Shown here piece by piece: positions 1-64,000 of a stretch of 64,000 nucleotides of DNA (position 1 is the stretch's first letter; each line of letters opens with the position of its first letter). The position numbers and the translations under genes were made by a program. Below the pieces are notes generated by a model. The model had not been told where the DNA came from and searched no databases. It was given only the letters and a program-made list of their open reading frames with translations. The DNA comes from Methanococcoides methylutens MM1 (GTDB lineage: Archaea; Halobacteriota; Methanosarcinia; Methanosarcinales; Methanosarcinaceae): contig NZ_CP009518.1 of assembly GCF_000970325.1 (NCBI RefSeq), positions 744,001-808,000 of the forward strand, in the 5' to 3' direction.

Positions 1-1
1 T

Positions 2-76
2 GATATTCTTTCTGTCTTCCGTGAATATCCTGATATTGTTGATGAGGTGGAGGAAGCTAAAAAGCGTATGTCATAA
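2..76 (+). CDS. C-terminal end of an unidentified protein (partial)
   Basis: An open frame enters from the left edge and stops at TAA (74-76). It encodes 24 charged, helix-like residues ending in KKRMS. The codon usage looks native and a T-rich stretch follows, so this is probably the true end of a gene. Too little is visible to name a family. Confidence 0.5.
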   Translation, partial: DILSVFREYPDIVDEVEEAKKRMS

Positions 77-237
77 TGGCATACGGCTCTTTTCATTTGT
101 TTTTATTCCTTGCCTATCTTCCTTTTCTTTTCATTAACTTTCCTTTCACTTATTTTCGTTTCATTTTATTCTTTATATTTCGTTTTAATTAGACGCGACA
201 ACAAAAGACTCTTTAATATTCAGGACAATTACTGGCG
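77..237. promoter_or_regulatory. T-rich terminator tract and RIO2 promoter region
   Basis: About 160 bases without a gene. On the plus strand there are repeated pyrimidine/T runs (roughly 95-180), the usual archaeal termination signal for the upstream gene. A TATA-like stretch (tttatatttc, about 171-180) lies about 60 bases before the RIO2 ATG. No strong Shine-Dalgarno sequence precedes that ATG. Confidence 0.4.
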
Positions 238-1125
238 ATGATAGATGACGTACTCAAGGTTTTCAGGAAACTGGATAGTAAGGACCTTCGAATTTTGACC
301 GGTATCGAGATCGGGATGAAAAATTTTGAATGGGTTCCTCTCGAAGAGATCCGTAAATATACCAAAATGAATTTCGATCAACTTGAGTACAGGCTTCTCA
401 GGCTTTTTAAGTCCAATATGGTAGTGGGGACAAAAACTCCGTATGAAGGCTATCAGATCTATTTTGACGGCTACGATGCACTTGCACTGAATACATTTGT
501 CAAAAGGGAAAGTGTCAGTGCCATAGGTGAAGAGATCGGTGTGGGCAAGGAATCAGTTGTCCATGAGGCCATCAGGGAACCTGAGCTTGCGATCGCAGAT
601 CCTATTCCTGTTATTATCAAGTTCCACAGGGAAGGCAGGACAAGCTTCAAGCGTGTAAAAAGAGTACGTGACCACCTTGTTGACAGGGAGCATTTTTCCT
701 GGATATATGCAGCACGTCTGGCTGCCAAAAGGGAGTATGATATTCTCCAGGAATTATACGGCAAGGTTTCCATACCCAAACCTCTTGATTACAACAGGCA
801 TGCCATCGTCATGGCTCCAGCGAAGGGGAGTATCCTTGTAAAGACCAAACTTCTGGAACCGGTATGGGTCCTCGATGAGATCCTTTCACAGATTAAGGTC
901 GTTTACTCTCTTGGGATCATACACTCAGACCTCAGTGAATACAACATCTTCGTCAGTGATGAGGGCGTGGAGTTCATAGACTGGCCACAGTATGTTACAG
1001 TGGACCATCCACATGCAGATGAGCTGCTTGAGCGGGATGTGTTCAATGTGCTGACACATTTCAGGCGGAAGTATAATCTGGAAAAGGACATGGGCGAGGT
1101 TCTCAGCTTTATAAAAGAAGACTGA
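238..1125 (+). CDS. RIO2-type serine/threonine protein kinase
   Basis: Atypical protein kinase/ATPase of the RIO2 family. In archaea and eukaryotes it acts in late maturation of the small ribosomal subunit. The 295-residue length matches archaeal RIO2. An N-terminal winged helix (about 1-85) is diagnostic of RIO2 over RIO1. Next come the nucleotide-binding loop GVGKES (about 98-104), the catalytic loop HSDLSEYN (about 228-235) and the metal-binding FIDWPQ (about 245-250). All key residues (catalytic D, N, and the second D) are present. It is followed by the DUF460 gene on the same strand. Confidence 0.95.
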   Translation: MIDDVLKVFRKLDSKDLRILTGIEIGMKNFEWVPLEEIRKYTKMNFDQLEYRLLRLFKSNMVVGTKTPYEGYQIYFDGYDALALNTFVKRESVSAIGEEIGVGKESVVHEAIREPELAIADPIPVIIKFHREGRTSFKRVKRVRDHLVDREHFSWIYAARLAAKREYDILQELYGKVSIPKPLDYNRHAIVMAPAKGSILVKTKLLEPVWVLDEILSQIKVVYSLGIIHSDLSEYNIFVSDEGVEFIDWPQYVTVDHPHADELLERDVFNVLTHFRRKYNLEKDMGEVLSFIKED

Positions 1126-1170
1126 TCAGTATGCTATAGTTATATGCTATAGCTACCAAATTTTAATTAT

Positions 1171-3147
1171 ATGCTTATTGATAGTGGGGTAATATTCGGT
1201 ATCGACATAGCAAAAGGCTCCTCCAGGGCAAAGGAGCTACCAAGGTATGCGGTCGCTGTGCTGAAAGAGGGGGAAATAACCCAACATAAAATGGTGCGTC
1301 TTCCCCACATCCTGAAGATGGTCCGTGAAGAACATCCTGAATATATAGCAGTGGATAACATTTTCGAGCTCGCACCGGCAAAGAAAGAGCTTGTGCGATT
1401 CCTGGAGAAGCTTCCTGAAGGTGTCAGGTTGGTACAGGTCACAGGCGGCCTGCACAAAAAATCCCTGTTGCATCTTGCAAGGGAGAATGGATTGTCCTTC
1501 AACCAGTTCGATCCCAATGAAGAGGCGGAGACCTGTGCACGTTTAGCCAGTATGGGAATTGGTTCTGAAGTCTCCCTTTTTGAGGATATCACGAAGATCA
1601 AGGTGAGTCGTGCACGTTCCCTCGGGCGTGGAGGTTGGAGCCAGAACAGGTATCGTCGAAAGGTCCACGGGGCTGTGAGAGAAAGGGCCCGTGAGGTTGA
1701 AGCGATACTCAAGAAAGCCTCAAAGGAGCGAGGTTATTCGTATGATTCCAGGATCTCAAAGGGTTTCGGGGGGTATGTGCGTGCGGAGTTCACAGTATTT
1801 GCGAAGAGGGATCAGGTTCCTGTTGGCTCCGGTTCCACGGCAGATGCTCAGGTCCGTGTGAGCAGTGTGGTGCGTGATAAGATCCAGTACACTTCTTTGA
1901 AGAAGCTCAAAAGGCGCCCAACGATTGTGGGTATTGACCCCGGGACCACTGTGGGGATAGCCATACTATCCTTCGAAGGTGAACTTCAGCTTCTGAAAAG
2001 CATTCGTGGTATCTCTCACGATGAAGTTGTCAAGCTTATTGCTGAATATGGTAAGCCTGCGGTTGTAGCTACGGATGTCACCCCGACACCGGGTGCCGTG
2101 GAAAAGATAAGGCGCAGTTTCAATGCTGTGATAAACACACCTTCTGCGGAGATCTCCTCTGAGGAAAAGATCGCCCTTGGCAGGCTCTATGGTTATTCCA
2201 ATGACCATGAACGTGATTCCCTTGCAGCGGCCCTTTATGCTTACCGCAGTTACAAGAACATGTTCTCACGTGTTGAGAAGAAAGCACCTCCGCATCTGGA
2301 CATGGACCAGATAAAACTGTATGTGATACAGGGCGCTTCCATAGGAGAGGCCATCGAGAAGGTTTCTGGGGTGCCAGCTCCTGAGAAAAAGCCTGTTGAA
2401 CCACCGCAGGTTACTGATGAGGATGTTGAGGAAAGGAAGAGGAAAGTTGCGGAGAAACTTAAGTTAAAAGATAGTCAGATCAGCAATCTCAAGGACTATG
2501 TGCGTGAGCTCAAGAAGGATCTGAAGGCAAAGGATAAGCGTATCTCAAAACTTGAGCTAAAACTGGAGAAGATGAGGGAAGCCAACCATCTGGAGATTCG
2601 CAGGGACAAGGAGATCGAAATACGGGATCACAAGATCTCAGCCCTGAAAAAGGACCTTCGTCGTTCTAAGAAGTCACTGAAGAGAGCCCATAATGACATC
2701 AGGAAACTGAAGCAGATAAGGAAGATGGAGATCAAAGGCAAGGGAGTGCCTGTGAAGATCCTTCCAACCTTTACCCGTGAGGCCATTTTGGAAACGAAGG
2801 ATCGTCTTGGGATCAAGAAAGGGGATATTGTCTTCCTGGAAGATGCAAGCGGTGGCAGTACCGTGACAGCTTCCATGGTTGTTGAAATGGGTGTGCGTGC
2901 AGTGATCACTTTTTCTAACGTGACCTATGCTGCAGAAGATGTGTTCTTCAGGGCAAATATGCCACTGCTGAAAAATGTCAGGATACAGAGAGTTGACGAT
3001 CTTGCAGTGGTCGATCCGGATATTCTTCAGAAAGCTCTTGATGAGTGGGAGAAGCAGGCTGAGATAAAGCGTCAGGAAGAAAAAGAGAAGAAACTGAAGC
3101 ATCTTGTGGATGAATACAGAAGTGAGAGGCGCAGGGGTCTTGCCTGA
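1171..3147 (+). CDS. DUF460 domain protein with RNase H-like folds and coiled coil
   Basis: A 658-residue archaeal protein of the DUF460 family (COG2433), biochemical function unknown. It has an N-terminal nuclease-like segment with FGIDIAKG near residue 10. A second RNase H/RuvC-like motif, GIDPGTTVGIAIL, starts near residue 253, and a long charged coiled coil spans roughly 415-530. A C-terminal domain (about 540-620) precedes a Lys/Glu-rich tail. The RuvC-like DPGTT signature suggests nucleic-acid binding or processing, but that is inference. The ATG follows an AT-rich stretch with no clear Shine-Dalgarno sequence, so the message may be nearly leaderless. Confidence 0.85.
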   Translation: MLIDSGVIFGIDIAKGSSRAKELPRYAVAVLKEGEITQHKMVRLPHILKMVREEHPEYIAVDNIFELAPAKKELVRFLEKLPEGVRLVQVTGGLHKKSLLHLARENGLSFNQFDPNEEAETCARLASMGIGSEVSLFEDITKIKVSRARSLGRGGWSQNRYRRKVHGAVRERAREVEAILKKASKERGYSYDSRISKGFGGYVRAEFTVFAKRDQVPVGSGSTADAQVRVSSVVRDKIQYTSLKKLKRRPTIVGIDPGTTVGIAILSFEGELQLLKSIRGISHDEVVKLIAEYGKPAVVATDVTPTPGAVEKIRRSFNAVINTPSAEISSEEKIALGRLYGYSNDHERDSLAAALYAYRSYKNMFSRVEKKAPPHLDMDQIKLYVIQGASIGEAIEKVSGVPAPEKKPVEPPQVTDEDVEERKRKVAEKLKLKDSQISNLKDYVRELKKDLKAKDKRISKLELKLEKMREANHLEIRRDKEIEIRDHKISALKKDLRRSKKSLKRAHNDIRKLKQIRKMEIKGKGVPVKILPTFTREAILETKDRLGIKKGDIVFLEDASGGSTVTASMVVEMGVRAVITFSNVTYAAEDVFFRANMPLLKNVRIQRVDDLAVVDPDILQKALDEWEKQAEIKRQEEKEKKLKHLVDEYRSERRRGLA

Positions 3148-3210
3148 GTGGCACTTATCGATCTCTAATCAACCTTTAACTCACTTCTAACTCAACTTCT
3201 AAGTGACCTT

Positions 3211-3762
3211 TTATTTCCTGTCAAAGAACAGGTTCTTGCCCTTGATACTGAGAGGCATCCCACATGCGATGTCAGCGTCCAGAAGTCCGGCTGCCAGTGC
3301 ACCTGCTCCTACTGAGTACATCACCCGGTTGTCAACACAAAGGTCTTTTGCTTTTGCAGCAGCGCTCCCAAGTGCAATGCCCATGTCAATGTACTTGAAA
3401 GAACAGTTAGGTCCGGTAAAATCAACATTTACTTTTGACTGCTCGAGCATGTCCTTGCAGCTTTCAAATCCACATGCTCCGCAGTTGAGCCCTACGACAC
3501 CTTCAGTCTTGAAGCCTATGAGTATCACTGCATCTGCATTGCGGACGTTCTGTGCATCACGTTTGAAGAAAGCAAACCCCTCTCCTTTCTTTTCTGCCAT
3601 CTCTTCCATTGCAGAGGCAAGTACCTCAACATCGTTCGTTTCCAATAATGCTGTCACGATGTCATCTTTCCCTTTGGCTTTCGGAGCTGTCCTTGCTGCA
3701 ACAAGTATCGACTTTGCCAGCATCTCGATAGTTTCGGATTCAGGATTGAGTTTCATGAACAT
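3211..3762 (-). CDS. DUF2148 ferredoxin-like domain protein
   Basis: A 183-residue protein of the DUF2148 family (COG4739), common in methanogens and clostridia. A cysteine cluster LNCGACGFESC at about residues 113-123 has the form of an Fe-S-binding segment. The Gly/Ala-rich C-terminal part (GAGALAAGLLDADIACG) is typical of the family. It converges with DUF460, separated by 63 bases. Its function is unknown; redox or Fe-S binding is inferred from the cysteines. Confidence 0.85.
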   Translation of the reverse strand: MFMKLNPESETIEMLAKSILVAARTAPKAKGKDDIVTALLETNDVEVLASAMEEMAEKKGEGFAFFKRDAQNVRNADAVILIGFKTEGVVGLNCGACGFESCKDMLEQSKVNVDFTGPNCSFKYIDMGIALGSAAAKAKDLCVDNRVMYSVGAGALAAGLLDADIACGMPLSIKGKNLFFDRK

Positions 3763-3845
3763 ATTTATGTTATTTTCAGACTTAATTATTTTTGCATAAC
3801 AGGAACAAGCATCTATTTGTATTATCGTTTTAATTACAGTTCAGG

Positions 3846-4460
3846 ATGACATTATCTGCACTTATACTTGCAGGCGGACGCGGCAGGCGTCTTGGGAATA
3901 TGGAAAAGGCCCTGATGAACTGTGATGGTAGATCTTTGCTGGAGCGGACCATCAACATACTTGATGATATCGTTGATGAGGTTCTGGTCTCTGTCAGGGA
4001 TGAAGAGCAGGAAAAAGAGTTTGAAGCGTATGCCTGTGGCAAGCAAATGGTCCGGGACAGCTATTCTGACATAGGTCCCCTTGCAGGAATTCTTGAGGGT
4101 TTCAGGGCAGCAAAAGGAAAGTATATCTTTGTGACTGCCTGTGACATGCCTTTCATTGATCCGAAGGTCGTAGAGTTCATGTTCCGCTGTGCAGAAGACC
4201 ATGATGCAGCAGTGCCGCTTCGTTTGGACGGATCAATGGAGCCATTGTGTGGTGTCTATCGTGTTGAACCGATGCTACCTCTGATAGAGATGTCGATAGC
4301 TTCAGGTAAGAGGTTCATACTTGCCCCGGTGTTTGAACTGGACGATGTTGTGGGCGTTGAGATGGAGAAGATCCGTGAGATCGATCCTGAGTTAAAAACT
4401 TTTATCAATATCAACACGTTTGATGATATGGATAAACTGGACATCTGCCAGGACGGATGA
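3846..4460 (+). CDS. mobA: Molybdenum cofactor guanylyltransferase MobA-like
   Basis: Nucleotidyltransferase that attaches GMP to molybdopterin (or tungstopterin) for enzymes such as formylmethanofuran dehydrogenase. The 204-residue length fits MobA. The N-terminal GT-A signature LILAGGRGRRLG (about residues 6-17) and the metal-binding VTACDMPF are both present. The C-terminus contains FININTFDD, the common NxNTPxD-like MobA ending. It is monocistronic in this window, facing away from the DUF2148 gene across an 83-base spacer. Confidence 0.9.
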   Translation: MTLSALILAGGRGRRLGNMEKALMNCDGRSLLERTINILDDIVDEVLVSVRDEEQEKEFEAYACGKQMVRDSYSDIGPLAGILEGFRAAKGKYIFVTACDMPFIDPKVVEFMFRCAEDHDAAVPLRLDGSMEPLCGVYRVEPMLPLIEMSIASGKRFILAPVFELDDVVGVEMEKIREIDPELKTFININTFDDMDKLDICQDG

Positions 4461-4588
4461 AGCCAAAATGTGTTGACATTCTGCATTTCTCTTTGTCATT
4501 CCTAAATCTGGCAGGAATAAGTTATTTTTGATGTTTCTTTTAGATGCTGTTTTTTTCAATATTGATGCAATATCTATTTATATAACCA

Positions 4589-4609
4589 CCCCTCATAATT
4601 ATTATGGGG
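4589..4609. promoter_or_regulatory. Imperfect inverted repeat after a TATA-like box
   Basis: CCCC, one unpaired T, then CATAAT separated by one base from ATTATG and GGG. It lies just after a TATA-like stretch (tatttatata, about 4575-4584) and about 55 bases before the 39-aa ORF. It could be an operator or a 5' hairpin for that ORF. Seen in sequence; role inferred. Confidence 0.35.
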
Positions 4610-4665
4610 ATGTTAATACATCCCATAAATGCAGGCAATTAAGCTTGATACAAGAGGGGAACAAT

Positions 4666-4785
4666 TTGAGAGATTCAGAATCAGCACGACAGGAAGAAGA
4701 GTCCGGGCAGATGATGTACGAAGAAGAATATGATGGCTTCTATTCAAGTTCAGGACAGGCGTTTATAAGGATACCGATGAAATAA
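4666..4785 (+). CDS. Small acidic hypothetical protein (39 aa, TTG start)
   Basis: A TTG start is preceded by GAGGGGA (4654-4660) at good ribosome-binding spacing. The frame is open to TAA. The product is 39 residues: an acidic Glu-rich front, a Tyr/Ser-rich middle (EEEYDGFYSSSG) and a basic tail ending RIPMK. The frame stays open further upstream (ATG at 4528), but that extension runs across the promoter-like TATA and inverted repeat, so I chose the TTG. I recognise no family. The promoter, ribosome binding site and acidic composition support a real small gene. Confidence 0.5.
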   Translation: MRDSESARQEEESGQMMYEEEYDGFYSSSGQAFIRIPMK

Positions 4786-4820
4786 TTGGGCTTCCAATGT
4801 TTCTCCATATATGGTCGATT

Positions 4821-4840
4821 AATTGATCGATCGATCAATT
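4821..4840. repeat. Perfect 20-bp palindrome
   Basis: AATTGATCGA is followed directly by its exact reverse complement, with no spacer. It sits 36 bases after the 39-aa ORF in an AT-rich gap of about 290 bases before the NorQ-like gene. It could be an operator or a cruciform-forming site. The T-rich run after it (about 4879-4925) may terminate the small gene. Confidence 0.6.
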
Positions 4841-5049
4841 TGGTGTATCTATATCAAACATACTTGTTCAGCAAAAGGAATTTTCTTTTTTAATTTCTTC
4901 TTTTTGCTTTTCACTATTTTATTTTGATCTATTCAATATCATTTTCATTCCAGGTTTCAATTATAATTTTCCAAATTAATTCTACCTGACATTTGTTTTC
5001 GGCTCACCTCCTTTCATCTGCAAAATGTTATCAACTTTGAGCACCAAAA

Positions 5050-5077
5050 ATATATTAAAAATTTAAAAGTGATCCCT
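5050..5077 (+). promoter_or_regulatory. TATA box and Shine-Dalgarno of the norQ-like gene
   Basis: A TATA-like tatattaaa (about 5050-5058) is followed by GTGATC (5069-5074), which matches part of the GGTGATC extension of the archaeal anti-SD complement. The GTG at 5069 is therefore better read as ribosome binding site than as the start. Confidence 0.45.
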
Positions 5078-5902
5078 ATGACCGATATTATCTGTTCCCA
5101 GCAACGTGTTGAAGAATGCGTTATCAAAGAAGAGCCATACTACGTTCCTGTGGGGAATGAGGTAGAGGTGTTCAGGGCTGCTTATGAGAACAAGCTGCCT
5201 GTGAGCCTTAAGGGACCAACAGGTTGTGGAAAAACTCGTTTTATCGAATACATGGCCTACCATCTGGGAAGGCCCCTTATTACCATCTCGTGCCATGAGG
5301 ATCTCACAGCTAACGATCTCATTGGGAGGTTCCTCATAAAAGGCGAAAGCACTGAATGGAATGATGGTCCCCTTACCGCTGCTCTGAAAAGCGGTGCCAT
5401 CTGCTACCTTGACGAGTTCGTTGAGGCAAGGATGGATACAAGGGTAGTGATCCACCCGCTGACGGATGACAGGCGGATCATGCCCATTGAGAAGTTGGGT
5501 ATCGTACTTCAGGCGCCACCCGAGTTCATGCTGGCGATATCCTATAACCCGGGCTACCAGAGCGTGCTGAAGGACCTGAAGCAGAGTACAAGGCAAAGAT
5601 TCGTTTCCATTGATTTTGACTACCCGCCAGCAGAACTGGAGACCACCATCGTTGCCCATGAGAGCGGTGTGGATGAGGATACTGCCCGGACCCTTGTGGA
5701 TATCGGACATCGCATACGCAATTTCAAGCAGCATGGCCTTGAGGAAGGGGTAAGCACCCGTCTGCTAATATACGCTGGCATGCTGATCAATTCAGGCATA
5801 GAACCTCGTGAAGCATGCAGGGTTGCCATGATAAAACCGATCACTGATGACAATGATCTACAGAAAAGCATCGATGAGATCATATCAGCTATCATGGAGT
5901 GA
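5078..5902 (+). CDS. MoxR-class AAA+ ATPase, NorQ/CbbQ-like
   Basis: AAA+ ATPase of the CbbQ/NirQ/NorQ group, which works with VWA-domain partners to remodel or activate metalloenzymes. 274 residues from the ATG at 5078. Walker A GPTGCGKT lies near 45-52 and Walker B ICYLDEF near 107-113; SYNPGYQ and TRQRF, typical of this group, follow. Its GTG/TGA overlap with the NorD-like gene shows a two-gene operon. No nitric oxide reductase or RuBisCO gene is in view, so the client is unknown. Confidence 0.9.
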
Positions 5903-8900
5903 AGAGATTGTCGCAGGATGAAGAGAAATCCTCTCATCTTAAGGTTATAATTGAGAGCCTGGGCTCAGCAGACCTGCTGGATGGTCTTTCTGATGCTGAG
6001 GTTTCAGATATTTCTGATGGATTTGAAAAACTTCCTGTGGAAATCCTTTCATCTTTCATTAAAGACCCATCCTTGATCGAAGAATGGATGGAAATGGCAG
6101 GCGAAATCAGGTCCTTGAACCTGAGTGCTGGGAAGACATTTCTTGGAAGTATCGGAGCTCTTTATCCTTTGCTGGATAAAGATCTGCTGGATATCTGGTA
6201 TCCGATGGTAAAAGATGTGGCCGGGAGAAAATGGAGGATTGCTGTTGAGTTTATCGAACAGACAGCAGATGTATTTTCTGTTCTGCCTGAACACCAGCGA
6301 AAGACTGTTTTGCTAAGATCAAACACATTCTCAGATATCGATCTCCATCTCTTTCTCACGTTCTTCTCAAGCGCACCTCTTGTGGTGGCCGCTATAAGCA
6401 AAAGCGAGTTCGATGAGTGGGTGCACATTGGAAAGGAGCTTGCTGATGAGGATCTTGAAGTGGCGAAAATGTTCCTTAAACGAACGCCAAAGTTCATTGA
6501 TAGGATTGATATTTCTGAACTTGAAGAGTACATGAAAAAGGGCAAAGACCTCTTTTCACATGAGGAACATGAGGCTACAATCACTTTCTATGATTCTGTT
6601 CTCAGGGGCCTTGAAAAGGATCTCCGAAGGTATGACCGGGAAGAGACAGTACATCTGATCGATATTGGATTGCAGCTTACACATATCTGCTGGAGATGTG
6701 TTGAGAGTTTCTTAGAGAATGCTCCTGAGGCACTTACTCATCTGGAAGAAGAAGAGTTCGAAGAGTGGGTATCTGTTGGGATGAGCATTTCAAGGAGCTC
6801 GACATTCTACGGTTCGAACTATTTCCACAGTTCACTTTCTGTATTGAAGAACACGGATCGGAAACATTATTCGATCATATTCGCCAATGCAAAGCTTTTG
6901 GCAGAAAAGAACAGTATGCTTGCAGGCATTTATTTCTCGATTCTCTCGGATGTGTTGCTCAATATACATCCCAAGGAGGTTGAAAAATGGGTACATACAG
7001 GTCTTGATGTCTTCAAAATTGATATTGAAAGCGCATTCAATTTTTTCAGGAATTCCCCTTCCCTTTTAAAAGATCTCGATGTAACAGAACTTGATGAATG
7101 GGCAGAAAACGGCCTCTCTATTCTCGGATCAGACAAAAGTGGGGGTAGGTCTTACTTCTCTCTTAGGTCAAAGAGTGCGACGGAGTTTGTTGAAAAACTG
7201 ATGAGTGGTGTTGCTCTCAAGCGTGTGTCAAAGGTTCTTAAGTATTACTCAGTAGGTATAGCGGGAGTTAATTTCACTGTACGCTCAAAGAGCTTCCTTC
7301 CCGGCGATTTCAGCAGGTATCCCAATCCGATCGTATCAGGAAGGACGATATATCTGGAACCTACCGTAAAGGGATATGGTGATTTCGAGGATAATTTCAC
7401 GATCTACAAACTGAGCGTGATGCATGAAGTTGGTCACATCCAGTTCGGGACTTCAACTTTTGAACCAAGGGATATTCGATCTCTTCTTGAAAAAAGGGGT
7501 ATCCAGCTGTCTGAAATTACCAATATTCCGGATGCTACAGGGGAAGTTCGATTTTCAGAAGAGTCTTTTTTTGATATCTCCGTAGTTGCAGCTATCATCG
7601 GAAAGCTCCCTGCTCCGTTCATCGCAGCTGATATAATGGGTATCATAGAGGATGCAAGGGTAGAGTACATGACAACTTCCCTTTACAGGGGAATACGCCG
7701 GGAGTTTGAGAAAGTACGTTCCCAGATGTCTCAAAAAAGACCTGTTCCTGCATCTGATATTAGTACATTCATGGAATACCTTCTGCTTTCTTCTGTGGGT
7801 ATTGCACCACCGTTTGGCATCAGGGAGGATCTAAAGGAGATTGTAGGAAAGGTCAGTGAAATGGTTGTGACCAACGTTTTCAGACAGGATTCTTCCACAC
7901 TCGATTCACTTGAGGCAACTTTGGATATCTATGAAATTTTAGTCAATCGTTTTGGTCCTCTGGAGCTGCTGGAATATGAACCTGTAAGGAATTTTGATTA
8001 TCGTGGAATAGGTATCGGAGCTATCAGTGTCACCCGCACTACCGATGAGGAGTTCACAGAACAAGTGATGGAATCTTTCATTCCTCATACTGCATTACTA
8101 AATGATGAGGAGCTGACGGAGGCCAGGTCAGGCAAAGGCCCGGAGTATGCAAAATCGAAGAACTGGGAAGTACTTGGCAGCTATAGTTATGATGAATGGG
8201 ATTCCCGGATGCAGGACTACAAGAACGACTGGTGCACCGTCTATGAAGTATCCCCTTCAGGTACTGATAATGAGTTCTACCTTGACTCCAGGGAACATTA
8301 TGCACGTGAGATTACCCAGATAAATCGCATCTTCAAGGTGATGAAGCCTGAGTCCTTCCGCAAATTAAGAAGGCAGCTGGATGGGGATGATTATGATCTC
8401 GACGCTTTGATCGAGGCTTTTGCTGACAGGAAATGCGGGATCAACCCTACGGATCGCCTGTACATAAGAAGAGATAAGCGTGAGAGGGATGTTGCAACTC
8501 TTTTCCTTCTGGATATGAGCGCATCAACGAAAAAGAAGCTGGATAATGGCCGTCGGATACTTGATGTGGAAAAGGACTCCCTTATTATTATGACACAGGC
8601 CCTTGAGAGCATAGGTGACAAGTATGCAATAGCGGCTTTTTCCGGCAATACAAGGTCCGATGTCGAGTTCTACTCAATAAAGGAGTTCAATGAGACCTTC
8701 TCAGAAGAAGCGGAATGCAAGATAAGTGCCCTTGAACCTGCATTGAACACAAGGCTGGGTGCTGCTATAAGGCATTCTATCTACAAGCTCAAAGGCATCG
8801 ATGCAAAGGTCAAATTGCTTGTACTGCTTTCAGACGGTGATCCTTATGACCTTGGTTTTGCTGATGGCAAATACGAAGGCCAGCAGGCTTTCGAGGACAC

Positions 8901-9078
8901 AAGGGTTGCAATACAGGAAGGTAATGCTCTTGGAATGCACTTCTTCTGCATTACCGTTGACAGTGAGGCTGGTGAATATCTGGATTCCATCTTCTCAGAT
9001 GTGGGTTACACTATAATTGATAATGCAGCCACACTTCCGGAAAGGCTTCCTATGCTTTACAACAGAATTACAAGTTGA
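5899..9078 (+). CDS. NorD/CbbO-like protein with VWA domain
   Basis: A large (about 1059 aa) partner of the NorQ-type ATPase. The N-terminal half (1-450) has repeated units such as '[11 protein letters not shown]', 'FEEWVSVGM' and '[10 protein letters not shown]' in an alpha-helical repeat pattern. An HEVGH motif (about 509-513) resembles the HE(A/V)GH segment of NorD proteins. The C-terminal VWA domain carries a MIDAS motif DMSAS (about 872-876) and LSDGDP (about 976). Start: GTG at 5899 overlapping the upstream TGA, or TTG at 5908, which has GGAGTGA five bases before it. Client protein unknown. Confidence 0.85.
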
Positions 9079-9118
9079 TGTGATAAATATAATTGATAGT
9101 TATTTTCTAAAAAGAAAG

Positions 9119-9147
9119 TGAATTGCAGTATTTTAAACTACAATTCA
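9119..9147. terminator. Bidirectional hairpin between convergent genes
   Basis: TGAATTG and CAATTCA form a 7-bp stem with additional AGT/ACT pairing around an AT-rich loop, between the norD-like and beta-CASP genes. The position and symmetry suggest a shared terminator. Confidence 0.45.
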
Positions 9148-9168
9148 TTGTTGAGAACCTGTGGAAAG

Positions 9169-10404
9169 TTAGATCGTAATTTCTTCACCGTTGGCCGGCG
9201 CATATCCTTCAACACCGATCTCTTCAGTGACCCACTCAGCAAATTCCTCAGCGTTTTCTCCGTGCATGGTGAAGACCCTTTCTCCACCTTTGTCACAGAA
9301 ATCCTTTACAAGCTGTTTGAGCTCACGGTCACCACAGTGGCCGGAGAAATCATACTGTTCGACCTTCATGCGGACCTGCTGGATAACTCCATCGTTGTCG
9401 ATGATGCCGGTGTCCAGAAGCATCCTTCCGTTGGTGTCCTCTACCTGGTATCCTGTAAGCATGATCTTGGAATTCGGATCCTTGTATAGCTGGTTGAGGT
9501 AGTAAAGTACGGGTCCGCCATTGAGCATTCCGGCGGTTGTCACGATCACGGAACCGTGGAGTGAAACACTTTGCCTTTTCCTGCCCCTGACGAATATTGC
9601 CTTATCGAATGCATGTTTCAGGTGTGTGGGGTTCTTCAGGTAATCGGGATGTTTCATCAGGAGCTTGTAGATTCCGACTCCCATTCCGTCCACATAGCAG
9701 GGAATTCCATAGTCACTCAGGAGCATGAGTATTTCCTGTGTTCTTCCGATACCAAAAGCAGGGATAAGGACATTTCCTCCCATGTCCAGCGTATCCTTCA
9801 GGGAGTCGATGAATTCCCTTTCTGTCTCCTTTCTGGAAGGATGGTCTTCATTGAAATATGTGCTTTCTGTTATGAGGGCAGTTGCCTTTGGAAGTTCTTC
9901 TGCTGTGGGAACAAGCCTTGTATCGAGGGTATTGATATCACCTGTATAGACTATGCTCTTCCCTTCCTTTTCAAGATATGCTGCCGAAGAGCCGGGTATG
10001 TGGCCTGCATTATAGAACTGGGCGGTGTACCCGTGGGTATGGAATTCCACCCCATAGTCCATCATTTTGGTGCACAGTGTCATCTGCTGGAGTTCCCAGC
10101 CGGTGTATGGTGCGGACCTACCTTCCCTTTCTGCTATTGAAAGGGTGTCCTTTGCCAGTACATGTGCAAGATCTGCAGTTGGCGGTGTCATGAAAATATC
10201 TGGTTTCATGTCCATAAGGTTTGCAACAGCACCACAGTGGTCCAGATGGCCGTGTGAAACAAAGACAGCTTTAGGACGGACATCATTTATGGGGTAAAGT
10301 GTATTTTCCCCGGGCTTGATGCCGTAATCGACAAGTATCTCGTCATTCACAGTAACTGCAGAACGTCCGACTTCCTTACAACCGCCTTTGAATCCCAGTT
10401 TCAT
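9169..10404 (-). CDS. Beta-CASP metallo-beta-lactamase ribonuclease (aCPSF2-like)
   Basis: RNA-processing nuclease of the beta-CASP family. The 411-residue length and absence of N-terminal KH domains point to the archaeal aCPSF2/mRNA 3'-end-processing-like group rather than aCPSF1; aRNase J is the alternative. Metal motif HGHLDH at residues 51-56, then GHIPGSSA, YTGDIN and the beta-CASP segment IPAFGIGRTQE are visible. The late histidine motifs FSGHCG and TMHGE complete the active site. It lies 21 bases downstream of topA on the same strand, a likely operon. Confidence 0.88.
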   Translation of the reverse strand: MKLGFKGGCKEVGRSAVTVNDEILVDYGIKPGENTLYPINDVRPKAVFVSHGHLDHCGAVANLMDMKPDIFMTPPTADLAHVLAKDTLSIAEREGRSAPYTGWELQQMTLCTKMMDYGVEFHTHGYTAQFYNAGHIPGSSAAYLEKEGKSIVYTGDINTLDTRLVPTAEELPKATALITESTYFNEDHPSRKETEREFIDSLKDTLDMGGNVLIPAFGIGRTQEILMLLSDYGIPCYVDGMGVGIYKLLMKHPDYLKNPTHLKHAFDKAIFVRGRKRQSVSLHGSVIVTTAGMLNGGPVLYYLNQLYKDPNSKIMLTGYQVEDTNGRMLLDTGIIDNDGVIQQVRMKVEQYDFSGHCGDRELKQLVKDFCDKGGERVFTMHGENAEEFAEWVTEEIGVEGYAPANGEEITI

Positions 10405-10425
10405 CTTATCACTTCTTTTGTTTGT

Positions 10426-12648
10426 TTATGCAATTGCTTCCTGCCACTTCATGATCTTTCCCACGGATATTCCCGTGTTCTTTGAAAGTTCTCTGGCATT
10501 GACCTCTTCAAGTTCATCCACAGTTGAAACGCCTGCATCCTCCAGCTTTTTAGCTGTAACTTTCCCGATGCCGGGAACATCCGTGATCTTCTCGGGTCTT
10601 GGAGTTTCAGGCTGCTTGCGTTTCTCTTCTTCCTGTGTCTTCTTCCATTCAATAAAATTACATTGTGGGCAACCAAGGTCCCATGGTCGCTTACCTGGAT
10701 TTATGATTTTTATATGGTTGATACCATGTTCCTCACAGACTTTATCGGTCACAATGACCTGTCCGCTCTTTGGAAGTGGCAATGAGAAATTACAGTCAGG
10801 ATAGCCGTCACAACCTATGAACCTCGAACCTCGTTTTGAACGCCTGACCATTAATTTTGAACCGCATTCTTTACAGATGCCGATGACCTTATCCTCACGA
10901 AGGCCGGCACGGAGCGATTCTGATATTTTTTCCGTATTCTCATCGAATTCAGCGAACACATCATGGAGCATCTTCCTTGATTCATTAAGGACATTCTCTT
11001 CCTGTATATTGCCTTCTGCAATACGGTCCATATCTTCTTCCAGCTGGCTCGTCATATCATGCTTTGTGATAGTAGGGGCGTATTTTTCAAGGGCCTCTAC
11101 CACTGCAAAAGCCGTCTTTGTAGGTTGAAGCGGGTTACCATGAACGTATGCCCTTGAATATAGCTTGCTGATGATATCGTGACGTGTTGCCTTTGTTCCA
11201 AGTCCCAGCTCTTCCATGAGCTTGATAAGCCTTCCCTGTCCGTATCTTCCAGGTGGCTGGGTCTCCTTGTCCAGCATCTCCTTGCTCTTTATGCTGAGAA
11301 CATCACCTTCTTCCAGGGCAGGGAGAAGCCTGTCCTGTGGAGCATTGTATGGGTAGTACCATCTCCATCCGGCATGAAGCAGTCTGGCACCGTTAGCCTT
11401 GAACTCCTCACCTTCAATGTCGAACCTGACCTTCAGGGTTTCCCACTCTGCCTCTTCAGCAAAGGTTGCAAAGAACCTTCTGACCACCAGTTCGTAGAGC
11501 TTCCATTCCTGATCATTGAGCTCGTTCTTTTTTGCAAGGGATGCAGGATAGATAGGAGGGTGGTCGGTGGTTTCTTTTTTACCACGGGTAGGGACGAGCT
11601 TGTCCTTTGCGAGCAGTTTTTCAGCGTATTCCTTGAAAGTACCCTTCTTGAATACTTCGATCTGTGCTCTCAGGTCGATGGATTCCGGATAGACCGTGTT
11701 GTCGGTCCTCGGGTATGATATGAAACCGCTTGTATAGAGTGATTCTGCGATCCTCATGGCATTAGCGGCACTATAACCTATGGAACTTGCAGCACCTATG
11801 AACTCGGTAGTGTTGAACGGCGTAGGTGGCTTGTCTTTCTTCTTAGACCTGACAACCGAGGAGACCGTTGCATTGTCACCAATGATGTCCATAACCTTTT
11901 GAGCTTCTCCCCTGTCCCAGAACTTCTGGGTCTTGTGCTGGACATTGAAGAGCTCGCCACTCTTGTCCCTGAGGGTTGCATAGATCTCCCAGTATGGTTT
12001 CGGGATAAAGGCCTGTCTTTCCTTTTCTTTGTCAACGATCAGTGCAAGTGTTGGCGATTGCACCCTTCCTACAGATAAAAATAGCTTGCCTAACCTGCCT
12101 GCTGATATTGAAAGGTATCTTGTAAGCGATGCACCCCACACCAGGTCAATCACCTGTCTGGAATGGCCTGCATCAGCAAGATTGAAGTCAATAGCTGCAG
12201 GATTTGCAAAAGCATCATCGATCTCTTTCTTTGTGATCGCACTGTAGAACACACGGTCAAAGTCCACTTCCGGGTTCACTTTCTTGATGATCTCCAGTGC
12301 TTCGACACCAATAAGCTCTCCTTCTCTGTCGTAGTCAGTAGCAATCGTTACGTGAGTTGCTTCCTTTCCCAGTTTTTTAAGGGCATTCACGATCTTTACG
12401 TGGGTAGGTGTGGTAATGACATCTGCATCGATGAGTTCCTTTGACTCTACTTTCTGCCAGTTGTTGTATGCTTTCGGGAAGTCCAGCTGGACAATGTGTC
12501 CGCTAAGACCCATAACGACAGTCCTGTCCTCGTCCTTGAACTCGTATGTGTCCATTCCACTGACACGGACCTGCTTTGGTTTCTTGGGTGCAAGGATAGC
12601 TGCTATCCTTTTGGCTGCAATGTGCTTTTCTGCTATGATAAGATGCAT
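10426..12648 (-). CDS. topA: DNA topoisomerase I (type IA)
   Basis: Relaxes negatively supercoiled DNA through a 5'-phosphotyrosine intermediate. 740 residues from the ATG at 12648, chosen because GGAG (12655-12658) lies upstream and type IA enzymes begin MxLIIAEK; the longer frame to 12669 lacks this. The TOPRIM domain is N-terminal (DYDREGELIG). The active-site tyrosine is in FISYPRTDN (Tyr about 312). A topo zinc finger (CKECG...CDGYPDC) and a second CxxC segment near 640-690 precede a C-terminal helix-hairpin-helix domain (VPGIGKVTAKKL). Confidence 0.95.
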   Translation of the reverse strand: MHLIIAEKHIAAKRIAAILAPKKPKQVRVSGMDTYEFKDEDRTVVMGLSGHIVQLDFPKAYNNWQKVESKELIDADVITTPTHVKIVNALKKLGKEATHVTIATDYDREGELIGVEALEIIKKVNPEVDFDRVFYSAITKKEIDDAFANPAAIDFNLADAGHSRQVIDLVWGASLTRYLSISAGRLGKLFLSVGRVQSPTLALIVDKEKERQAFIPKPYWEIYATLRDKSGELFNVQHKTQKFWDRGEAQKVMDIIGDNATVSSVVRSKKKDKPPTPFNTTEFIGAASSIGYSAANAMRIAESLYTSGFISYPRTDNTVYPESIDLRAQIEVFKKGTFKEYAEKLLAKDKLVPTRGKKETTDHPPIYPASLAKKNELNDQEWKLYELVVRRFFATFAEEAEWETLKVRFDIEGEEFKANGARLLHAGWRWYYPYNAPQDRLLPALEEGDVLSIKSKEMLDKETQPPGRYGQGRLIKLMEELGLGTKATRHDIISKLYSRAYVHGNPLQPTKTAFAVVEALEKYAPTITKHDMTSQLEEDMDRIAEGNIQEENVLNESRKMLHDVFAEFDENTEKISESLRAGLREDKVIGICKECGSKLMVRRSKRGSRFIGCDGYPDCNFSLPLPKSGQVIVTDKVCEEHGINHIKIINPGKRPWDLGCPQCNFIEWKKTQEEEKRKQPETPRPEKITDVPGIGKVTAKKLEDAGVSTVDELEEVNARELSKNTGISVGKIMKWQEAIA

Positions 12649-12760
12649 CGAAAACTCCGATATGATCAATTTGTGAATATATGGAACGTCATTACGTTGC
12701 CGGTGAATTTATAATAGGTATGCAGATGTTGAAAAATCTTTATATAATAAAAAGTTTTGT

Positions 12761-12797
12761 ATCACACTAATATATTACTATGCTATATCTGTGTGAT
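12761..12797. terminator. Inverted repeat after sdhB
   Basis: ATCACAC (12761-12767) pairs with GTGTGAT (12791-12797) around an AT-rich centre. It is ten bases beyond the sdhB stop on the minus strand, so it probably ends the fumC-sdhAB message. It could alternatively be an operator for topA. Confidence 0.4.
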
Positions 12798-12806
12798 AAT
12801 TACAGA

Positions 12807-13583
12807 TCATTCGTTCTTTTCTTCCTTTTTTCCGCTTAACTCTATCCTGTTTCGAAGTTCATTGATGCCCAGGGTTGGTGCCACTTTTTTCGGGCACACT
12901 GCAACACATTTGTAAACGGTATCGCATCCCCATACCCCGGAATCCGAATTAACGATGTCAAGACGCTGTTCCCTGTATTCGTCATCTTCCCTGGGGTCAA
13001 GGTCAAAACGCCATGCCTTTGCAAGGGCTGCCGGTCCGTAGTATTTATTGTCCCTTGCTGCAACAGGACATGATCCGTGACAGATCGCACAGAGGATGCA
13101 GTTCGTATATTGCTCAAGCCTTACCTGCATCTCCTGGTCCACAATGTTCTCCTTTTCAGGAACATCCTCCTTTAGCTCAAGCCAGGGCCTTACACTGTCA
13201 AGAAGGGAATAGAATGCTTCCATATCCACAACAAGGTCGCGTATGACTTCCAGGTTTGGAAGAGGTTCGATCAGTATCTCATCATTCCCTTCTTCGTTCA
13301 TCTTGTTCGCGATCAGTACTTCCGGGTCACCTTCGTTGGTAGGTTCTTTTCTCAGGTCAGATACCTGTGTCCTGCAGGCAAGCCTTGGGACTCTGTTGAT
13401 AAGCATTCCGCAGCTTCCACAGACAGCACCCCTGCAGGAGTATCGGAACGTCAGGCTTCCGTCCAGCTTTTCCTGGACATAGAACAATGCTTCCAGTACG
13501 TTCATCCCGGGTCTGTCCTCGACCTCAAATACCTCGTACCAGACCTTTTCCCCATCCTGTCTCCTGATCTTCAGTTTCATCAT
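12807..13583 (-). CDS. sdhB: Succinate dehydrogenase/fumarate reductase iron-sulfur subunit
   Basis: Electron-transfer subunit of a succinate:acceptor or fumarate reductase. 258 residues. The N-terminal plant-type 2Fe-2S cluster motif is CRGAVCGSC plus a later Cys (LACRTQ). The C-terminal bacterial-ferredoxin-like segments CILCAICHGSCP and CDTVYKCVAVCPKK carry the 4Fe-4S/3Fe-4S ligands. The length excludes fusion to a CCG heterodisulfide-reductase-like domain as in TfrB. Its ATG overlaps the sdhA stop by one base. No membrane-anchor gene follows before the terminator-like repeat. Confidence 0.92.
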   Translation of the reverse strand: MMKLKIRRQDGEKVWYEVFEVEDRPGMNVLEALFYVQEKLDGSLTFRYSCRGAVCGSCGMLINRVPRLACRTQVSDLRKEPTNEGDPEVLIANKMNEEGNDEILIEPLPNLEVIRDLVVDMEAFYSLLDSVRPWLELKEDVPEKENIVDQEMQVRLEQYTNCILCAICHGSCPVAARDNKYYGPAALAKAWRFDLDPREDDEYREQRLDIVNSDSGVWGCDTVYKCVAVCPKKVAPTLGINELRNRIELSGKKEEKNE

Positions 13584-15271
13584 CAGTACGTCCTCCTCTG
13601 TGGCTGGAATGTCGTTATGTTCACTTCCTTATATTCCAGTCTGGGTCCTTCCGGTGTAAGATAGGCGAGTGTATGCTTCAGCCAGTTCCCGTCGTCTCTT
13701 TCAAGGAAATCCGTCCTGTAATGGGCACCCCTGCTCTCCTCACGTACCAGTGCCCCTAATGCGATCGCATGTGCCAGGTCCAGCATGCCCTTAAGTTCGA
13801 TGGCATTGAGCAGTTCAAGGTTGAACTCCTTTGCAGTTGTCTTTACCTTCAGGGACTTTGCTCTCTCTTCCAGCTTTTTGATGTCTTCGATCGCCTTCTG
13901 AAGCTTCTTCTTTTCCCTGAAAACACCGACATTCTCCTGCATGGTCTTCTTTAGTTTTTCACTGATGCCGGAGTAACTTTCACCATCACTTCCCATCATG
14001 TCGGAAATGGCAGTTCTTTCATTGTTAAGGGCCTGTTCCAGGGCATCATCTTCTTCACTTTCTTCTTTTTCTTCCAGTGATGCAACATAATCTGCTGCAT
14101 GAACTCCTGCCCTTCTTCCAAAGACCACGGTGTCAAGAAGGGAATTTCCTCCCAGCCGGTTTGCACCATGGACACTTATACAGGCACATTCGCCAACTGC
14201 ATAGAGACCGTTTGCAGGGGTTGCACCGTCCTTGTCCGAACTGATGCCACCCATGGAGTAATGTTGTCCGGGTTGTACGGGAATTGGTTCCTCAACGGGG
14301 TCGATGCCTGCAAAATCGATAGATATCTGCCGGATTCCTCCCAGCCTTTTTTCAATAAGATCTTTCCCGAGGTGCGTGATGTCCAGATGGACATATCCTC
14401 CGGGGAAACCTCTTCCCTCATCGATCTCCTGTTGTATTGACCTTGCAACGATATCTCTTGGTGCCAGTTCCATTGAAGAGGCTGCATAGTCCTTCATAAA
14501 TCTTTCATGGTCCTTGTTATAGAGGTAACCGCCCTCCCCCCTTGCACCTTCTGTGATCAGAATATTAGTTCCCCACAATGTAGTGGGATGGAACTGAACG
14601 AACTCCATGTCCTGCATTGGCACTCCTGCACGGTAGGCAAGGCTTATGCCAAATCCCTTGTTGATGATGGCATTGGTGGATCTCTCGTAGATCCGCCCGT
14701 AGCCTCCTGTAGCAAGGACCGTTGCCTTTGTTTTGAAGACCTCCAGCTCGGAGTTCAGCAGGTTCATGGCTACAAAACCTTGGCACCTGTTGTCCTCGAT
14801 GACAATTTTTGTCACAAGCCATTCCCTGTAGACCTTGATACCTGCACGCAAGACCCTTTCATGAAGCGTATGGAGAAGGTTGTGTCCGGTCCTATCGCCG
14901 GCATAGCAGGTCCTGGGGAACCCTGCTCCTCCAAAAGGACGCTGTGCGATAGTACCATCATCCTTCCTTGAGAAATTGGTGCCCCAGTGTTCCATTTCAA
15001 TTACCCTGTCAGGAGCTTCCCTGCACAATATCTCAACTGTATCCTGGTCGGCAAGGTAGTCGCTTCCCTTTACGGTATCGAATGCATGGGATTCCCAGCT
15101 GTCGTCCGATCCCAGGGATGCATTGATCCCTCCCTGTGCGGCCCCGGAATGGCTGCGTATGGGGGGTACCTTGGAGATGATCGCAACATCAACTCCCTTT
15201 TCGTGAAGCTCGATGGCACACCTGAGGCCTGAAAGCCCGCCTCCTATCACTACTACATCGTGTGTTATCAT
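13583..15271 (-). CDS. sdhA: Succinate dehydrogenase/fumarate reductase flavoprotein subunit
   Basis: Catalytic FAD subunit interconverting succinate and fumarate. 562 residues. The N-terminal dinucleotide-binding VVIGGGLSGLRCA is present, with HSGAAQGG at about 41-48, where the histidine is the usual covalent FAD ligand. The FAD/substrate segments QFHPTTLWG, TEGARGEGG and the Arg-rich active-site region (SMELAPRDIVARS) follow. The start ATG overlaps the fumC stop as ATGA, implying translational coupling with fumarase. In a methanogen this branch probably makes or reduces fumarate in the incomplete TCA pathway. Confidence 0.93.
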   Translation of the reverse strand: MITHDVVVIGGGLSGLRCAIELHEKGVDVAIISKVPPIRSHSGAAQGGINASLGSDDSWESHAFDTVKGSDYLADQDTVEILCREAPDRVIEMEHWGTNFSRKDDGTIAQRPFGGAGFPRTCYAGDRTGHNLLHTLHERVLRAGIKVYREWLVTKIVIEDNRCQGFVAMNLLNSELEVFKTKATVLATGGYGRIYERSTNAIINKGFGISLAYRAGVPMQDMEFVQFHPTTLWGTNILITEGARGEGGYLYNKDHERFMKDYAASSMELAPRDIVARSIQQEIDEGRGFPGGYVHLDITHLGKDLIEKRLGGIRQISIDFAGIDPVEEPIPVQPGQHYSMGGISSDKDGATPANGLYAVGECACISVHGANRLGGNSLLDTVVFGRRAGVHAADYVASLEEKEESEEDDALEQALNNERTAISDMMGSDGESYSGISEKLKKTMQENVGVFREKKKLQKAIEDIKKLEERAKSLKVKTTAKEFNLELLNAIELKGMLDLAHAIALGALVREESRGAHYRTDFLERDDGNWLKHTLAYLTPEGPRLEYKEVNITTFQPQRRTY

Positions 15272-16623
15272 TTCCTCACTCCAGTCATACTGATGGGGTC
15301 AAGAAGCTCTTCTGCTTTTTTTTCATCCATTATGTCCATCTCTTTTACGATCTCGATTATGCTCCTGTTCTTTCGGTGTGCAGTGTATGCGATCTCTGCT
15401 GCTTTCTCATAACCTATGCTGGTCGCTAGTATAGTGACAAGAGCAAGACTCTGCTTTGATAGCTCCTCACATCGTTCCCTGTTAGCGGCGATGCCCCTGA
15501 GGCATTTTTCTGTAAAGGAGATGGATGCACCGGTGAGTATCTCTATGGAGCTTAGAAGATCATAGGCAAGAATGGGGGTAAATACATTGAGCTCGAACTG
15601 TCCGCCCTGTGCCGCCATGGTTATTGCCGTATCGTTCCCGATGATCTGGAAACATGCCATGTTCAGCATCTCGGCCATTACAGGGTTCACTTTTCCGGGC
15701 ATGATGGAAGAGCCGGGTTGTACTGCCGGGAGGTTTATCTCCCCGATACCTGTTCGCGGACCGCTTGAAAGAAGACGCAGGTCATTTGCTATCTTGATGA
15801 GGCTAACGGCAATACCTCGCATTGCAGCCGATGCTCCGAGGATCGCTTCTGCAGACTGGGTGGCCTCAAATAGATTATGGGCAAGCCTGAAATCCTGCCC
15901 GGTGATCACTTTCATTTCTTTTATTGCGATCCGGCTGAAATCTTCCGGCGTGTTAAGTCCGGTACCGACGGCAGTACCACCCATGTTCAGTTCCTAAAGG
16001 CCATCAAGTGAGATCTCAAGCCCTTTGATACCCAGTTCCAGCATTTGTGCATATCCAGAGAATTCCTGGCCGAGTGTTACGGGCACTGCATCCTGCAGAT
16101 GTGTTCTTCCGGGCTTGACGATGTCCATGAACTCAGATGATTTCTCGGCAAGAACGATCAACATTTCCGCAAGTGCGGGCATGAGTTCTGCATTGATGGT
16201 TTCCACAGCTGCAATGTGTATAGCAGTGTGGGTGGTATCATTCGAGGACTGTGACATGTTCACATGGTCGTTCGGGTGAACGATGTCGTAATTTCCCTTT
16301 TCAAAACCAAGGATCTCAAGTGCTCTGTTTGCAATGACCTCATTCGCGTTCATATTCTGCGAGGTACCTGCACCTGACTGGAATGCATCCAGCACGAATT
16401 GGTCATCGAACTTACCTTCCCTCACTTCGGACGCGGCCCGGATGATGGCATTCCCTTTTGTGCTGTCAAGCTTTCCGGCTTCCATATTGGCATGTGTGGA
16501 TGCCATTTTTATTGCGGCCTGTGCTTTTATGAATGAGGGTGGTAGCCTCTGATTACTAACTTTGAAATTATCAACTGCTCTTGCTGTCTGAGGACCATAA
16601 TAGGCATCTTCAGGCACTTCCAC
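15268..16623 (-). CDS. fumC: Class II fumarase interrupted by one in-frame UAG
   Basis: Fumarate hydratase, fumarate to malate. The minus-strand frame is continuous except for a single TAG at 15994-15996 (codon 210 counting from GTG 16623). Before it lie PEDAYYGPQTARAV, QSSNDTTHTA and PGRTHLQDAVP; after it, ELNMGGTAVGTGLNT and the signature GSSIMPGKVNP. All family blocks are present, and read through the protein is about 451-461 aa, the usual size. The first usable start is GTG 16623, but homologous residues (IRLEKDTLGEV) extend upstream to 16653 without ATG/GTG/TTG. Either UAG is decoded as pyrrolysine or the gene is decaying. The tight overlap with sdhA argues for expression. Confidence 0.85.
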
Positions 16624-16704
16624 TTCCCCAAGTGTATCTTTCTCTAAACGGATATAACCCCCCCGTTTGTTTGCCTTCTATTATTTTACTGTTTACATTA
16701 TGTA

Positions 16705-18195
16705 TCAGACATGTTCTATCTGCGTATGATTTGAAATTTCAGAATTCGTAGTGCAAAGATCGTTGATGCTTAATTTGTGGACATCATCATTTCCTGTTAG
16801 CCTTGCGAAGTTCTCAAGCTCCTGCGTGGACACTCTCAGAAAGTTCTCCAGTTTCTTTGCAGAAATATCGATCTTCAGCCTGGCCCGAAGCTCAGGGTCC
16901 TGCGTTGTGACACCTACCGGACATTTACCGGTATCACATTGCCTGTATTGCTGGCATGCACACGCCATGAGTGCCGCTGTGCCTATGGCAATAGCATCAG
17001 CACCAAGTGCCAGCGCTTTTGCAAAATCGGAAGAAACTCTCAGGCCGCCGGTGATGATAAGGGAGATATCCTTTATGCCTTTCTCATCAAGGAACTTCCT
17101 TGCACGATAGAGCGCGAATATAGTGGGGATGGATGTCGAGTTTTTGACAAATTTCAGTGCAGCAGCAGTTGCCCCGGGTCTGCCATCAATTGTTATGAAA
17201 TCTGGTTCTGCATAGACAGCTACCTCAAGGTCGGCTTCGATGTTACCTGCTGCCACCTTGATGCCGATGGGTTTACCACCTGAGGTTTCCCTAAGCCATT
17301 TCACCTTTGCTTTCAGGTCATCCTTGTTCCTGATATCATCAAAATGAGCCGGGCTTACGATGTCAGTGCCTTCAGGGAATCCCCTGATCTCTGACAGTTC
17401 CTGTGTGACCTTCTCAGCGGGCAGGTGCCCACCCATGCCGGCTTTGGCTGACTGGCCGATCTTGATCTCAATGGCATCCACTTTCTTCAGGTTATCTTCA
17501 GTAACACTGTACCTGTTAGGTACGTACTCAAAAATGTATTTGTGAGCTTTCTCCATACTCTCTTTAAGAATCCCGCCTTCACCTGAGCACATTGCGGTCT
17601 TAACGGCAGCACTTCCCATTGCCAGGGACTGTTTTATTTCCTTTGATAGAGCGCCGTAGGACATATGGGTAATGAAAACAGGAGTTTCAATGACAAGAGG
17701 CGTTTTTGCTTTTGGTCCGATGGTCGTTTTAGTATTGACAGTTTCATCTTCGTTGAGGGGTATCTTTGCAAGCTGTGCTCCTTTGATTAGTATATCGTTC
17801 CAGGAAAGTACGTCTTGCTTTGTTCTCATCGGTTCAAGGATGGATTCGCCGCTAACGGAGATCTTATGGATATCCTCCATATATAGTTCGGTGGTATCTG
17901 AAGTCCTTTTCCATTCTCCCAGGTATCCACTGATGTCAATTTTCTCAAATTCTGATACTGTGACCTTGCTCTTCCGGCCACATTTAGGACATGTGACGAT
18001 CTCCTGTGAGGTTATCTCCTCAACCTCTTTTTTTTCAACAGGTTTCTGATGATCTTTGTCTGCGCCGCATATCGGGCATCGCCAGTCATCAGGAAAATCC
18101 TCCGGCTTTGTACCGGGCTTCACTCCGGTGTTCGAGTCTCCTCTGGAATCATCATATTCAAAAGCACCACATACATCGCATCGGTATTCGGTCAT
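16705..18195 (-). CDS. Rubredoxin-fused archaeal glutamate synthase-like FMN protein
   Basis: 496 residues. The N-terminal rubredoxin domain (about 1-50) has CDVCG and CPICG motifs. A short CPKCG half-motif sits near 70. The FMN-binding alpha-subunit GltB core then runs to about 460. The 3Fe-4S-type cysteine segment ([11 protein letters not shown], about 422-432) and the (D)GRPGATAAA loop are visible, so glutamate synthase-like FMN/Fe-S chemistry is expected. There is no glutaminase domain, so ammonia or another route must supply nitrogen, or the protein has another redox job. It is followed by fumarase about 50 bases on. Confidence 0.88.
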
Positions 18196-18245
18196 CCCGA
18201 AAAACGCCCCCTACTAAAATTAGAAAATTAAAAGTTAAAAAAATA

Positions 18246-18407
18246 TTAGACTGCCATCAGATGGCTTTTGTCTGCACCGCATATCGGGCATTTCCAGTCG
18301 TCAGGAAAATCCTCTGGTTTTGTTCCCGGTGCAATGCCCATTTCAGCGTTGCCTTCCTCGTCATCATATTCAAAGACGTTGCATACGTTACATTTGTATT
18401 TTGACAT
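18246..18407 (-). CDS. Rubredoxin (53 aa)
   Basis: Small one-iron electron carrier. 53 residues, with the two iron-ligand pairs CNVC near the start and CPIC near the end, and the conserved [11 protein letters not shown] before the second pair. That segment is nearly identical to the N-terminal domain of the next gene, indicating a tandem duplication or exchange. AGGAG lies about 11 bases before the ATG. It sits 50 bases before the glutamate synthase-like gene and is a plausible electron partner for it. Confidence 0.95.
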   Translation of the reverse strand: MSKYKCNVCNVFEYDDEEGNAEMGIAPGTKPEDFPDDWKCPICGADKSHLMAV

Positions 18408-18437
18408 TCTATTCCACGCTCCTTCTGTTAAATTTCT

Positions 18438-18875
18438 TTAAATGAACAGTGTTATCTTTGCATCTCTTGCCTCATTGACATAGGTTCCCACTGCGCCGTA
18501 CTCATCGATCCATTCGGTACGGAGCTCGTCGGCCTTAACTCCCATGATCTCCATGGTCATTTCACAGGCGAGTATCTTTCCACCCAGTTCCTTATAGTCG
18601 TTCATGAGCTTTTCAAGAGAAGCGACATTTGATGCTTTCATGCGTTTCTTTATCATCCACTTTCCAAGTCCCAACATATGCATCTTTGAAAGAGGGCCTT
18701 TCTCAAGTCCGCCTTTCTTAAGACGCTGGAGTCCCCAGAAAGTGAAATACATGGAAACATCCATTCCCATTGCAAGTGCTCCATTCCCAACAATAAGAGC
18801 ACTGTAAAGTTTATCCATATCCCCACTATGGACAATAATGACGGCCTTATCGGCGGTCTCTGCCATGTCGGTCAT
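18438..18875 (-). CDS. DsrE/DsrF-like sulfur-relay family protein
   Basis: 145 residues of the DsrE/F/DrsH-like fold. IVHSGDMDKLYSALIVGNGALAMG at the front is typical of peroxiredoxin-like DsrE proteins that carry persulfide. A single conserved-position cysteine lies in ILACEMTMEIMG (about 105). AAGGGGGT precedes the ATG. It follows the TusA-like gene by 15 bases, the usual sulfur-relay pairing. No membrane segment is certain. Confidence 0.88.
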   Translation of the reverse strand: MTDMAETADKAVIIVHSGDMDKLYSALIVGNGALAMGMDVSMYFTFWGLQRLKKGGLEKGPLSKMHMLGLGKWMIKKRMKASNVASLEKLMNDYKELGGKILACEMTMEIMGVKADELRTEWIDEYGAVGTYVNEARDAKITLFI

Positions 18876-18890
18876 ATTAACCCCCTTAGG

Positions 18891-19112
18891 TTACCTTTTT
18901 ATCTTTATTTTCCACTCATCGTCCTTTTCTTCTACACCAACAATTTCAAGTCCAAGTGCTTTGCAGGCCATTGGTATTTCTTTTTTGGATGCCGGATGTG
19001 TTCCAAGAACAGTTACTTCGTCTCCCGGAGCTGCCTTCCTCAAAGCTTTTCGGCACTCTACGAGAGGAACAGGACATGTCTCTCCTCTGGTGTCTATTTC
19101 AATTTCTGCCAT
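18891..19112 (-). CDS. TusA/SirA-like sulfurtransferase
   Basis: 73 residues with the family signature: an N-terminal beta strand, then TCPVPLVE where the CPxP cysteine is the sulfur-carrying residue, then the alpha/beta SirA fold. Likely hands persulfide sulfur to the neighbouring DsrE-type protein or to a biosynthetic acceptor. First gene of the sulfur/redox run after a short promoter-bearing spacer. Confidence 0.92.
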   Translation of the reverse strand: MAEIEIDTRGETCPVPLVECRKALRKAAPGDEVTVLGTHPASKKEIPMACKALGLEIVGVEEKDDEWKIKIKR

Positions 19113-19213
19113 ATTTTTTTACCTCCCCTATAAGTCTGTTCAGATCATAAATGTGATATAGCACCACAAATAGGTCCCAAATAAAATATCATTATACTAC
19201 TATTAAAGTATTG

Positions 19214-19669
19214 TTACTTTGTCAAAATCAGCCGCATTGAGATCTCGACCGCATCCTCGGGGCTTGCTGCAACCCATGTATCCTCGATATCCCATTTTGA
19301 TCCAAGTGTGACCACTGGCTTTCCCATCTTGAGTGAAAGGGCAATCTCTGAGAGTGTTCCATATTCCCCGTCCACTGCTATCAGTGCATCACAGGACTGT
19401 GCAATGATTGCATTCCTGGCATGTCCCATTGAGGTGACGATAATATGGTCGATATACTGGTTAGCATCCTCTTTTTGCTTTCCTGGAAGGATGCCGATCG
19501 TCTGTCCACCTGCTGCTTTGCAACCCTTTGATGCAGCTTCCATCACACCACCAAGGCCTCCACAAATAAGGGTGGCATTTTTCTTTGCGATCCCGGCACC
19601 AACGGCTTCAGCCATTTTTGATACCTTTTCATCACATGAACCTGCACCGATAACGCCAATTTGTATCAA
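19214..19669 (-). CDS. TIGR00725/LOG-like Rossmann-fold protein
   Basis: 151 residues from a TTG start at 19669, chosen because AAGGAG (19678-19683) sits eight bases upstream and homologous sequence begins there (IGVIGAGSC). The frame is open upstream to 19879 but overlaps the Tsr3 gene, so that part is not protein. CGGLGGVMEAASKG and GEYGTLSE (the GGxGTxxE-like motif) place it in the lysine-decarboxylase/LOG-like family. Family members bind nucleotides or are nucleotide phosphoribohydrolases; substrate unknown. Confidence 0.85.
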   Translation of the reverse strand: MIQIGVIGAGSCDEKVSKMAEAVGAGIAKKNATLICGGLGGVMEAASKGCKAAGGQTIGILPGKQKEDANQYIDHIIVTSMGHARNAIIAQSCDALIAVDGEYGTLSEIALSLKMGKPVVTLGSKWDIEDTWVAASPEDAVEISMRLILTK

Positions 19670-19733
19670 TATACTGTCTCCTTTGTGCTTATCAGATCTA
19701 CTTCGCCCGATGTACTTTTCCAAATTAAGTTTG

Positions 19734-20255
19734 TCAGATGTATTCACCTTGTATCCTGATGATATCCTTGCTATCTTTTGCTTTTGAATAGTCTTCAAGG
19801 GGTTCTTTATTGACCTCAAGGAAAGTATGTCCCCAGTTGAACTTTGACAGGATCTCCTCTGCCTGTTCTTTATTTCCAAGTATGTAAAGGGCAGCTGCGA
19901 ACGCTTCCACTGAGTTGAGTTTGAAAGGCCTGCCGAAATTGACCGGATTGGCAGCCACGAGATAAGGCAGAGCCCGATGCTTAAGTTGTAGTCTCAAGAG
20001 CTGTGGGAAAACTTCCTCAACGGTTTCCCAGGAGCAATCAAGGACAGTTATGTTCTGCTCGTTCCTGTCTGCCGGGGAAAGTGCCTTTTCTGCCATTGGA
20101 TCGAGAAGAATGGATCCACGAGGGATCTTTTGTACTTTGTCGAAAAGCCGTGCAAGGTCAAACCTTGCCATCTTTTTCCCGGTACACTTCTTCGGATCAC
20201 ACTGGCGGGCGTGATAGATGTGAAGATGGTATTTTTTCAATTTCTGGGTATCCAT
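19734..20255 (-). CDS. Tsr3-type rRNA aminocarboxypropyltransferase (DUF367)
   Basis: 173 residues. Tsr3 transfers the acp group from SAM to a hypermodified uridine in the small-subunit rRNA decoding region. The family blocks [33 protein letters not shown] and [15 protein letters not shown] are all present. The charged C-terminus ends [10 protein letters not shown]. It is followed by the LOG-like gene 64 bases downstream. Little doubt on family; substrate assignment is from the family. Confidence 0.92.
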
Positions 20256-20645
20256 GGAGCATTAATTGTTGTATTTGAGGTTATACTTTTTGGAATATGG
20301 ACGTTGCAAAATGTAAATATCATTTAAAAAATGTCAGTTTAACAACCTGTATATACAAAATTGGTATGAATTCTGATACTGAGAATTCCCAGTATCAGAT
20401 TCAAAGTGGTGGTAGTATTCGTTTTTCCTCAAAGACATTCTCAGGTTGTTTAAAGTTGTGCCTTTCAGTATATCTTGGTAGGATATACTATTATATAAAT
20501 GTTAACGGCGTAAACATTCTATAATAAGTTATTTCTTTTAATCCTATCTCTGATTTCTGTACTTCCTCTTACCCTGCTTTTCAACAGATAACTAAATAAT
20601 ATGTTCAACCATTATATGCATTATATAATAACAGGAAATGTTCTT
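20256..20645. promoter_or_regulatory. Spacer with three inverted repeats
   Basis: About 390 bases without a convincing gene. It contains three inverted repeats: TCTGATACTG/CAGTATCAGA (20372-20399), AGTATATC/GATATACT (20467-20489) and a near-palindrome AATGTT/AACATT with an ACG/CGT core (20498-20518). TATA-like runs are interspersed (tatataca near 20350, tatataaat near 20492). A 75-aa frame at 20297-20524 overlaps all of these and has no family features, so I do not call it. Confidence 0.5.
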
Positions 20646-20993
20646 ATGAATATTATAAAAGGAGCAATCGTCGGACTGGTTTGCACAGTGATTCTGTATA
20701 TGGTACCATTGATAAACGCCCTTTCTCCTTTCTTTGGAGGCTTCATCGGAGGTTATGTTGCCGAAGAAGGTGCTTTCGGTGGATTCAAAGTTGGAATATT
20801 GATGTCTGTACTGGCAGCAATTCCCGGATTCCTGCTTTCAGGTATTCTTGCAGTCATGCTTGCGGATATCCCTGTTCTGGGTGCTATTCTTGCAGGTTCA
20901 GGTATTCTCATCACTCTGGTGATCGTCATCTACACGGCGATATTCGGGATCATCGGAGCCGTTGTTGGCGGGGCTGTATCTGATAACAGGTGA
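20646..20993 (+). CDS. DUF5518-like small membrane protein
   Basis: 115 residues from ATG 20646; an upstream in-frame ATG at 20601 would add 15 residues but has no ribosome site. Three to four hydrophobic segments (about 5-25, 45-70, 75-110) with the glycine-rich GGFIGGYVAEEGAFGGFKVG between the first two, typical of DUF5518 proteins of methanogens and haloarchaea. Ends GAVVGGAVSDNR. Function unknown. Its promoter region carries the inverted-repeat cluster, so it may be specifically regulated. Confidence 0.75.
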   Translation: MNIIKGAIVGLVCTVILYMVPLINALSPFFGGFIGGYVAEEGAFGGFKVGILMSVLAAIPGFLLSGILAVMLADIPVLGAILAGSGILITLVIVIYTAIFGIIGAVVGGAVSDNR

Positions 20994-21058
20994 ATTGGGT
21001 TTTATTTTTCATTTGCCCTTTTCATTTTATTTTTGTATTTCATTCATGAGGCATAACT

Positions 21059-21799
21059 ATGTCTGAAAAAGAAGTGGTCATGGAGATTCCCTGGGATGCG
21101 GAGGCCAGATTGATTTCCAGGCCCAATCGTTTCTTAGGTGTGGTGGATATTGCATCCTATTCAGGATCTCCTTCAAAAATACGGGAGGAAAAGGTCCACA
21201 TACATGATCCCGGCAGGCTTGAGGACCTGCTTTATCCGGGAAATGAGCTGCTGCTGAAAAAGGCTTCCAATCCCAACAGGAAGACCGGCTGGGATGTCAT
21301 TGCAGCTAAAGCGGACGATGGCTGGATACTGATCAATTCAGCATTTCATCGAAAGATCGCGGAATGGGCTATCGAGAACGAGGTCTCACCTTTTCTCGAA
21401 GGGCTGGATTCGGTTGCAGCCGAGCAGAAGTTCGGGGATAGCAGATTGGATTTCCTTCTCGTAAAAGACGAAACGAAGATCTGGGTTGAAGTGAAGGGGT
21501 GTACTCTGATCAATGGTAACAAAGCAATATTTCCCGATGCACCGACCGTCAGGGGAAAGAGGCATATTGAAGAGCTCATCAAAGCGGTGAGGGGTGACGA
21601 TGAAGCCCTTCTGGTTGTTCTTGTGTTCAGGCCTGATGCAAAATGTTTTGCACCGAACGAGATCATTGATCCTGATCTTGCAGAGGTTTTCAGGGAAGCG
21701 GTCAAAGAGGGTGTTAATGTATGCCCCATGTTGTTCAGTTACGAAGGGCAGGAAATTATTTACAGGGCCCTTATTCCTTTGTGTGATGGATGGGGCTGA
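21059..21799 (+). CDS. sfsA: SfsA family protein
   Basis: 246 residues of the sugar fermentation stimulation protein family, a nuclease-like fold whose biological role is unsettled. Diagnostic blocks: HIHDPGRLEDLLYPGNELLL, NPNRKTGWDVIAA, DSRLDFLL, WVEVKGCTL and FPDAPTVRGKRHIEEL. The ExK pair in VEVKGCTL resembles a PD-(D/E)xK nuclease core. It is followed by a methyltransferase and an MBL hydrolase in the same direction with short gaps. Confidence 0.92.
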   Translation: MSEKEVVMEIPWDAEARLISRPNRFLGVVDIASYSGSPSKIREEKVHIHDPGRLEDLLYPGNELLLKKASNPNRKTGWDVIAAKADDGWILINSAFHRKIAEWAIENEVSPFLEGLDSVAAEQKFGDSRLDFLLVKDETKIWVEVKGCTLINGNKAIFPDAPTVRGKRHIEELIKAVRGDDEALLVVLVFRPDAKCFAPNEIIDPDLAEVFREAVKEGVNVCPMLFSYEGQEIIYRALIPLCDGWG

Positions 21800-21832
21800 C
21801 AGTTGTTTATTGATAATATGGAGTTGATGTGA

Positions 21833-22459
21833 TTGGATATCGAGGAAGTTGTGAGAATTCATGCGAAACCTTCAGGCGAGGAAGGCAAGAAAGTAGGTCT
21901 TGAGATGAACGAGCACCACTTTGATCTGTGGAAATGGGGAGTAGGACATATTTCCATCGAACCGGCTTCATGGATACTCGATGTGGGTTGTGGCGGTGGT
22001 CGGGCTGTTAGTATTCTTGCAGACCTCGTGGAGGCCGGTAAGGTATATGGTATCGACCATTCTCCTGAAATGGTGGGTCTTGCGACCGAACTGAACAGGG
22101 ATGCAGTTGTAAGTGAGCATGTAACAATAATCCATTCTTCGGTCTCAGAACTTCCATTCCCTGATGGAATGTTCGACATCGTCACTGCTTTTGAGACATG
22201 TTACTTCTGGCCGGATATCGTAGAGGATCTCAAAGAGGTCAGGCGCGTACTCAAGGATGGTGGCATGCTGCTGCTAGTCAATGAGATGTACGAGCATGCA
22301 AGTTTTGAGGATAGGAACACGCCTTACTCAAAAGTGGATGGAATGAATATCTTCTCACCTCAGGACTACAGAGATATGCTTGAAAGTGCAGGCTTCTCTT
22401 CTGTGGACATAGATGAGGCACCGGAGAACAACTGGATCACAGTTATTGCGGTAAAATGA
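21833..22459 (+). CDS. Class I SAM-dependent methyltransferase
   Basis: 208 residues from a TTG start (21833) with GGAG nine bases upstream. Motif I ILDVGCGGGRAVSIL (about 44-58) binds SAM; the acidic YGIDHSPEMV (about 70-79) and the DIVTAFETCYFWPD block follow. The class is clear but the substrate is not. The protein resembles UbiE/COQ5-like small-molecule methyltransferases. It begins 33 bases after sfsA and is followed by an MBL-fold gene, a possible three-gene unit. Confidence 0.88.
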   Translation: MDIEEVVRIHAKPSGEEGKKVGLEMNEHHFDLWKWGVGHISIEPASWILDVGCGGGRAVSILADLVEAGKVYGIDHSPEMVGLATELNRDAVVSEHVTIIHSSVSELPFPDGMFDIVTAFETCYFWPDIVEDLKEVRRVLKDGGMLLLVNEMYEHASFEDRNTPYSKVDGMNIFSPQDYRDMLESAGFSSVDIDEAPENNWITVIAVK

Positions 22460-22531
22460 AAAAGTGATCAGGAATAACCAGAGGAAATCAACAGTAACCA
22501 AAACTGACCAGAATCCGGAAGGCGAACAAAG

Positions 22532-23368
22532 ATGCAGATAACAGAACACGTACACGCCTTAAAGATACCTTTCAGTCTTACCACCGACTCTGGTATCGTT
22601 GTAGAGCGCTTCGTATATTCCTATCTCATTTACGGAAAAGATGTCTGCCTTGTGGATTGTGGTGTTGCATCTTCAGAGCAGATCATTTTCGACTACATGA
22701 AAAGAACCGGTAGGGATCCTGTGGAGATCTCGCTGATAGTACAGACGCATTCCCATGCGGACCACATAGGGGCTACTCCTGCTATAAAGGCGCTGAAGGG
22801 GTGCGAGGTCGCTGGCCACAGGAATGCGGTTGAGTGGATGGAGGATCCTGATCTGCAGTTCCGTGAGCGTCCTATTCCTAATTTCAGCAATCTGATAGGG
22901 GGTCCGGTGAAAGTAGACCGCGTACTTGAGGATGGGGATTTGATCGAGCTAGGTGAAGTCCTATCACTAAAGGTAATCCACACGCCCGGCCACTCGGAAG
23001 GCTCGATATCTCTGCTTTTATCCCCTGAAAATGTGCTTTTCTCAGGTGATGCGATCCCTCTTGTTGGTGATATCCCAATCTATGATGATGTTGAAGAGGT
23101 CATTTCATCTCTCAGGAAGCTCAGGGAGATCGAAGATGTAAAGGTGCTGTTGTCATCATGGGATTATCCGGTAGAGGGTTATGAAGTCTACAAAGAGATC
23201 GATAAAGCTATCGATTATGTAAAAAAGATACATGAGGCGGTTCTGGAATACTCATCTGTTTCATGGGAGAGGGTTCTTGAAGAGATCGGACTGAAAGATG
23301 TGCCTCTCAATCCTTTGGTGATGAGAACTTTCGAGGCTCATTTGAGAACGAAGAAAGATATTTCCTGA
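22532..23368 (+). CDS. MBL-fold metallo-hydrolase
   Basis: 278 residues. The metal motif HSHADHIG (about 72-79), the later HTPGHSEGSISLL and the FSGDAIP aspartate complete a glyoxalase II-like di-metal site. After about residue 215 a helical C-terminal domain (YKEIDKAIDYVKKIHEAVLE) resembles that of other hydrolases of this group. Substrate unknown. Nothing in the neighbours fixes a pathway. Confidence 0.88.
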   Translation: MQITEHVHALKIPFSLTTDSGIVVERFVYSYLIYGKDVCLVDCGVASSEQIIFDYMKRTGRDPVEISLIVQTHSHADHIGATPAIKALKGCEVAGHRNAVEWMEDPDLQFRERPIPNFSNLIGGPVKVDRVLEDGDLIELGEVLSLKVIHTPGHSEGSISLLLSPENVLFSGDAIPLVGDIPIYDDVEEVISSLRKLREIEDVKVLLSSWDYPVEGYEVYKEIDKAIDYVKKIHEAVLEYSSVSWERVLEEIGLKDVPLNPLVMRTFEAHLRTKKDIS

Positions 23369-23400
23369 TAGTTCACTGTTTTCTCAGTAAATTCAGGTTA

Positions 23401-24609
23401 TCAACTAGCAATGGTGTAATGATCTGCATTTCCATAGTTTTTTCTTAATGCAACCCAGACCAGTATGCCGGACAGGATGATAAGCAGGCTACTGATATTG
23501 AAGGGTGTCTCAAAGCTGACATACCCTCCAAAGACCCCTCCGATCAGAGGTCCGACGGCTACTCCTGCCGCCTGTGCGCTGGTTATTGTGCTTACCCTGC
23601 TGCTCACCTTTCTCTCTCCTGAAAGTTCCACTGCAAGAGCAAGGAGGGGTGTCTCCACTGCTGCCATGGCTATTCCCTGCAGTAACCTTAGCAGGATGAG
23701 TGAGTTCACATTGTCCACCTGACCGAGGGCATAGACAATGATCGCGTTGAAGAAGATGCCTGCAAGTATGGGCAATTTCCTTCCGAATTTGTCAGAGAGG
23801 ATACCGATAGGTACCTGAAAGACGATCCTTGAGATCACGTATGCAGAAATTGCGATCCCCAGGAGGAACTCGCTTGCTTCAAGCCTTGTCTGGTAGGCAG
23901 GCAGGAGGGAAAGTATGAGCATTATTCCTACGATCATCATGAACATTGCAACGGATAGTGTCCTGATGATGAAAGGTCCATCAGTAGATGTGTCATCCGT
24001 TGTCTTGATCACGGGTGCTTCTGTTTCTTTCACAAAGAGGGTTATAAGTATGGTACTCAGGAGGACAAGGCCTGCACTGATGTAGAATCCGGTAACGAAC
24101 CCATGGTAGGTGACAACAGCACCACCGACCACTGAGCCTGTTCCAAAGGCTGCTCCCCTGAGGCTGGAGTAGATGCCTATTGCCTGACCCCGGGCCGTTG
24201 AAGCGGACAGGTGCGTGACCATTGTTACGATAGCTGGAATTGTGGCTCCTATGGCAACTCCCTGAACTATCCTGAAGAAAAGTATCGACTCAAAGTTACC
24301 TGAGATTGCATAGATGTAGCAGATGATGGCGAATGTAATGTAGCCGGTTGTCAGGAAGACCTTCCTTCTGTCAAGCCTCTCACTCAGCCTTCCCATGTAT
24401 GGCTGTGAAAGGGAATTTGCCAGTCCGAAGACGGTTGTTGCGAGTCCTGCCTTAAGGACGGCCGGCATGTCCTGCAGTATCAGGGAATCCATGTTCGCAA
24501 CGTACAATGGTATGATGAAGACCAGCATTCCTGTAGCAAGATCCTTGAAGAGCTTGGATATAGAAAGAATGTAGAGCTGGCGATCAATGGGATGGTCTGA
24601 AGACGCCAT
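23401..24609 (-). CDS. MFS transporter
   Basis: 402 residues with about 12 hydrophobic helices. The cytoplasmic loop motif GRLSERLDRRKVFLT (after TM2) matches the MFS A-motif, and its repeat GILSDKFGRKLP occurs in the second half. An Arg in TM4 (ILFFRIVQGVAIGATIPA) fits drug:H+ antiporter-like 12-TM families. Transcribed toward the MBL gene. Substrate cannot be read from sequence; efflux of a small molecule is a guess. Confidence 0.9.
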   Translation of the reverse strand: MASSDHPIDRQLYILSISKLFKDLATGMLVFIIPLYVANMDSLILQDMPAVLKAGLATTVFGLANSLSQPYMGRLSERLDRRKVFLTTGYITFAIICYIYAISGNFESILFFRIVQGVAIGATIPAIVTMVTHLSASTARGQAIGIYSSLRGAAFGTGSVVGGAVVTYHGFVTGFYISAGLVLLSTILITLFVKETEAPVIKTTDDTSTDGPFIIRTLSVAMFMMIVGIMLILSLLPAYQTRLEASEFLLGIAISAYVISRIVFQVPIGILSDKFGRKLPILAGIFFNAIIVYALGQVDNVNSLILLRLLQGIAMAAVETPLLALAVELSGERKVSSRVSTITSAQAAGVAVGPLIGGVFGGYVSFETPFNISSLLIILSGILVWVALRKNYGNADHYTIAS

Positions 24610-24754
24610 ATATTCATTTATTTATGATGTATGGTATAAAAGGAGGTAGGGTTGTGTCCTGTTGCTGGTTTTAAGACTTCTTTTGAAATAATACCTCTGC
24701 TGGCATAAGGTATGTTTTTAAGAAGCCGTTAGCCTGGATTATGTGATCAACGAT

Positions 24755-24973
24755 TTACTTGTTTTTGGAACGGGCGGCAAGTCCGCCTGCAACTAGTTTG
24801 TAGGTCATCAGGTATAATCCGAGGATCAATAATATTACGTTCTGGAGGAGACCAATTCCACTGTTCGACAGGACCGGTATGTTGATACCAAGGAAATTGC
24901 TTATGCTGGCAATGACGAACAGGAATCCTGCTACCTCACTAATAATGCTCTGTCTTTTGTCTATTATTCCCAT
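24755..24973 (-). CDS. Small two-helix membrane protein (72 aa)
   Basis: 72 residues with two hydrophobic helices, about 10-28 and 42-62, separated by a short loop (PVLSNSGIG), and a basic C-terminus RSKNK. No family recognised. The ATG lies between the GdhA terminator region and the MFS promoter. Composition and the clean two-helix pattern suggest a real gene. Confidence 0.6.
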   Translation of the reverse strand: MGIIDKRQSIISEVAGFLFVIASISNFLGINIPVLSNSGIGLLQNVILLILGLYLMTYKLVAGGLAARSKNK

Positions 24974-25139
24974 AATTGATCATCCGTGAATCCGATAGTT
25001 AGTTCGAAGTTTGTTTCTTATCCGGAAAGGCTTCTTTAAGCATTCGATCTGCACATTTTGGATACTGACATAATTGGTTACTGATCTTCTACTCTAATTG
25101 GGCTTTATTTGTATTTAATTCCAATGTATGAAATTAATG

Positions 25140-25222
25140 TGGGAATGGGGGATAGAGAAAAAGAAGCAACAAAATAAAGCAGAAGAAAAGAAAATAAAGA
25201 AAATAAAATAAAAAAGGAAGTA
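25140..25222 (-). terminator. T-rich terminator after gdhA
   Basis: Reading the minus strand past the gdhA stop, there are successive T-rich runs (complement of the aaaataaaataaaaaag and aaaagaaaataaag stretches, about 25155-25215). This is the typical archaeal terminator form. Confidence 0.5.
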
Positions 25223-26497
25223 TCAGAGGTTTCCGCGCAACCTTTCAGCGTACAGTATCCTCTCAACTGAGAACTGCAATGCTGCACGCCTCATACTGCA
25301 ATTTTGCTCAAGGCATATCGTGTATACCTTTTCAAACGCTGTTTTCATTTTCTCCCTGAGCCTTTCAAGGACCTTTTCCTCTTCCCAGTAATCCTGGCTG
25401 AGGTTCTGTATCCATTCAAAATAACTTACCACAACACCACCGGCATTCGCGAGTATGTCAGGTATCAGCAGTACATCCCTGTCGATCAACATGCGACTTG
25501 CTTCCATTGTGATGGGTGCATTGGCAAGTTCAAGGATTACCTTTGCTCTAACATCGTTGACATTCTCACGCTTGATCTGATTAGAAAGTGCTGCGGGTAT
25601 TAGTATGCCACAATCGAGTGCCAGAATTTGCTCATTTGTTATGTTCTGGCTCTCCGGGAAATCTATAACGCTTCCAGTCCTGGTCTTGTGGTCGATGACC
25701 TCCGTGATGTTCAGGCCATCTTCATTGAATATCCCTCCCGCAGAGTCGCTTACTGCACATATTGTGAATCCCTTTTCATAGAGGATGCGTGCAGCGTTAG
25801 ATCCCACTTTACCGAATCCCTGCACTGCAACGCAAAGTTCAGACTTGTCGATCTCAAGCTTTTTCAGGGCTTCTTCAAGTATGAAGACCCCTCCAAGGGA
25901 TGTGGAATATTTCCGGACGTGGCTACCTCCCAGTTCCACAGGCTTCCCGGTGACAATGGATGGGGTATGTTCTCTTCTTATCTTTTCGAACTCGTCGAGG
26001 ATCCAGATCATTATCTGGCCGTCGGTGTAGACATCAGGAGCAGGAATATCCTTGAACGGTCCGATGTAGTCTGCGATCTCTCTTATGTATGCTCTTGTAA
26101 CCCTTTCAAGTTCTCCCCTGCTGAGCTCTTTGGTATTGGCAACAATGCCACCCTTGGCGCCTCCGAAGGGAATGTCTACAAGAGCACATTTAATGGACAT
26201 CAGGAATGCAAGGTCCTGAAGATATTCAACGGTAAGTTCCGGATGATATCGAATTCCTCCTTTGGTAGGTCCTCGTGCATCATTATACTGAACCCTGTGG
26301 CCGATGAACATCTTCACTTTGCCGGAATCCATTCGAACAGGGAAATGCACAGTAAATGAGCGCTTTGGCACGTCGAGAAGGTCAATCTCCTCTCTTGACA
26401 TCGCAAGGTGCTCATAGAGGGTTTCCATCTCCTGCATGCAGAGTTTACAGGTAATTGCACTGTCTGAATGTATCCTTTCGATCTTATTATGTATCAA
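25223..26497 (-). CDS. gdhA: Glutamate dehydrogenase (Glu/Leu/Phe/Val family)
   Basis: 424 residues. Reversible oxidative deamination of glutamate to 2-oxoglutarate, linking ammonia assimilation and energy metabolism. Substrate block GGIRYHPELTVEYLQDLAFLMSIKCALVDIPFGGAKGGI carries the catalytic lysine in GGAKGG. Dinucleotide-binding VAVQGFGKVGSNAA lies near 240, with DSAGGIF after it. The start is TTG 26497 behind AGGAAG. The N-terminal 30 residues contain CKLCMQEM, somewhat unusual for the family. Coenzyme choice cannot be judged. Confidence 0.93.
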   Translation of the reverse strand: MIHNKIERIHSDSAITCKLCMQEMETLYEHLAMSREEIDLLDVPKRSFTVHFPVRMDSGKVKMFIGHRVQYNDARGPTKGGIRYHPELTVEYLQDLAFLMSIKCALVDIPFGGAKGGIVANTKELSRGELERVTRAYIREIADYIGPFKDIPAPDVYTDGQIMIWILDEFEKIRREHTPSIVTGKPVELGGSHVRKYSTSLGGVFILEEALKKLEIDKSELCVAVQGFGKVGSNAARILYEKGFTICAVSDSAGGIFNEDGLNITEVIDHKTRTGSVIDFPESQNITNEQILALDCGILIPAALSNQIKRENVNDVRAKVILELANAPITMEASRMLIDRDVLLIPDILANAGGVVVSYFEWIQNLSQDYWEEEKVLERLREKMKTAFEKVYTICLEQNCSMRRAALQFSVERILYAERLRGNL

Positions 26498-26696
26498 AAT
26501 CGCACTTCCTGTTCTTCCTTTTTGATGGATTCAATAAAAATACATTTTTACAAAACAAATATCCTTTGCCAGAGTTAGGTAACGCTGGCAGGTGATCTTA
26601 AGGTATTTTCAATTGGTCTGTCTGGCCAATGTTATCTTTTTCTATGCTGAATGACTGTGTTCTGAACACATCAATACCAGTATCAATTATCAGCGA

Positions 26697-28994
26697 TCAG
26701 GCATATACCGGACTCTCTATTTCCCTGGACCTCTTTGTCTTAAGATCTCCTTTCAGGTCCTCGTAATATTTCATGGTATCAGAGGTAACGGATGCTCCGG
26801 TTTCATCGATGGCTTTTAGGAAATGCTTCTGTGACACCTCTTTTGCCAGCAGGTCTTCACGAAGTGCAAAGCGTCCTGCTTTTTTACAGACGGCTGCAAT
26901 ATCAGCTCCGGTGTACTTGTCCGTTGAAACCAGTAGTTCCTCAATATTCACATCATCTGCAAGTGACATCTTCCTTGTATGCACCTCAAAGATCTTACGC
27001 CGGGTGGGCAGGTCCGGTACAGGAACAAGTATCAGTTCATCAAATCTTCCCGGGCGGATCAGCGCAGGGTCGATGATGTCAGGCCTGTTGGTAGCACCTA
27101 TTATCACAACACCATGAAGCTCTTCAAGACCGTCGAGCTCTGAGAGGAGTTGATTAACGATACGCTCGGTGACCTGTGGTTCTCCCATTGCACTTCCACG
27201 TATTGGTGCAAGCGCATCAAGTTCATCAAGGAATACAATGGATGGCGAGACCTGTCTTGCACGGGAGAACATTTCAGAAATGTGCTTTTCCGATTCACCA
27301 TACCACTTTGAAAGCAGGTCACTTCCCTTTGCAGCGATGAAATTTGCATTGGATTCATGGGCGATAGCCTTTGCCAGCATTGTCTTACCGGTTCCCGGTG
27401 GTCCGTAGAGCAATACTCCTTTAGGGGCTTCCACTCCGATGCGCTGGAAGGATTCGGGATTCTTAAGTGGCCACTCTACAGCTTCCTTTAGTAACTCCTT
27501 GACACCCTCCAGTCCACCGACATCGTTCCATCCAACATTAGGTGTCTCGATCATTATCTCGCGCATGGCAGAGGGTTCCACATCCTTCTGGGCCAGCTTG
27601 AAATCTTCTGCTGTGACGCTCAGCTTTTCAAGTATATCTTCAGGGATATGTTCTTCTTCGAGATTGATCTGTGGCAGGATTCTACGGAGGCTTCCCATGG
27701 CCGCTTCACGGCAAAGGGCTGCAATATCTGCACCCACGAAACCGTATGTGGTCCCAGCCAGTGTGTTGAGGTCCACGTCATCTGCCAGCGGCATTCCGCG
27801 GGTGTGGATCTGGAATATTTCAAGCCTGCCATCCTGGTCAGGAACATGCAGGACTATCTCGCGGTCGAACCTTCCGGGACGGCGCAGTGCCATGTCCAGT
27901 GCCTCCGGTCGGTTGGTCGCACCGATCACGATAACGTTCTTCCGCTCCTTCAGGCCGTCCATCAATGAGAGTAGCTGTGAGACCACCCTCCTTTCGACCT
28001 CTCCGGTGACCTCTGCCCTTTTTGGTGCGATGGAATCTATCTCATCAAGGAATATGATGGCCGGTGCATTCTGCTCTGCTTCATCGAATATCTCTCGTAT
28101 CTGATGCTCGGATTCGCCGTAGTATTTTGACATGATCTCCGGCCCGTTGACCGAGATAAAATAAGCATCAGATTCATTGGCAACCGCTCTTGCCAGCATT
28201 GTCTTACCGGTTCCCGGTGGGCCGTGCAGCAATACACCTCTTGGGGGTTCGATTCCAAGCCTGTCGAACAGTTCCGGATGCTTCAACGGTAGCTCGATCA
28301 TTTCCCTTACTTTGGAGATCGCCGGCTTGATGCCTCCAAGGTCCTCATACATTACTGTGGGAATAGACTGTTCAGGTGGGAGCTCCACAGCTTCGGGTAG
28401 CAGCTGGAGCTCTGTCATGTCTGTTATCTTTACAATGCCCTTGGGATTTGTTGCAGTCACCTGCATCTTTATTTCACCAAGACCGAAGGAATAATCAAAA
28501 AGGTCACTGAACATATCCTCGAGCATCATTCCTCTGGCAGGCTGCTTTTCCTTTGATCTCCTGAAATGCGTGGTGGATATGAAATCTCCCTTTGAGACGG
28601 TCCTGTTTCTGAAAACGGATGCAAGGATGTTGCTTGAGGCCGAGATGTGCATTCCCTTGCTAACAGGGGCAAGGGTGACATTTATCGCTTCCTTCCATTC
28701 TGCTTTCCTGACCTCTACATAATCTCCGATACTGATCTTCGCATTGGCACGTATCAATCCGTCCATTCGTATAATATCAAGCCCGGCATCGGAAGGATCA
28801 GTGTTGATCGCAAGTGCTGACGTTACACGTCCTCCTTCGATCTCCAGAACTCCGTATTCACCGACTTCAAGCTTGTCCCTGTATGTCGGATCAAGGCGTA
28901 CGATGCCTTTCCCCACATCTTCCTGAGATGCTTCAGCTACTTTTAATTTGACACTGTCCCCGTTAGAATTGCCTTTCTCCACACTCATCGGCAT
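26697..28994 (-). CDS. CDC48/VAT-type AAA+ unfoldase
   Basis: 765 residues. Hexameric ATPase that unfolds proteins, often feeding the proteasome, whose alpha subunit is encoded later in this window. An N-terminal substrate domain (about 1-190: double-psi barrel with [15 protein letters not shown]) precedes two AAA modules. Both have intact Walker A (GPPGTGKT), Walker B ([10 protein letters not shown] and [10 protein letters not shown]) and arginine-finger RPGRFD blocks. ATG 28994 has GGGAG eight bases upstream. The C-terminus lacks an HbYX ending (ends ESPVYA). Confidence 0.96.
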
Positions 28995-30030
28995 CTAGCC
29001 ATCTCCCACAGATGATTCTACTATATAATATATCAGCTTCAAGTATTTATTATTGTTTGGGAGTTAAAGGAACGATAAGAAGAAATAGGTATTTAATTCG
29101 TATTAATAAGGTTAAGGTAACTAACAGGTATTCTGTTATGATAAATGCTTGAACATAGTCTCTGAAGCTAGTATTATCTGTATTGGCTATTACTCCAAAA
29201 AAACCTGTCTGCTCTTATATTTGTTATTTATTTTCTAATTTCCTGAAGCATCTTTTCCTTATCTAAAGGTATTGAAAGTTCCTTGAAATACTCTATGAGA
29301 TTAGATAAAATCAGATTAGATCCCCTTGCGGTTTTTGTGGATGACATCTTGTAAGTTTCAGGCGAACAAGCACCATTTGTCTATTGAGAAGTAACATCAT
29401 AAGGGTATTATCAATGAATTATATTTGTCCTAATGGTGTGTCTTTTTTCAAAATAAAAAGGCAAGTATAGCATAATTATGATGGCACTGCTGGTGGAAAA
29501 TGGGTGCAAGAGTTTTAACGATTGCTGATTTGTAAGGCTTTCATTGATTTTTTATGGAGGCTCAAAATGTATATCATATCAGTCCTTTTGAGGTCGCAGT
29601 TTTTCAGATTCCGTTCATGTAGCAGAAATCCTCAGGAATACATTTCAGATGGCGACTCATCTAGTATTCATAATTGTCCTCGATGACTTCAATAGTGCCA
29701 AGAAAGTGGGTCAATTTTCTTGAGAAGTATCTTTGCAGCGTTTGTTAATGGGTATGCCCTTTTATCGTATTCAATAAGGTTATTTAGAAATATAACTGAT
29801 AGAATAAATATATATATATGCTAAAATCAATGTATAATTATCTCTCTTAATTTAGAATGCCTTATTATTGCCAATCCATTCTCCTGAGAAACTCATCGAA
29901 TAACCTGTGCCTAGAGATTACATATATTTGTAGCACAGCAATTCGGGTATATACAACGATAGAAATGTGCGTAGTGGTTGTAAGTAATCAGAGTGGATTC
30001 GTATAGTACCAAAACATTGAGTGGGTTTAT
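28995..30030. other. AT-rich gap of about 1 kb with decayed coding traces
   Basis: No intact gene of normal size. On the minus strand a 39-codon frame runs 29347-29228. Around 29490-29790, minus-strand frames show protein-like stretches broken by stops (for example IEYDKRAYPLTNAAKILLKK, then in another frame FLGTIEVIEDNYEY). This suggests a degenerate gene. I could not assign a transposase or any other family. The high AT content contrasts with the CDC48 gene next to it. Confidence 0.4.
29228..29347 (-). CDS. Possible 39-aa ORF or gene remnant
   Basis: ATG to TAA, 39 residues, Lys/Leu-rich and helical, ending EKMLQEIRK. No Shine-Dalgarno sequence is visible and no family recognised. It lies in decayed DNA beside the CDC48 promoter and may be the surviving tail of a lost gene. 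Confidence 0.25.
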   Translation of the reverse strand: MSSTKTARGSNLILSNLIEYFKELSIPLDKEKMLQEIRK

Positions 30031-30255
30031 ATGGAATCTGAAGAAATAAATACAACATTGGCAACAATGGCTTTAACTCCATCAGCTACTATGATTGGTT
30101 TTTCTGCTACTATTATTGCTCTAATTGTGTCTATTTTTGATGTTTCGAAAGTAAATTTATACATCAATTTTATGCTTGGATTTTATGTATTAGCGATTAT
30201 TTTTTTTCATTTTTTCAACACAATTTTATCTTTTGAGTATTTTAGACAAAAATAA
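30031..30255 (+). pseudogene. Small membrane protein, 5' part (frameshift suspected)
   Basis: 74 residues with two hydrophobic helices (about 14-33 and 43-65), ending FEYFRQK at TAA. The frame beginning at 30233 continues with KNNDDDW and three more helices, so both parts look like halves of one five-helix protein of about 165 residues. The switch would be at the A5 run 30248-30252. It may be a frameshift mutation, a sequencing error, programmed slippage, or two overlapping genes. No family recognised. Confidence 0.5.
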
Positions 30256-30526
30256 TGACGATGACTGGTGTGTTAATGGTTCTATAACTTACGGCTTTGG
30301 TATGGGCTGGGTTATAGTTGGTTTGAGTTTAACATTCGATATCATAGGCAATCTACATTGTTTGGCTTATTTAACATTAATATTTTATTCTTTAAGTCTT
30401 TTTATCTATTATGCCTTAAGAAAGCGAAAAATAAAAAATGAACCAAATAGTAAAAAAAGAAGTATTGCACGGGTTGTTATGCTATTACAACTTTTATTAG
30501 GTGGCATTATTTTATATCTAAAATAA
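30233..30526 (+). pseudogene. Small membrane protein, 3' part (frameshift suspected)
   Basis: The frame opens from TTG 30233, overlapping the end of the previous ORF by 23 bases. After DKNNDDDWCVNGS it has hydrophobic helices at about 22-40 and 43-63, a basic stretch RKRKIKNEPNSKKRS and a final helix ending GGIILYLK. No ribosome binding site precedes the TTG, which favours a frameshifted continuation of the 30031 ORF over an independent gene. Confidence 0.45.
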
Positions 30527-30534
30527 ATAAGGAA

Positions 30535-30594
30535 GTGTTGATTATAAATATTTTTCCAATACCTCATCCAAAACCTCATCCAAAACCTAAGTAA
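30535..30594 (+). CDS. Candidate 19-aa proline-rich micro-ORF
   Basis: GTG (or TTG at 30538) to TAA, nine bases after the membrane-protein ORF. AAGG lies directly before the GTG, close to the start. Product: a hydrophobic IINIF front followed by PIPHPKPHPKPK, encoded by two exact tandem copies of a 12-base unit (30562-30585). Too short to be sure. Confidence 0.25.
   Translation: MLIINIFPIPHPKPHPKPK
30562..30585. repeat. Two tandem copies of a 12-bp unit
   Basis: CCTCATCCAAAA occurs twice in direct succession, followed by a further CCT. In the plus frame starting at 30535 it encodes Pro-His-Pro-Lys repeats. Confidence 0.8.
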
Positions 30595-30718
30595 CTACGA
30601 GACAAATGATTTCAGAATTTATACTCTTATTTTTAACAGAGAATCCGCCTGACTCTGTGCCAAGTAGACTAAAAAATCAATTATTAAACCTTTCATTTGC
30701 CCACCTAATTTAATTCCT

Positions 30719-30877
30719 TTAACACATCGCATCCTTGAGTTCGCCATAACATTTTGAATACAAATATATGACATCTTGAGATGTACCTTTGAGGAACTTG
30801 ATACGAATGGTATCTTCTTTGGAGCCACATTCTGCACAGTTTGCAGGAAATGCAGCTTTTTGTATGTACACAGGCAT
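30719..30877 (-). CDS. Small Cys-containing protein (52 aa), possibly frameshifted
   Basis: 52 residues from ATG 30877, which has GGAG (30887-30890) upstream. It contains CAECG near residue 14 and further cysteines in SKCYGEL and at the last residue, a zinc-ribbon-like arrangement. After the stop, a different minus-strand frame continues with plausible protein (CVKGIKLGGQMKGLIIDFLVY, down to 30619). The original protein may therefore have been about 85 residues and lost its end by frameshift. Third in a minus-strand series with the TerB_N protein. No family named. Confidence 0.5.
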   Translation of the reverse strand: MPVYIQKAAFPANCAECGSKEDTIRIKFLKGTSQDVIYLYSKCYGELKDAMC

Positions 30878-30890
30878 TGTTTTGTTCTCC

Positions 30891-31017
30891 TTATTTCGTC
30901 TTTCCACTTGTAAGTTCATTCCTTATGGCCTTGGCTTTTTTCTGATCTTTGTCTGTAACGGGTTCTGTTCTATCACCCTTTGGACTAAAATCATTATCAT
31001 GTAGTTCATTTTATGCT
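30891..31017 (-). pseudogene. Coding-like fragment without a start codon
   Basis: A minus-strand frame ending at TAA (30891-30893) reads NDFSPKGDRTEPVTDKDQKKAKAIRNELTSGKTK in two adjoining parts. It looks like real charged protein but has no ATG/GTG/TTG after the upstream stop. It lies between the Cys-rich C-terminal segment (31018) and the 52-aa ORF. Probably the tail of a small gene broken at its front. Confidence 0.3.
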
Positions 31018-32694
31018 TCAATTATCGAATTCAGGATTATCAATAAAAGGAACATATCTGCACCGACACCAGCCTTCCCCATTTTCGTTCTTATCGTGGG
31101 TGCATTTTTGGCAGGGTATTGGTCTTTCAATCAGAGCTTCTTGAATAGTCCAAATTCTACCATCAAGACGTTGACACTCCTCACACGCATCGACTGATTG
31201 AATTTCGACTTTTTTTACACCTTCTTGCTTATATTGCATCAATTCCACTTTTGCCAAGTTCTACAAATCTTCAAAAAATCTCAAACCGCTTTGATACTTG
31301 ATAAACGCATTGCGTAAATAGAACATCTGGAGCTTAAAGGTATCAGTGGTTTGCAATATCAAGTCCTCGTATAATGCAATACAGACAGCTATGGGACTTA
31401 CCCTTTCATCGGATGTTTTAGTTAATTGTTTCAACTTGTCATTGAAAGAGTTTATAGTGATTCCATATTCCCTCAAATAAAAGAACTCGTCAGTTGCAAT
31501 TGCTTCATCGTGAGTTAAGTGCTTTGATGGGTACAACACTTGTGATGACCTTACATAGATAAAATTCCCACAGTGGGGACACTTTTTCTTCTTTTTTGGA
31601 GTTTTGTCTAACGTTACTTCACAATAAGGACAGACAGCCGTAGAACTCTCTTCGGAATTAGCACTTGGACTTTGTTTTGGAGTAGGTGCATTCCCCTTAG
31701 AGCGCATTTCTTTCAGTCGTTCTTTGACAACATTATGCGTAGTTGTCAAAAGGGTATGTATGGCTGTTTGAAATTCACTATTGTTGATAATCGAAGGTAG
31801 TGGTGCATAACGTGCATTTTCTGGTAATGAAATGTTTGCAAAAATGATTGATTTTTCTTTTCCAAAAGATACATCAAGAGAATAGAATGGGAATGAAGAT
31901 TTTTCGAATTCGTTTATCAATTGTTCATTCAGGATTTCTATGAATAGTTCTGGATAATTTTTGATATATCGCTTATTCTTAAACCCTACAGCATTACTTA
32001 ATGATATGATTTCATCTGCGCTTAAGTCAATTTTTAGTATGTATTTTGCAATTAATAAATCGTTATTAACATTTTCTCCCTTCGCTGACTCTATTACCCT
32101 TGATAACGTTGCTTCGTCTTTGTGTGCGATGGCTGATATCACAAGGGAACTTAATGAATATGATTGGAACGAATTGTTTTTGTGATATTTTCTAAGAAGC
32201 ATGATGGTGTCTGCAGCTTTTTTGAAGTTGCCATAAATTATGTGCCTTTCAAGCCCATAATAGAACACAAACACATATCCAATATCAACAGGTTGAGTGA
32301 TATCACGTAGCCAATTAAGATACACCCAACGTTGCCCGGGAGTCATTGATTCATAACTTGGATAGTAACCAATACTTTCATTTGGATTTATCTTTTCATT
32401 GGAATTGATCGGCAATCCTGAAGACAATAGGCTGGGTTCTTCACCGAAGCTAAATTCTATCGTAAAAAACTCAGTTTCAAATGATGTGTTTTTTTGTGGC
32501 TTATAATTTTTATATTTCCCATCTTTGAACCACAATAAACTGAAAACATTGTCTGCAGATGCCAACTGATCAAAATATGGAACAATTTTATTCGTATTGG
32601 AGTTAGATTTTGATTTCACATCATTGATATGTTTATCAACTGTCTCTAACGACTTGTTTTCTTTTTTCCCTTTTAAAAAATCAAAGAACCCCAT
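31018..32694 (-). CDS. TerB_N-domain protein with in-frame UAG before a Cys-rich C-terminal domain
   Basis: ATG 32694 opens 477 codons to a TAG at 31261-31263. The same frame then runs 81 more codons to TGA at 31018, giving 558 residues if UAG is read. N-terminal MGFFDFLKGKKE; TerB_N-like block PSYESMTPGQRWVYLNWL followed by DIGYVFVFYYGLERH (about 125-165); zinc ribbon CPYCEVTLDK/CPHCGNFIYV (about 362-390). After the UAG: VELMQYKQEGVKKVEIQS, ACEECQRLDGRIWTIQEAL and CQKCT/GWCRCRYVP, a Cys-rich segment resembling phage minor-head C-termini and, as I recall, the C-terminus of TerB_N proteins. The UAG may encode pyrrolysine, or this is a broken gene. TTG 31257 could alternatively start a separate 79-aa protein. 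Confidence 0.6.
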
Positions 32695-33087
32695 CTTCTT
32701 CCACCTTGTTATAAGATAAATTTCCAAATAGTCTAACCATTTAATGCACTCCCCTACTATACCGAATGGAAGAAATTTGAATGTATATAAAATTTATGAA
32801 ATGTGTGTAGAAGAGGTGGATGATTGTGGGTTAATCTTATCGATTTTAAAAAAGAAAGTGGGGTTAGAAGAGCTGTTTAGTAAATTTTACAACAAGTCAC
32901 CCTTTGCTACGAGAATGATACTGCGATTTAGGAATAATTTTGCCCCATCCTCACAGGTAACGGTTAAATTGCACTTGACTGTTAAGGTAGGGCAGCATAA
33001 TCTCATGAAACAATAGTTCATATACGAAATAAACCATATTTCTATGTAAATTTAATCAAAATAAGAGGGATTATAAAAAAGTTAGAT
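32695..33087. other. AT-rich spacer between TerB_N gene and tRNA-Glu
   Basis: About 390 bases. A 90-codon plus-strand frame (32744-33016) has no ribosome binding site and no recognisable domain; its middle (VGLEELFSKFYNKSPFATRMILRF) looks somewhat protein-like and could be a remnant. No direct repeat of the tRNA-Glu 3' end was seen. Otherwise nothing identifiable. Confidence 0.35.
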
Positions 33088-33165
33088 TGGTGCTCCGGCC
33101 GGGATTCGAACCCGAGTCTTCGGCTCGAAAGGCCGGAATGATTGGCCGGACTACACTACCGGAGC
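33088..33165 (-). tRNA. tRNA-Glu (anticodon UUC), CCA encoded
   Basis: 75-nt body (33091-33165) plus an encoded CCA (33088-33090). The acceptor GCTCCGG pairs with CCGGAGC, the T-loop is GGTTCGAAT, and the anticodon loop CTTTCGA carries UUC. Position 27 is C opposite A at 43, a mismatch at the base of the anticodon stem, whereas many archaeal tRNA-Glu genes have U there. It borders the AT-rich accessory region on its 3' side. Confidence 0.95.
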
Positions 33166-33195
33166 ACGCTGTTTTTTGCTTACCTTGAAGCAGCC

Positions 33196-33224
33196 CCTAT
33201 AAAGCATTTTAGCTATATATACCT
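33196..33224 (-). promoter_or_regulatory. TATA boxes upstream of tRNA-Glu
   Basis: On the minus strand, GGTATATATAGC (33213-33223) and GCTTTATAGG (33196-33205) lie about 50 and 35 bases before the tRNA 5' end. The second gives the better distance for a start just before the tRNA. Confidence 0.45.
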
Positions 33225-33236
33225 TTCGGAGAGGGC

Positions 33237-33590
33237 TCACTCTTCGGCTTCTTTTTGTTCGTCTTCCAGGGTTAGCTGGTGGATCCACTGGGATAGCAGT
33301 TCGCAGTATTCGGGCTGGCAGGCTAACCTGCAGCCTGCACAGGGGGAGAAAATTTCTCCTGCGAGGAGGAGATCGAAAGATTCCTCTTCAGGTGCAACTA
33401 CTTTGATCAGGTAGGTCCTTGCGCCGTTGTTGACGGCGGACTCACGGGTGATCAGGTTAGCGTTCATCAGCTTGGTGACGACCCTTGAGCACTTGCGGCT
33501 GTCGATCTCCAACAGCTTCCAGAGCTCGTTCTGGAAGACACCTTCTTTGCTATCGCTTATCAGTTTGAGAGTCTTATCTTCTATTTCCAT
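33237..33590 (-). CDS. Winged-helix protein with C-terminal Cys cluster
   Basis: 117 residues. The winged helix spans about 1-65 (GVFQNELWKLLEIDSRKCSRVVTKLMNANLITRE with a wing NGARTYLIK), followed by CAGCRLACQPEYC (about 83-95), four cysteines spaced like an Fe-S ligand set. This layout recalls the Rpc34-like/MarR-like wHTH proteins that carry a cubane Fe-S cluster. It may be an Fe-S-dependent transcription regulator or an RNA polymerase-associated factor. It is encoded 25 bases after the LSm gene on the same strand. Confidence 0.75.
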   Translation of the reverse strand: MEIEDKTLKLISDSKEGVFQNELWKLLEIDSRKCSRVVTKLMNANLITRESAVNNGARTYLIKVVAPEEESFDLLLAGEIFSPCAGCRLACQPEYCELLSQWIHQLTLEDEQKEAEE

Positions 33591-33615
33591 GGTCTATGTC
33601 CGGAAAATAAAAGGT

Positions 33616-33840
33616 TTAGTTCTCTACAGGTACGATCAGGATAATGTTGTTTCCTCTCAATACAACGGAACCGAGAGAGCGCAGGCGCTGTCCGTCAGCT
33701 ATCTCAACAGTGTCCACAAGGTGAAGGTTAAGGTAATCGTCAGCACTTTCCAGTTTACCTTCAAGAATATGCTGGTTGCCTTTCATCTCTACCTGGACCT
33801 TAGATCCTACCAGTTTCTGAACTTTCTTATTTGGGAACAA
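33616..33840 (-). CDS. LSm (Sm-like archaeal) RNA-binding protein
   Basis: 74 residues. The Sm1 motif (VQVEMKGNQHILEGKLESADDYLNLHL) and Sm2 motif (SVVLRGNNIILI) are both clear; the RG in LRGN is the RNA-binding signature. Forms ring oligomers that bind U-rich RNA and act in RNA metabolism. Followed closely by the winged-helix gene on the same strand. Confidence 0.94.
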   Translation of the reverse strand: MFPNKKVQKLVGSKVQVEMKGNQHILEGKLESADDYLNLHLVDTVEIADGQRLRSLGSVVLRGNNIILIVPVEN

Positions 33841-34057
33841 GTTCGTATCCTCACACTCATTAATTCAAAGATAATAATCAATATGATAAGTAATATCTAT
33901 TACTACGTATCGGGAAAAGTAAACTGTCCAACCTACTATTTATGACTGCCGATTAGAAGCCTGAATAAGCTACTATGAGTCTGTCTTTCAGCCTGAAATC
34001 GAACCTTTTAATAAAGCAGATATGTAACTTACTTATTATTGACTTCCATTTTGTTTT

Positions 34058-34435
34058 TCAGATATAGCCCTGTATCTCGGATGTGTCTTCAGGCTGCTTT
34101 ACCTTCTGCGGCTGCTTCTGCACCTTTGTGATAGGTCCGAACATAGCCTGGTAGTCCCTGATGTGCTGCTCGAGCCAGTGGGAAAGCTCCAGTGCCGCAA
34201 GAGGGGAGAGTATCACTTCTGTCTCAATGCTCCTCTGTACCACTTGTGAATTAGAAGACTTGTCAAATCCCTTGGGGCTGTCATTGTAGAATCCGATCCT
34301 GAAATCATAAGGGCTGTGTCCACCAAGGGCTCCGATGGCGTAGACCTGTTTGAAATCCTCAGGTTTTCGGATCTCTATCTTCAACTTCTTTGCCACCTTA
34401 CCTTCAGGATTGTTATTCTCTTCTGTCATGTTCAT
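34058..34435 (-). CDS. DUF3467-like protein
   Basis: 125 residues; family features are YAIGALGGHSPYDFRIGFYND near the front and SPLAALELSHWLEQHIRDYQAMFG in the middle. These match short conserved proteins of the DUF3467 group. AAGGAT precedes the first ATG; a second ATG two codons in is an alternative. It follows the helicase gene by about 80 bases. Function unknown. Confidence 0.8.
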   Translation of the reverse strand: MNMTEENNNPEGKVAKKLKIEIRKPEDFKQVYAIGALGGHSPYDFRIGFYNDSPKGFDKSSNSQVVQRSIETEVILSPLAALELSHWLEQHIRDYQAMFGPITKVQKQPQKVKQPEDTSEIQGYI

Positions 34436-34517
34436 ATATCCTTAAAAAGCCATATCTGATTTTGAAAGTAATTGTTAGCATAACTTAAAGGTTTTGTTAT
34501 CGTAAATTCGCGATTCA

Positions 34518-36995
34518 TCAACCCACGATAAGCTTCTTGAGGTGCTTTGCCGAATGTGCCAGATCCTTCTTTGAATATGCTCTTGCTATCTTCTCCACAG
34601 CATCGAGGTTGCGTATTGCATCATCCAGGTATCCCAGCAGGTCTCCCGGATACGCTGTGATGCCGTATTTGTCCTCAAGGTATCTTACGATCTGTATCGG
34701 ATCATAGCCATCAACACGCAGGCTGATGATCTTTTCTGAGAACAGTCTCTCAGGACAACCGCAGTAGGGACTTTCCTTGCAGCCGCAGGTCAGGAAATCC
34801 GTAGCAAAGTTCAGGATCTGGTCCTGCATCTTCATCTCCAGCTTTGAGAGGTTCTCACCCTCAAGCACAATGTCCATGGAAGCTCCCTGGAAAACCCTTG
34901 AAGGCATATTGATCTTCAGTGCAGTGGATATCTGCGCGGCATACTTGAAATAGACCGCTTCGAAGAACTCGAGGTTCGTTATGATCTCCACAGGCCTGCG
35001 CTCAGAAAGCACTGCATCCCGTATCAGGAATGCCTTTGAGACTGAAAGGAAATGCCCTGCTGCAATACCTCCGAACTTCGTAAGTCCAATATTATCCCCT
35101 TTGATGTTCAGGAACTTTTTCTTCTGGAGCCTTGCAACGAGCTCTTTCAATGAATATGTCCCAAGCATGTTCCTGTGTATAGCTTCAAGGTCGCTTCTGG
35201 ATGCTGTTACTGCCGCAGTTGCCAGTATCTCCTCCATCTGCTCCTCTTCACCGTATTCCACTTCGGTATGTTCCATCTCGCCGTTGAGAAGCTTTATGGC
35301 GATCTCTTCCTCGGTACCGGTCTGCTCGCTTGTGTAGCTCTTCTGCGGTGTGGCAAGCACCACTACAATACCCCTGTCATGGAAATCCGGCCTTCCCGCA
35401 CGTCCCAGCATCTGCAGGAACTCCTGCATTGTGAGCCACTCTATGCCCATGGAAAGGGATTCGAATATTACCTGTGATGCAGGGAAATCAACACCTGCTG
35501 CAAGTGCTGCTGTGGTGACAACCACCGGCAGGTCTCCTTTCTCAAAACGTCTCTCCACCTTCTTCCTTTCCTGCATGGACAGGCCTGCATGGTAAGGGGC
35601 AGAGGATATGGGAAGTGCCTGGGCTATGCGGTGGCAGTTCCTTCTTGAATTTGTGAAAATAATGGTCTGGCCCTTGTGGCCTTTGGATGAGGTCTTGCTA
35701 TACTCGTCCCGCACAAGCTTTGACATAAGTCTTATCTTGTTGCTCTCCGGGCAGAACAGCAGGTGACGTTCAATAGGCACCGGTCTGTACTCGTATTCCA
35801 CGAGGTCTGCACCAAGCTTATTCGCAAGAAGCTGTGGTTCAGCCACAGTCGCTGAGAGATAGATGAACTGTGCTCCAGATGCCACATATTTCAGTCTTCC
35901 GATAAGTCCGTCCACCCTGTGGCCACGCTCGGAATCTTCTATCATGTGAACCTCATCGATAACAACAGAGCCAATCTGTCCTAAAAGATCTGAATCCTGT
36001 GACCTCAGTATGTAGTCAAGACCTTCGTATGTGGCCACAATTATGTCAGAATCGAGTGTTCTTCGCATAGATTTCGTCTTTGAGGTCCTGATCCTGGAGC
36101 TTCCCACCCTTATGGAGGTCTTGATCCCAAGTTCGGAATAGCGCTTGTTGAACTGGTCATATTTCTGGTTCGCCAGCGCTACAAGCGGTACAAGGTACAG
36201 CATCTTTCCCTGCCCACGCAGGATGTTCTCAATACCTGCGATCTCTCCGATCAACGTTTTTCCGGTAGCCGTCACAGACGTTACGAGCTGGTTCCTGCGC
36301 TTTAGCAAACCTTTTTCCACTGAGAGCGATTGCACTGGCAGGAGGGTATCGGATTTCTTAAGCAGGATCTTCTTGAGCTTCTTTGAGAGGGGTATGTCCT
36401 TGATCTTTATCTGCCTGATCTGGGGCTGGGCCTCGATGGTATCAAAACGGGTGTATTCAAGGTCAAGATCCTCAGGGCTTAACATGCCTATCGTGCGGTC
36501 AAGGTCACGAGTGTTGAGCATTATCAGCTGGATACGTTCTGCTGCTTCATCCCCGAAATAGCTATGTGCATTTCGAAGTGCACGGTCCAGTTCTTCTTTT
36601 GCACATTCCTCGCAGATCAGCTCATGGTGGTACTTGATAGACTTCTTATTGATAAAATTAAATCTGCTCTTAAGGACGCAGAACCTGCATACGTGTACAT
36701 GTTCCCAGTCTAGATGAAATCCTGATAGTAGCTCCTTTATGTCTTCTTCTCTTTTTTTATCGCTTTCGATGTCTATGAGGATGCGTTCTGACATCCGTAG
36801 CAGGTCTATGAACTCTTCAGGTGGCCTGAGCTCATCCTTCTCGTCCCTGAATACGCGAAACTTGTGTGGTCGGGCTCCTGCGGCTGTTTTCCGCAATATG
36901 ACCTCTCCTGTAAATTGAGGAAGGCGTTTCCTGTCCTTGATGACCATTACAATGACCTTTGCCTTCTCGGCTTTGAGAAATGTCCACAGAGTCAT
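34518..36995 (-). CDS. DEAD/DEAH-box superfamily 2 helicase (DUF5814-type)
   Basis: 825 residues. The N-terminal third is specific to a methanogen/haloarchaeal helicase group and includes two CxxC pairs (CRFC, CEEC at about 106-130) that probably bind zinc. The helicase core has TSVTATGKT (motif I), VIDEVHMI (motif II), YLSATV (III) and QMLGRAGRPDF (VI). A second Cys cluster, CGCKESPYCGC, lies near 745. Overall similar to Hel308/Ski2-like enzymes but distinct. Target (DNA repair or RNA) not determinable. Divergent from the KaiC-like gene. Confidence 0.88.
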   Translation of the reverse strand: MTLWTFLKAEKAKVIVMVIKDRKRLPQFTGEVILRKTAAGARPHKFRVFRDEKDELRPPEEFIDLLRMSERILIDIESDKKREEDIKELLSGFHLDWEHVHVCRFCVLKSRFNFINKKSIKYHHELICEECAKEELDRALRNAHSYFGDEAAERIQLIMLNTRDLDRTIGMLSPEDLDLEYTRFDTIEAQPQIRQIKIKDIPLSKKLKKILLKKSDTLLPVQSLSVEKGLLKRRNQLVTSVTATGKTLIGEIAGIENILRGQGKMLYLVPLVALANQKYDQFNKRYSELGIKTSIRVGSSRIRTSKTKSMRRTLDSDIIVATYEGLDYILRSQDSDLLGQIGSVVIDEVHMIEDSERGHRVDGLIGRLKYVASGAQFIYLSATVAEPQLLANKLGADLVEYEYRPVPIERHLLFCPESNKIRLMSKLVRDEYSKTSSKGHKGQTIIFTNSRRNCHRIAQALPISSAPYHAGLSMQERKKVERRFEKGDLPVVVTTAALAAGVDFPASQVIFESLSMGIEWLTMQEFLQMLGRAGRPDFHDRGIVVVLATPQKSYTSEQTGTEEEIAIKLLNGEMEHTEVEYGEEEQMEEILATAAVTASRSDLEAIHRNMLGTYSLKELVARLQKKKFLNIKGDNIGLTKFGGIAAGHFLSVSKAFLIRDAVLSERRPVEIITNLEFFEAVYFKYAAQISTALKINMPSRVFQGASMDIVLEGENLSKLEMKMQDQILNFATDFLTCGCKESPYCGCPERLFSEKIISLRVDGYDPIQIVRYLEDKYGITAYPGDLLGYLDDAIRNLDAVEKIARAYSKKDLAHSAKHLKKLIVG

Positions 36996-37084
36996 TTTCG
37001 CGTTTCAAAGTGATGTACTTGTATATAAATCATGTTTATTCGTAAATATCAGAATGAGGATGGTTTGTGTGTTCACATGTGTTC

Positions 37085-37165
37085 ATATCCTTTATATGCA
37101 TGTCCATACCTACAGTTACTTGAGTAGAAATAGCTAATAGTATGCTCTCGGTGGAGGCAAATAAC
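37085..37165 (+). promoter_or_regulatory. TATA box and Shine-Dalgarno of the KaiC-like gene
   Basis: CCTTTATATGC (about 37088-37098) is a TATA box. GGTGGAGG (37150-37157) is a strong ribosome site eight bases before ATG 37166. The in-frame ATG at 37142 lies before this site and is unlikely to be used. Confidence 0.6.
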
Positions 37166-38200
37166 ATGGCAAGTCAGCTTTCTGTAGGTACGGAGGTAAT
37201 CGTTACCCCAAGGATGTCGCAGCGTAAGAGGGCGGCAGAACAGGACCAGTCTCTTGTAGAAGAGACTCCCGTTGAGAGAAAGCTTGAGCTTCGTGCTATT
37301 CCTGATGATAATGAAGCATTCACCGAAACTACTGTTTTTACAGAGAATGAAACATTCACTGAAGCTGTCGATTTCGCAGAGCCTGTGGCATCTGCCGGGT
37401 TCTCAGGATCTGCTGAAGTGATTGAGACCAGAAATGAGATCATAACCTCAGGTTCAACCGGGGTCTGTGAAGCTCCTCAAAATCTCTCAGGTGGACCGGT
37501 TGTCGTACCTACTGGGATCTACGTTTTGGACAGGACCCTTGGAGGTGGCCTGCCCTTAAGTTCCATGGTCTACTTCTCTGCAGACCCAAGGTCCATGTCT
37601 GAGATATTCTTCTATGAGTTCACTCAGTCCCGTAAAACATATTATTTTACTACATCCCGCAGGCCAAAATATCTGCGCCAGGACATCATGAACATGAACC
37701 TGGACCCTTCAAACGTCATATTCGTGGACATATACAGTGAATATTACTTCACTTCCATGGGTGACATGGTAGATAATCTGGGTAACGGACATGTTGATTC
37801 CAAGATTATAGAATTTACTGAATACAACCTGAGGACCATATTGAGCGAAGCACAGGATGAAGAGATCAATATAATTTTTGATAACTTCTCTTTCTTCATG
37901 AACCTCAATGTGAACCGCGGACTTCTCAAGCGCCTTACCAATCTGCTTTATGAAACTACCAAAGAGACCAACAGCATTACCTATCTTTATGCTTTGAAAG
38001 GCAGTCATGATGAGCAGGCTGAGAATGACATCCTCAATTCATCGGATGTTATCTTCGATGTGGATGTTGAAAGGCATCCTGACAAGCTCATGAACAAGCT
38101 TTCAATACCCAAGATAAGAGGAATGTCTCCAAAGACGGATGTCATAAAGTTTAACGTTTCAGAAGGCATCAACATCGATACTTCAAAGGATATTGCATGA
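37166..38200 (+). CDS. KaiC/RAD55-like RecA-fold protein with degenerate P-loop
   Basis: 344 residues. The first 100 are low-complexity and Glu/Thr/Phe-rich (repeats such as TETTVFTENETFTEA). The RecA-like domain starts at VPTGIYVLDRTLGGGLP, as in KaiC-family proteins. Where Walker A (GxxGxGKT) should be, it reads SADPRSMSEI, so nucleotide binding is probably lost. The Walker B-position segment is INIIFDNFSFF. Such archaeal proteins are often annotated as signal-transduction ATPases; this one is likely a non-ATPase relative. Single gene, divergent from the helicase. Confidence 0.7.
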   Translation: MASQLSVGTEVIVTPRMSQRKRAAEQDQSLVEETPVERKLELRAIPDDNEAFTETTVFTENETFTEAVDFAEPVASAGFSGSAEVIETRNEIITSGSTGVCEAPQNLSGGPVVVPTGIYVLDRTLGGGLPLSSMVYFSADPRSMSEIFFYEFTQSRKTYYFTTSRRPKYLRQDIMNMNLDPSNVIFVDIYSEYYFTSMGDMVDNLGNGHVDSKIIEFTEYNLRTILSEAQDEEINIIFDNFSFFMNLNVNRGLLKRLTNLLYETTKETNSITYLYALKGSHDEQAENDILNSSDVIFDVDVERHPDKLMNKLSIPKIRGMSPKTDVIKFNVSEGINIDTSKDIA

Positions 38201-38322
38201 TCAGGTGTGCTTCAGGCACAGTTTCATGACATCTCCTTTGCTATCTTCCTTTTTCTTTATGCTTTTTTGAAATATCTCTCTGATATTTCTATCTAGAAAT
38301 CGCTCAGAAATCTCCCTCTGTC
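38201..38322. terminator. T-tract region between convergent genes
   Basis: On the plus strand CCTTTTTCTTTATGCTTTTTTG (split here as two T runs within about 38249-38270) follows the KaiC-like gene and should terminate it. Confidence 0.5.
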
Positions 38323-39087
38323 TTAGAGGCGTGCTCCCTGAGTAGCGTTCATGCATTCACACTCACGTGTTTCAGGAAGAGAATCGATGATCTCCACAAG
38401 TATATCCATAAGAAGATCTTTTTTCGTACCAAGTTCATCCACGACCTCATCGGCTGTGATCTTGTTATCCGTCAGTCCGCAGGCCTGGTTCGTTATTGTG
38501 CAGATGGATGCGTAACACAGCTCCAGTTCCCTTGCAAGCACAACTTCCGGCAGTCCTGTCATACCCACAATATCCCCGATCATGCTCATCATCTTTATCT
38601 CTGCACGTGTTTCAAAGCGTGGTCCTTCGGTACAAACATAAGTTCCCCTGGTATACTGGAGTCCTTTCTTTTCAAGTGTGTCCATAATGCATTTGCTGAT
38701 CTGCGGACAATAAGGTTCTGTCATATCTACATGGACTGTGCTCCTGTCATAGAATGTGGATACGCGGGTCTTTGTGAGATCGACAAAATCATCAGGAACT
38801 ACAAAACTGCCAATACCGTGTCCTTTCATGGTTCCGACAGAATTGGTTGCTATTATCTTTTTTATACCAAGTTCCTTTATGGCCCATAAGTTAGCACGGT
38901 AATTGATCATATGGGGAGGAACATGTTCAGCAGCTCCGGAGTGCCTGGGAACAATGGCTATGGTCTTCCCACTTAGTTCGACAACATATACTCCAACATC
39001 CCCGTATGGTGTATTGATGATCTTTGCTGATCCTTCTAAATAAGAAGCAAATCCTACACCACCAAGTATTGCTGCATCTATTTTCAT
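38323..39087 (-). CDS. MTA phosphorylase/purine nucleoside phosphorylase family
   Basis: 254 residues. Phosphorolysis of methylthioadenosine, methylthioinosine or related nucleosides for purine and methionine salvage. Family blocks: AILGGVGFA (N-terminal phosphate loop), RHSGAAEHVPPHMINYRAN, ATNSVGTM, YVCTEGPRFETRAEI, GMTGLPEVVLARELELCYASI and the late TNQACG. Which substrate (MTA or 5'-methylthioinosine) cannot be settled by eye. It is 19 bases after the DUF373 gene. Confidence 0.9.
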   Translation of the reverse strand: MKIDAAILGGVGFASYLEGSAKIINTPYGDVGVYVVELSGKTIAIVPRHSGAAEHVPPHMINYRANLWAIKELGIKKIIATNSVGTMKGHGIGSFVVPDDFVDLTKTRVSTFYDRSTVHVDMTEPYCPQISKCIMDTLEKKGLQYTRGTYVCTEGPRFETRAEIKMMSMIGDIVGMTGLPEVVLARELELCYASICTITNQACGLTDNKITADEVVDELGTKKDLLMDILVEIIDSLPETRECECMNATQGARL

Positions 39088-39105
39088 GGGTGGTAATAGG
39101 ACCGT

Positions 39106-40233
39106 TTACTTTTTAGCTTTATCCTTGCCTTTTTTTGGAAGTTTTTCGGATGATGTTCCGGTCATTGAGATCTTGATCCCCAGAAGGGCGATCATTATAG
39201 CACCTACTACCGAGTAAACGAAGTACTGCAGGCTCAGCTCAGAATTCAATGTTTCACCTGCAAGGGCACTGACAGAAAGTATGTAGCTGCTTGCACCCCA
39301 GAAAAGCAGTCCGATAGCTATTATGAACAGGGCAGGTGAAATCTCCTTTATTGTAAAGCTCTTGCTCAGTTTCTGGTCGACCATCTTGCCAAGGTCTGCA
39401 AAAAGAATGGCTACAACGTACCACCAGATGGTTACGTTAATGTATATGGTAATGAGCGTGATTATGCCATAGTACCAGCTGCCGCCTGTGATATAGTATT
39501 GCCACAACGTTACTGCCCCTATCATGGTCGCGATAACTCCCATGATGGCGGCAATTGTGTAGGTCACAAAGGTCATCTGGCCTTCATAGAAAGAATTCTT
39601 TATCCTCTCTCTCAAAAGAGCGAATGGCTGGTCAAGGTTGAATCCCCTGTAAAGCATGTAAAGTCCGATCGCAGCAGAAATTCCGATAATGGCACCTTCG
39701 GGATATCTTGCCAGCAGGAAGATAGCATAGATCATTGCTGCAAGTCCAAGAGGTACAAAGAATGTCTGCGAGATCTTCGGGTCGTTCAGTGCATGTTTGA
39801 GGATATAGTAGGTACTCTCAAGGTTCGCACTTTGCTTCACAACTATACGCTTTACCGAATCGATCTTGATACGGGACTGGACGATTGGCAGGAGTGTTTC
39901 ATCTTCTGCCCCGTCGGAAATGAAAATCGCATTTGTGGCCTCATGCTCTCTCATGAACGCATCAAGCTGGGCAGAGATCTTCTGGTCTGATATGATACCC
40001 ACATTCTTGTCACCTGCAAATGTGATTATCTCAGCGTCAACTCCCTTTGCCAGCAGTTCGTCAAGGACATTGACTCCACCAAAGATCGTATTGCTGTCGG
40101 AATCCTCAGGGTCGGCAGTTGCAAGTTTCACTGCTGCATTGATGTTATCTTCACGTCCTATGAGCGGTGTGGTAACATTTGCTTTTTCACCAAGGTCATC
40201 GTCCCTGTCGATGCATATGATTAAAGTTTGCAT
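39106..40233 (-). CDS. DUF373 family membrane protein
   Basis: 375 residues. The N-terminal soluble domain (about 1-140, CIDRDDDLGEKANVTTPLIGRE) is the DUF373 signature. Five or six hydrophobic helices run from about 145 to 350. The C-terminus ends in a Lys-rich tail (KLPKKGKDKAKK). Conserved across Euryarchaeota, function unknown. The soluble domain has Asp-rich, nucleotide-binding-like features (IDRDDD). Confidence 0.88.
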   Translation of the reverse strand: MQTLIICIDRDDDLGEKANVTTPLIGREDNINAAVKLATADPEDSDSNTIFGGVNVLDELLAKGVDAEIITFAGDKNVGIISDQKISAQLDAFMREHEATNAIFISDGAEDETLLPIVQSRIKIDSVKRIVVKQSANLESTYYILKHALNDPKISQTFFVPLGLAAMIYAIFLLARYPEGAIIGISAAIGLYMLYRGFNLDQPFALLRERIKNSFYEGQMTFVTYTIAAIMGVIATMIGAVTLWQYYITGGSWYYGIITLITIYINVTIWWYVVAILFADLGKMVDQKLSKSFTIKEISPALFIIAIGLLFWGASSYILSVSALAGETLNSELSLQYFVYSVVGAIMIALLGIKISMTGTSSEKLPKKGKDKAKK

Positions 40234-40500
40234 AAAACCTCATATAATAGCAATTTGTACGTCATCAGTACATCTGTATAATATAATAATTGTACATATC
40301 TTTCCAGCATGCTGAAGTGATACAAGTATAGATGTATTACACTTGAAAGAATATAAAAGATACTGTAACACTGTTTTTTTGATCAGGTGTGTTCTGATCT
40401 TTTATATCTGCATTCCATAAAAAAGAAGGAAGTTTCTTACTAGGCACTATGAAATTTGTAAGAAATAAAAGAAGAGAAAAGGAAAGAAAAGAATAAAAAT
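40234..40500. promoter_or_regulatory. Spacer with hairpins and T-rich terminator
   Basis: On the minus strand a long pyrimidine/T-rich run (about 40440-40500) follows mptE and should terminate it. Two inverted repeats are present: GATCAG/CTGATC (40381-40399) and AAGTGATACA/TGTATtaCACTT (40315-40344). The second lies about 80 bases before the DUF373 start and may be regulatory. Confidence 0.4.
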
Positions 40501-41124
40501 TCAGAAAGCCCCTAAGAGCCTCTGTGCCCATTTGAGCTTCTTTTCCTTCATTGGTGTGACGTTCTTGTCATAGAAATCAAAACCCACAAGGGTTATGCTT
40601 TTAGCATTGAACTCGTGTGCAAGGAATACACATCTGTCTCCGTCCGTGAAACCGCCGAAGTTATGGATATTCGCGAAAGGTTCTGCCTGGGTGGTGCCGA
40701 TCACGTTCTTGAACTGCGGCACGTATCTTAGCAGTTTTTCAGTATTATCGCCATGTGCATGGACTACCATTATGGAACCCTGCTGGTTTGCCTCGGTCTC
40801 TTTTTCCACATCGCCGTCAAGGTCTGTGACAATTATGTGAGGTACAATGCCATTATCCATAAGGTGTGCTGTGGCGCCATCGGCTGCGATGATCACGTAG
40901 TCCTCGACATTGACTTCCTTCAGGTCTATCTCAAGCTTCGGGGCATTTCCACATACAAGGGCGTCCTTTCCACTGATAAGTTCTTCAAGGGCTGATGTAT
41001 CCACAGTATTGGGTCCGATCAAAAGATGGGAAAGGAGGGTGGCGGAATTCTCGTCATCCTCCCTGGAGAATCCAAAGTCCTCCAGGATCTTCTCGTAGAC
41101 TGGTTCCCACTTTTTAAAATCCAT
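40501..41124 (-). CDS. mptE: 6-hydroxymethylpterin diphosphokinase MptE-like
   Basis: 207 residues from ATG 41124, chosen because AGGTGA sits just upstream and the longer frame runs into ileS. DUF115/MptE proteins pyrophosphorylate 6-hydroxymethyl-dihydropterin in tetrahydromethanopterin/sarcinapterin synthesis. Family features: ALVCGNAPKLEIDL, IIAADGATAHLMDNGIVPHIIVTDLDGD, VVHAHGDN, NFGGFTDGDRCVFLAHEF. Begins 15 bases after the ileS stop. Confidence 0.9.
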   Translation of the reverse strand: MDFKKWEPVYEKILEDFGFSREDDENSATLLSHLLIGPNTVDTSALEELISGKDALVCGNAPKLEIDLKEVNVEDYVIIAADGATAHLMDNGIVPHIIVTDLDGDVEKETEANQQGSIMVVHAHGDNTEKLLRYVPQFKNVIGTTQAEPFANIHNFGGFTDGDRCVFLAHEFNAKSITLVGFDFYDKNVTPMKEKKLKWAQRLLGAF

Positions 41125-41138
41125 GATCTCACCTGTTC

Positions 41139-44100
41139 TTACTCTGCCCTTGAGATTGCGATGTGAATTGAAATGCCTTCCACATTCCAATCCTTTACAA
41201 GATCTCCTGTGACATCAACATCTAGTCCGATCACGAGGATATTTGCACGGACCTCTTTTGCGATGTAGTTCTCAAAGTCGAGTACAAGGTCAAGGACCTT
41301 TTCATCGTCGATCTGGATATGTGATTTGATGTTCTCATCAACGTCAAGGTCAAGTTCCTTACGCATGTCCTGTATCCTGCGGATGACTTCTCTTGAGTAT
41401 CCTTCGGACTCGATCTCACGGGTCAGGTTCGCATCAACAAAGACCACACCGCCTGCAAAGTCAGCGCTTGCAACAGCTTCAGGTAGTGTCTCGCTGAAGT
41501 TCACCATCTTCTCAGTGATGGTCACATTTGTGCCGTCTGCAAGGGCGATCTCCATCTCTCCGCCTGCGAGTCCCTTCTTCAATTCCATGGTGTCCATTGA
41601 ACCAATAGCTGCATTCACCTTGCCGGCATCGCCCTTAAAGACAGGTCCGATAGCTCCGGGGTTTGGTGCGGATTCCACTCCGAGCTCGGCCCAGCTTTCT
41701 CCGATGCCTGTGACTTCAACATCCTTGGAATTGGTCTGGTCCATGAGTACGTAGCGCAACCTGTCCACAGCAGCAACTGTATTCTCGTCCTGTGGGTTGA
41801 CAATGATGCGTGATACCGGCCACCTGAGCTTGCGTCCTACCTTCTGGCGAGCATTGGATGAAGCTTCCACAATGGAGCGGACTGCCTTCATTTCTGCTTC
41901 AAGGTCGGTGTCCACAAGTGACTCGTCGATCGTTGGCCAGTCACAAAGATGGATGGTAGCAGGTGCATTCACATCGACACTTCTGACAAGGTTCTGGTAC
42001 ATCTCTTCTGCAAGGTGTGGCATGAAAGGTGCGATCACCTTTGCAGTTGTCACGAACACATCGTAGAGCACTCTGTAAACTGCCAGTTTGTCAGGGTCAT
42101 CTGCCTCGACCCATGTCCTTGGCCTGATAAGCTGGATGTACCATCTTGAAAGGTCCTCAAGTACGAACTCATTGATGGCACGCATTGCCTTGTGGAGTAC
42201 TCTTTCTTCCATGGCCTTGTTCACGTCTGTTATGACGGACTGCATGCGTGAGAGTATCCATTTGTCCTCTTCCCTGAGGTGTGGTTTCACGGACTCAAGT
42301 GTGACTTCCTGCGGGTTGAACCTGTCAAGTGCCATGTATGGCAATGGGAAGCGGTAAACATTCCACAGGATGTTGTTGGTCCTGTGCATTGTTGCGATCT
42401 CGTCCCAGTTGAACTTCAGGTCTTCCCATGGTGCACTGGAAGAGAGTACGTATGCCCTGAGGGTGTCAGCACCGAACTTGTCGATGACCTCTGCAGGCTG
42501 TACGACATTTCCAAGACTCTTTGACATCTTCTTTCCGCTGCCATCAAGGGTAAAACCGTGCATGAGCACGCTCTTGTATGGTGCCTTTCCAAATGCCACC
42601 ATACTTGCTCCAAGCTGTGAATAGAACCATCCTCTGGTCTGGTCGTGTCCCTCTGTGATAAAGTCAGCAGGCCACCACTCATCGAACTGTTCCTTTGTGT
42701 GTGGGAATCTGAGTGTAGCCCAGGATGCCACTGCAGAGTCGAACCATACGTCGAAAACATCTTCTGCACGTTTCATGGTTCCGCCACATTCACAGGGTAT
42801 GGTGACATCATCAACATATGGCCTGTGAAGCTCGATATCTGCATCTGCTCCGGAGCGTTCCACGAGTTCTTCCCTTGTACCGATCACATCGATCTTTGCA
42901 CACTTTGAACATTTCCATACTGGTATCGGGATACCCCAGTAGCGCTGCCTGGATATACACCAGTCACGTGCGCCCTCGATCCAGTCCTTGAACCTTGCTG
43001 AACCTGCCCATTCAGGGGTCCAGTTGACCTTCTTGATCTCTTCGAGCATTGCTTCCTTGAGCTCGCCGATCTTCAGGAACCACTGTTCGGTTGCAAGGTA
43101 GATGATGGGTGTCTTACATCTCCAGCAGTGACCGTACCTGTGGCTGATGGTCTTCTCGGAGATAAGCAGTCCCTTTTCGAGAAGATCGTCCATGACAACA
43201 CGGTTTGCGTCACGGATGTTCATGCCGGTGTACTTTCCTGCTTCATCTGTGTAGCTACCATTGGAGCCTACAGGACAGAATATTGGCAGGCTGTTCTTTA
43301 CACCGACCTCAAAGTCGTCAACACCGTGTCCTGGAGCGATGTGGACACAACCGGTGTTCTCTGCTGTAACATAATCTGCATTGTATACCTTGTGTTCAAT
43401 CTCTGCCTGGATCGGCACGAGGTCGGCAAGCGGATGCTCATAGGCAAGCCCCTGGAGTTCTTCTCCGCTAATGGTCTCAAGGATCTCGTAGTCTGCGTAC
43501 CTTCCTATTCTCAGTACATTTTCCACAAGTTCTGTTGCCATGATCAGTGTTTCACTTTCACCCTCGGCGTTGTAGGCCTTAACTTTTGAGTACTCAAACT
43601 CAGGGTGGACTGCCACAGCAATGTTGGATGGGATGGTCCACGGGGTTGTGGTCCAGATAACGATGAAGGCATTCTCTTCATCCTTTAATTTGAACTTGAT
43701 GTAGATTGAAGGATCATCACGGTCCTCGTATTCGACCTCGGCATCAGCGATAGCGGTTTCACATCTGGGACACCAGTTGACGACTCTCTTTCCGGTGTCA
43801 AGGAGGTCCTTCTCATGTGCCTGCTTAAGTGTCCACCATGCGGCTTCGATGTACTCGTCCTTGAGTGTCATGTATGGGTCTTCCCAGTCAAGCCATGCGC
43901 CAAGTGTACGGAACTGGCCGGTCATGTCGTCCTTCTGGCGAAGTGCGAATTCCTTACATTTTTCGATGAAATTGCCGACACCATAAGCCTCGATGTCCTT
44001 CTTTGATTCAAAGCCAAGCGCACCTTCTACCTTTACTTCGATAGGAAGCCCATGCATGTCCCATCCTGCCCTGTCAAGGATGTCATGGTCGTTCATGGAC

Positions 44101-44315
44101 ATGTATCTCAGGATGGAGTCCTTTATGATCTTGTTCCAGGCGGTACCGAGGTGGATGTGACCTGTGGTGTATGGTGGTCCGTCCACAAAAAAGAACTTCT
44201 TGGCGCCTTTCCTGTGTTCACGCACTGCCCTGTAAGCATTGTTCGCTTCCCAGAACTCGTGAACCTTCTCTTCGATCTCTTTAGCATTATACTGATCAGT
44301 AACTTCTTTTATCAC
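41139..44315 (-). CDS. ileS: Isoleucyl-tRNA synthetase
   Basis: 1058 residues, class I synthetase with full editing and anticodon-binding regions. HIGH-type motif [10 protein letters not shown] (about 53) and KMSKS in [13 protein letters not shown] (about 600). The editing domain is marked by [11 protein letters not shown]. The GTG start at 44315 follows GGGAGGT. Archaeal/eukaryotic-type ending. mptE follows immediately. Confidence 0.97.
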
Positions 44316-44419
44316 GCTGGTGACCTCCCGGATGGGTCCAGTTTCTTGGCTACGTTATTATAGATACCATCCTAATGCAGTAACCAATTTAAATATTATT
44401 GTATGATATCGCCACAATC

Positions 44420-44460
44420 TTAATTAAAATAAAATGTGTGTGCGCACAAATGTGCGCATT
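44420..44460 (-). terminator. Hairpin plus T-rich run after the KamA-like gene
   Basis: TGCGCAC and GTGCGCA (44441-44458) form a 7-bp stem with a 4-base loop. Reading the minus strand it is followed by ACACATTTTATTTT, as a terminator for the KamA-like gene would be. Confidence 0.5.
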
Positions 44461-44502
44461 TTACTACCGTTCTTCCGGCTAATTGGTGGCTTTTGCTGAG
44501 TT

Positions 44503-45795
44503 TTAGTCGAAGAAGAACCTGTCATTACCAAAAGCAGGTTTCAGGTCTGTGAGCCATGAAGCTGTCTGGGAATATTTTGCAAAGAAAGGCTTGCGAACCC
44601 AGTTGCTTTCGCGTCCCTGCAGGAACTCAAGCACAAAGACCTTTTCGTTGTTTATCTCCTGAACTCCGAGTATATTGATCTTTCCGGGGTCAGTAGACAT
44701 ACTTGGGCCGCGCACAGTTCTTGCAAGCCCGCTGACGTTCTGGTATGCATTCTGGAATATCTCCCATGCCTTTGCCATAGGTACGTCGAAGTAGTGTTTT
44801 GCACCTGTGTTCCTTACCATGAACATATAGTACGGGATACATCCAAGACGCACCTGTTCTCTCCACATCTGTTCCCAGAGGGAAGCTTCATCATTTATGT
44901 GCGCTATCAGGGGTGATTGCGTCCTTATCTGTGTGCCCGTTGAACGGATGTTCTGTATGGCCTTCTTCACGACATCGGTGGCAAGTTCCCTTGGGTGGTT
45001 GAAATGTGCCATGAGTGCCATGTGCTTATTGTGTTCCGTAACATTGCTGAAAAGGGCAAGGATATCTTCACTATCTTTATCAGAAACAAAGCGATAAGGC
45101 CAGTAACTTAAAGATTTGGTACCTATCCTTATGTTCTCAATACTGCGGATATCCGCTTCAAGGATTGGCTCGATGTATCTTTTGAGGAGGCCTGCGCTCA
45201 TGGTCATGGGGTCTCCGCCTGTGAAAAGCACATCTTTGACCTCTGGGTGTTCCTGAAGGTACGATATAAGGAGTTCGACATCCCGGCTGGAGAATTTCAG
45301 GTCATCCATGCCAATGAACTGTGCCCATCTGAAGCAGAATGTACAGAATGCATGGCAGGTCTGTCCCTGGGCAGGGAAGAAAAGGATAGTTTCATCATAT
45401 TTGTGCTGCATTCCGCGAAGGATCTGCCCTTCATGTTCAGGTACATTTTTCTCAAGCTGGCCTGCAGGGTGAGGGTTCATGCTCATTCTAATGTTCTGTA
45501 TCTCACCTTCGACCTCTTCTTCCGGAGCATCATTTCTCAAGAGGGTTTCCATCTTCTGGTAATGATGGGGAAGCAACATGTGCCTGTTAGGGAAGGTCAG
45601 AGTAAATATCGGGTCATTCGGAACATCTTCCCAGTTGATGAGTTCCTCGACCACATAATTGTTAACACGGAACGGAAGTATCCGGGCAGAGATCTCTATC
45701 TCTTCCAGATGTTCCGGGCTCAGATCCTGTATCTGGGGGATATTTTTGTAATTCGAAAGAGTATATGCAGAATACTTCTTTCTCTCAGCATCAAT
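44503..45795 (-). CDS. KamA-family radical SAM protein, non-canonical start suspected
   Basis: Lysine 2,3-aminomutase-like radical SAM enzyme. The cluster motif CHAFCTFC (CxxxCxxC) is present, with FTGGDPMTMS and GTKSLSYWPYRF after it. The first ordinary start in frame is GTG 45654 (383 aa). However, the same frame continues upstream with protein-like sequence (NYKNIPQIQDLSPEHLEEIE, then ARILPFRVNNY), and GGAGG (45806-45810) sits seven bases before an ATA and ten before an ATT (45795). I annotate from ATT, giving about 430 aa, close to the family length. Substrate uncertain: lysine for N-acetyl-beta-lysine osmolyte or another amine. Confidence 0.75.
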   Translation of the reverse strand: MDAERKKYSAYTLSNYKNIPQIQDLSPEHLEEIEISARILPFRVNNYVVEELINWEDVPNDPIFTLTFPNRHMLLPHHYQKMETLLRNDAPEEEVEGEIQNIRMSMNPHPAGQLEKNVPEHEGQILRGMQHKYDETILFFPAQGQTCHAFCTFCFRWAQFIGMDDLKFSSRDVELLISYLQEHPEVKDVLFTGGDPMTMSAGLLKRYIEPILEADIRSIENIRIGTKSLSYWPYRFVSDKDSEDILALFSNVTEHNKHMALMAHFNHPRELATDVVKKAIQNIRSTGTQIRTQSPLIAHINDEASLWEQMWREQVRLGCIPYYMFMVRNTGAKHYFDVPMAKAWEIFQNAYQNVSGLARTVRGPSMSTDPGKINILGVQEINNEKVFVLEFLQGRESNWVRKPFFAKYSQTASWLTDLKPAFGNDRFFFD

Positions 45796-46195
45796 TATGT
45801 TAGAACCTCCATAATTCGTTTTTTAGAAGAACCGATCGATGTGATCGATTGTGATGCAGTCTGTATGATGCATCTGTCTTGAGTTAGTATCTTATGCTAA
45901 TCAGTAGTGGTTGTAATTCAATAGTTAATTGTTCAATCACTTTTTCAGGTCGTTATTATGAATCAATCCTTTTAAGAATAACGATTATTCAGGTATTTCT
46001 TTCATCTGGTATAAGCTATCATCTAATATAAGCAATAGTTCGTTTTAGTAATTTCTTAAAAAAACAAAATATGTTTTTTGATATAATTGGTTTATTCTAC
46101 TTTGTCTCCTTTTCGCTATCGATTGCGCGAAACGTTTAAACACATATGGTGCTTAATATGGTGCAAGCTAATATTTTCCTATCAAAGGTGGTAAG
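45796..46195. promoter_or_regulatory. 400-base divergent promoter region
   Basis: No gene seen. Next to the KamA-like side are overlapping GATCGAT and GATGCA repeats (about 45830-45880). On the plus side, a TATA-like cgtttaaacac (about 46130-46140) is followed by two direct copies of ATATGGTGC (46144-46152, 46156-46164), then AAAGGTGG before the TTG of the PUA gene. The middle is AT-rich. Confidence 0.45.
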
Positions 46196-46684
46196 TTGAA
46201 AATAAAATCCAGAGTTCAACTGCGAAAATCTGTAAAGAACAAATTGTTGACTTCCCTTAGTTCATCCTTTGGCGATGTCATTGACAGGATTGCGGACAAA
46301 AAACTGGAAAGCGCTATGGCAAACTGGTTCAAGATCATAATAGTCGATGGCGCTGTCCTCTTCTTCCAGGATGAGGGCGCCGATAAAATGTTCCCGACCG
46401 TCAAAGGTGTGCTGGATCTTGGCATTGATTCCCCTAAAGTGACAGTTGATGCGGGTGCAGTGAAATTCGTTGTAAACGGTGCGGACATTATGGGTCCTGG
46501 TATCGTGTCTGCAGATCCTGATATCAACGAGGGCGATCTTGTGATCATAGCAGAGGAAACTCATAACAAACCACTTGCTATCGGGCGTGCACTGGTTTCG
46601 GCAAGTGATATGGTGGGCAAGTCCGGCAAAGCAGTAAAATCCATACATTATGTAGGGGATGAACTTTGGAACCTTGAGGTATGA
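46196..46684 (+). CDS. PUA-domain RNA-binding protein
   Basis: 162 residues from a TTG start behind AAAGGTGG. The N-terminal domain (about 1-70) resembles the pre-PUA domain of the archaeal MCT-1/Tma20-like proteins. The C-terminal PUA domain (about 75-150: KVTVDAGAVKFVVNGADIMGPGIV, EGDLVIIAEETHNKPLAIGRAL) binds structured RNA. A role in translation or rRNA handling is probable from the family. Its promoter has paired direct repeats. Confidence 0.9.
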   Translation: MKIKSRVQLRKSVKNKLLTSLSSSFGDVIDRIADKKLESAMANWFKIIIVDGAVLFFQDEGADKMFPTVKGVLDLGIDSPKVTVDAGAVKFVVNGADIMGPGIVSADPDINEGDLVIIAEETHNKPLAIGRALVSASDMVGKSGKAVKSIHYVGDELWNLEV

Positions 46685-46879
46685 TCTGTTGTTGGTAGAT
46701 GCATCGGCAAAAGCCATCATTAAAATATGATGAGACTGAATAATAACAGAAGTAATATTGATGAGTAGTATTATCGATGCAAAGCCGGAATCCTTTAATG
46801 GCTAATGGCTTAAATATTAAAAGACTTAATAATGATAGTATCCTAATATTCATTGAATTTTAACACAAAGGTGTGGACT

Positions 46880-47260
46880 ATGGCAAATTTCATGGACAAA
46901 TTATTTGGAAGCGGATCAAAGGGTGTAACCGATGCTGACGAATATACCGAGCTTGATCTCGGCAAGTTCGAGCAGGAGATGGCAGATGAACCTGCAGAGA
47001 CCTATGTCAGAGTGGCAGAACTTACGAACCTGAACGAGCTTCCAGGTCTTAAGAAAGAGGTTTATGATGGTAACATTCTCATGATCGATATCTCTACCAT
47101 CAAGGCTGACAAGCTTATGCTTGACAGGGCACTCAAGGATCTCAAGGACGTTGTCATTGATGTCCATGGTGATATTGCAGGTATCAAGGATGATCAGGTA
47201 CTTGTCACACCAACAGGCGTAAAGATAGACAGGTCCAAGATAGTTGGTGGAAGGTATTGA
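46880..47260 (+). CDS. sepF: SepF-type cell division protein
   Basis: 126 residues from ATG 46880 (AAGGTG upstream; an upstream in-frame TTG at 46853 is disfavoured). Archaeal SepF anchors FtsZ to the membrane. The N-terminal amphipathic segment MANFMDKLFGSG is the membrane tether. A linker leads to the DUF552 core YVRVAELTNLNELPGLKKEVYDGNILMIDIS and DVHGDIAGIKDDQVLVTPTG. It overlaps the ZPR1 gene by a TTGA junction. Confidence 0.92.
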   Translation: MANFMDKLFGSGSKGVTDADEYTELDLGKFEQEMADEPAETYVRVAELTNLNELPGLKKEVYDGNILMIDISTIKADKLMLDRALKDLKDVVIDVHGDIAGIKDDQVLVTPTGVKIDRSKIVGGRY

Positions 47261-47922
47261 GCACAGATAATGATTCCGGGAATGAGTCCCGGGACTCTTT
47301 TGAGACAAGGACATCCTGCCCTCTATGTCATGAGGAACTTGTCGTTAAATGGCAGGGTGATGAGATCCCCTATTTCGGGGAAGTAATGTATATTACCACT
47401 TCCTGTTCTAACTGTGGTTTCAGGTTCGCTGACACCATGATCATGACGCAAAAGGATCCGGTCCGTTTTGAACTGATGGTCGAGGGGCTGGAAGATCTTA
47501 ATGCAAGGGTAATCCGTTCCACATCGGGTACCATTCGCATACCTGATCTGGGCATTGACGTTGAACCGGGTTCTGTATCTGAGTCCTATATCACAAATAT
47601 CGAAGGCATCCTTGAAAGGGTGAGGTCCGTTGTTGTGACAGCTACTGAATGGGTAAAGGATGAGCCAGAAGCACACGAGCGCGGACTTGAGCTACAGGGA
47701 ATGCTTGAAAAAGCAATTCAGGGCGAACTCCCATTGAAAGTTATCATAGAGGATCCCCTGGGCAACAGTGCCATCATTTCTGAAAAAGTGATATCACGTA
47801 CTCTTTCCGCTGAAGAGGCAGCTAACCTGCATAGCGGTATGATAGTCTTTGATGTTGATTCTTCCGAGCTGGAAATGGATTCTTCCGAGAAGGTCCAGCC
47901 GATCGGAAATGACTATAAATGA
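47257..47922 (+). CDS. ZPR1 zinc-finger domain protein
   Basis: 221 residues from a TTG start overlapping the sepF stop. The N-terminal zinc finger has CPLC and, about 30 residues later, CSNCGFR, the ZPR1 C4 finger. The beta-sheet domain follows (KDPVRFELMVEGLEDLNARVIRSTSGTIRIPDLGIDVEPGS, in two contiguous parts). Eukaryotic ZPR1 is an eEF1A-folding factor; the archaeal role is inferred to be similar. Confidence 0.92.
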   Translation: MSTDNDSGNESRDSFETRTSCPLCHEELVVKWQGDEIPYFGEVMYITTSCSNCGFRFADTMIMTQKDPVRFELMVEGLEDLNARVIRSTSGTIRIPDLGIDVEPGSVSESYITNIEGILERVRSVVVTATEWVKDEPEAHERGLELQGMLEKAIQGELPLKVIIEDPLGNSAIISEKVISRTLSAEEAANLHSGMIVFDVDSSELEMDSSEKVQPIGNDYK

Positions 47923-47992
47923 TGCATGTATTTGCTGACACAATTCTAATTGAATATTCTAATTAAATCATTTTGATCTTATTGGTGACATT

Positions 47993-49429
47993 ATGGCCGA
48001 ACAAGAAAAAGAAGCAATGCTTCCTCCAAAAGAGAGCTTCAGCGAATGGTATAACGATCTGCTACAGGTAGCAGAGATCATGGATGTGCGCTATCCTGTG
48101 AAGGGATCCTATGTATGGTATCCTTTTGGTTTTTCCATTCGAAGGAACGTGTACGGAATCATCCGTGAACTCCTTGATAAGGACCATCAGGAAACAATGT
48201 TCCCTCTTTTGATACCTGAAAATGAGTTCATGAAAGAGGCCGAGCACATCAAAGGCTTTGAGGATGAGGTCTACTGGGTATTGAACGGAGGTACGACTCC
48301 TCTTGATGTAAAGCTTGCACTTCGTCCTACCAGCGAGACTGCTATCTATCCTATGTATCGCCTCTGGGTACGCTCACATGCGGACCTTCCATTGAAATTA
48401 TACCAGATAGTCAATACTTTCAGGTATGAAACAAAGCACACCCGTCCTCTGATACGCCTGCGTGAGATCACCTCTTTCAAAGAGGCTCATACGGTACATG
48501 CCACATGGGATGACGCTGCCGCACAGGTGGATGAGGCCATACGATTATATTCCGAGTTCTACAGGAGACTTGCAGTTCCTGTGCTTCCGTCAAAGAGGCC
48601 TAACTGGGACAAGTTCCCTGGAGCTGACTATACCATTGCTGTTGATGCACTGATGCCTGATGGAAAGACCCTTCAGGTCGGTACTGCCCATCATCTTGGC
48701 GACAATTTCGCAAAGACTTTCGATATCAAGTACGAGGATGCTGAAGGCGAACAGGTCTATGCCCACCAGACATGTTACGGTGTTTCTGAGCGCTCGATTG
48801 CAGCCCTGATCTCCATCCATGGTGATGATAAGGGCCTTATTATGCCACCTGAGGTCGCACCTGTCCAGGCAGTTATCATCCCGATCCTCTTCAAGAAGTC
48901 CGAAGCTGTCCTTGCTGCATGTAATGATGTAAAGGAAAAGCTTGAAGCTGCAGGTATCCGTGTAACTATCGATGATAGTGACAAACGTCCTGGTTCCAAG
49001 TACTACAAATGGGAAATGAAAGGTGTTCCTCTGAGGATCGAGATCGGTCCAAGGGATCTTGAGAAGGAAGCTGCAATGCTTGCAAGGCGTGACACCGGTG
49101 AGAAGGAACAGGTGCCTCTTGCATCTATTGTTAATGAGGTAATTGAAAGGTTTGCTGTTATTCAGTTCTCTCTTCTGGAAAAGGCAAAAGAGGAGCTTGG
49201 TGCACGTATCTTCGAATGTGAAACACTGGATGACGTACGTGAGAATGTTGCAAAAGGCATTGCACATGTTCCATGGTGTGGTGAAGAGAAATGCGGGCTC
49301 GAGATGGATGAGCAGGTCGGTGCGGGAATTCTTGGAATTCCGACCGATCAGGACGAGACTGGAACTTACAAGTGCCCTGTGTGTGGAAAGGATACCAGCA
49401 TAAGGGTTTACGTGGCAAGGACATATTGA
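47993..49429 (+). CDS. proS: Prolyl-tRNA synthetase (archaeal type)
   Basis: 478 residues, class II. Motif 1-2 region: [16 protein letters not shown] and [25 protein letters not shown]. Motif 3-like [11 protein letters not shown]. The C-terminal zinc-binding domain has CGEEKCG and CPVCGK, then ends VARTY as typical ProS3-type enzymes do. No editing insertion. ATG preceded by GGTGAC. Confidence 0.97.
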
Positions 49430-49457
49430 TATATGGGTAATAGATGGGTGATTGATA

Positions 49458-50504
49458 ATGGGATCTCAGATAGCTAATGATAAGAAACCTGAAAAGCCAC
49501 TTTTCATTTGTGTGCTGGCAAATACGGAGACTGCTTATATTGATAAGATATCTGCAGCAGGGAAGACTGCCAAACTGACGGACTATACGCCCACAGGCGA
49601 TGCAGAACTTGTTGAGACCGGTGGCATAATCAGCACTCCGGTCCTTCCGATGACCCCTCCGTACAACACCCCTACTCCCGGCCTTATCACCCGTGCATCC
49701 CTGCAGTTGTCAAAAGTGCCTCATCTTTTCGTGAACTCAGGTCTGAAGATCGCTCCTAAGGTCTCATTTGAAGACCTTGGGGCAAAGCCTGGTGAGGATA
49801 TTCGCCAGGAGATCGCAGTCCATGATGTTGAAGGGATCATTGAACGTGCACGTCAGGTGGGCGAGAAGGTGCGTGATGAGCATGATATGTTCGTGATCGG
49901 GGAAAGCACTCCTGCCGGAACCACCACTGCAATGGGTGTGCTCAATGCGCTTGGGTATGACGGTCACGTTAGCAGCAGTTCTTGTGAGAATCCTGTTGAC
50001 CTGAAGCAGAAAGTTGTCTGTGAGGCAATGGCTGTATCAGGTATTACAAAAGGGAGCATGGAGTCTGATCCTGTTCGGGCGGTTTCCTGCCTTGGCGATC
50101 CTATGATGCCTGCAACTGCAGGTCTTGTGGAGGGTCTTAAGGGCAAGCGTGTGATCCTTGCAGGTGGAACTCAGATGGCAGCTGTCTATGCTTTCATGAA
50201 GCACATGGGTACTGACCTCAGCAATGTTTCCATTGTGACCACCAGTTATGTTGCAGAAGATGAAAGTGCTAATTTCAATGAGATCATTGAAGCACTTGGT
50301 GCAGACATGCATGCTGTTGATCCTGGATTCGGACGCTCTTCACACAAAGGCCTGAGGCAGTATGAGCTTGGATATGTCAAGGAAGGTGTTGGTGCAGGCG
50401 GTGCACTTTATCTCGCAGGTCTTCTGGGAGTTTCCGTGGACAGCATCCGTGAAGAGATCGAGAACATCTGTGTCGAGCTTGCTGACCTTATTGACGAGGA
50501 ATAA
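49458..50504 (+). CDS. CobT-like nicotinate-nucleotide phosphoribosyltransferase family (TIGR00303)
   Basis: 348 residues from ATG 49458 (GGGTGAT five bases upstream; an in-frame TTG lies at 49452). Archaeal relatives of CobT, thought to activate the lower ligand base for corrinoid synthesis, which methylotrophic methanogens need for methyltransferases. Family blocks: TPPYNTPTPGLITRAS, VIGESTPAGTTTAMGVLNALGY, GDPMMPATAGLVEGLKGKRVILAGGTQM and a C-terminal GAGGALYLAGL. Confidence 0.88.
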   Translation: MGSQIANDKKPEKPLFICVLANTETAYIDKISAAGKTAKLTDYTPTGDAELVETGGIISTPVLPMTPPYNTPTPGLITRASLQLSKVPHLFVNSGLKIAPKVSFEDLGAKPGEDIRQEIAVHDVEGIIERARQVGEKVRDEHDMFVIGESTPAGTTTAMGVLNALGYDGHVSSSSCENPVDLKQKVVCEAMAVSGITKGSMESDPVRAVSCLGDPMMPATAGLVEGLKGKRVILAGGTQMAAVYAFMKHMGTDLSNVSIVTTSYVAEDESANFNEIIEALGADMHAVDPGFGRSSHKGLRQYELGYVKEGVGAGGALYLAGLLGVSVDSIREEIENICVELADLIDEE

Positions 50505-50521
50505 CTGAATTGCTTTGTTGC

Positions 50522-50563
<42 letters not shown>

Positions 50564-50683
50564 GTCCGACATTATTGTATTTCCGGGTGTGCTCTGGCAC
50601 ATCCTGGTACATGATTTTAGCCCTTCATACCGATACCTATATTATTGATGAGATGTATTTGAGGGGTGCAATCGCAAGGTTGC

Positions 50684-50882
50684 GGGGTTGTGGCCTAGCC
50701 AGGAATGGCGACGGGCTCCAGCGGATAAATGATGAACAACGGGTCTGCTGAGATCTACCCGACGGGGTAGGTCGGTGAGGAACCGTTGGAGCACTGATGT
50801 GTGTTCTTTAAGAACATTTACTGTCATTATGGCAGTGTTCGGAGAGACCCGTCGATCGTGAGTTCGAATCTCACCAACCCCA
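50684..50882 (+). tRNA. tRNA-Trp (anticodon CCA) with 125-nt intron
   Basis: The acceptor GGGGTTG (50684-50690) pairs with CAACCCC (50875-50881); the discriminator is A and no CCA is encoded. Anticodon CCA is at 50718-50720, and T-arm GTGAG/CTCAC surrounds TTCGAAT. Anticodon stem ACGGG/CCCGT is split by an intron after position 37. A bulge-helix-bulge forms at the junctions: helix CTCC (50716-50719) with GGAG (50841-50844), 5' bulge AGC, 3' bulge AGA, cuts after 50721 and 50846. A TATA-like cctatatta lies about 50 bases upstream. Confidence 0.95.
50722..50846 (+). ncRNA. tRNA-Trp intron encoding a dual-guide box C/D RNA
   Basis: Box C ATGATGA (50729-50735), box D' CTGA (50748-50751), box C' GTGAGGA (50775-50781, one mismatch), box D CTGA (50794-50797), with a hairpin between D' and C'. 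The D' guide ACGGGTCT pairs with the 3' exon so that the fifth base upstream of D' (50743) faces position 39. The D guide TGGAGC pairs with the anticodon region so that the fifth base (50789) faces C34. This is the arrangement known for euryarchaeal tRNA-Trp introns (for example Haloferax), directing 2'-O-methylation at 34 and 39. Confidence 0.93.
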
Positions 50883-50949
50883 CATTCTTTCTTTTTGTTT
50901 TCTTTAATTTTCATATCAGGTAGCTCTGCCTAATTTGTATTTCTTCTCA

Positions 50950-51078
50950 TACAAAGCTTTAAATGGTATGTTGTATGTACTAACCGATGTTTCATTGTCG
51001 GGATGAGAGTCCCGTAGGAGTGTGGCCGAAGTAACTTTGGCTGAACCGTGAAACTAACATGAAACTAAGGTGAAAAAT
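50950..51078 (+). promoter_or_regulatory. Promoter and structured leader of rpl15e
   Basis: A TATA-like ctttaaatgg (50957-50966) is followed by a leader of about 85 bases. It has two hairpins: CGGGA/TCCCG (50999-51014) and GCCGAAG/CTTTGGC with a TAA loop (51025-51041). Two direct copies of TGAAACTAA (51049-51057, 51060-51068) and the AAGGTGA ribosome site (51067-51073) follow. The leader could be a site for ribosomal-protein feedback, by analogy. Confidence 0.45.
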
Positions 51079-51672
51079 TTGTCAAAATCATTTTACAGCT
51101 ATGTAAGAGATGCATGGAAGAACCCAAAGGACTCATATGTTCGTGAGCTCAGGTGGGAAAGACTTCAGGACTGGAGGAAGGAAGGCTCCGTTACAAGGGT
51201 AGAGCGCCCAACCCGTATCGACCGTGCACGAGCACTTGGATACAAGGCAAAGCAGGGTATCGTCGTTGCACGTGTAAAGGTACGAAGGGGTAGCATGAGA
51301 AAGTCACGTTACATCCGTGGAAGGCGTACCCAGCACATGGGTAAGAACAAGATCACTGTTGCAAAGAGCATCCAGAGGATCTCTGAAGAGCGTGCTAGCA
51401 GGAAATACCCTAACATGGAAGTCCTCAACTCTTACTGGGTCGGTGAAGACGGTAAGCAGAAATGGTATGAAGTCATCCTTGTTGACCCAAGCCACCCTGT
51501 TATCAAGAGCGACAAGAACCTCAACTGGATCTGTGACAAGGCTCACTCCGGAAGGACATTCCGTGGTAAGACCAGCGCAGGCCGTAAGGGCAGAGGCATG
51601 AAGAAGCGCGGCAAGGGTACTGAGAAGACCAGGCCAAGCGTCAGATCAAACATTAACAGCAGCAGAAAGTGA
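51079..51672 (+). CDS. rpl15e: Ribosomal protein L15e
   Basis: 197 residues of the archaeal/eukaryotic large-subunit protein L15e. The start is TTG 51079 rather than GTG 51070: the GTG is inside the AAGGTGA ribosome site and L15e proteins begin with a short M(A/S)KS(F/M)Y sequence, as found here. Typical blocks [36 protein letters not shown] and the basic tail [16 protein letters not shown] are seen. First gene of the RNA-processing run; the stop overlaps the next GTG. Confidence 0.97.
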
Positions 51673-52124
51673 TTCATTATATCTCTGTGCGTGTAAGCGC
51701 ACATGCTACTGAGGACGTGTCCAGAGTACGAGATGCTCTGGACCTCTTTTTATTGAATTCATTTGATAAGGGCAAGTGCACAGATACTGGTAAGTATGTT
51801 GAAGCACTTGAGATCGAAGGCCATTACGGCAATCCGATAACCCTTTTCAGTTCTACTATCAAACGAAAGCCTGATATGAAGGCCTTTGCGACCTTTGTAC
51901 GCGGGAACATGACCGATGGGGATGTTGAACTGCTCAGGAGTGAGATGCCTGACAGGCTGGATGATGACCAGATGTTCCACTTAAGGTTCGATAAACAGGC
52001 AGCATATGAAGGTAAGGTCAGGCTGTCCTCTTCTTCAGATGCAATTATTGTAAAAATGAAGATCGAGACCTATCCGAAGGACCGCCAGCAAGCCGGGCTA
52101 ATTGTGGAGGAATTATTTGGCTGA
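51669..52124 (+). CDS. COG1325-type RNA-binding protein
   Basis: 151 residues from a GTG overlapping the rpl15e TGA. Archaeal PF01877/COG1325 proteins, described as exosome-associated or RNA-binding; start block [20 protein letters not shown] and later [22 protein letters not shown] are characteristic. The gene order with RNase P and exosome subunits supports an RNA-processing role. It overlaps the start of the Rpp30 gene by eight bases. Confidence 0.9.
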
Positions 52125-52848
52125 TCCTGTGTTCTATGATCTTTGTATGCACTGTGCACCTGATGGCAAAAGCACACAGGAGGAAATGGCTGGAATGGCA
52201 AAACATCTTGGTTTTGCCGGGATTGGCATGACCAATCATTCTAACTCAGACCCTGTTGCTAAAGTTGGTTCTGAAGCAGGCATTGAGATCTTTCGCGGGG
52301 TCGAGCTGGTGGCTAGCAATCCTTCAAAGCTCCACGGACTCGTCGGCAAGTTCCGCCACAAAGTGGATGTCCTTGCAGTACATGGCGGCGATGAGGGTAT
52401 AAACAGGGCAGCTGTGGAAAATCCTAACGTTGATGTACTACTGCATCCTGGCACTCCAAAGAACAGTGGCCTGAACCATGTGCTTGCGAAATCTGCAAGT
52501 GATAACAATGTTGCCATCGCATTTGATATGGCTTCACTGATCACATTACGTGGTGGACGGCGTGTGCATGCTCTTTCCCATTTCAGGGAGAACCTGATGC
52601 TTGCAAGGAAATATGATGTTCCTTTCCTGCTTACTAATAATGCATCATTTTGCTATGAGCTGCGTGCTCCTCGTGAAATGATGGCCCTTGCAACACTTTT
52701 TGGCATGGAGCGCGATGAGGCGAAAAGTGCATTGAGCGAAACTCCTGCGGAGATCATCAGCAGAAGTCGTCGTGGACGTAATTTCATCTGTGAAGGCGTG
52801 GAGATCGTTGAAGGTGTAGAATCAGAAAATGAAGGTGGTCTCGAATGA
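52117..52848 (+). CDS. rnp3: RNase P protein component 3 (Rpp30)
   Basis: 243 residues from TTG 52117, which has GGAGG (52106-52110) six bases upstream; the longer frame from 52102 contains that ribosome site. PHP-like TIM-barrel subunit of archaeal RNase P. Blocks: FYDLCMHCAPDGKST, IEIFRGVELVASNPSKL, VDVLAVHGGDE, VDVLLHPGTPKNSGLNHVLAK. Binds RNase P RNA with the partner Pop5 encoded next, overlapping by ATGA. Confidence 0.95.
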   Translation: MADPVFYDLCMHCAPDGKSTQEEMAGMAKHLGFAGIGMTNHSNSDPVAKVGSEAGIEIFRGVELVASNPSKLHGLVGKFRHKVDVLAVHGGDEGINRAAVENPNVDVLLHPGTPKNSGLNHVLAKSASDNNVAIAFDMASLITLRGGRRVHALSHFRENLMLARKYDVPFLLTNNASFCYELRAPREMMALATLFGMERDEAKSALSETPAEIISRSRRGRNFICEGVEIVEGVESENEGGLE

Positions 52849-53207
52849 AGATACTGCCTCCCACACAGCGTACCAGCAAAAGGTACTTTGCCTTTGAACT
52901 GATAGGCGGTGAAGGTGTGGAGAGAAGTGACCTTCTGCGAGAGATATTTTCATGCGCAGGAGCTCTTATTGGCGATAAAGGTTCCAGTGAATGTGATATA
53001 AGACTGCTTGATTTTGAGGATTCCAAAGGTGTTGTGCGCTGTATAAGGGAAAGAGTTGATATGACACGTGCAGTGCTTGCCTCGGTTACCTCAATAAATG
53101 GTAAACCTGTTATGGTCCATGTTCTGGGCATATCAGGAACTGTTCATGGAGCAACAAATAAGTATTTAGAAGGGTGTATGGTATATAATCCTGAACAAGA
53201 ACCATGA
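52845..53207 (+). CDS. rnp2: RNase P protein component 2 (Pop5/Rpp14)
   Basis: 120 residues. Partner of Rpp30 in the catalytic half of RNase P. Starts MKILPPTQRTSKRYFAFEL, as Pop5 proteins do, with the RNA-binding RRM-like fold (IRLLDFEDSKGVVRCIRERVD) and the ending VLGISGTVHGATNKYL. The ATG overlaps the rnp3 stop, matching equimolar production of the two subunits. Confidence 0.94.
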   Translation: MKILPPTQRTSKRYFAFELIGGEGVERSDLLREIFSCAGALIGDKGSSECDIRLLDFEDSKGVVRCIRERVDMTRAVLASVTSINGKPVMVHVLGISGTVHGATNKYLEGCMVYNPEQEP

Positions 53208-53211
53208 ACAG

Positions 53212-53321
53212 TCATATATATAATAATTTAATTAAGTTATAATTGAACAAGGTGAATGTACAGAAACTCTATTCATACGTTTTTTAGCATCACGAAAGTA
53301 AATAGTAGGAGATAAAAGATC
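53212..53321 (+). promoter_or_regulatory. psmA promoter region
   Basis: TATA-like catatatataataattt (about 53213-53229) in the gap between rnp2 and psmA, with tagGAGat about 10 bases before the psmA ATG. This suggests the proteasome gene is at least partly transcribed separately. Confidence 0.45.
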
Positions 53322-54095
53322 ATGCAAATGGCACCACAAATGGGTTATGATAGAGCAATTACTGTTTTTAGTCCTGATGGAAGGCTCTTCCAGGTAGAAT
53401 ATGCAAGGGAGGCTGTCAAGAGAGGAACTACGGCAGCCGGCATAAAAGCAAAAGATGGTGTGGTCCTGCTGGTGGATAAAAGGATCACAAGCAGGTTAAT
53501 TGAGGCAGAGTCTATTGAAAAGATCTTCCAGATAGATGAGCACATTGGTGTTGCAACATCAGGTCTTGTTGCAGATGCACGTGCACTTGTGGACCGTGCA
53601 AGGGTCGAAGCCCAGGTAAATATGGTCACATACGACGAACCGATAGGTGTAGAGGTACTTTCCAAGAAGATCTGCGACCACAAGCAGACATACACCCAGT
53701 ATGGAGGAGTTCGTCCTTACGGTACTGCCCTTTTGATAGCAGGCGTTGATGACAACAGGCCAAGGTTATTCGAAAGTGATCCTAGCGGTGCACTTCTTGA
53801 ATACAAGGCAACTGCTATTGGTGCAGGACGCAACACATTCATGGAGACCTTTGAGGAGAAATATGCAGAGGACATGTCCATGGACGAAGCAGTTATGCTT
53901 GGAATGGAAGCTCTCTACAGGGCAACGGATGTGAAAATTGATGCATCCACACTTGAGGTTGGAATGGTCAGCCTTGAAGATCGCAAGTTCAGGAAATGCC
54001 CTGAAGATGAGGTCGCATCCTTTGTGGAACGTATTCTTGAAGAACACAGGGAAGACGACGAAGAGGAAGTAACAGAGGAACAGCCGGAAGAGTGA
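53322..54095 (+). CDS. psmA: Proteasome alpha subunit
   Basis: 257 residues. Outer ring subunit of the 20S proteasome that gates substrate entry. The N-terminal gate and [24 protein letters not shown] signature are exact family features. No catalytic N-terminal Thr, as expected for alpha. The acidic C-terminus ([16 protein letters not shown]) is not an HbYX-receiving feature but common in this lineage. Likely works with the CDC48/VAT unfoldase encoded at 26697-28994. Confidence 0.97.
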
Positions 54096-54132
54096 TTTTT
54101 ACATTGCTTAGTAAACTAGGAGGGAGTAGAGT

Positions 54133-54825
54133 ATGGTATCACTTGATGAATCATTGGTTGCAAGGTTGAAGAAAGGCAGCAAACATTACGAAGTGCTTGT
54201 AGATCCTGACGGGGCACTGGAGTTCAAAAAGGGCGGCGATGTAAAGATAGAGGACATTCTTGCAGTAGAGTCCGTCTTCGAAGACGCCAGTACCGGGGAC
54301 CATATTGCAGAGTCCGATCTTGCCAGTGCATTCGACACCACTGACGTGTTCGAGATCGCAGCACACATTATCAAGCACGGTGAACTTCAGCTTACTAAAG
54401 AGCAGAGGAAACACATTCTTGAGGAGAAGACCAGACAGGTCATTTCCATTATTGCACAGAACGCTATCAACCCACAGACAAGGACACCTCATCCACCTGC
54501 ACGTATCGAGAAGGCAATGGAAGAGGCAAAAGTTCACATCGATCCGCTCAAGAGCGTTGATGAGCAGGTGAACATTGTGATGAAGGCTATCAGGCCTATC
54601 ATACCTATCCGCTTCGAGGAAGTAGAAGTAGAGGTCAGGATCCCTTCATTGTATGCCGGAAAATCATATGGCGATATTGCAAAGTTCGGCACTATGCTCA
54701 AAGACAGGTGGGAGAATGACGGTTCATGGGTTGCTGTTGTAAAGATGCCTGCAGGATTGCAGAATGATTTTTACGGTCTTGTTAACCATCTGACAAAAGG
54801 GGATGCTGAAACCAAACTTTTGTAA
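54133..54825 (+). CDS. SBDS-type ribosome maturation factor
   Basis: 230 residues, archaeal homologue of SBDS/Sdo1, which helps release aIF6 from the large subunit. Three-domain layout: N-terminal FYSH domain (KGSKHYEVLVDPDGALEFKKG), middle helical domain (LTKEQRKHILEEKTRQVISIIAQNAINP) and C-terminal ferredoxin-like domain (IRFEEVEVEVRIPSLYAGKSY). A GGAGGGAG ribosome site precedes the ATG. It sits upstream of the exosome genes as in most euryarchaea. Confidence 0.96.
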   Translation: MVSLDESLVARLKKGSKHYEVLVDPDGALEFKKGGDVKIEDILAVESVFEDASTGDHIAESDLASAFDTTDVFEIAAHIIKHGELQLTKEQRKHILEEKTRQVISIIAQNAINPQTRTPHPPARIEKAMEEAKVHIDPLKSVDEQVNIVMKAIRPIIPIRFEEVEVEVRIPSLYAGKSYGDIAKFGTMLKDRWENDGSWVAVVKMPAGLQNDFYGLVNHLTKGDAETKLL

Positions 54826-54836
54826 GAGGTTAGTTC

Positions 54837-55625
54837 ATGGATCGGAAAATCGTAATTCCCGGCCAGCTCCTTTCTGATAAAGAGGGCATGTCCGGAGCGG
54901 GAACATATGTAAAGGACGGCAAGGTCTATTCCTTGCTGTACGGAATTGCAAACGTCAAGAACAAAGTTTCAGTTGTACCTTTTTCAGGAAAGTATCTTCC
55001 TTCGCGCAAGGATTTCATAATTGGTACTGTAATTGATGTGACACCTTCGAACTGGATCCTGGAAACCGGTTCTCCTTATGACGGCTTGCTTCATGTTTCC
55101 GAATACCCGAAACGTGTCGATTCCTCGGAAATGAGGAAATATGTGGATGTCGGGGATTGCGTGATCGTTCGTGTAAAAGATGTCAGCAAGTCCATGAAGG
55201 TGGAGCTTACCATGCGTGAGCCCGGTACAAGGGTGCTGACAAAAGGCCGTATCATCGATATCATGCCTGCAAAGGTGCCTCGTGTGATCGGCCACAGTGG
55301 TTCCATGGTCTCGATCCTTAAGAAAGAATCAGGCTGTGATGTGTTCGTAGGAAAGAACGGCCGTATCTGGATCAATGGAAAAACAGGTGATATGAATCAC
55401 CTGGCAGATGCGATCGAAATGATCGAACGTGAATCTCATATATCCGGTTTAACGGATAAAGTGAGCAGGTTCCTTAAAAATGAGCCCGAAGAGGTTTCAG
55501 TGTCTGATGCGGATGAGCTGATAGAGGAAGAAAGGTCATCTCTGCCCGCAAAAGAGGACAACGTTTCAGAAGAAACCTATCGTAAGGTCGATGCCCTGTT
55601 AGATGAAGATGTAGATGAGGCATGA
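54837..55625 (+). CDS. rrp4: Exosome subunit Rrp4
   Basis: 262 residues. RNA-binding cap protein of the archaeal exosome. N-terminal domain (IVIPGQLLSDKEG), S1 domain (about 65-135: KDFIIGTVIDVTPSNWILETGSPYDGLLHVSEY) and KH domain (about 145-205: PRVIGHSGSMVSILKKESGCDVFVGKNGRIWING). The C-terminal 50 residues are an acidic extension. Followed by rrp41 and rrp42 in the same direction. Confidence 0.96.
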   Translation: MDRKIVIPGQLLSDKEGMSGAGTYVKDGKVYSLLYGIANVKNKVSVVPFSGKYLPSRKDFIIGTVIDVTPSNWILETGSPYDGLLHVSEYPKRVDSSEMRKYVDVGDCVIVRVKDVSKSMKVELTMREPGTRVLTKGRIIDIMPAKVPRVIGHSGSMVSILKKESGCDVFVGKNGRIWINGKTGDMNHLADAIEMIERESHISGLTDKVSRFLKNEPEEVSVSDADELIEEERSSLPAKEDNVSEETYRKVDALLDEDVDEA

Positions 55626-55675
55626 GAAGGCCCTGCTGAATTATGGGAGTAAAGAGATGAAATTGGAGATTGAAT

Positions 55676-56701
55676 ATGAGTGATAAACCGGAAAAATTTA
55701 TTGATGAGAACGGGATCCGCCTTGACGGCAGGCGTGCTGATGAGATCCGCCCTATGACCGTTGAGATGGGCGTGCTCTCAAGGGCTGATGGTTCCTGTTA
55801 TCTCGAATGGGGTAACAACAAGGTCCTTGCTGCTGTCTATGGTCCAAGGGAACTCCATCCACGCAGGCTTCAGCGCCCTGGTGAGGCTCTGGTGAGGTAC
55901 AGGTACAACATGGCAGCTTTCTCTGTAGAGGACCGCATAAGGCCTGGTCCAAGCAGGAGAAGTACTGAGATATCAAAGGTAAGCGGAGAAGCATTCGAAC
56001 CTGTTGTCATGACGCAGTATTACCCATCTGCTGTTATTGATGTGTTTGCAGAGGTCCTTCAGGCTGATGCCGGAACAAGGACAGCTGCTATCAATGCTGC
56101 AACACTTGCATTGGTTGATGCCGGTATTCCTATGAAGGGACTGGTAGCTGCCTGTGCTGTCGGTAAGGTGGACGGTCAGCTTGTTCTTGACCTTAACAAA
56201 CCTGAGGACAACTATGGTGATGCTGATCTTCCTATTGCAATGACCGAGGATGGCGACATTACTCTGTTGCAGATGGATGGTAACCTTACTGTTGATGAGA
56301 TCAACAGGGGTATCGAGATGGTAAAGAAAGGCTGTGAGCAGATATTTGAGATACAGAAAGCTGCTCTTATGTCAAAGTTCGGTACCATTGAAGAGGAAGA
56401 GGTCCTGGAAGACGCTGAACTTCAGGCTGAGCTTGAGTCCGAGGAAGAAGAGGTTTCCGAAGCAGTTGAGGAAGAGGAAGCTGTTGAAGAAAACGAAGAC
56501 CTTGAAGATGAAGAAGACGAAGAGGTCGAGGCTGCTGAAGAGGCTGAAGCTATGTTCGAAGAAGACGTCACTGAATTTGAAGTGACCGAGGCTGAGGATG
56601 AAGAAGAGGCAGAGGCAGTCGAGGAAGAACTCTCTGAGGAAGCAGAATTAGATGAAAGTGCTTCAGTGCCTGAGGAAGAAGGTGAGAAATATGAGCAATG
56701 A
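55676..56701 (+). CDS. rrp41: Exosome subunit Rrp41 with long acidic tail
   Basis: 341 residues from ATG 55676 (GGAG seven bases upstream). Catalytic RNase PH-type 3'-5' exonuclease subunit. Core (1-245) has GIRLDGRRADEIRPM, YNMAAFSVEDRIRPGPSRRS and LQADAGTRTAAINAATLAL with the phosphate/RNA-binding arginines, and the catalytic aspartates in YGDADLPIAM. The remaining 95 or so residues are almost wholly Glu/Asp/Ala/Val, far beyond the usual ~245-260 length. Its tail codons overlap the rrp42 start. Confidence 0.95.
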   Translation: MSDKPEKFIDENGIRLDGRRADEIRPMTVEMGVLSRADGSCYLEWGNNKVLAAVYGPRELHPRRLQRPGEALVRYRYNMAAFSVEDRIRPGPSRRSTEISKVSGEAFEPVVMTQYYPSAVIDVFAEVLQADAGTRTAAINAATLALVDAGIPMKGLVAACAVGKVDGQLVLDLNKPEDNYGDADLPIAMTEDGDITLLQMDGNLTVDEINRGIEMVKKGCEQIFEIQKAALMSKFGTIEEEEVLEDAELQAELESEEEEVSEAVEEEEAVEENEDLEDEEDEEVEAAEEAEAMFEEDVTEFEVTEAEDEEEAEAVEEELSEEAELDESASVPEEEGEKYEQ

Positions 56702-57473
56702 AGCTGTATCAAGACTTAAAAAAGATTATATATTCAATCTTGCTCTCAAGGGTGAGCGTGAGGATGGTCGTGCATTTGACGAGATCCGTGATATCAGGCT
56801 TGAGACCAACGTTATAGACAAGGCAGAAGGTTCTGCAATGGTATACATGGGTGATACCCAGGTACTTGTAGGTGTAAAGCTTCAGGTCGGCACACCATTC
56901 CCGGATTCTGCTGACCAGGGTGTTATTATCACCAGTATGGAACTGAACCCTATTGCTTCCCCTGACTTCGAAGCAGGTCCACCAAGACCAAAGGCCATTG
57001 AAATGGCACGCGTGGTAGACCGTGGTATCCGTGAATCAGGCGCAATTGATTTAAACAAGTTGTGTATTACGGAAGGAGAAGAGGTCTGGATGGTCTTTAT
57101 TGACGTCCATGTCCTGAACGACAGCGGAAACCTGCTGGATGCAGCATCACTTGGTGCAATCTCAGCTCTCATGACCGCAACCGTCCCGGCAGAACGCGAA
57201 GGCCGTGGAGAGGACATGAAGATGCCTATTCGTGAGATGCCTGTATCACTTACCTTTGTTAAGGTCGGTGGTGAGTACTTCATCGATGCAAGCAACAACG
57301 AAGAATCAGTATGTGACACAAAGGTCACTATTGTTTCAAACCAGGATGGTTCGATCTGTGCTATGCAGAAGAGCGGTGCAGGTTCGCTTTCAGAAGAGAA
57401 GTTCCTGAAAGCTGTTGATAAATCATGTGAGATAGGTGCTAAGATAAGGGAGGAATTCCTTCTTAACATCTGA
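56691..57473 (+). CDS. rrp42: Exosome subunit Rrp42
   Basis: 260 residues from ATG 56691 (GGTGA five bases upstream), overlapping the rrp41 stop by 11 bases. Non-catalytic RNase PH-like partner that completes the hexameric ring. Blocks: LALKGEREDGRAFDEIRDIRLE, GDTQVLVGVKLQVGTPFPD, SPDFEAGPPRPKAIEMARVVDRGIRES in parts. It lacks the active-site Asp pair of Rrp41 as expected for this subunit. Confidence 0.96.
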   Translation: MSNEAVSRLKKDYIFNLALKGEREDGRAFDEIRDIRLETNVIDKAEGSAMVYMGDTQVLVGVKLQVGTPFPDSADQGVIITSMELNPIASPDFEAGPPRPKAIEMARVVDRGIRESGAIDLNKLCITEGEEVWMVFIDVHVLNDSGNLLDAASLGAISALMTATVPAEREGRGEDMKMPIREMPVSLTFVKVGGEYFIDASNNEESVCDTKVTIVSNQDGSICAMQKSGAGSLSEEKFLKAVDKSCEIGAKIREEFLLNI

Positions 57474-57565
57474 ATTGATCGATGCTCATCGTAGTGATTC
57501 ATGACGATTATAACGATCATTATAAGCCCGATTATTAAGGAATCCATATCAAGGAGACAATTATA

Positions 57566-57853
57566 ATGGCAAAAAAATACTCAAGGAAAGGACGTGTGTC
57601 CCGATCTGCAGGAAGGTTCGGCACACGCTATGGAAGAAGAGACCGTAAGCTGGTTGCGGATCTTGAAGAAAAGATGCACATGCCACACAAGTGTGCAAAC
57701 TGTGCACGCCTGACTGTAAAGAGAGTTGGGACTGGCATCTGGAAATGTAAAAAGTGTGGATATACCTTTGCAGGTGGCACATACCTTCCAACTACTACAG
57801 TAGGTAGTACTGTAATGAGGTCTGTTAAGAAAGCCACTGAACAGGTTGAGTAA
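57566..57853 (+). CDS. rpl37ae: Ribosomal protein L37Ae
   Basis: 95 residues with a C4 zinc ribbon: CANC at about 39 and [13 protein letters not shown] at about 57. Basic N-terminus [27 protein letters not shown] precedes the ATG. The position between exosome and RpoP genes is conserved in Euryarchaeota. Confidence 0.97.
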
Positions 57854-57857
57854 TCAT

Positions 57858-57998
57858 ATGGACTACAAGTGTACTCGATGCAAGCGCCCGGTCGAGATCG
57901 ACTATGAATATACAGGTATCCGCTGTCCTTACTGCGGACACAGGATACTTGTAAAGGAAAGGCCACAGGCATCGATCAAAACAGTAAAAGTCGAGTAA
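57858..57998 (+). CDS. rpoP: RNA polymerase subunit P (Rpo12)
   Basis: 46 residues. Small zinc-binding RNA polymerase subunit homologous to Rpb12: [11 protein letters not shown] and later [10 protein letters not shown] supply CxxC pairs, followed by VKERP. It starts four bases after rpl37ae. Confidence 0.96.
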
Positions 57999-58003
57999 GA
58001 AGT

Positions 58004-58471
58004 ATGCTAATAACTTCTTCTCGCAAACCTTCTGTCAATACTCGCACTTTGTGCAAGTATTTGGCATCCTTTTTTAATTGTAAATATCTGACCCGGGGTA
58101 AAATGGGTCTTGCTGAAGTTATGTCATATTCCGATGATCCTCATGTAATGGTCGTCGGTGATTACCATGGCAGTCCCGGAAGTCTCTTGTTCTACGGTGA
58201 GGGTGGAGATGAGCTTTTATCCATTCGTCTGAGCATGTTCTATCCCGAGGACTATAAGTTCACGAATCTAAAGTCCTTTGAACCGGTCATTATGGGTGAA
58301 TCGGAAGTTGGAAATCTCCTTGCACATTACTTTGATATTTATCAGGATGACTGTTATGGGGAAGGTAAATGTATTAAAGTTGAAGGTGACCATTTGGAGT
58401 TCTTCTATTCCGGAAAGTTGCTTTTCAGACTTAATATAAAGAGCTACAGGGTTGCGGAGGCAGACAATTGA
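58004..58471 (+). CDS. Brix-domain ribosome biogenesis protein (archaeal Imp4-like)
   Basis: 155 residues. Minimal archaeal Brix domain: ITSSRKPSVNTRTLCKYLASFF at the front, RGKMGLAEV near 33-41, and the hydrophobic end LFRLNIKSYRVAE. Eukaryotic Imp4/Brix proteins act in rRNA processing; an equivalent role is inferred. It begins five bases after rpoP and overlaps the Pcc1 start. Confidence 0.88.
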   Translation: MLITSSRKPSVNTRTLCKYLASFFNCKYLTRGKMGLAEVMSYSDDPHVMVVGDYHGSPGSLLFYGEGGDELLSIRLSMFYPEDYKFTNLKSFEPVIMGESEVGNLLAHYFDIYQDDCYGEGKCIKVEGDHLEFFYSGKLLFRLNIKSYRVAEADN

Positions 58472-58722
58472 AGTTATCTTCTGAATCGGTCATACTGATG
58501 GATGATCCTGAAGCTGTTTACCGGTCAATTCTCCCTGAACTTGAAAGTACTGTGACCGACCGTTCTTCTGTGGATGTGGAGGTAAGGGAATCCTCGCTTG
58601 TAATGAGGGTGAGTTCAGATGACATCATTTCCATGCGTTCCACGTTGAATACCTGGCTTCGTCTTATACAGATCGCACACGACGTGTGTGTGGTCGGCAG
58701 GAGTGCCTTCAAGGGCGCATAA
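58468..58722 (+). CDS. KEOPS complex subunit Pcc1
   Basis: 84 residues from TTG 58468, with GGAGG (58456-58460) seven bases upstream and overlap with the Brix stop. Pcc1 is the dimerisation subunit of KEOPS, which makes t6A37 in ANN-decoding tRNAs. The C-terminal MRVSSDDIISMRSTLNTWLRLIQIA helix pair is the family signature. Confidence 0.9.
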   Translation: MKLSSESVILMDDPEAVYRSILPELESTVTDRSSVDVEVRESSLVMRVSSDDIISMRSTLNTWLRLIQIAHDVCVVGRSAFKGA

Positions 58723-58806
58723 GATACCCTGCTTTCTGTTTTGCTTTCTTATTGATAGAAACATTAAAATCATTTCAGGTTTATTGACTGGTCAGGTGAA
58801 ACCAAA

Positions 58807-59160
58807 ATGAGTTCAGAAATACCCCCACAAGTACAGAACCAGCTTGCACAATTGCAGCAGGTTCAGCAGCAGGCGCAGTCTCTTGCAATGCAGAAGAACC
58901 AGATGTCTTCCATGCAGAAAGAGATCGAAATGGCGCTTGAAGAGCTTGAAAAGCTTTCCGATGATGCTGTTGTTTACAGGGCTGTAGGAGACCTTCAGAT
59001 CCAGTCCAACAAGGAAGAGACCGTAGCAAAATTGAATGAGAGGCTTGAGACACTTTCATTAAGGCTTCAGTCAATATCCCGCCAGGAAGAGCGCATCTCA
59101 AAGCGTTTTACCCAGCTTCAGGAACAACTTCAGCAGTCAATGGGTACACAGGGACAGTAA
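58807..59160 (+). CDS. pfdB: Prefoldin beta subunit
   Basis: 117 residues. Hexameric co-chaperone delivering unfolded proteins to the thermosome. Two long coiled-coil helices (about 5-50 and 75-115) flank a beta hairpin with VVYRAVGDLQIQSNKEETVAKL, a clear beta-type prefoldin feature. Gln-rich front. AGGTGA precedes the ATG. Confidence 0.95.
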   Translation: MSSEIPPQVQNQLAQLQQVQQQAQSLAMQKNQMSSMQKEIEMALEELEKLSDDAVVYRAVGDLQIQSNKEETVAKLNERLETLSLRLQSISRQEERISKRFTQLQEQLQQSMGTQGQ

Positions 59161-59241
59161 TCCTTGTAAACCCGCCTATTATCTTTTTACGTGAACCCTG
59201 CTCCTATGGATCATGCTTCTGTAAAAAGATGAGAGGTAGCA

Positions 59242-60207
59242 ATGCAGGTTGATGAAGTTGGCTTCTACAATCGACTTCTGGATTATCACAATATCTTATA
59301 TCTATGCCATCGTAATGCCGATCCCGATGCTATAAGCAGTGCATTTGCACTTTCTGAGGCAATAGGGGGTACCGTAGGGCTGGTTGATGGGTGCAACAGG
59401 GTTGCATCCCTTCTTGTAGATAAACTGGAGATCGATGTAGTAGAAAGCCCGGATCCGAAAGATTATGATCTGGTAGTCGTAGTAGATACATCTACCAGCG
59501 CACAGCTTAATGATATAGAACTTTCCAATTACTGCGTGATAGACCATCATGCAACCACTGCACTTACTGAAAATGCTTCTTTTTATCTTCACCGCAATGC
59601 AACGTCGGTGGCAGAGATCGTTTACGATGTCCTGAATTGTATGGGTGCTCCCATTATGCACAGGATGGCACTGGGATTGATGGCAGGCATCGTTACGGAC
59701 ACCGGTCATTTCAAACATGCAACAAGCAAGACATTCAAGACCTTTGGAGAGATCATCGAGTCAAGTGGTGTGGAGTATGCAGAAGTGCTTGACATGATGG
59801 CATCCACTCCACAGGATGTTTCAATGAGAATCGCAATGCTCAAGTCTGCTTCACGTGCAACAATAGAGCGTGTGGGCAACTGGCTGGTCGTGACCTCAAA
59901 TGTAAGTTCCTTTGGAGGCTCTGCATCGTCCATGCTGATCAATATTGGCGGTGATGTTGCTTTTGTGGGAACTGCCCGGAGTGAAAGCATAAGGGTAAGT
60001 GGTCGCGCAAAGCGTGATGCTGTGAATGCAGGTGTTAACCTTGGCAAGATCATGGAAGAGATCAGTGGTCACTATGAAGGTACAGGCGGAGGCCATGCAG
60101 GTGCTGCAGGCATTGATGTTGTTGCCGATATGGATACTGTGCTCTTTGAATGCGTCGAGTCTGTAAAACAAATATTGCAAGGAAAGGAAAACCCGTTGAG
60201 TTTATAA
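59242..60207 (+). CDS. DHH-family phosphoesterase (NrnA/RecJ-like)
   Basis: 321 residues. DHH motifs: CHRNADPDAISSAF (about 27-40), VVVVDTSTSAQL (about 77), VIDHHATTAL (about 97-106) and TDTGHFKHATS. The C-terminal DHHA1 domain has GTGGGHAGAAGI. Likely hydrolyses short RNAs, pAp or cyclic dinucleotide products, as NrnA-type proteins do. The exact substrate is not readable. Confidence 0.92.
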   Translation: MQVDEVGFYNRLLDYHNILYLCHRNADPDAISSAFALSEAIGGTVGLVDGCNRVASLLVDKLEIDVVESPDPKDYDLVVVVDTSTSAQLNDIELSNYCVIDHHATTALTENASFYLHRNATSVAEIVYDVLNCMGAPIMHRMALGLMAGIVTDTGHFKHATSKTFKTFGEIIESSGVEYAEVLDMMASTPQDVSMRIAMLKSASRATIERVGNWLVVTSNVSSFGGSASSMLINIGGDVAFVGTARSESIRVSGRAKRDAVNAGVNLGKIMEEISGHYEGTGGGHAGAAGIDVVADMDTVLFECVESVKQILQGKENPLSL

Positions 60208-60257
60208 GTGGTTATGACAAAACCATCATCAATATTAATCAACAATAGTGTGATACT

Positions 60258-61562
60258 ATGATAGAATACTGGAATCCACAGATCGAGAGAATGCCTGTCG
60301 ACGAGTTAAAAAAAGTACAGGAACAGAAATTATGCCAGCTCGTGAAATATGTTTATGAGCATTCTCCTTTTTACAGGAAGAGGTTCGATGAAGCAGGTGT
60401 AAAACCCGAGGACATAAAGACACTGGACGATGTTACAAAGCTTCCGTTCACATTCAAACAGGACCTTAGGGACACCTACCCGACAGGTATGTTCTGTGTT
60501 CCGAACAACAAGCTTGTAAGATTCCACGTTTCATCCGGAACCACCGGTAAGCCTACAGTTGTTGGCTACACTGACAATGATGTCAAAGCATGGTCAACTT
60601 CCCTTGCACGTGCACTGACATCCATTGGTGTCGGAAGGGACGATGTCATGCAGATAGGTTATGGCTACGGTCTTTTCACAGGCGGTCTTGGTATGCACTA
60701 TGGTGCTGAAGAAGCAGGCTGTACTGTTCTTCCCACAAGCTCCGGTAATACTGAAAGGCAGATCGAGCTTATGCAGGATCTTGGTTCCACTGTGATCGCA
60801 TGTACTCCTTCATACCTTCTGTTCATGATAGAGGCAGCAAGGGATGCAGGTATCAGTTTCCAGGATGACACAAAACTTCGTGTAGGTGTACTTGGTGCTG
60901 AACCCTGGTCAGAGGAGATGCGTAAGAGGATCGAGGAGTCCACAGGTATCAAAGCATACGATATCTTCGGAACATCTGAACTTAGCGGCCCTCTCTTTAC
61001 AGAATGTCAATCGCAGAATGGTATTCACATCTGGGCAGACCAGTTCCTTGTGGAGGTCATTAACCCTGAGACCGGTGAACCTGTGGCAAATGGCGAACGT
61101 GGTGAGCTTGTGATCACAACACTTGTGAAAGAAGCATTGCCACTTATCAGATACAGGATCGGTGATATAACCGTACTTAACTGGGATGAATGTGAATGTG
61201 GACGTACACACCCACGTATCATGCGTGTGCTCGGACGTGCTGATGACATGCTTATCGTTCGTGGAATCAATGTCTTCCCCGGACAGGTCGAATCAGTCCT
61301 TATGAAGATCCCTGAGGTCGGTGAGCACTTCATGATCATTGTTGACAGGGTCAACGAGCTGGACATCATGAAGGTGCAGATCGAAATGAATGAGGCTGCT
61401 TTCAGTGACAAGATCAATGATCTCATGGACCTTGAGAAAAAGGTGGGTGCAGCCCTTAAGAGCGTATTGAACATTGCTGTCAAGGTCGAACTTGTTGAAC
61501 ACGGTTCACTTCCACGTTCAATGGGCAAGGCAAAGAAAGTGATCGATAACAGAAAGATATAA
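60258..61562 (+). CDS. Phenylacetate-CoA ligase family (PaaK-like)
   Basis: 434 residues, adenylate-forming enzyme. AMP-binding motif HVSSGTTGKPTVVGYTDND (about 90-108), AYDIFGTSELSGP (about 230), GELVITTLVKEALPLIRYRIGD, and the C-terminal GRADDMLIVRGINVFPGQVE with the late catalytic Lys (GKAKKVIDN). Converts aryl acids to CoA thioesters. In methanogens these are linked to salvage of aromatic amino-acid precursors. The next gene is an ACT protein, the usual partner. Confidence 0.92.
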   Translation: MIEYWNPQIERMPVDELKKVQEQKLCQLVKYVYEHSPFYRKRFDEAGVKPEDIKTLDDVTKLPFTFKQDLRDTYPTGMFCVPNNKLVRFHVSSGTTGKPTVVGYTDNDVKAWSTSLARALTSIGVGRDDVMQIGYGYGLFTGGLGMHYGAEEAGCTVLPTSSGNTERQIELMQDLGSTVIACTPSYLLFMIEAARDAGISFQDDTKLRVGVLGAEPWSEEMRKRIEESTGIKAYDIFGTSELSGPLFTECQSQNGIHIWADQFLVEVINPETGEPVANGERGELVITTLVKEALPLIRYRIGDITVLNWDECECGRTHPRIMRVLGRADDMLIVRGINVFPGQVESVLMKIPEVGEHFMIIVDRVNELDIMKVQIEMNEAAFSDKINDLMDLEKKVGAALKSVLNIAVKVELVEHGSLPRSMGKAKKVIDNRKI

Positions 61563-61619
61563 TACTTTAGAAACAGTCATTCTAATAGAACTTAAGGGGT
61601 TGATCTCATAGAAGAGAAA

Positions 61620-62045
61620 ATGATCAAACAGATCTCATTATTTGCAGAGAACAAGCCGGGAAGGCTTGCAAACATTGCTGAGAAGTTCAAGGAAGCCGGC
61701 ATTAACATTCGTGCATTTACCATTGCAGAGGCTGGAGACTTCGGAATAATCAGGATGGTTGTGGATGAACCGGATATGGCTCACAAAGTACTCCATGATG
61801 CAGGATTCACCGTATCGGAGACCAATGTCCTTGGTGTGGAAATGGAGGATATTCCGGGGCAGCTTGCAATGATCGCAGATGTTCTCAGTGAAAAGAACAT
61901 CAATATCGATTATGCTTATGCATTCGTCACAAAGACAGAGAAGGCTTTCCTTATCGTACGTGTGAATGATATCAGGGGTGCTGTCAAGGCCCTTGATGGT
62001 GCAAACGTCCGTTTGCTCGACATGAGTGATGTACATAACATTTAA
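61620..62045 (+). CDS. Tandem ACT-domain protein
   Basis: 141 residues with two ACT repeats: KQISLFAENKPGRLANIAEKFKEAGINI and EDIPGQLAMIADVLSEKNINIDYAYAF. Such proteins bind amino acids and often sit beside PaaK-type ligases, suggesting aromatic-amino-acid sensing. The ATG at 61620 is chosen; the frame is open 12 bases further up (ATA GAA GAG AAA), without a normal start. Confidence 0.9.
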   Translation: MIKQISLFAENKPGRLANIAEKFKEAGINIRAFTIAEAGDFGIIRMVVDEPDMAHKVLHDAGFTVSETNVLGVEMEDIPGQLAMIADVLSEKNINIDYAYAFVTKTEKAFLIVRVNDIRGAVKALDGANVRLLDMSDVHNI

Positions 62046-62130
62046 CTGCATAAATGCACCGTGAAGGTGCATATCCTTTTCTTTTCATTTTTGTTGGCTT
62101 CTTTTTTTGATTTATATATCTCAGTAACGT

Positions 62131-62158
62131 TTTTATATCAGCTTTTCAAATTTCGTGC
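62131..62158 (+). promoter_or_regulatory. TATA box of DUF2103 gene, possibly leaderless
   Basis: tttttatat (62132-62140) is centred about 23 bases before ATG 62159 and no Shine-Dalgarno sequence precedes the ATG. The transcript may therefore start at or next to the start codon. Confidence 0.45.
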
Positions 62159-62506
62159 ATGGAAGATAATTCTATTAAAAATTGGGAATCGGTTTTAAAA
62201 GACAAAGTTCACGGTGCTCACACCACTGTTATTGGTGAACGCCAGGGAAAGAAGGTTCTTGGTATCATAGGTCAGCATGAAGAGGTCAAGAGCATTATTC
62301 CATCCGTCATAACCGTTAAAGGGAAGAGCTCTCCGGGTGGGAACCTTGTTGCAAAGGTCCTGCGTCCTGACGAGAGGGGTAACCTTCGAATGCTTATTTC
62401 TCATGGTACCTCATCACAGGAAATAAGGATCGTTACAACCGTTGCCACTCACGATGAAGGTGAGCGTGTAATGGAAGAACTTAACGCTATGCTTTTTGAT
62501 ATCTAA
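62159..62506 (+). CDS. DUF2103 family protein
   Basis: 115 residues. The conserved archaeal DUF2103 family: HGAHTTVIGERQGKKVLGIIGQHEEV, PGGNLVAKVLRPDERGNLRMLISHG. Some relatives have zinc-binding residues, but none are evident here. Function unknown. It is followed 19 bases later by the marker 12 gene. Confidence 0.85.
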   Translation: MEDNSIKNWESVLKDKVHGAHTTVIGERQGKKVLGIIGQHEEVKSIIPSVITVKGKSSPGGNLVAKVLRPDERGNLRMLISHGTSSQEIRIVTTVATHDEGERVMEELNAMLFDI

Positions 62507-62525
62507 GTCTATACGGGTGTATATT

Positions 62526-63503
62526 ATGTTCATCGGGGTTGATCATGGTACAAATGCGATGCGTTTTGCCGGGATCGATAAGGATGGTGTAAGGACATTC
62601 GAGCTGCCGCGTTCAGAAGTGGCTACCATGTCAGGGGAAGGGATCCTCGAATCATTCACATTCGGTCTTGGAGTTGATATCTCCGATATCGAACTTGCTG
62701 CTGTGACCTATTCGATGGGCGATGGTATAATTGCCATTGAGGATCTCAGGAATGTCAAATCCCGTGGAGTCATAAGCATTGAAGGTGTCGGAAAGAAGAC
62801 CGGTGCAGGCACTCTTGTCTTTGATGCGATCAAAGACTCGGTCATACCCGCTGTGCTGATCCCGGGGATCCATTCGAAGAGCAATACTGACTCCCGATTG
62901 AACGTTTTTTCGCATTCAACAAGCCCCGAAAAGATCGGTATCGCATATAATGCCAGATGCAAAGATGTGGACAATCTTGTGGTCTCCGATATTAGTTCCA
63001 ATACCGTGACAGTTGGTGTTTGCGGAGGCAAGCTTACAGGTGCCATAGATGCATGTATATTTGCTCCCGGAACCCAGCACGGTCCTCTTGACCTTGAGGC
63101 TATCAGGGATGTAGATGCAGGCAAATACAGTGCCAATGAGGCCTTCATGAATGCCGGGGTATTGAGTCGCAGTCCTTATTCCGGTGTGAATGAGCTTCTC
63201 AAAGCATTGGATGATGGTGAGGATGAGGCTGTGCTTGCAATGGAACGAATCTCACTCTTTGCGGCCATGGAGATCGCTGCAATGCAGGTTCTTATGGAAG
63301 ACCTCGGATCGCAGGGTAAAGTATTCCTTGCCGGTTCCATGGGTGAGCATGAGTTCGTCGTGGGGCGTATAGGAAAGCATCTGGGTGTTATGCCGGATGT
63401 GCTTGGTAAATGGAGTGCTGCAATTGGTTGTGCAGAGATCGCCCGTGACATTGCCGGCGGTGCTGATCATATCCTTGGACTTGAGGTCCATTTTGAAATC
63501 TGA
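62526..63503 (+). CDS. Methanogenesis marker protein 12
   Basis: 325 residues from ATG 62526. The TIGR03281-type protein is found essentially only in methanogens. ASKHA-like nucleotide-binding features: FIGVDHGTNAMRFAGID at the front and VCGGKLTGAIDACIFAPGTQHGPLD in the middle, then FLAGSMGEHEF. It is probably a kinase/ATPase linked to methyl-coenzyme M reductase or coenzyme function; exact role unknown. Confidence 0.92.
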   Translation: MFIGVDHGTNAMRFAGIDKDGVRTFELPRSEVATMSGEGILESFTFGLGVDISDIELAAVTYSMGDGIIAIEDLRNVKSRGVISIEGVGKKTGAGTLVFDAIKDSVIPAVLIPGIHSKSNTDSRLNVFSHSTSPEKIGIAYNARCKDVDNLVVSDISSNTVTVGVCGGKLTGAIDACIFAPGTQHGPLDLEAIRDVDAGKYSANEAFMNAGVLSRSPYSGVNELLKALDDGEDEAVLAMERISLFAAMEIAAMQVLMEDLGSQGKVFLAGSMGEHEFVVGRIGKHLGVMPDVLGKWSAAIGCAEIARDIAGGADHILGLEVHFEI

Positions 63504-63595
63504 AATTCAAAAGCAAATAATTGGGATATGATCTTTCATATCTGTTATTCCTGCCTCATATTTTTTTAATCCCCCGGCTTGACCATCAGGACATT

Positions 63596-64000
63596 TTAGT
63601 AAAGTTCAGGTCTACGGTCATCAAATACCGGAATCGCTTCTCTTGTTCTTTCCATCATGTCCGGATCTATCTCATGGCTGATGAAACATTCTTTATCCTT
63701 TGCATCTGCAAGGACGTTTCCGAGAGGGTCAAGTATCATTGTAGCTCCGAAGAATGTGGAATCCGGATCTGAACCTTTCCTGTTGCAGGCGATATGGTAT
63801 ATCTGGTTCTCAACAGCACGTGCTGTGGCAAGGGATCGCCACTGGTATTCCCTCGGATTCGGGAATTCGGCAATGGTCACAAGTATATCGGAACCTGCGA
63901 TTGCCAGTTTTCTTGCTATTTCGGGGAAACGCATCTCATAGCAGATCTCCAGGCCGATGGTAAGGTCATAGCTCTTCAGGTATATTGGTTCGATATCGTT
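63596..64000 (-). CDS. Carbon-nitrogen hydrolase (nitrilase superfamily), C-terminal part
   Basis: Partial: the frame is open to the right edge of the window and the start lies outside. The catalytic Cys block LTIGLEICYEMRFPE is visible close to the edge, followed by RARAVENQ-type sequence (ATARAVENQIYHIACNR) and FFGATMILDPLGNVLA. The Glu and Lys of the triad should be upstream, beyond the window. Substrate amidase or nitrilase unknown. Confidence 0.9.
   Translation of the reverse strand, partial: NDIEPIYLKSYDLTIGLEICYEMRFPEIARKLAIAGSDILVTIAEFPNPREYQWRSLATARAVENQIYHIACNRKGSDPDSTFFGATMILDPLGNVLADAKDKECFISHEIDPDMMERTREAIPVFDDRRPELY

Follow-up and report, generated by a model that had tools for sequence, protein, structure and literature searches.

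In a class II fumarase/aspartase-family gene (fumC-like, 15268 to 16653, minus strand) of the window, the 64,000-nucleotide stretch of Methanococcoides methylutens MM1 DNA analyzed here, the reading frame runs through an in-frame TAG, which raises the question of whether this codon ends the protein or is translated. The frame, read from 16653 to 15268, comprises 461 residues followed by a TGA terminator, and its single internal stop is the TAG at 15994 to 15996 (minus strand; codon 220, corresponding to E. coli FumC residue 223), a probable pyrrolysine (Pyl) codon preceded by GLEISLDGL and followed by ELNMGGTAVGTG. Re-reading of the frame, in which no frameshift was seen over 16653 to 15268, confirmed the description in an earlier note of a fumarase frame interrupted by this TAG alone. 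The C-terminal end of the frame, AGGAAATGA, overlaps the ATG of the sdhA/frdA flavoprotein gene (13583 to 15271, minus strand), beyond which lies the gene for the sdhB/frdB iron-sulphur subunit (12807 to 13583, minus strand). The earlier note had reasoned that sdhA, starting in an ATGA overlap with the fumC-like end, could be coupled to it only if ribosomes passed the UAG. The overlap is present, but the requirement does not hold: a GGAGTGAGG-type ribosome-binding site lies just 5' of the sdhA ATG, inside the end of the fumC-like frame, so that translation of sdhA is not strictly dependent on ribosomes passing the UAG, and coupling is not proof of read-through.

Orthologues were compared in 40 relatives first and then in 112 genomes of the family. 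Within the genus set (Methanococcoides-like genomes), nine genomes, the window's included, encode an intact orthologue. Alignment of these close relatives at the interrupted residue, a check proposed in the earlier note, reveals TAG exactly at codon 220 in seven of the nine, a conservation that, judged from the aligned copies, is far above chance. The six other TAG-bearing orthologues share 82-97% amino acid identity with the window protein, and in the two remaining genus copies a single base separates the codon from TAG, one having CAG (Gln) and the other TGG (Trp). No TAA, TGA, frameshift or further stop was found in the nine intact genus orthologues. Outside the genus, none of the orthologues in the 112 family genomes contains an in-frame stop, and where copies were read, the equivalent codon specifies Leu, Lys, Ala, Glu, Gly, Thr or Phe. 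A genus tree built from the fumC-like gene and a biotin carboxylase gene, with TAG codons masked, comprises two fully supported clades, and TAG is found in both: one clade is entirely TAG, while the second, with weak support for its internal branching, contains TAG, CAG and TGG copies and one deleted copy. The most parsimonious history is probably that TAG is ancestral in the genus, with two one-base reversions (CAG and TGG) and one gene deletion. In the genome with the deleted copy (G006, locus L023, G006:C1:80537-83782), approximately the first 82 fumC codons are followed shortly afterwards by the 3' end of sdhB. This deletion took out most of fumC, sdhA and sdhB; at least one relative (G006) can do without the fumC-like gene.

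The loss in G006, together with the absence of a canonical start codon, would fit a pseudogene, and a lone in-frame stop could also stem from a sequencing error. However, decay and sequencing error, both named as alternatives in the earlier note, are exceedingly improbable given an identical TAG in seven independent genomes and strong, similar purifying selection on both halves of the gene. In most pairs of the nine copies, dN/dS on either side of the TAG is ∼0.04-0.09, and it is low even with saturated synonymous sites (dS up to ∼1.9); close pairs within the second clade give higher values, up to ∼0.21 upstream and ∼0.12 downstream. Because purifying selection is as strong downstream of the TAG as upstream, the downstream half is still selected as protein. 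A sense-coded second class II copy covering for a dead gene was also considered and rejected, as no such copy was found in these genomes.

The machinery for reading UAG is encoded in the same genome. A search for pylT/pylS, likewise proposed in the earlier note, recovered a full pylTSBCD cluster, with tRNA-Pyl (anticodon CTA), pylS, pylB, pylC and pylD lying consecutively at G000:C1, ∼301.6-306.0 kb; pylB, pylC and pylD were named by their place in the cluster and by sequence. Two mtmB genes in this genome, each with one TAG, served as a positive control. Every searched genome of the genus has a PylS that scores above cut-off, and the TAG-bearing fumC-like copies are confined to this genus. 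A stop codon kept in seven related species with the protein intact implies that the cell almost certainly reads the codon as pyrrolysine, and we consider it very probable that UAG has a sense meaning in this archaeon and that the fumC-like enzyme carries Pyl at residue 220. The proposal of a Pyl-containing fumarase made in the earlier note thus gains support from pylTSBCD, the conserved TAG and selection on both halves. Mechanistically, PylS would charge tRNA-Pyl(CUA) with pyrrolysine produced by PylBCD, and the charged tRNA would compete with the release factor at UAG and read codon 220 of the fumC-like mRNA straight through, so that the product would be the complete enzyme of 461 residues, its Pyl occupying a variable site without a catalytic role. 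The TAG may have derived by one mutation from the lysine codon AAG, which is present in some sister genera, would have been present already in the genus ancestor, and may have been kept because read-through costs little. We infer Pyl as the inserted residue, efficient read-through and this origin of the codon. Near-cognate decoding that inserts one of the standard amino acids would be compatible with a site that accepts many residues, Lys included, but it is most unlikely where the cognate tRNA (anticodon CUA) is encoded together with the matching synthetase and where TAG copies occur only in a genus with PylS in all searched genomes.

TAG usage was assessed in a 464-kb sample (20 stretches plus the window) from simple longest-ORF calls of ≥150 codons, which are not curated genes. 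The 333 long ORFs terminate in TGA (181), TAA (142) or TAG (10). The ten TAG-ended ORFs include four clear read-through genes (mtmB, mtbB, pylB and the fumC-like gene), as well as a histidine kinase and a biotin carboxylase in which the recognized protein runs on past the TAG. Since TAG is rare as an ORF terminator and most TAG-ended ORFs are read-through candidates, TAG thus appears to act mainly as a sense codon in this genome. The frame at L054:125-1507 was rejected as a TAG-bearing gene: it is a non-coding shadow frame with scattered TGA, TAA and TAG in the same relatives, and provided a negative control for the TAG filter.

Active sites in the class II fumarase/aspartase family are assembled from several subunits, and fragment complementation is therefore conceivable: translation might stop at the UAG and restart at the ATG four codons on (codon 224), which is preceded by an AGGA-like stretch, and the two fragments might assemble into an active enzyme. 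Yet the ATG and the upstream AGGA/AGGAG also occur in species with a sense codon, and are therefore accounted for by protein conservation. With tRNA-Pyl present and competing at every UAG, and with most recognized TAG genes in the sample read through, such a split enzyme is very unlikely.

Structurally, residue 220 lies at the end of a long helix (194-219), just before the conserved GGTAVGTG loop. Across 80 wide homologues this position holds 14 different residues, most often Arg, Leu, Tyr and Lys. Because the position is variable across the family, Pyl, a lysine derivative, is probably tolerated there rather than catalytic, as in Thg1. A PYLIS or other recoding RNA structure was rejected: no Rfam match to a PYLIS-like element was found after the UAG, and the folding of the RNA there is not stronger than that of shuffled sequences (z 0.39 and 0.70). 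Reviews state that UAG decoding as Pyl needs no cis element (PMC8211752, PMC9499178). The UAG could still serve as a regulated stop, terminating translation often, so that pyrrolysine supply would set the enzyme level through the balance between the short and the long product. A condition-dependent meaning of UAG is known in Acetohalobium (PMC8211752), and the TAG codon itself suggests mild retention, having changed twice over the tree versus ∼6.8 changes expected neutrally (P ∼0.03), a rough expectation from fourfold sites that takes no account of uneven rates. However, neither a PYLIS-like element nor an unusual RNA structure that would support such control was found, and Pyl is likely to be available much of the time in a genus that lives on methylated compounds; regulated termination is therefore very unlikely. 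The preferred reading, translation of UAG as Pyl, is itself confronted by an oddity at the N-terminus. An ATG, GTG or TTG is absent from the fumC-like frame at the family's N-terminus, something that would be unexpected of a well-expressed gene, and in the window no usual start codon lies between the ATC at 16651 to 16653 (minus strand) and the upstream in-frame stop. This ATC occupies the family N-terminal position in all nine genus copies and is possibly a conserved non-canonical start. Just upstream is a G-rich run, GGGGGGG (16658 to 16664, minus strand), a candidate ribosome-binding site; the burtonii-type clade has GGGAGGGGG at this position.

The product is a probable fumarase, although profile models leave the choice between fumarase and aspartase undecided. 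It scores 570 bits against NCBIfam fumC_II (TIGR00979; equivalog cut-off 664.75) and 552 bits against NCBIfam aspA (TIGR00839; equivalog cut-off 681.2), below the cut-off in both cases, and 615 bits against the aspartase subfamily model PRK12273, above its cut-off of 510. Identity is 48% to E. coli FumC and 44% to AspA. Of the fumarase identity given in the earlier note, the class II family assignment therefore stands, whereas assignment to FumC at the equivalog level is uncertain. The catalytic residues T184, H185, S315, K321 and N323 align to E. coli FumC, and the class II signature GSSxMPxKxN, the Thr-His pair and the Lys/Asn residues are all present. The gene shares its fold, the catalytic Thr-His and the loop GSSIMPGKVN with the family of class II fumarase FumC and the aspartases AspA and AspB, from which it differs in falling below both equivalog cut-offs and in carrying a TAG codon. 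The Thr-His pair is of the fumarase type, E. coli AspA having Thr-Gln there, and the GAGTS motif is aspartase-like. The predicted structure of the read-through protein, with Lys replacing Pyl, adopts the fumarase/aspartase fold (mean pLDDT 85), with aspartases and fumarases as its best PDB matches (TM ∼0.9). At another locus the genome has a gene for a class I fumarase as well. In the M. mahii genome paper, the gene beside the fumarate reductase is called a fumarase (PMC3017947).

Among known Pyl systems, the methylamine methyltransferases MtmB, MtbB and MttB resemble the fumC-like gene in having a single in-frame TAG that is conserved across species with pylTSBCD and past which the protein continues. 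Pyrrolysine, the 22nd amino acid, is textbook matter for these enzymes, where it is catalytic and its position conserved; in the fumC-like protein, by contrast, residue 220 varies across the family, and Pyl there is probably no more than tolerated. The gene joins a known class, that of Pyl proteins outside the methylamine methyltransferases. The genes for the Pyl-containing Thg1 of Methanosarcina acetivorans and for PylB are likewise non-methyltransferase genes with an acquired TAG, and Thg1 can be active without its Pyl (PMC2933860). While the Thg1 TAG occurs in one species, the fumC-like TAG is genus-wide and lies mid-gene in a carbon-metabolism enzyme. A 2013 survey found other TAG candidates to be generally not conserved between species (PMC3639795), and a literature search found no published report of pyrrolysine in a fumarase. 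A genus-wide TAG flanked on both sides by strongly selected coding sequence, in an enzyme of carbon metabolism, provides good comparative evidence for UAG as an ordinary sense codon, and standard annotation splits real enzymes at such codons. A genome-wide archaeal 'Pyl code', in which all TAG codons are read as Pyl, was reportedly described in a 2025 Science paper; in 'Pyl code' archaea TAG is rare and mostly gene-internal, and the sample analyzed here follows the same pattern.

Several other genes carry in-frame TAG codons. The C-terminal domain of the biotin carboxylase (L056:14466-15959, plus strand; relatives L150-L159) spans an in-frame TAG at codon 412, which is conserved in six species, the rest having mostly Ile or Val; the protein is probably pyruvate carboxylase subunit A, and its gene adjoins a BirA-like gene. 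The ATPase domain of the histidine kinase (L061:13789-16506, minus strand) crosses an in-frame TAG. Matches in relatives (L197-L200) were scored for the presence of a TAG, and each contains one, as does a second, shorter match in three of these relatives. The pylB gene (L050:8360-9601, minus strand) has its own TAG near the C-terminus, resembling the TAG reported in other Methanosarcinaceae pyl biosynthesis genes (PMC2933860). Finally, a TerB_N-domain protein encoded in the window (31018 to 32727, minus strand) contains an in-frame TAG at 31261 to 31263; its C-terminal region across the TAG has homologues in two relatives, making it a second Pyl candidate within the window.
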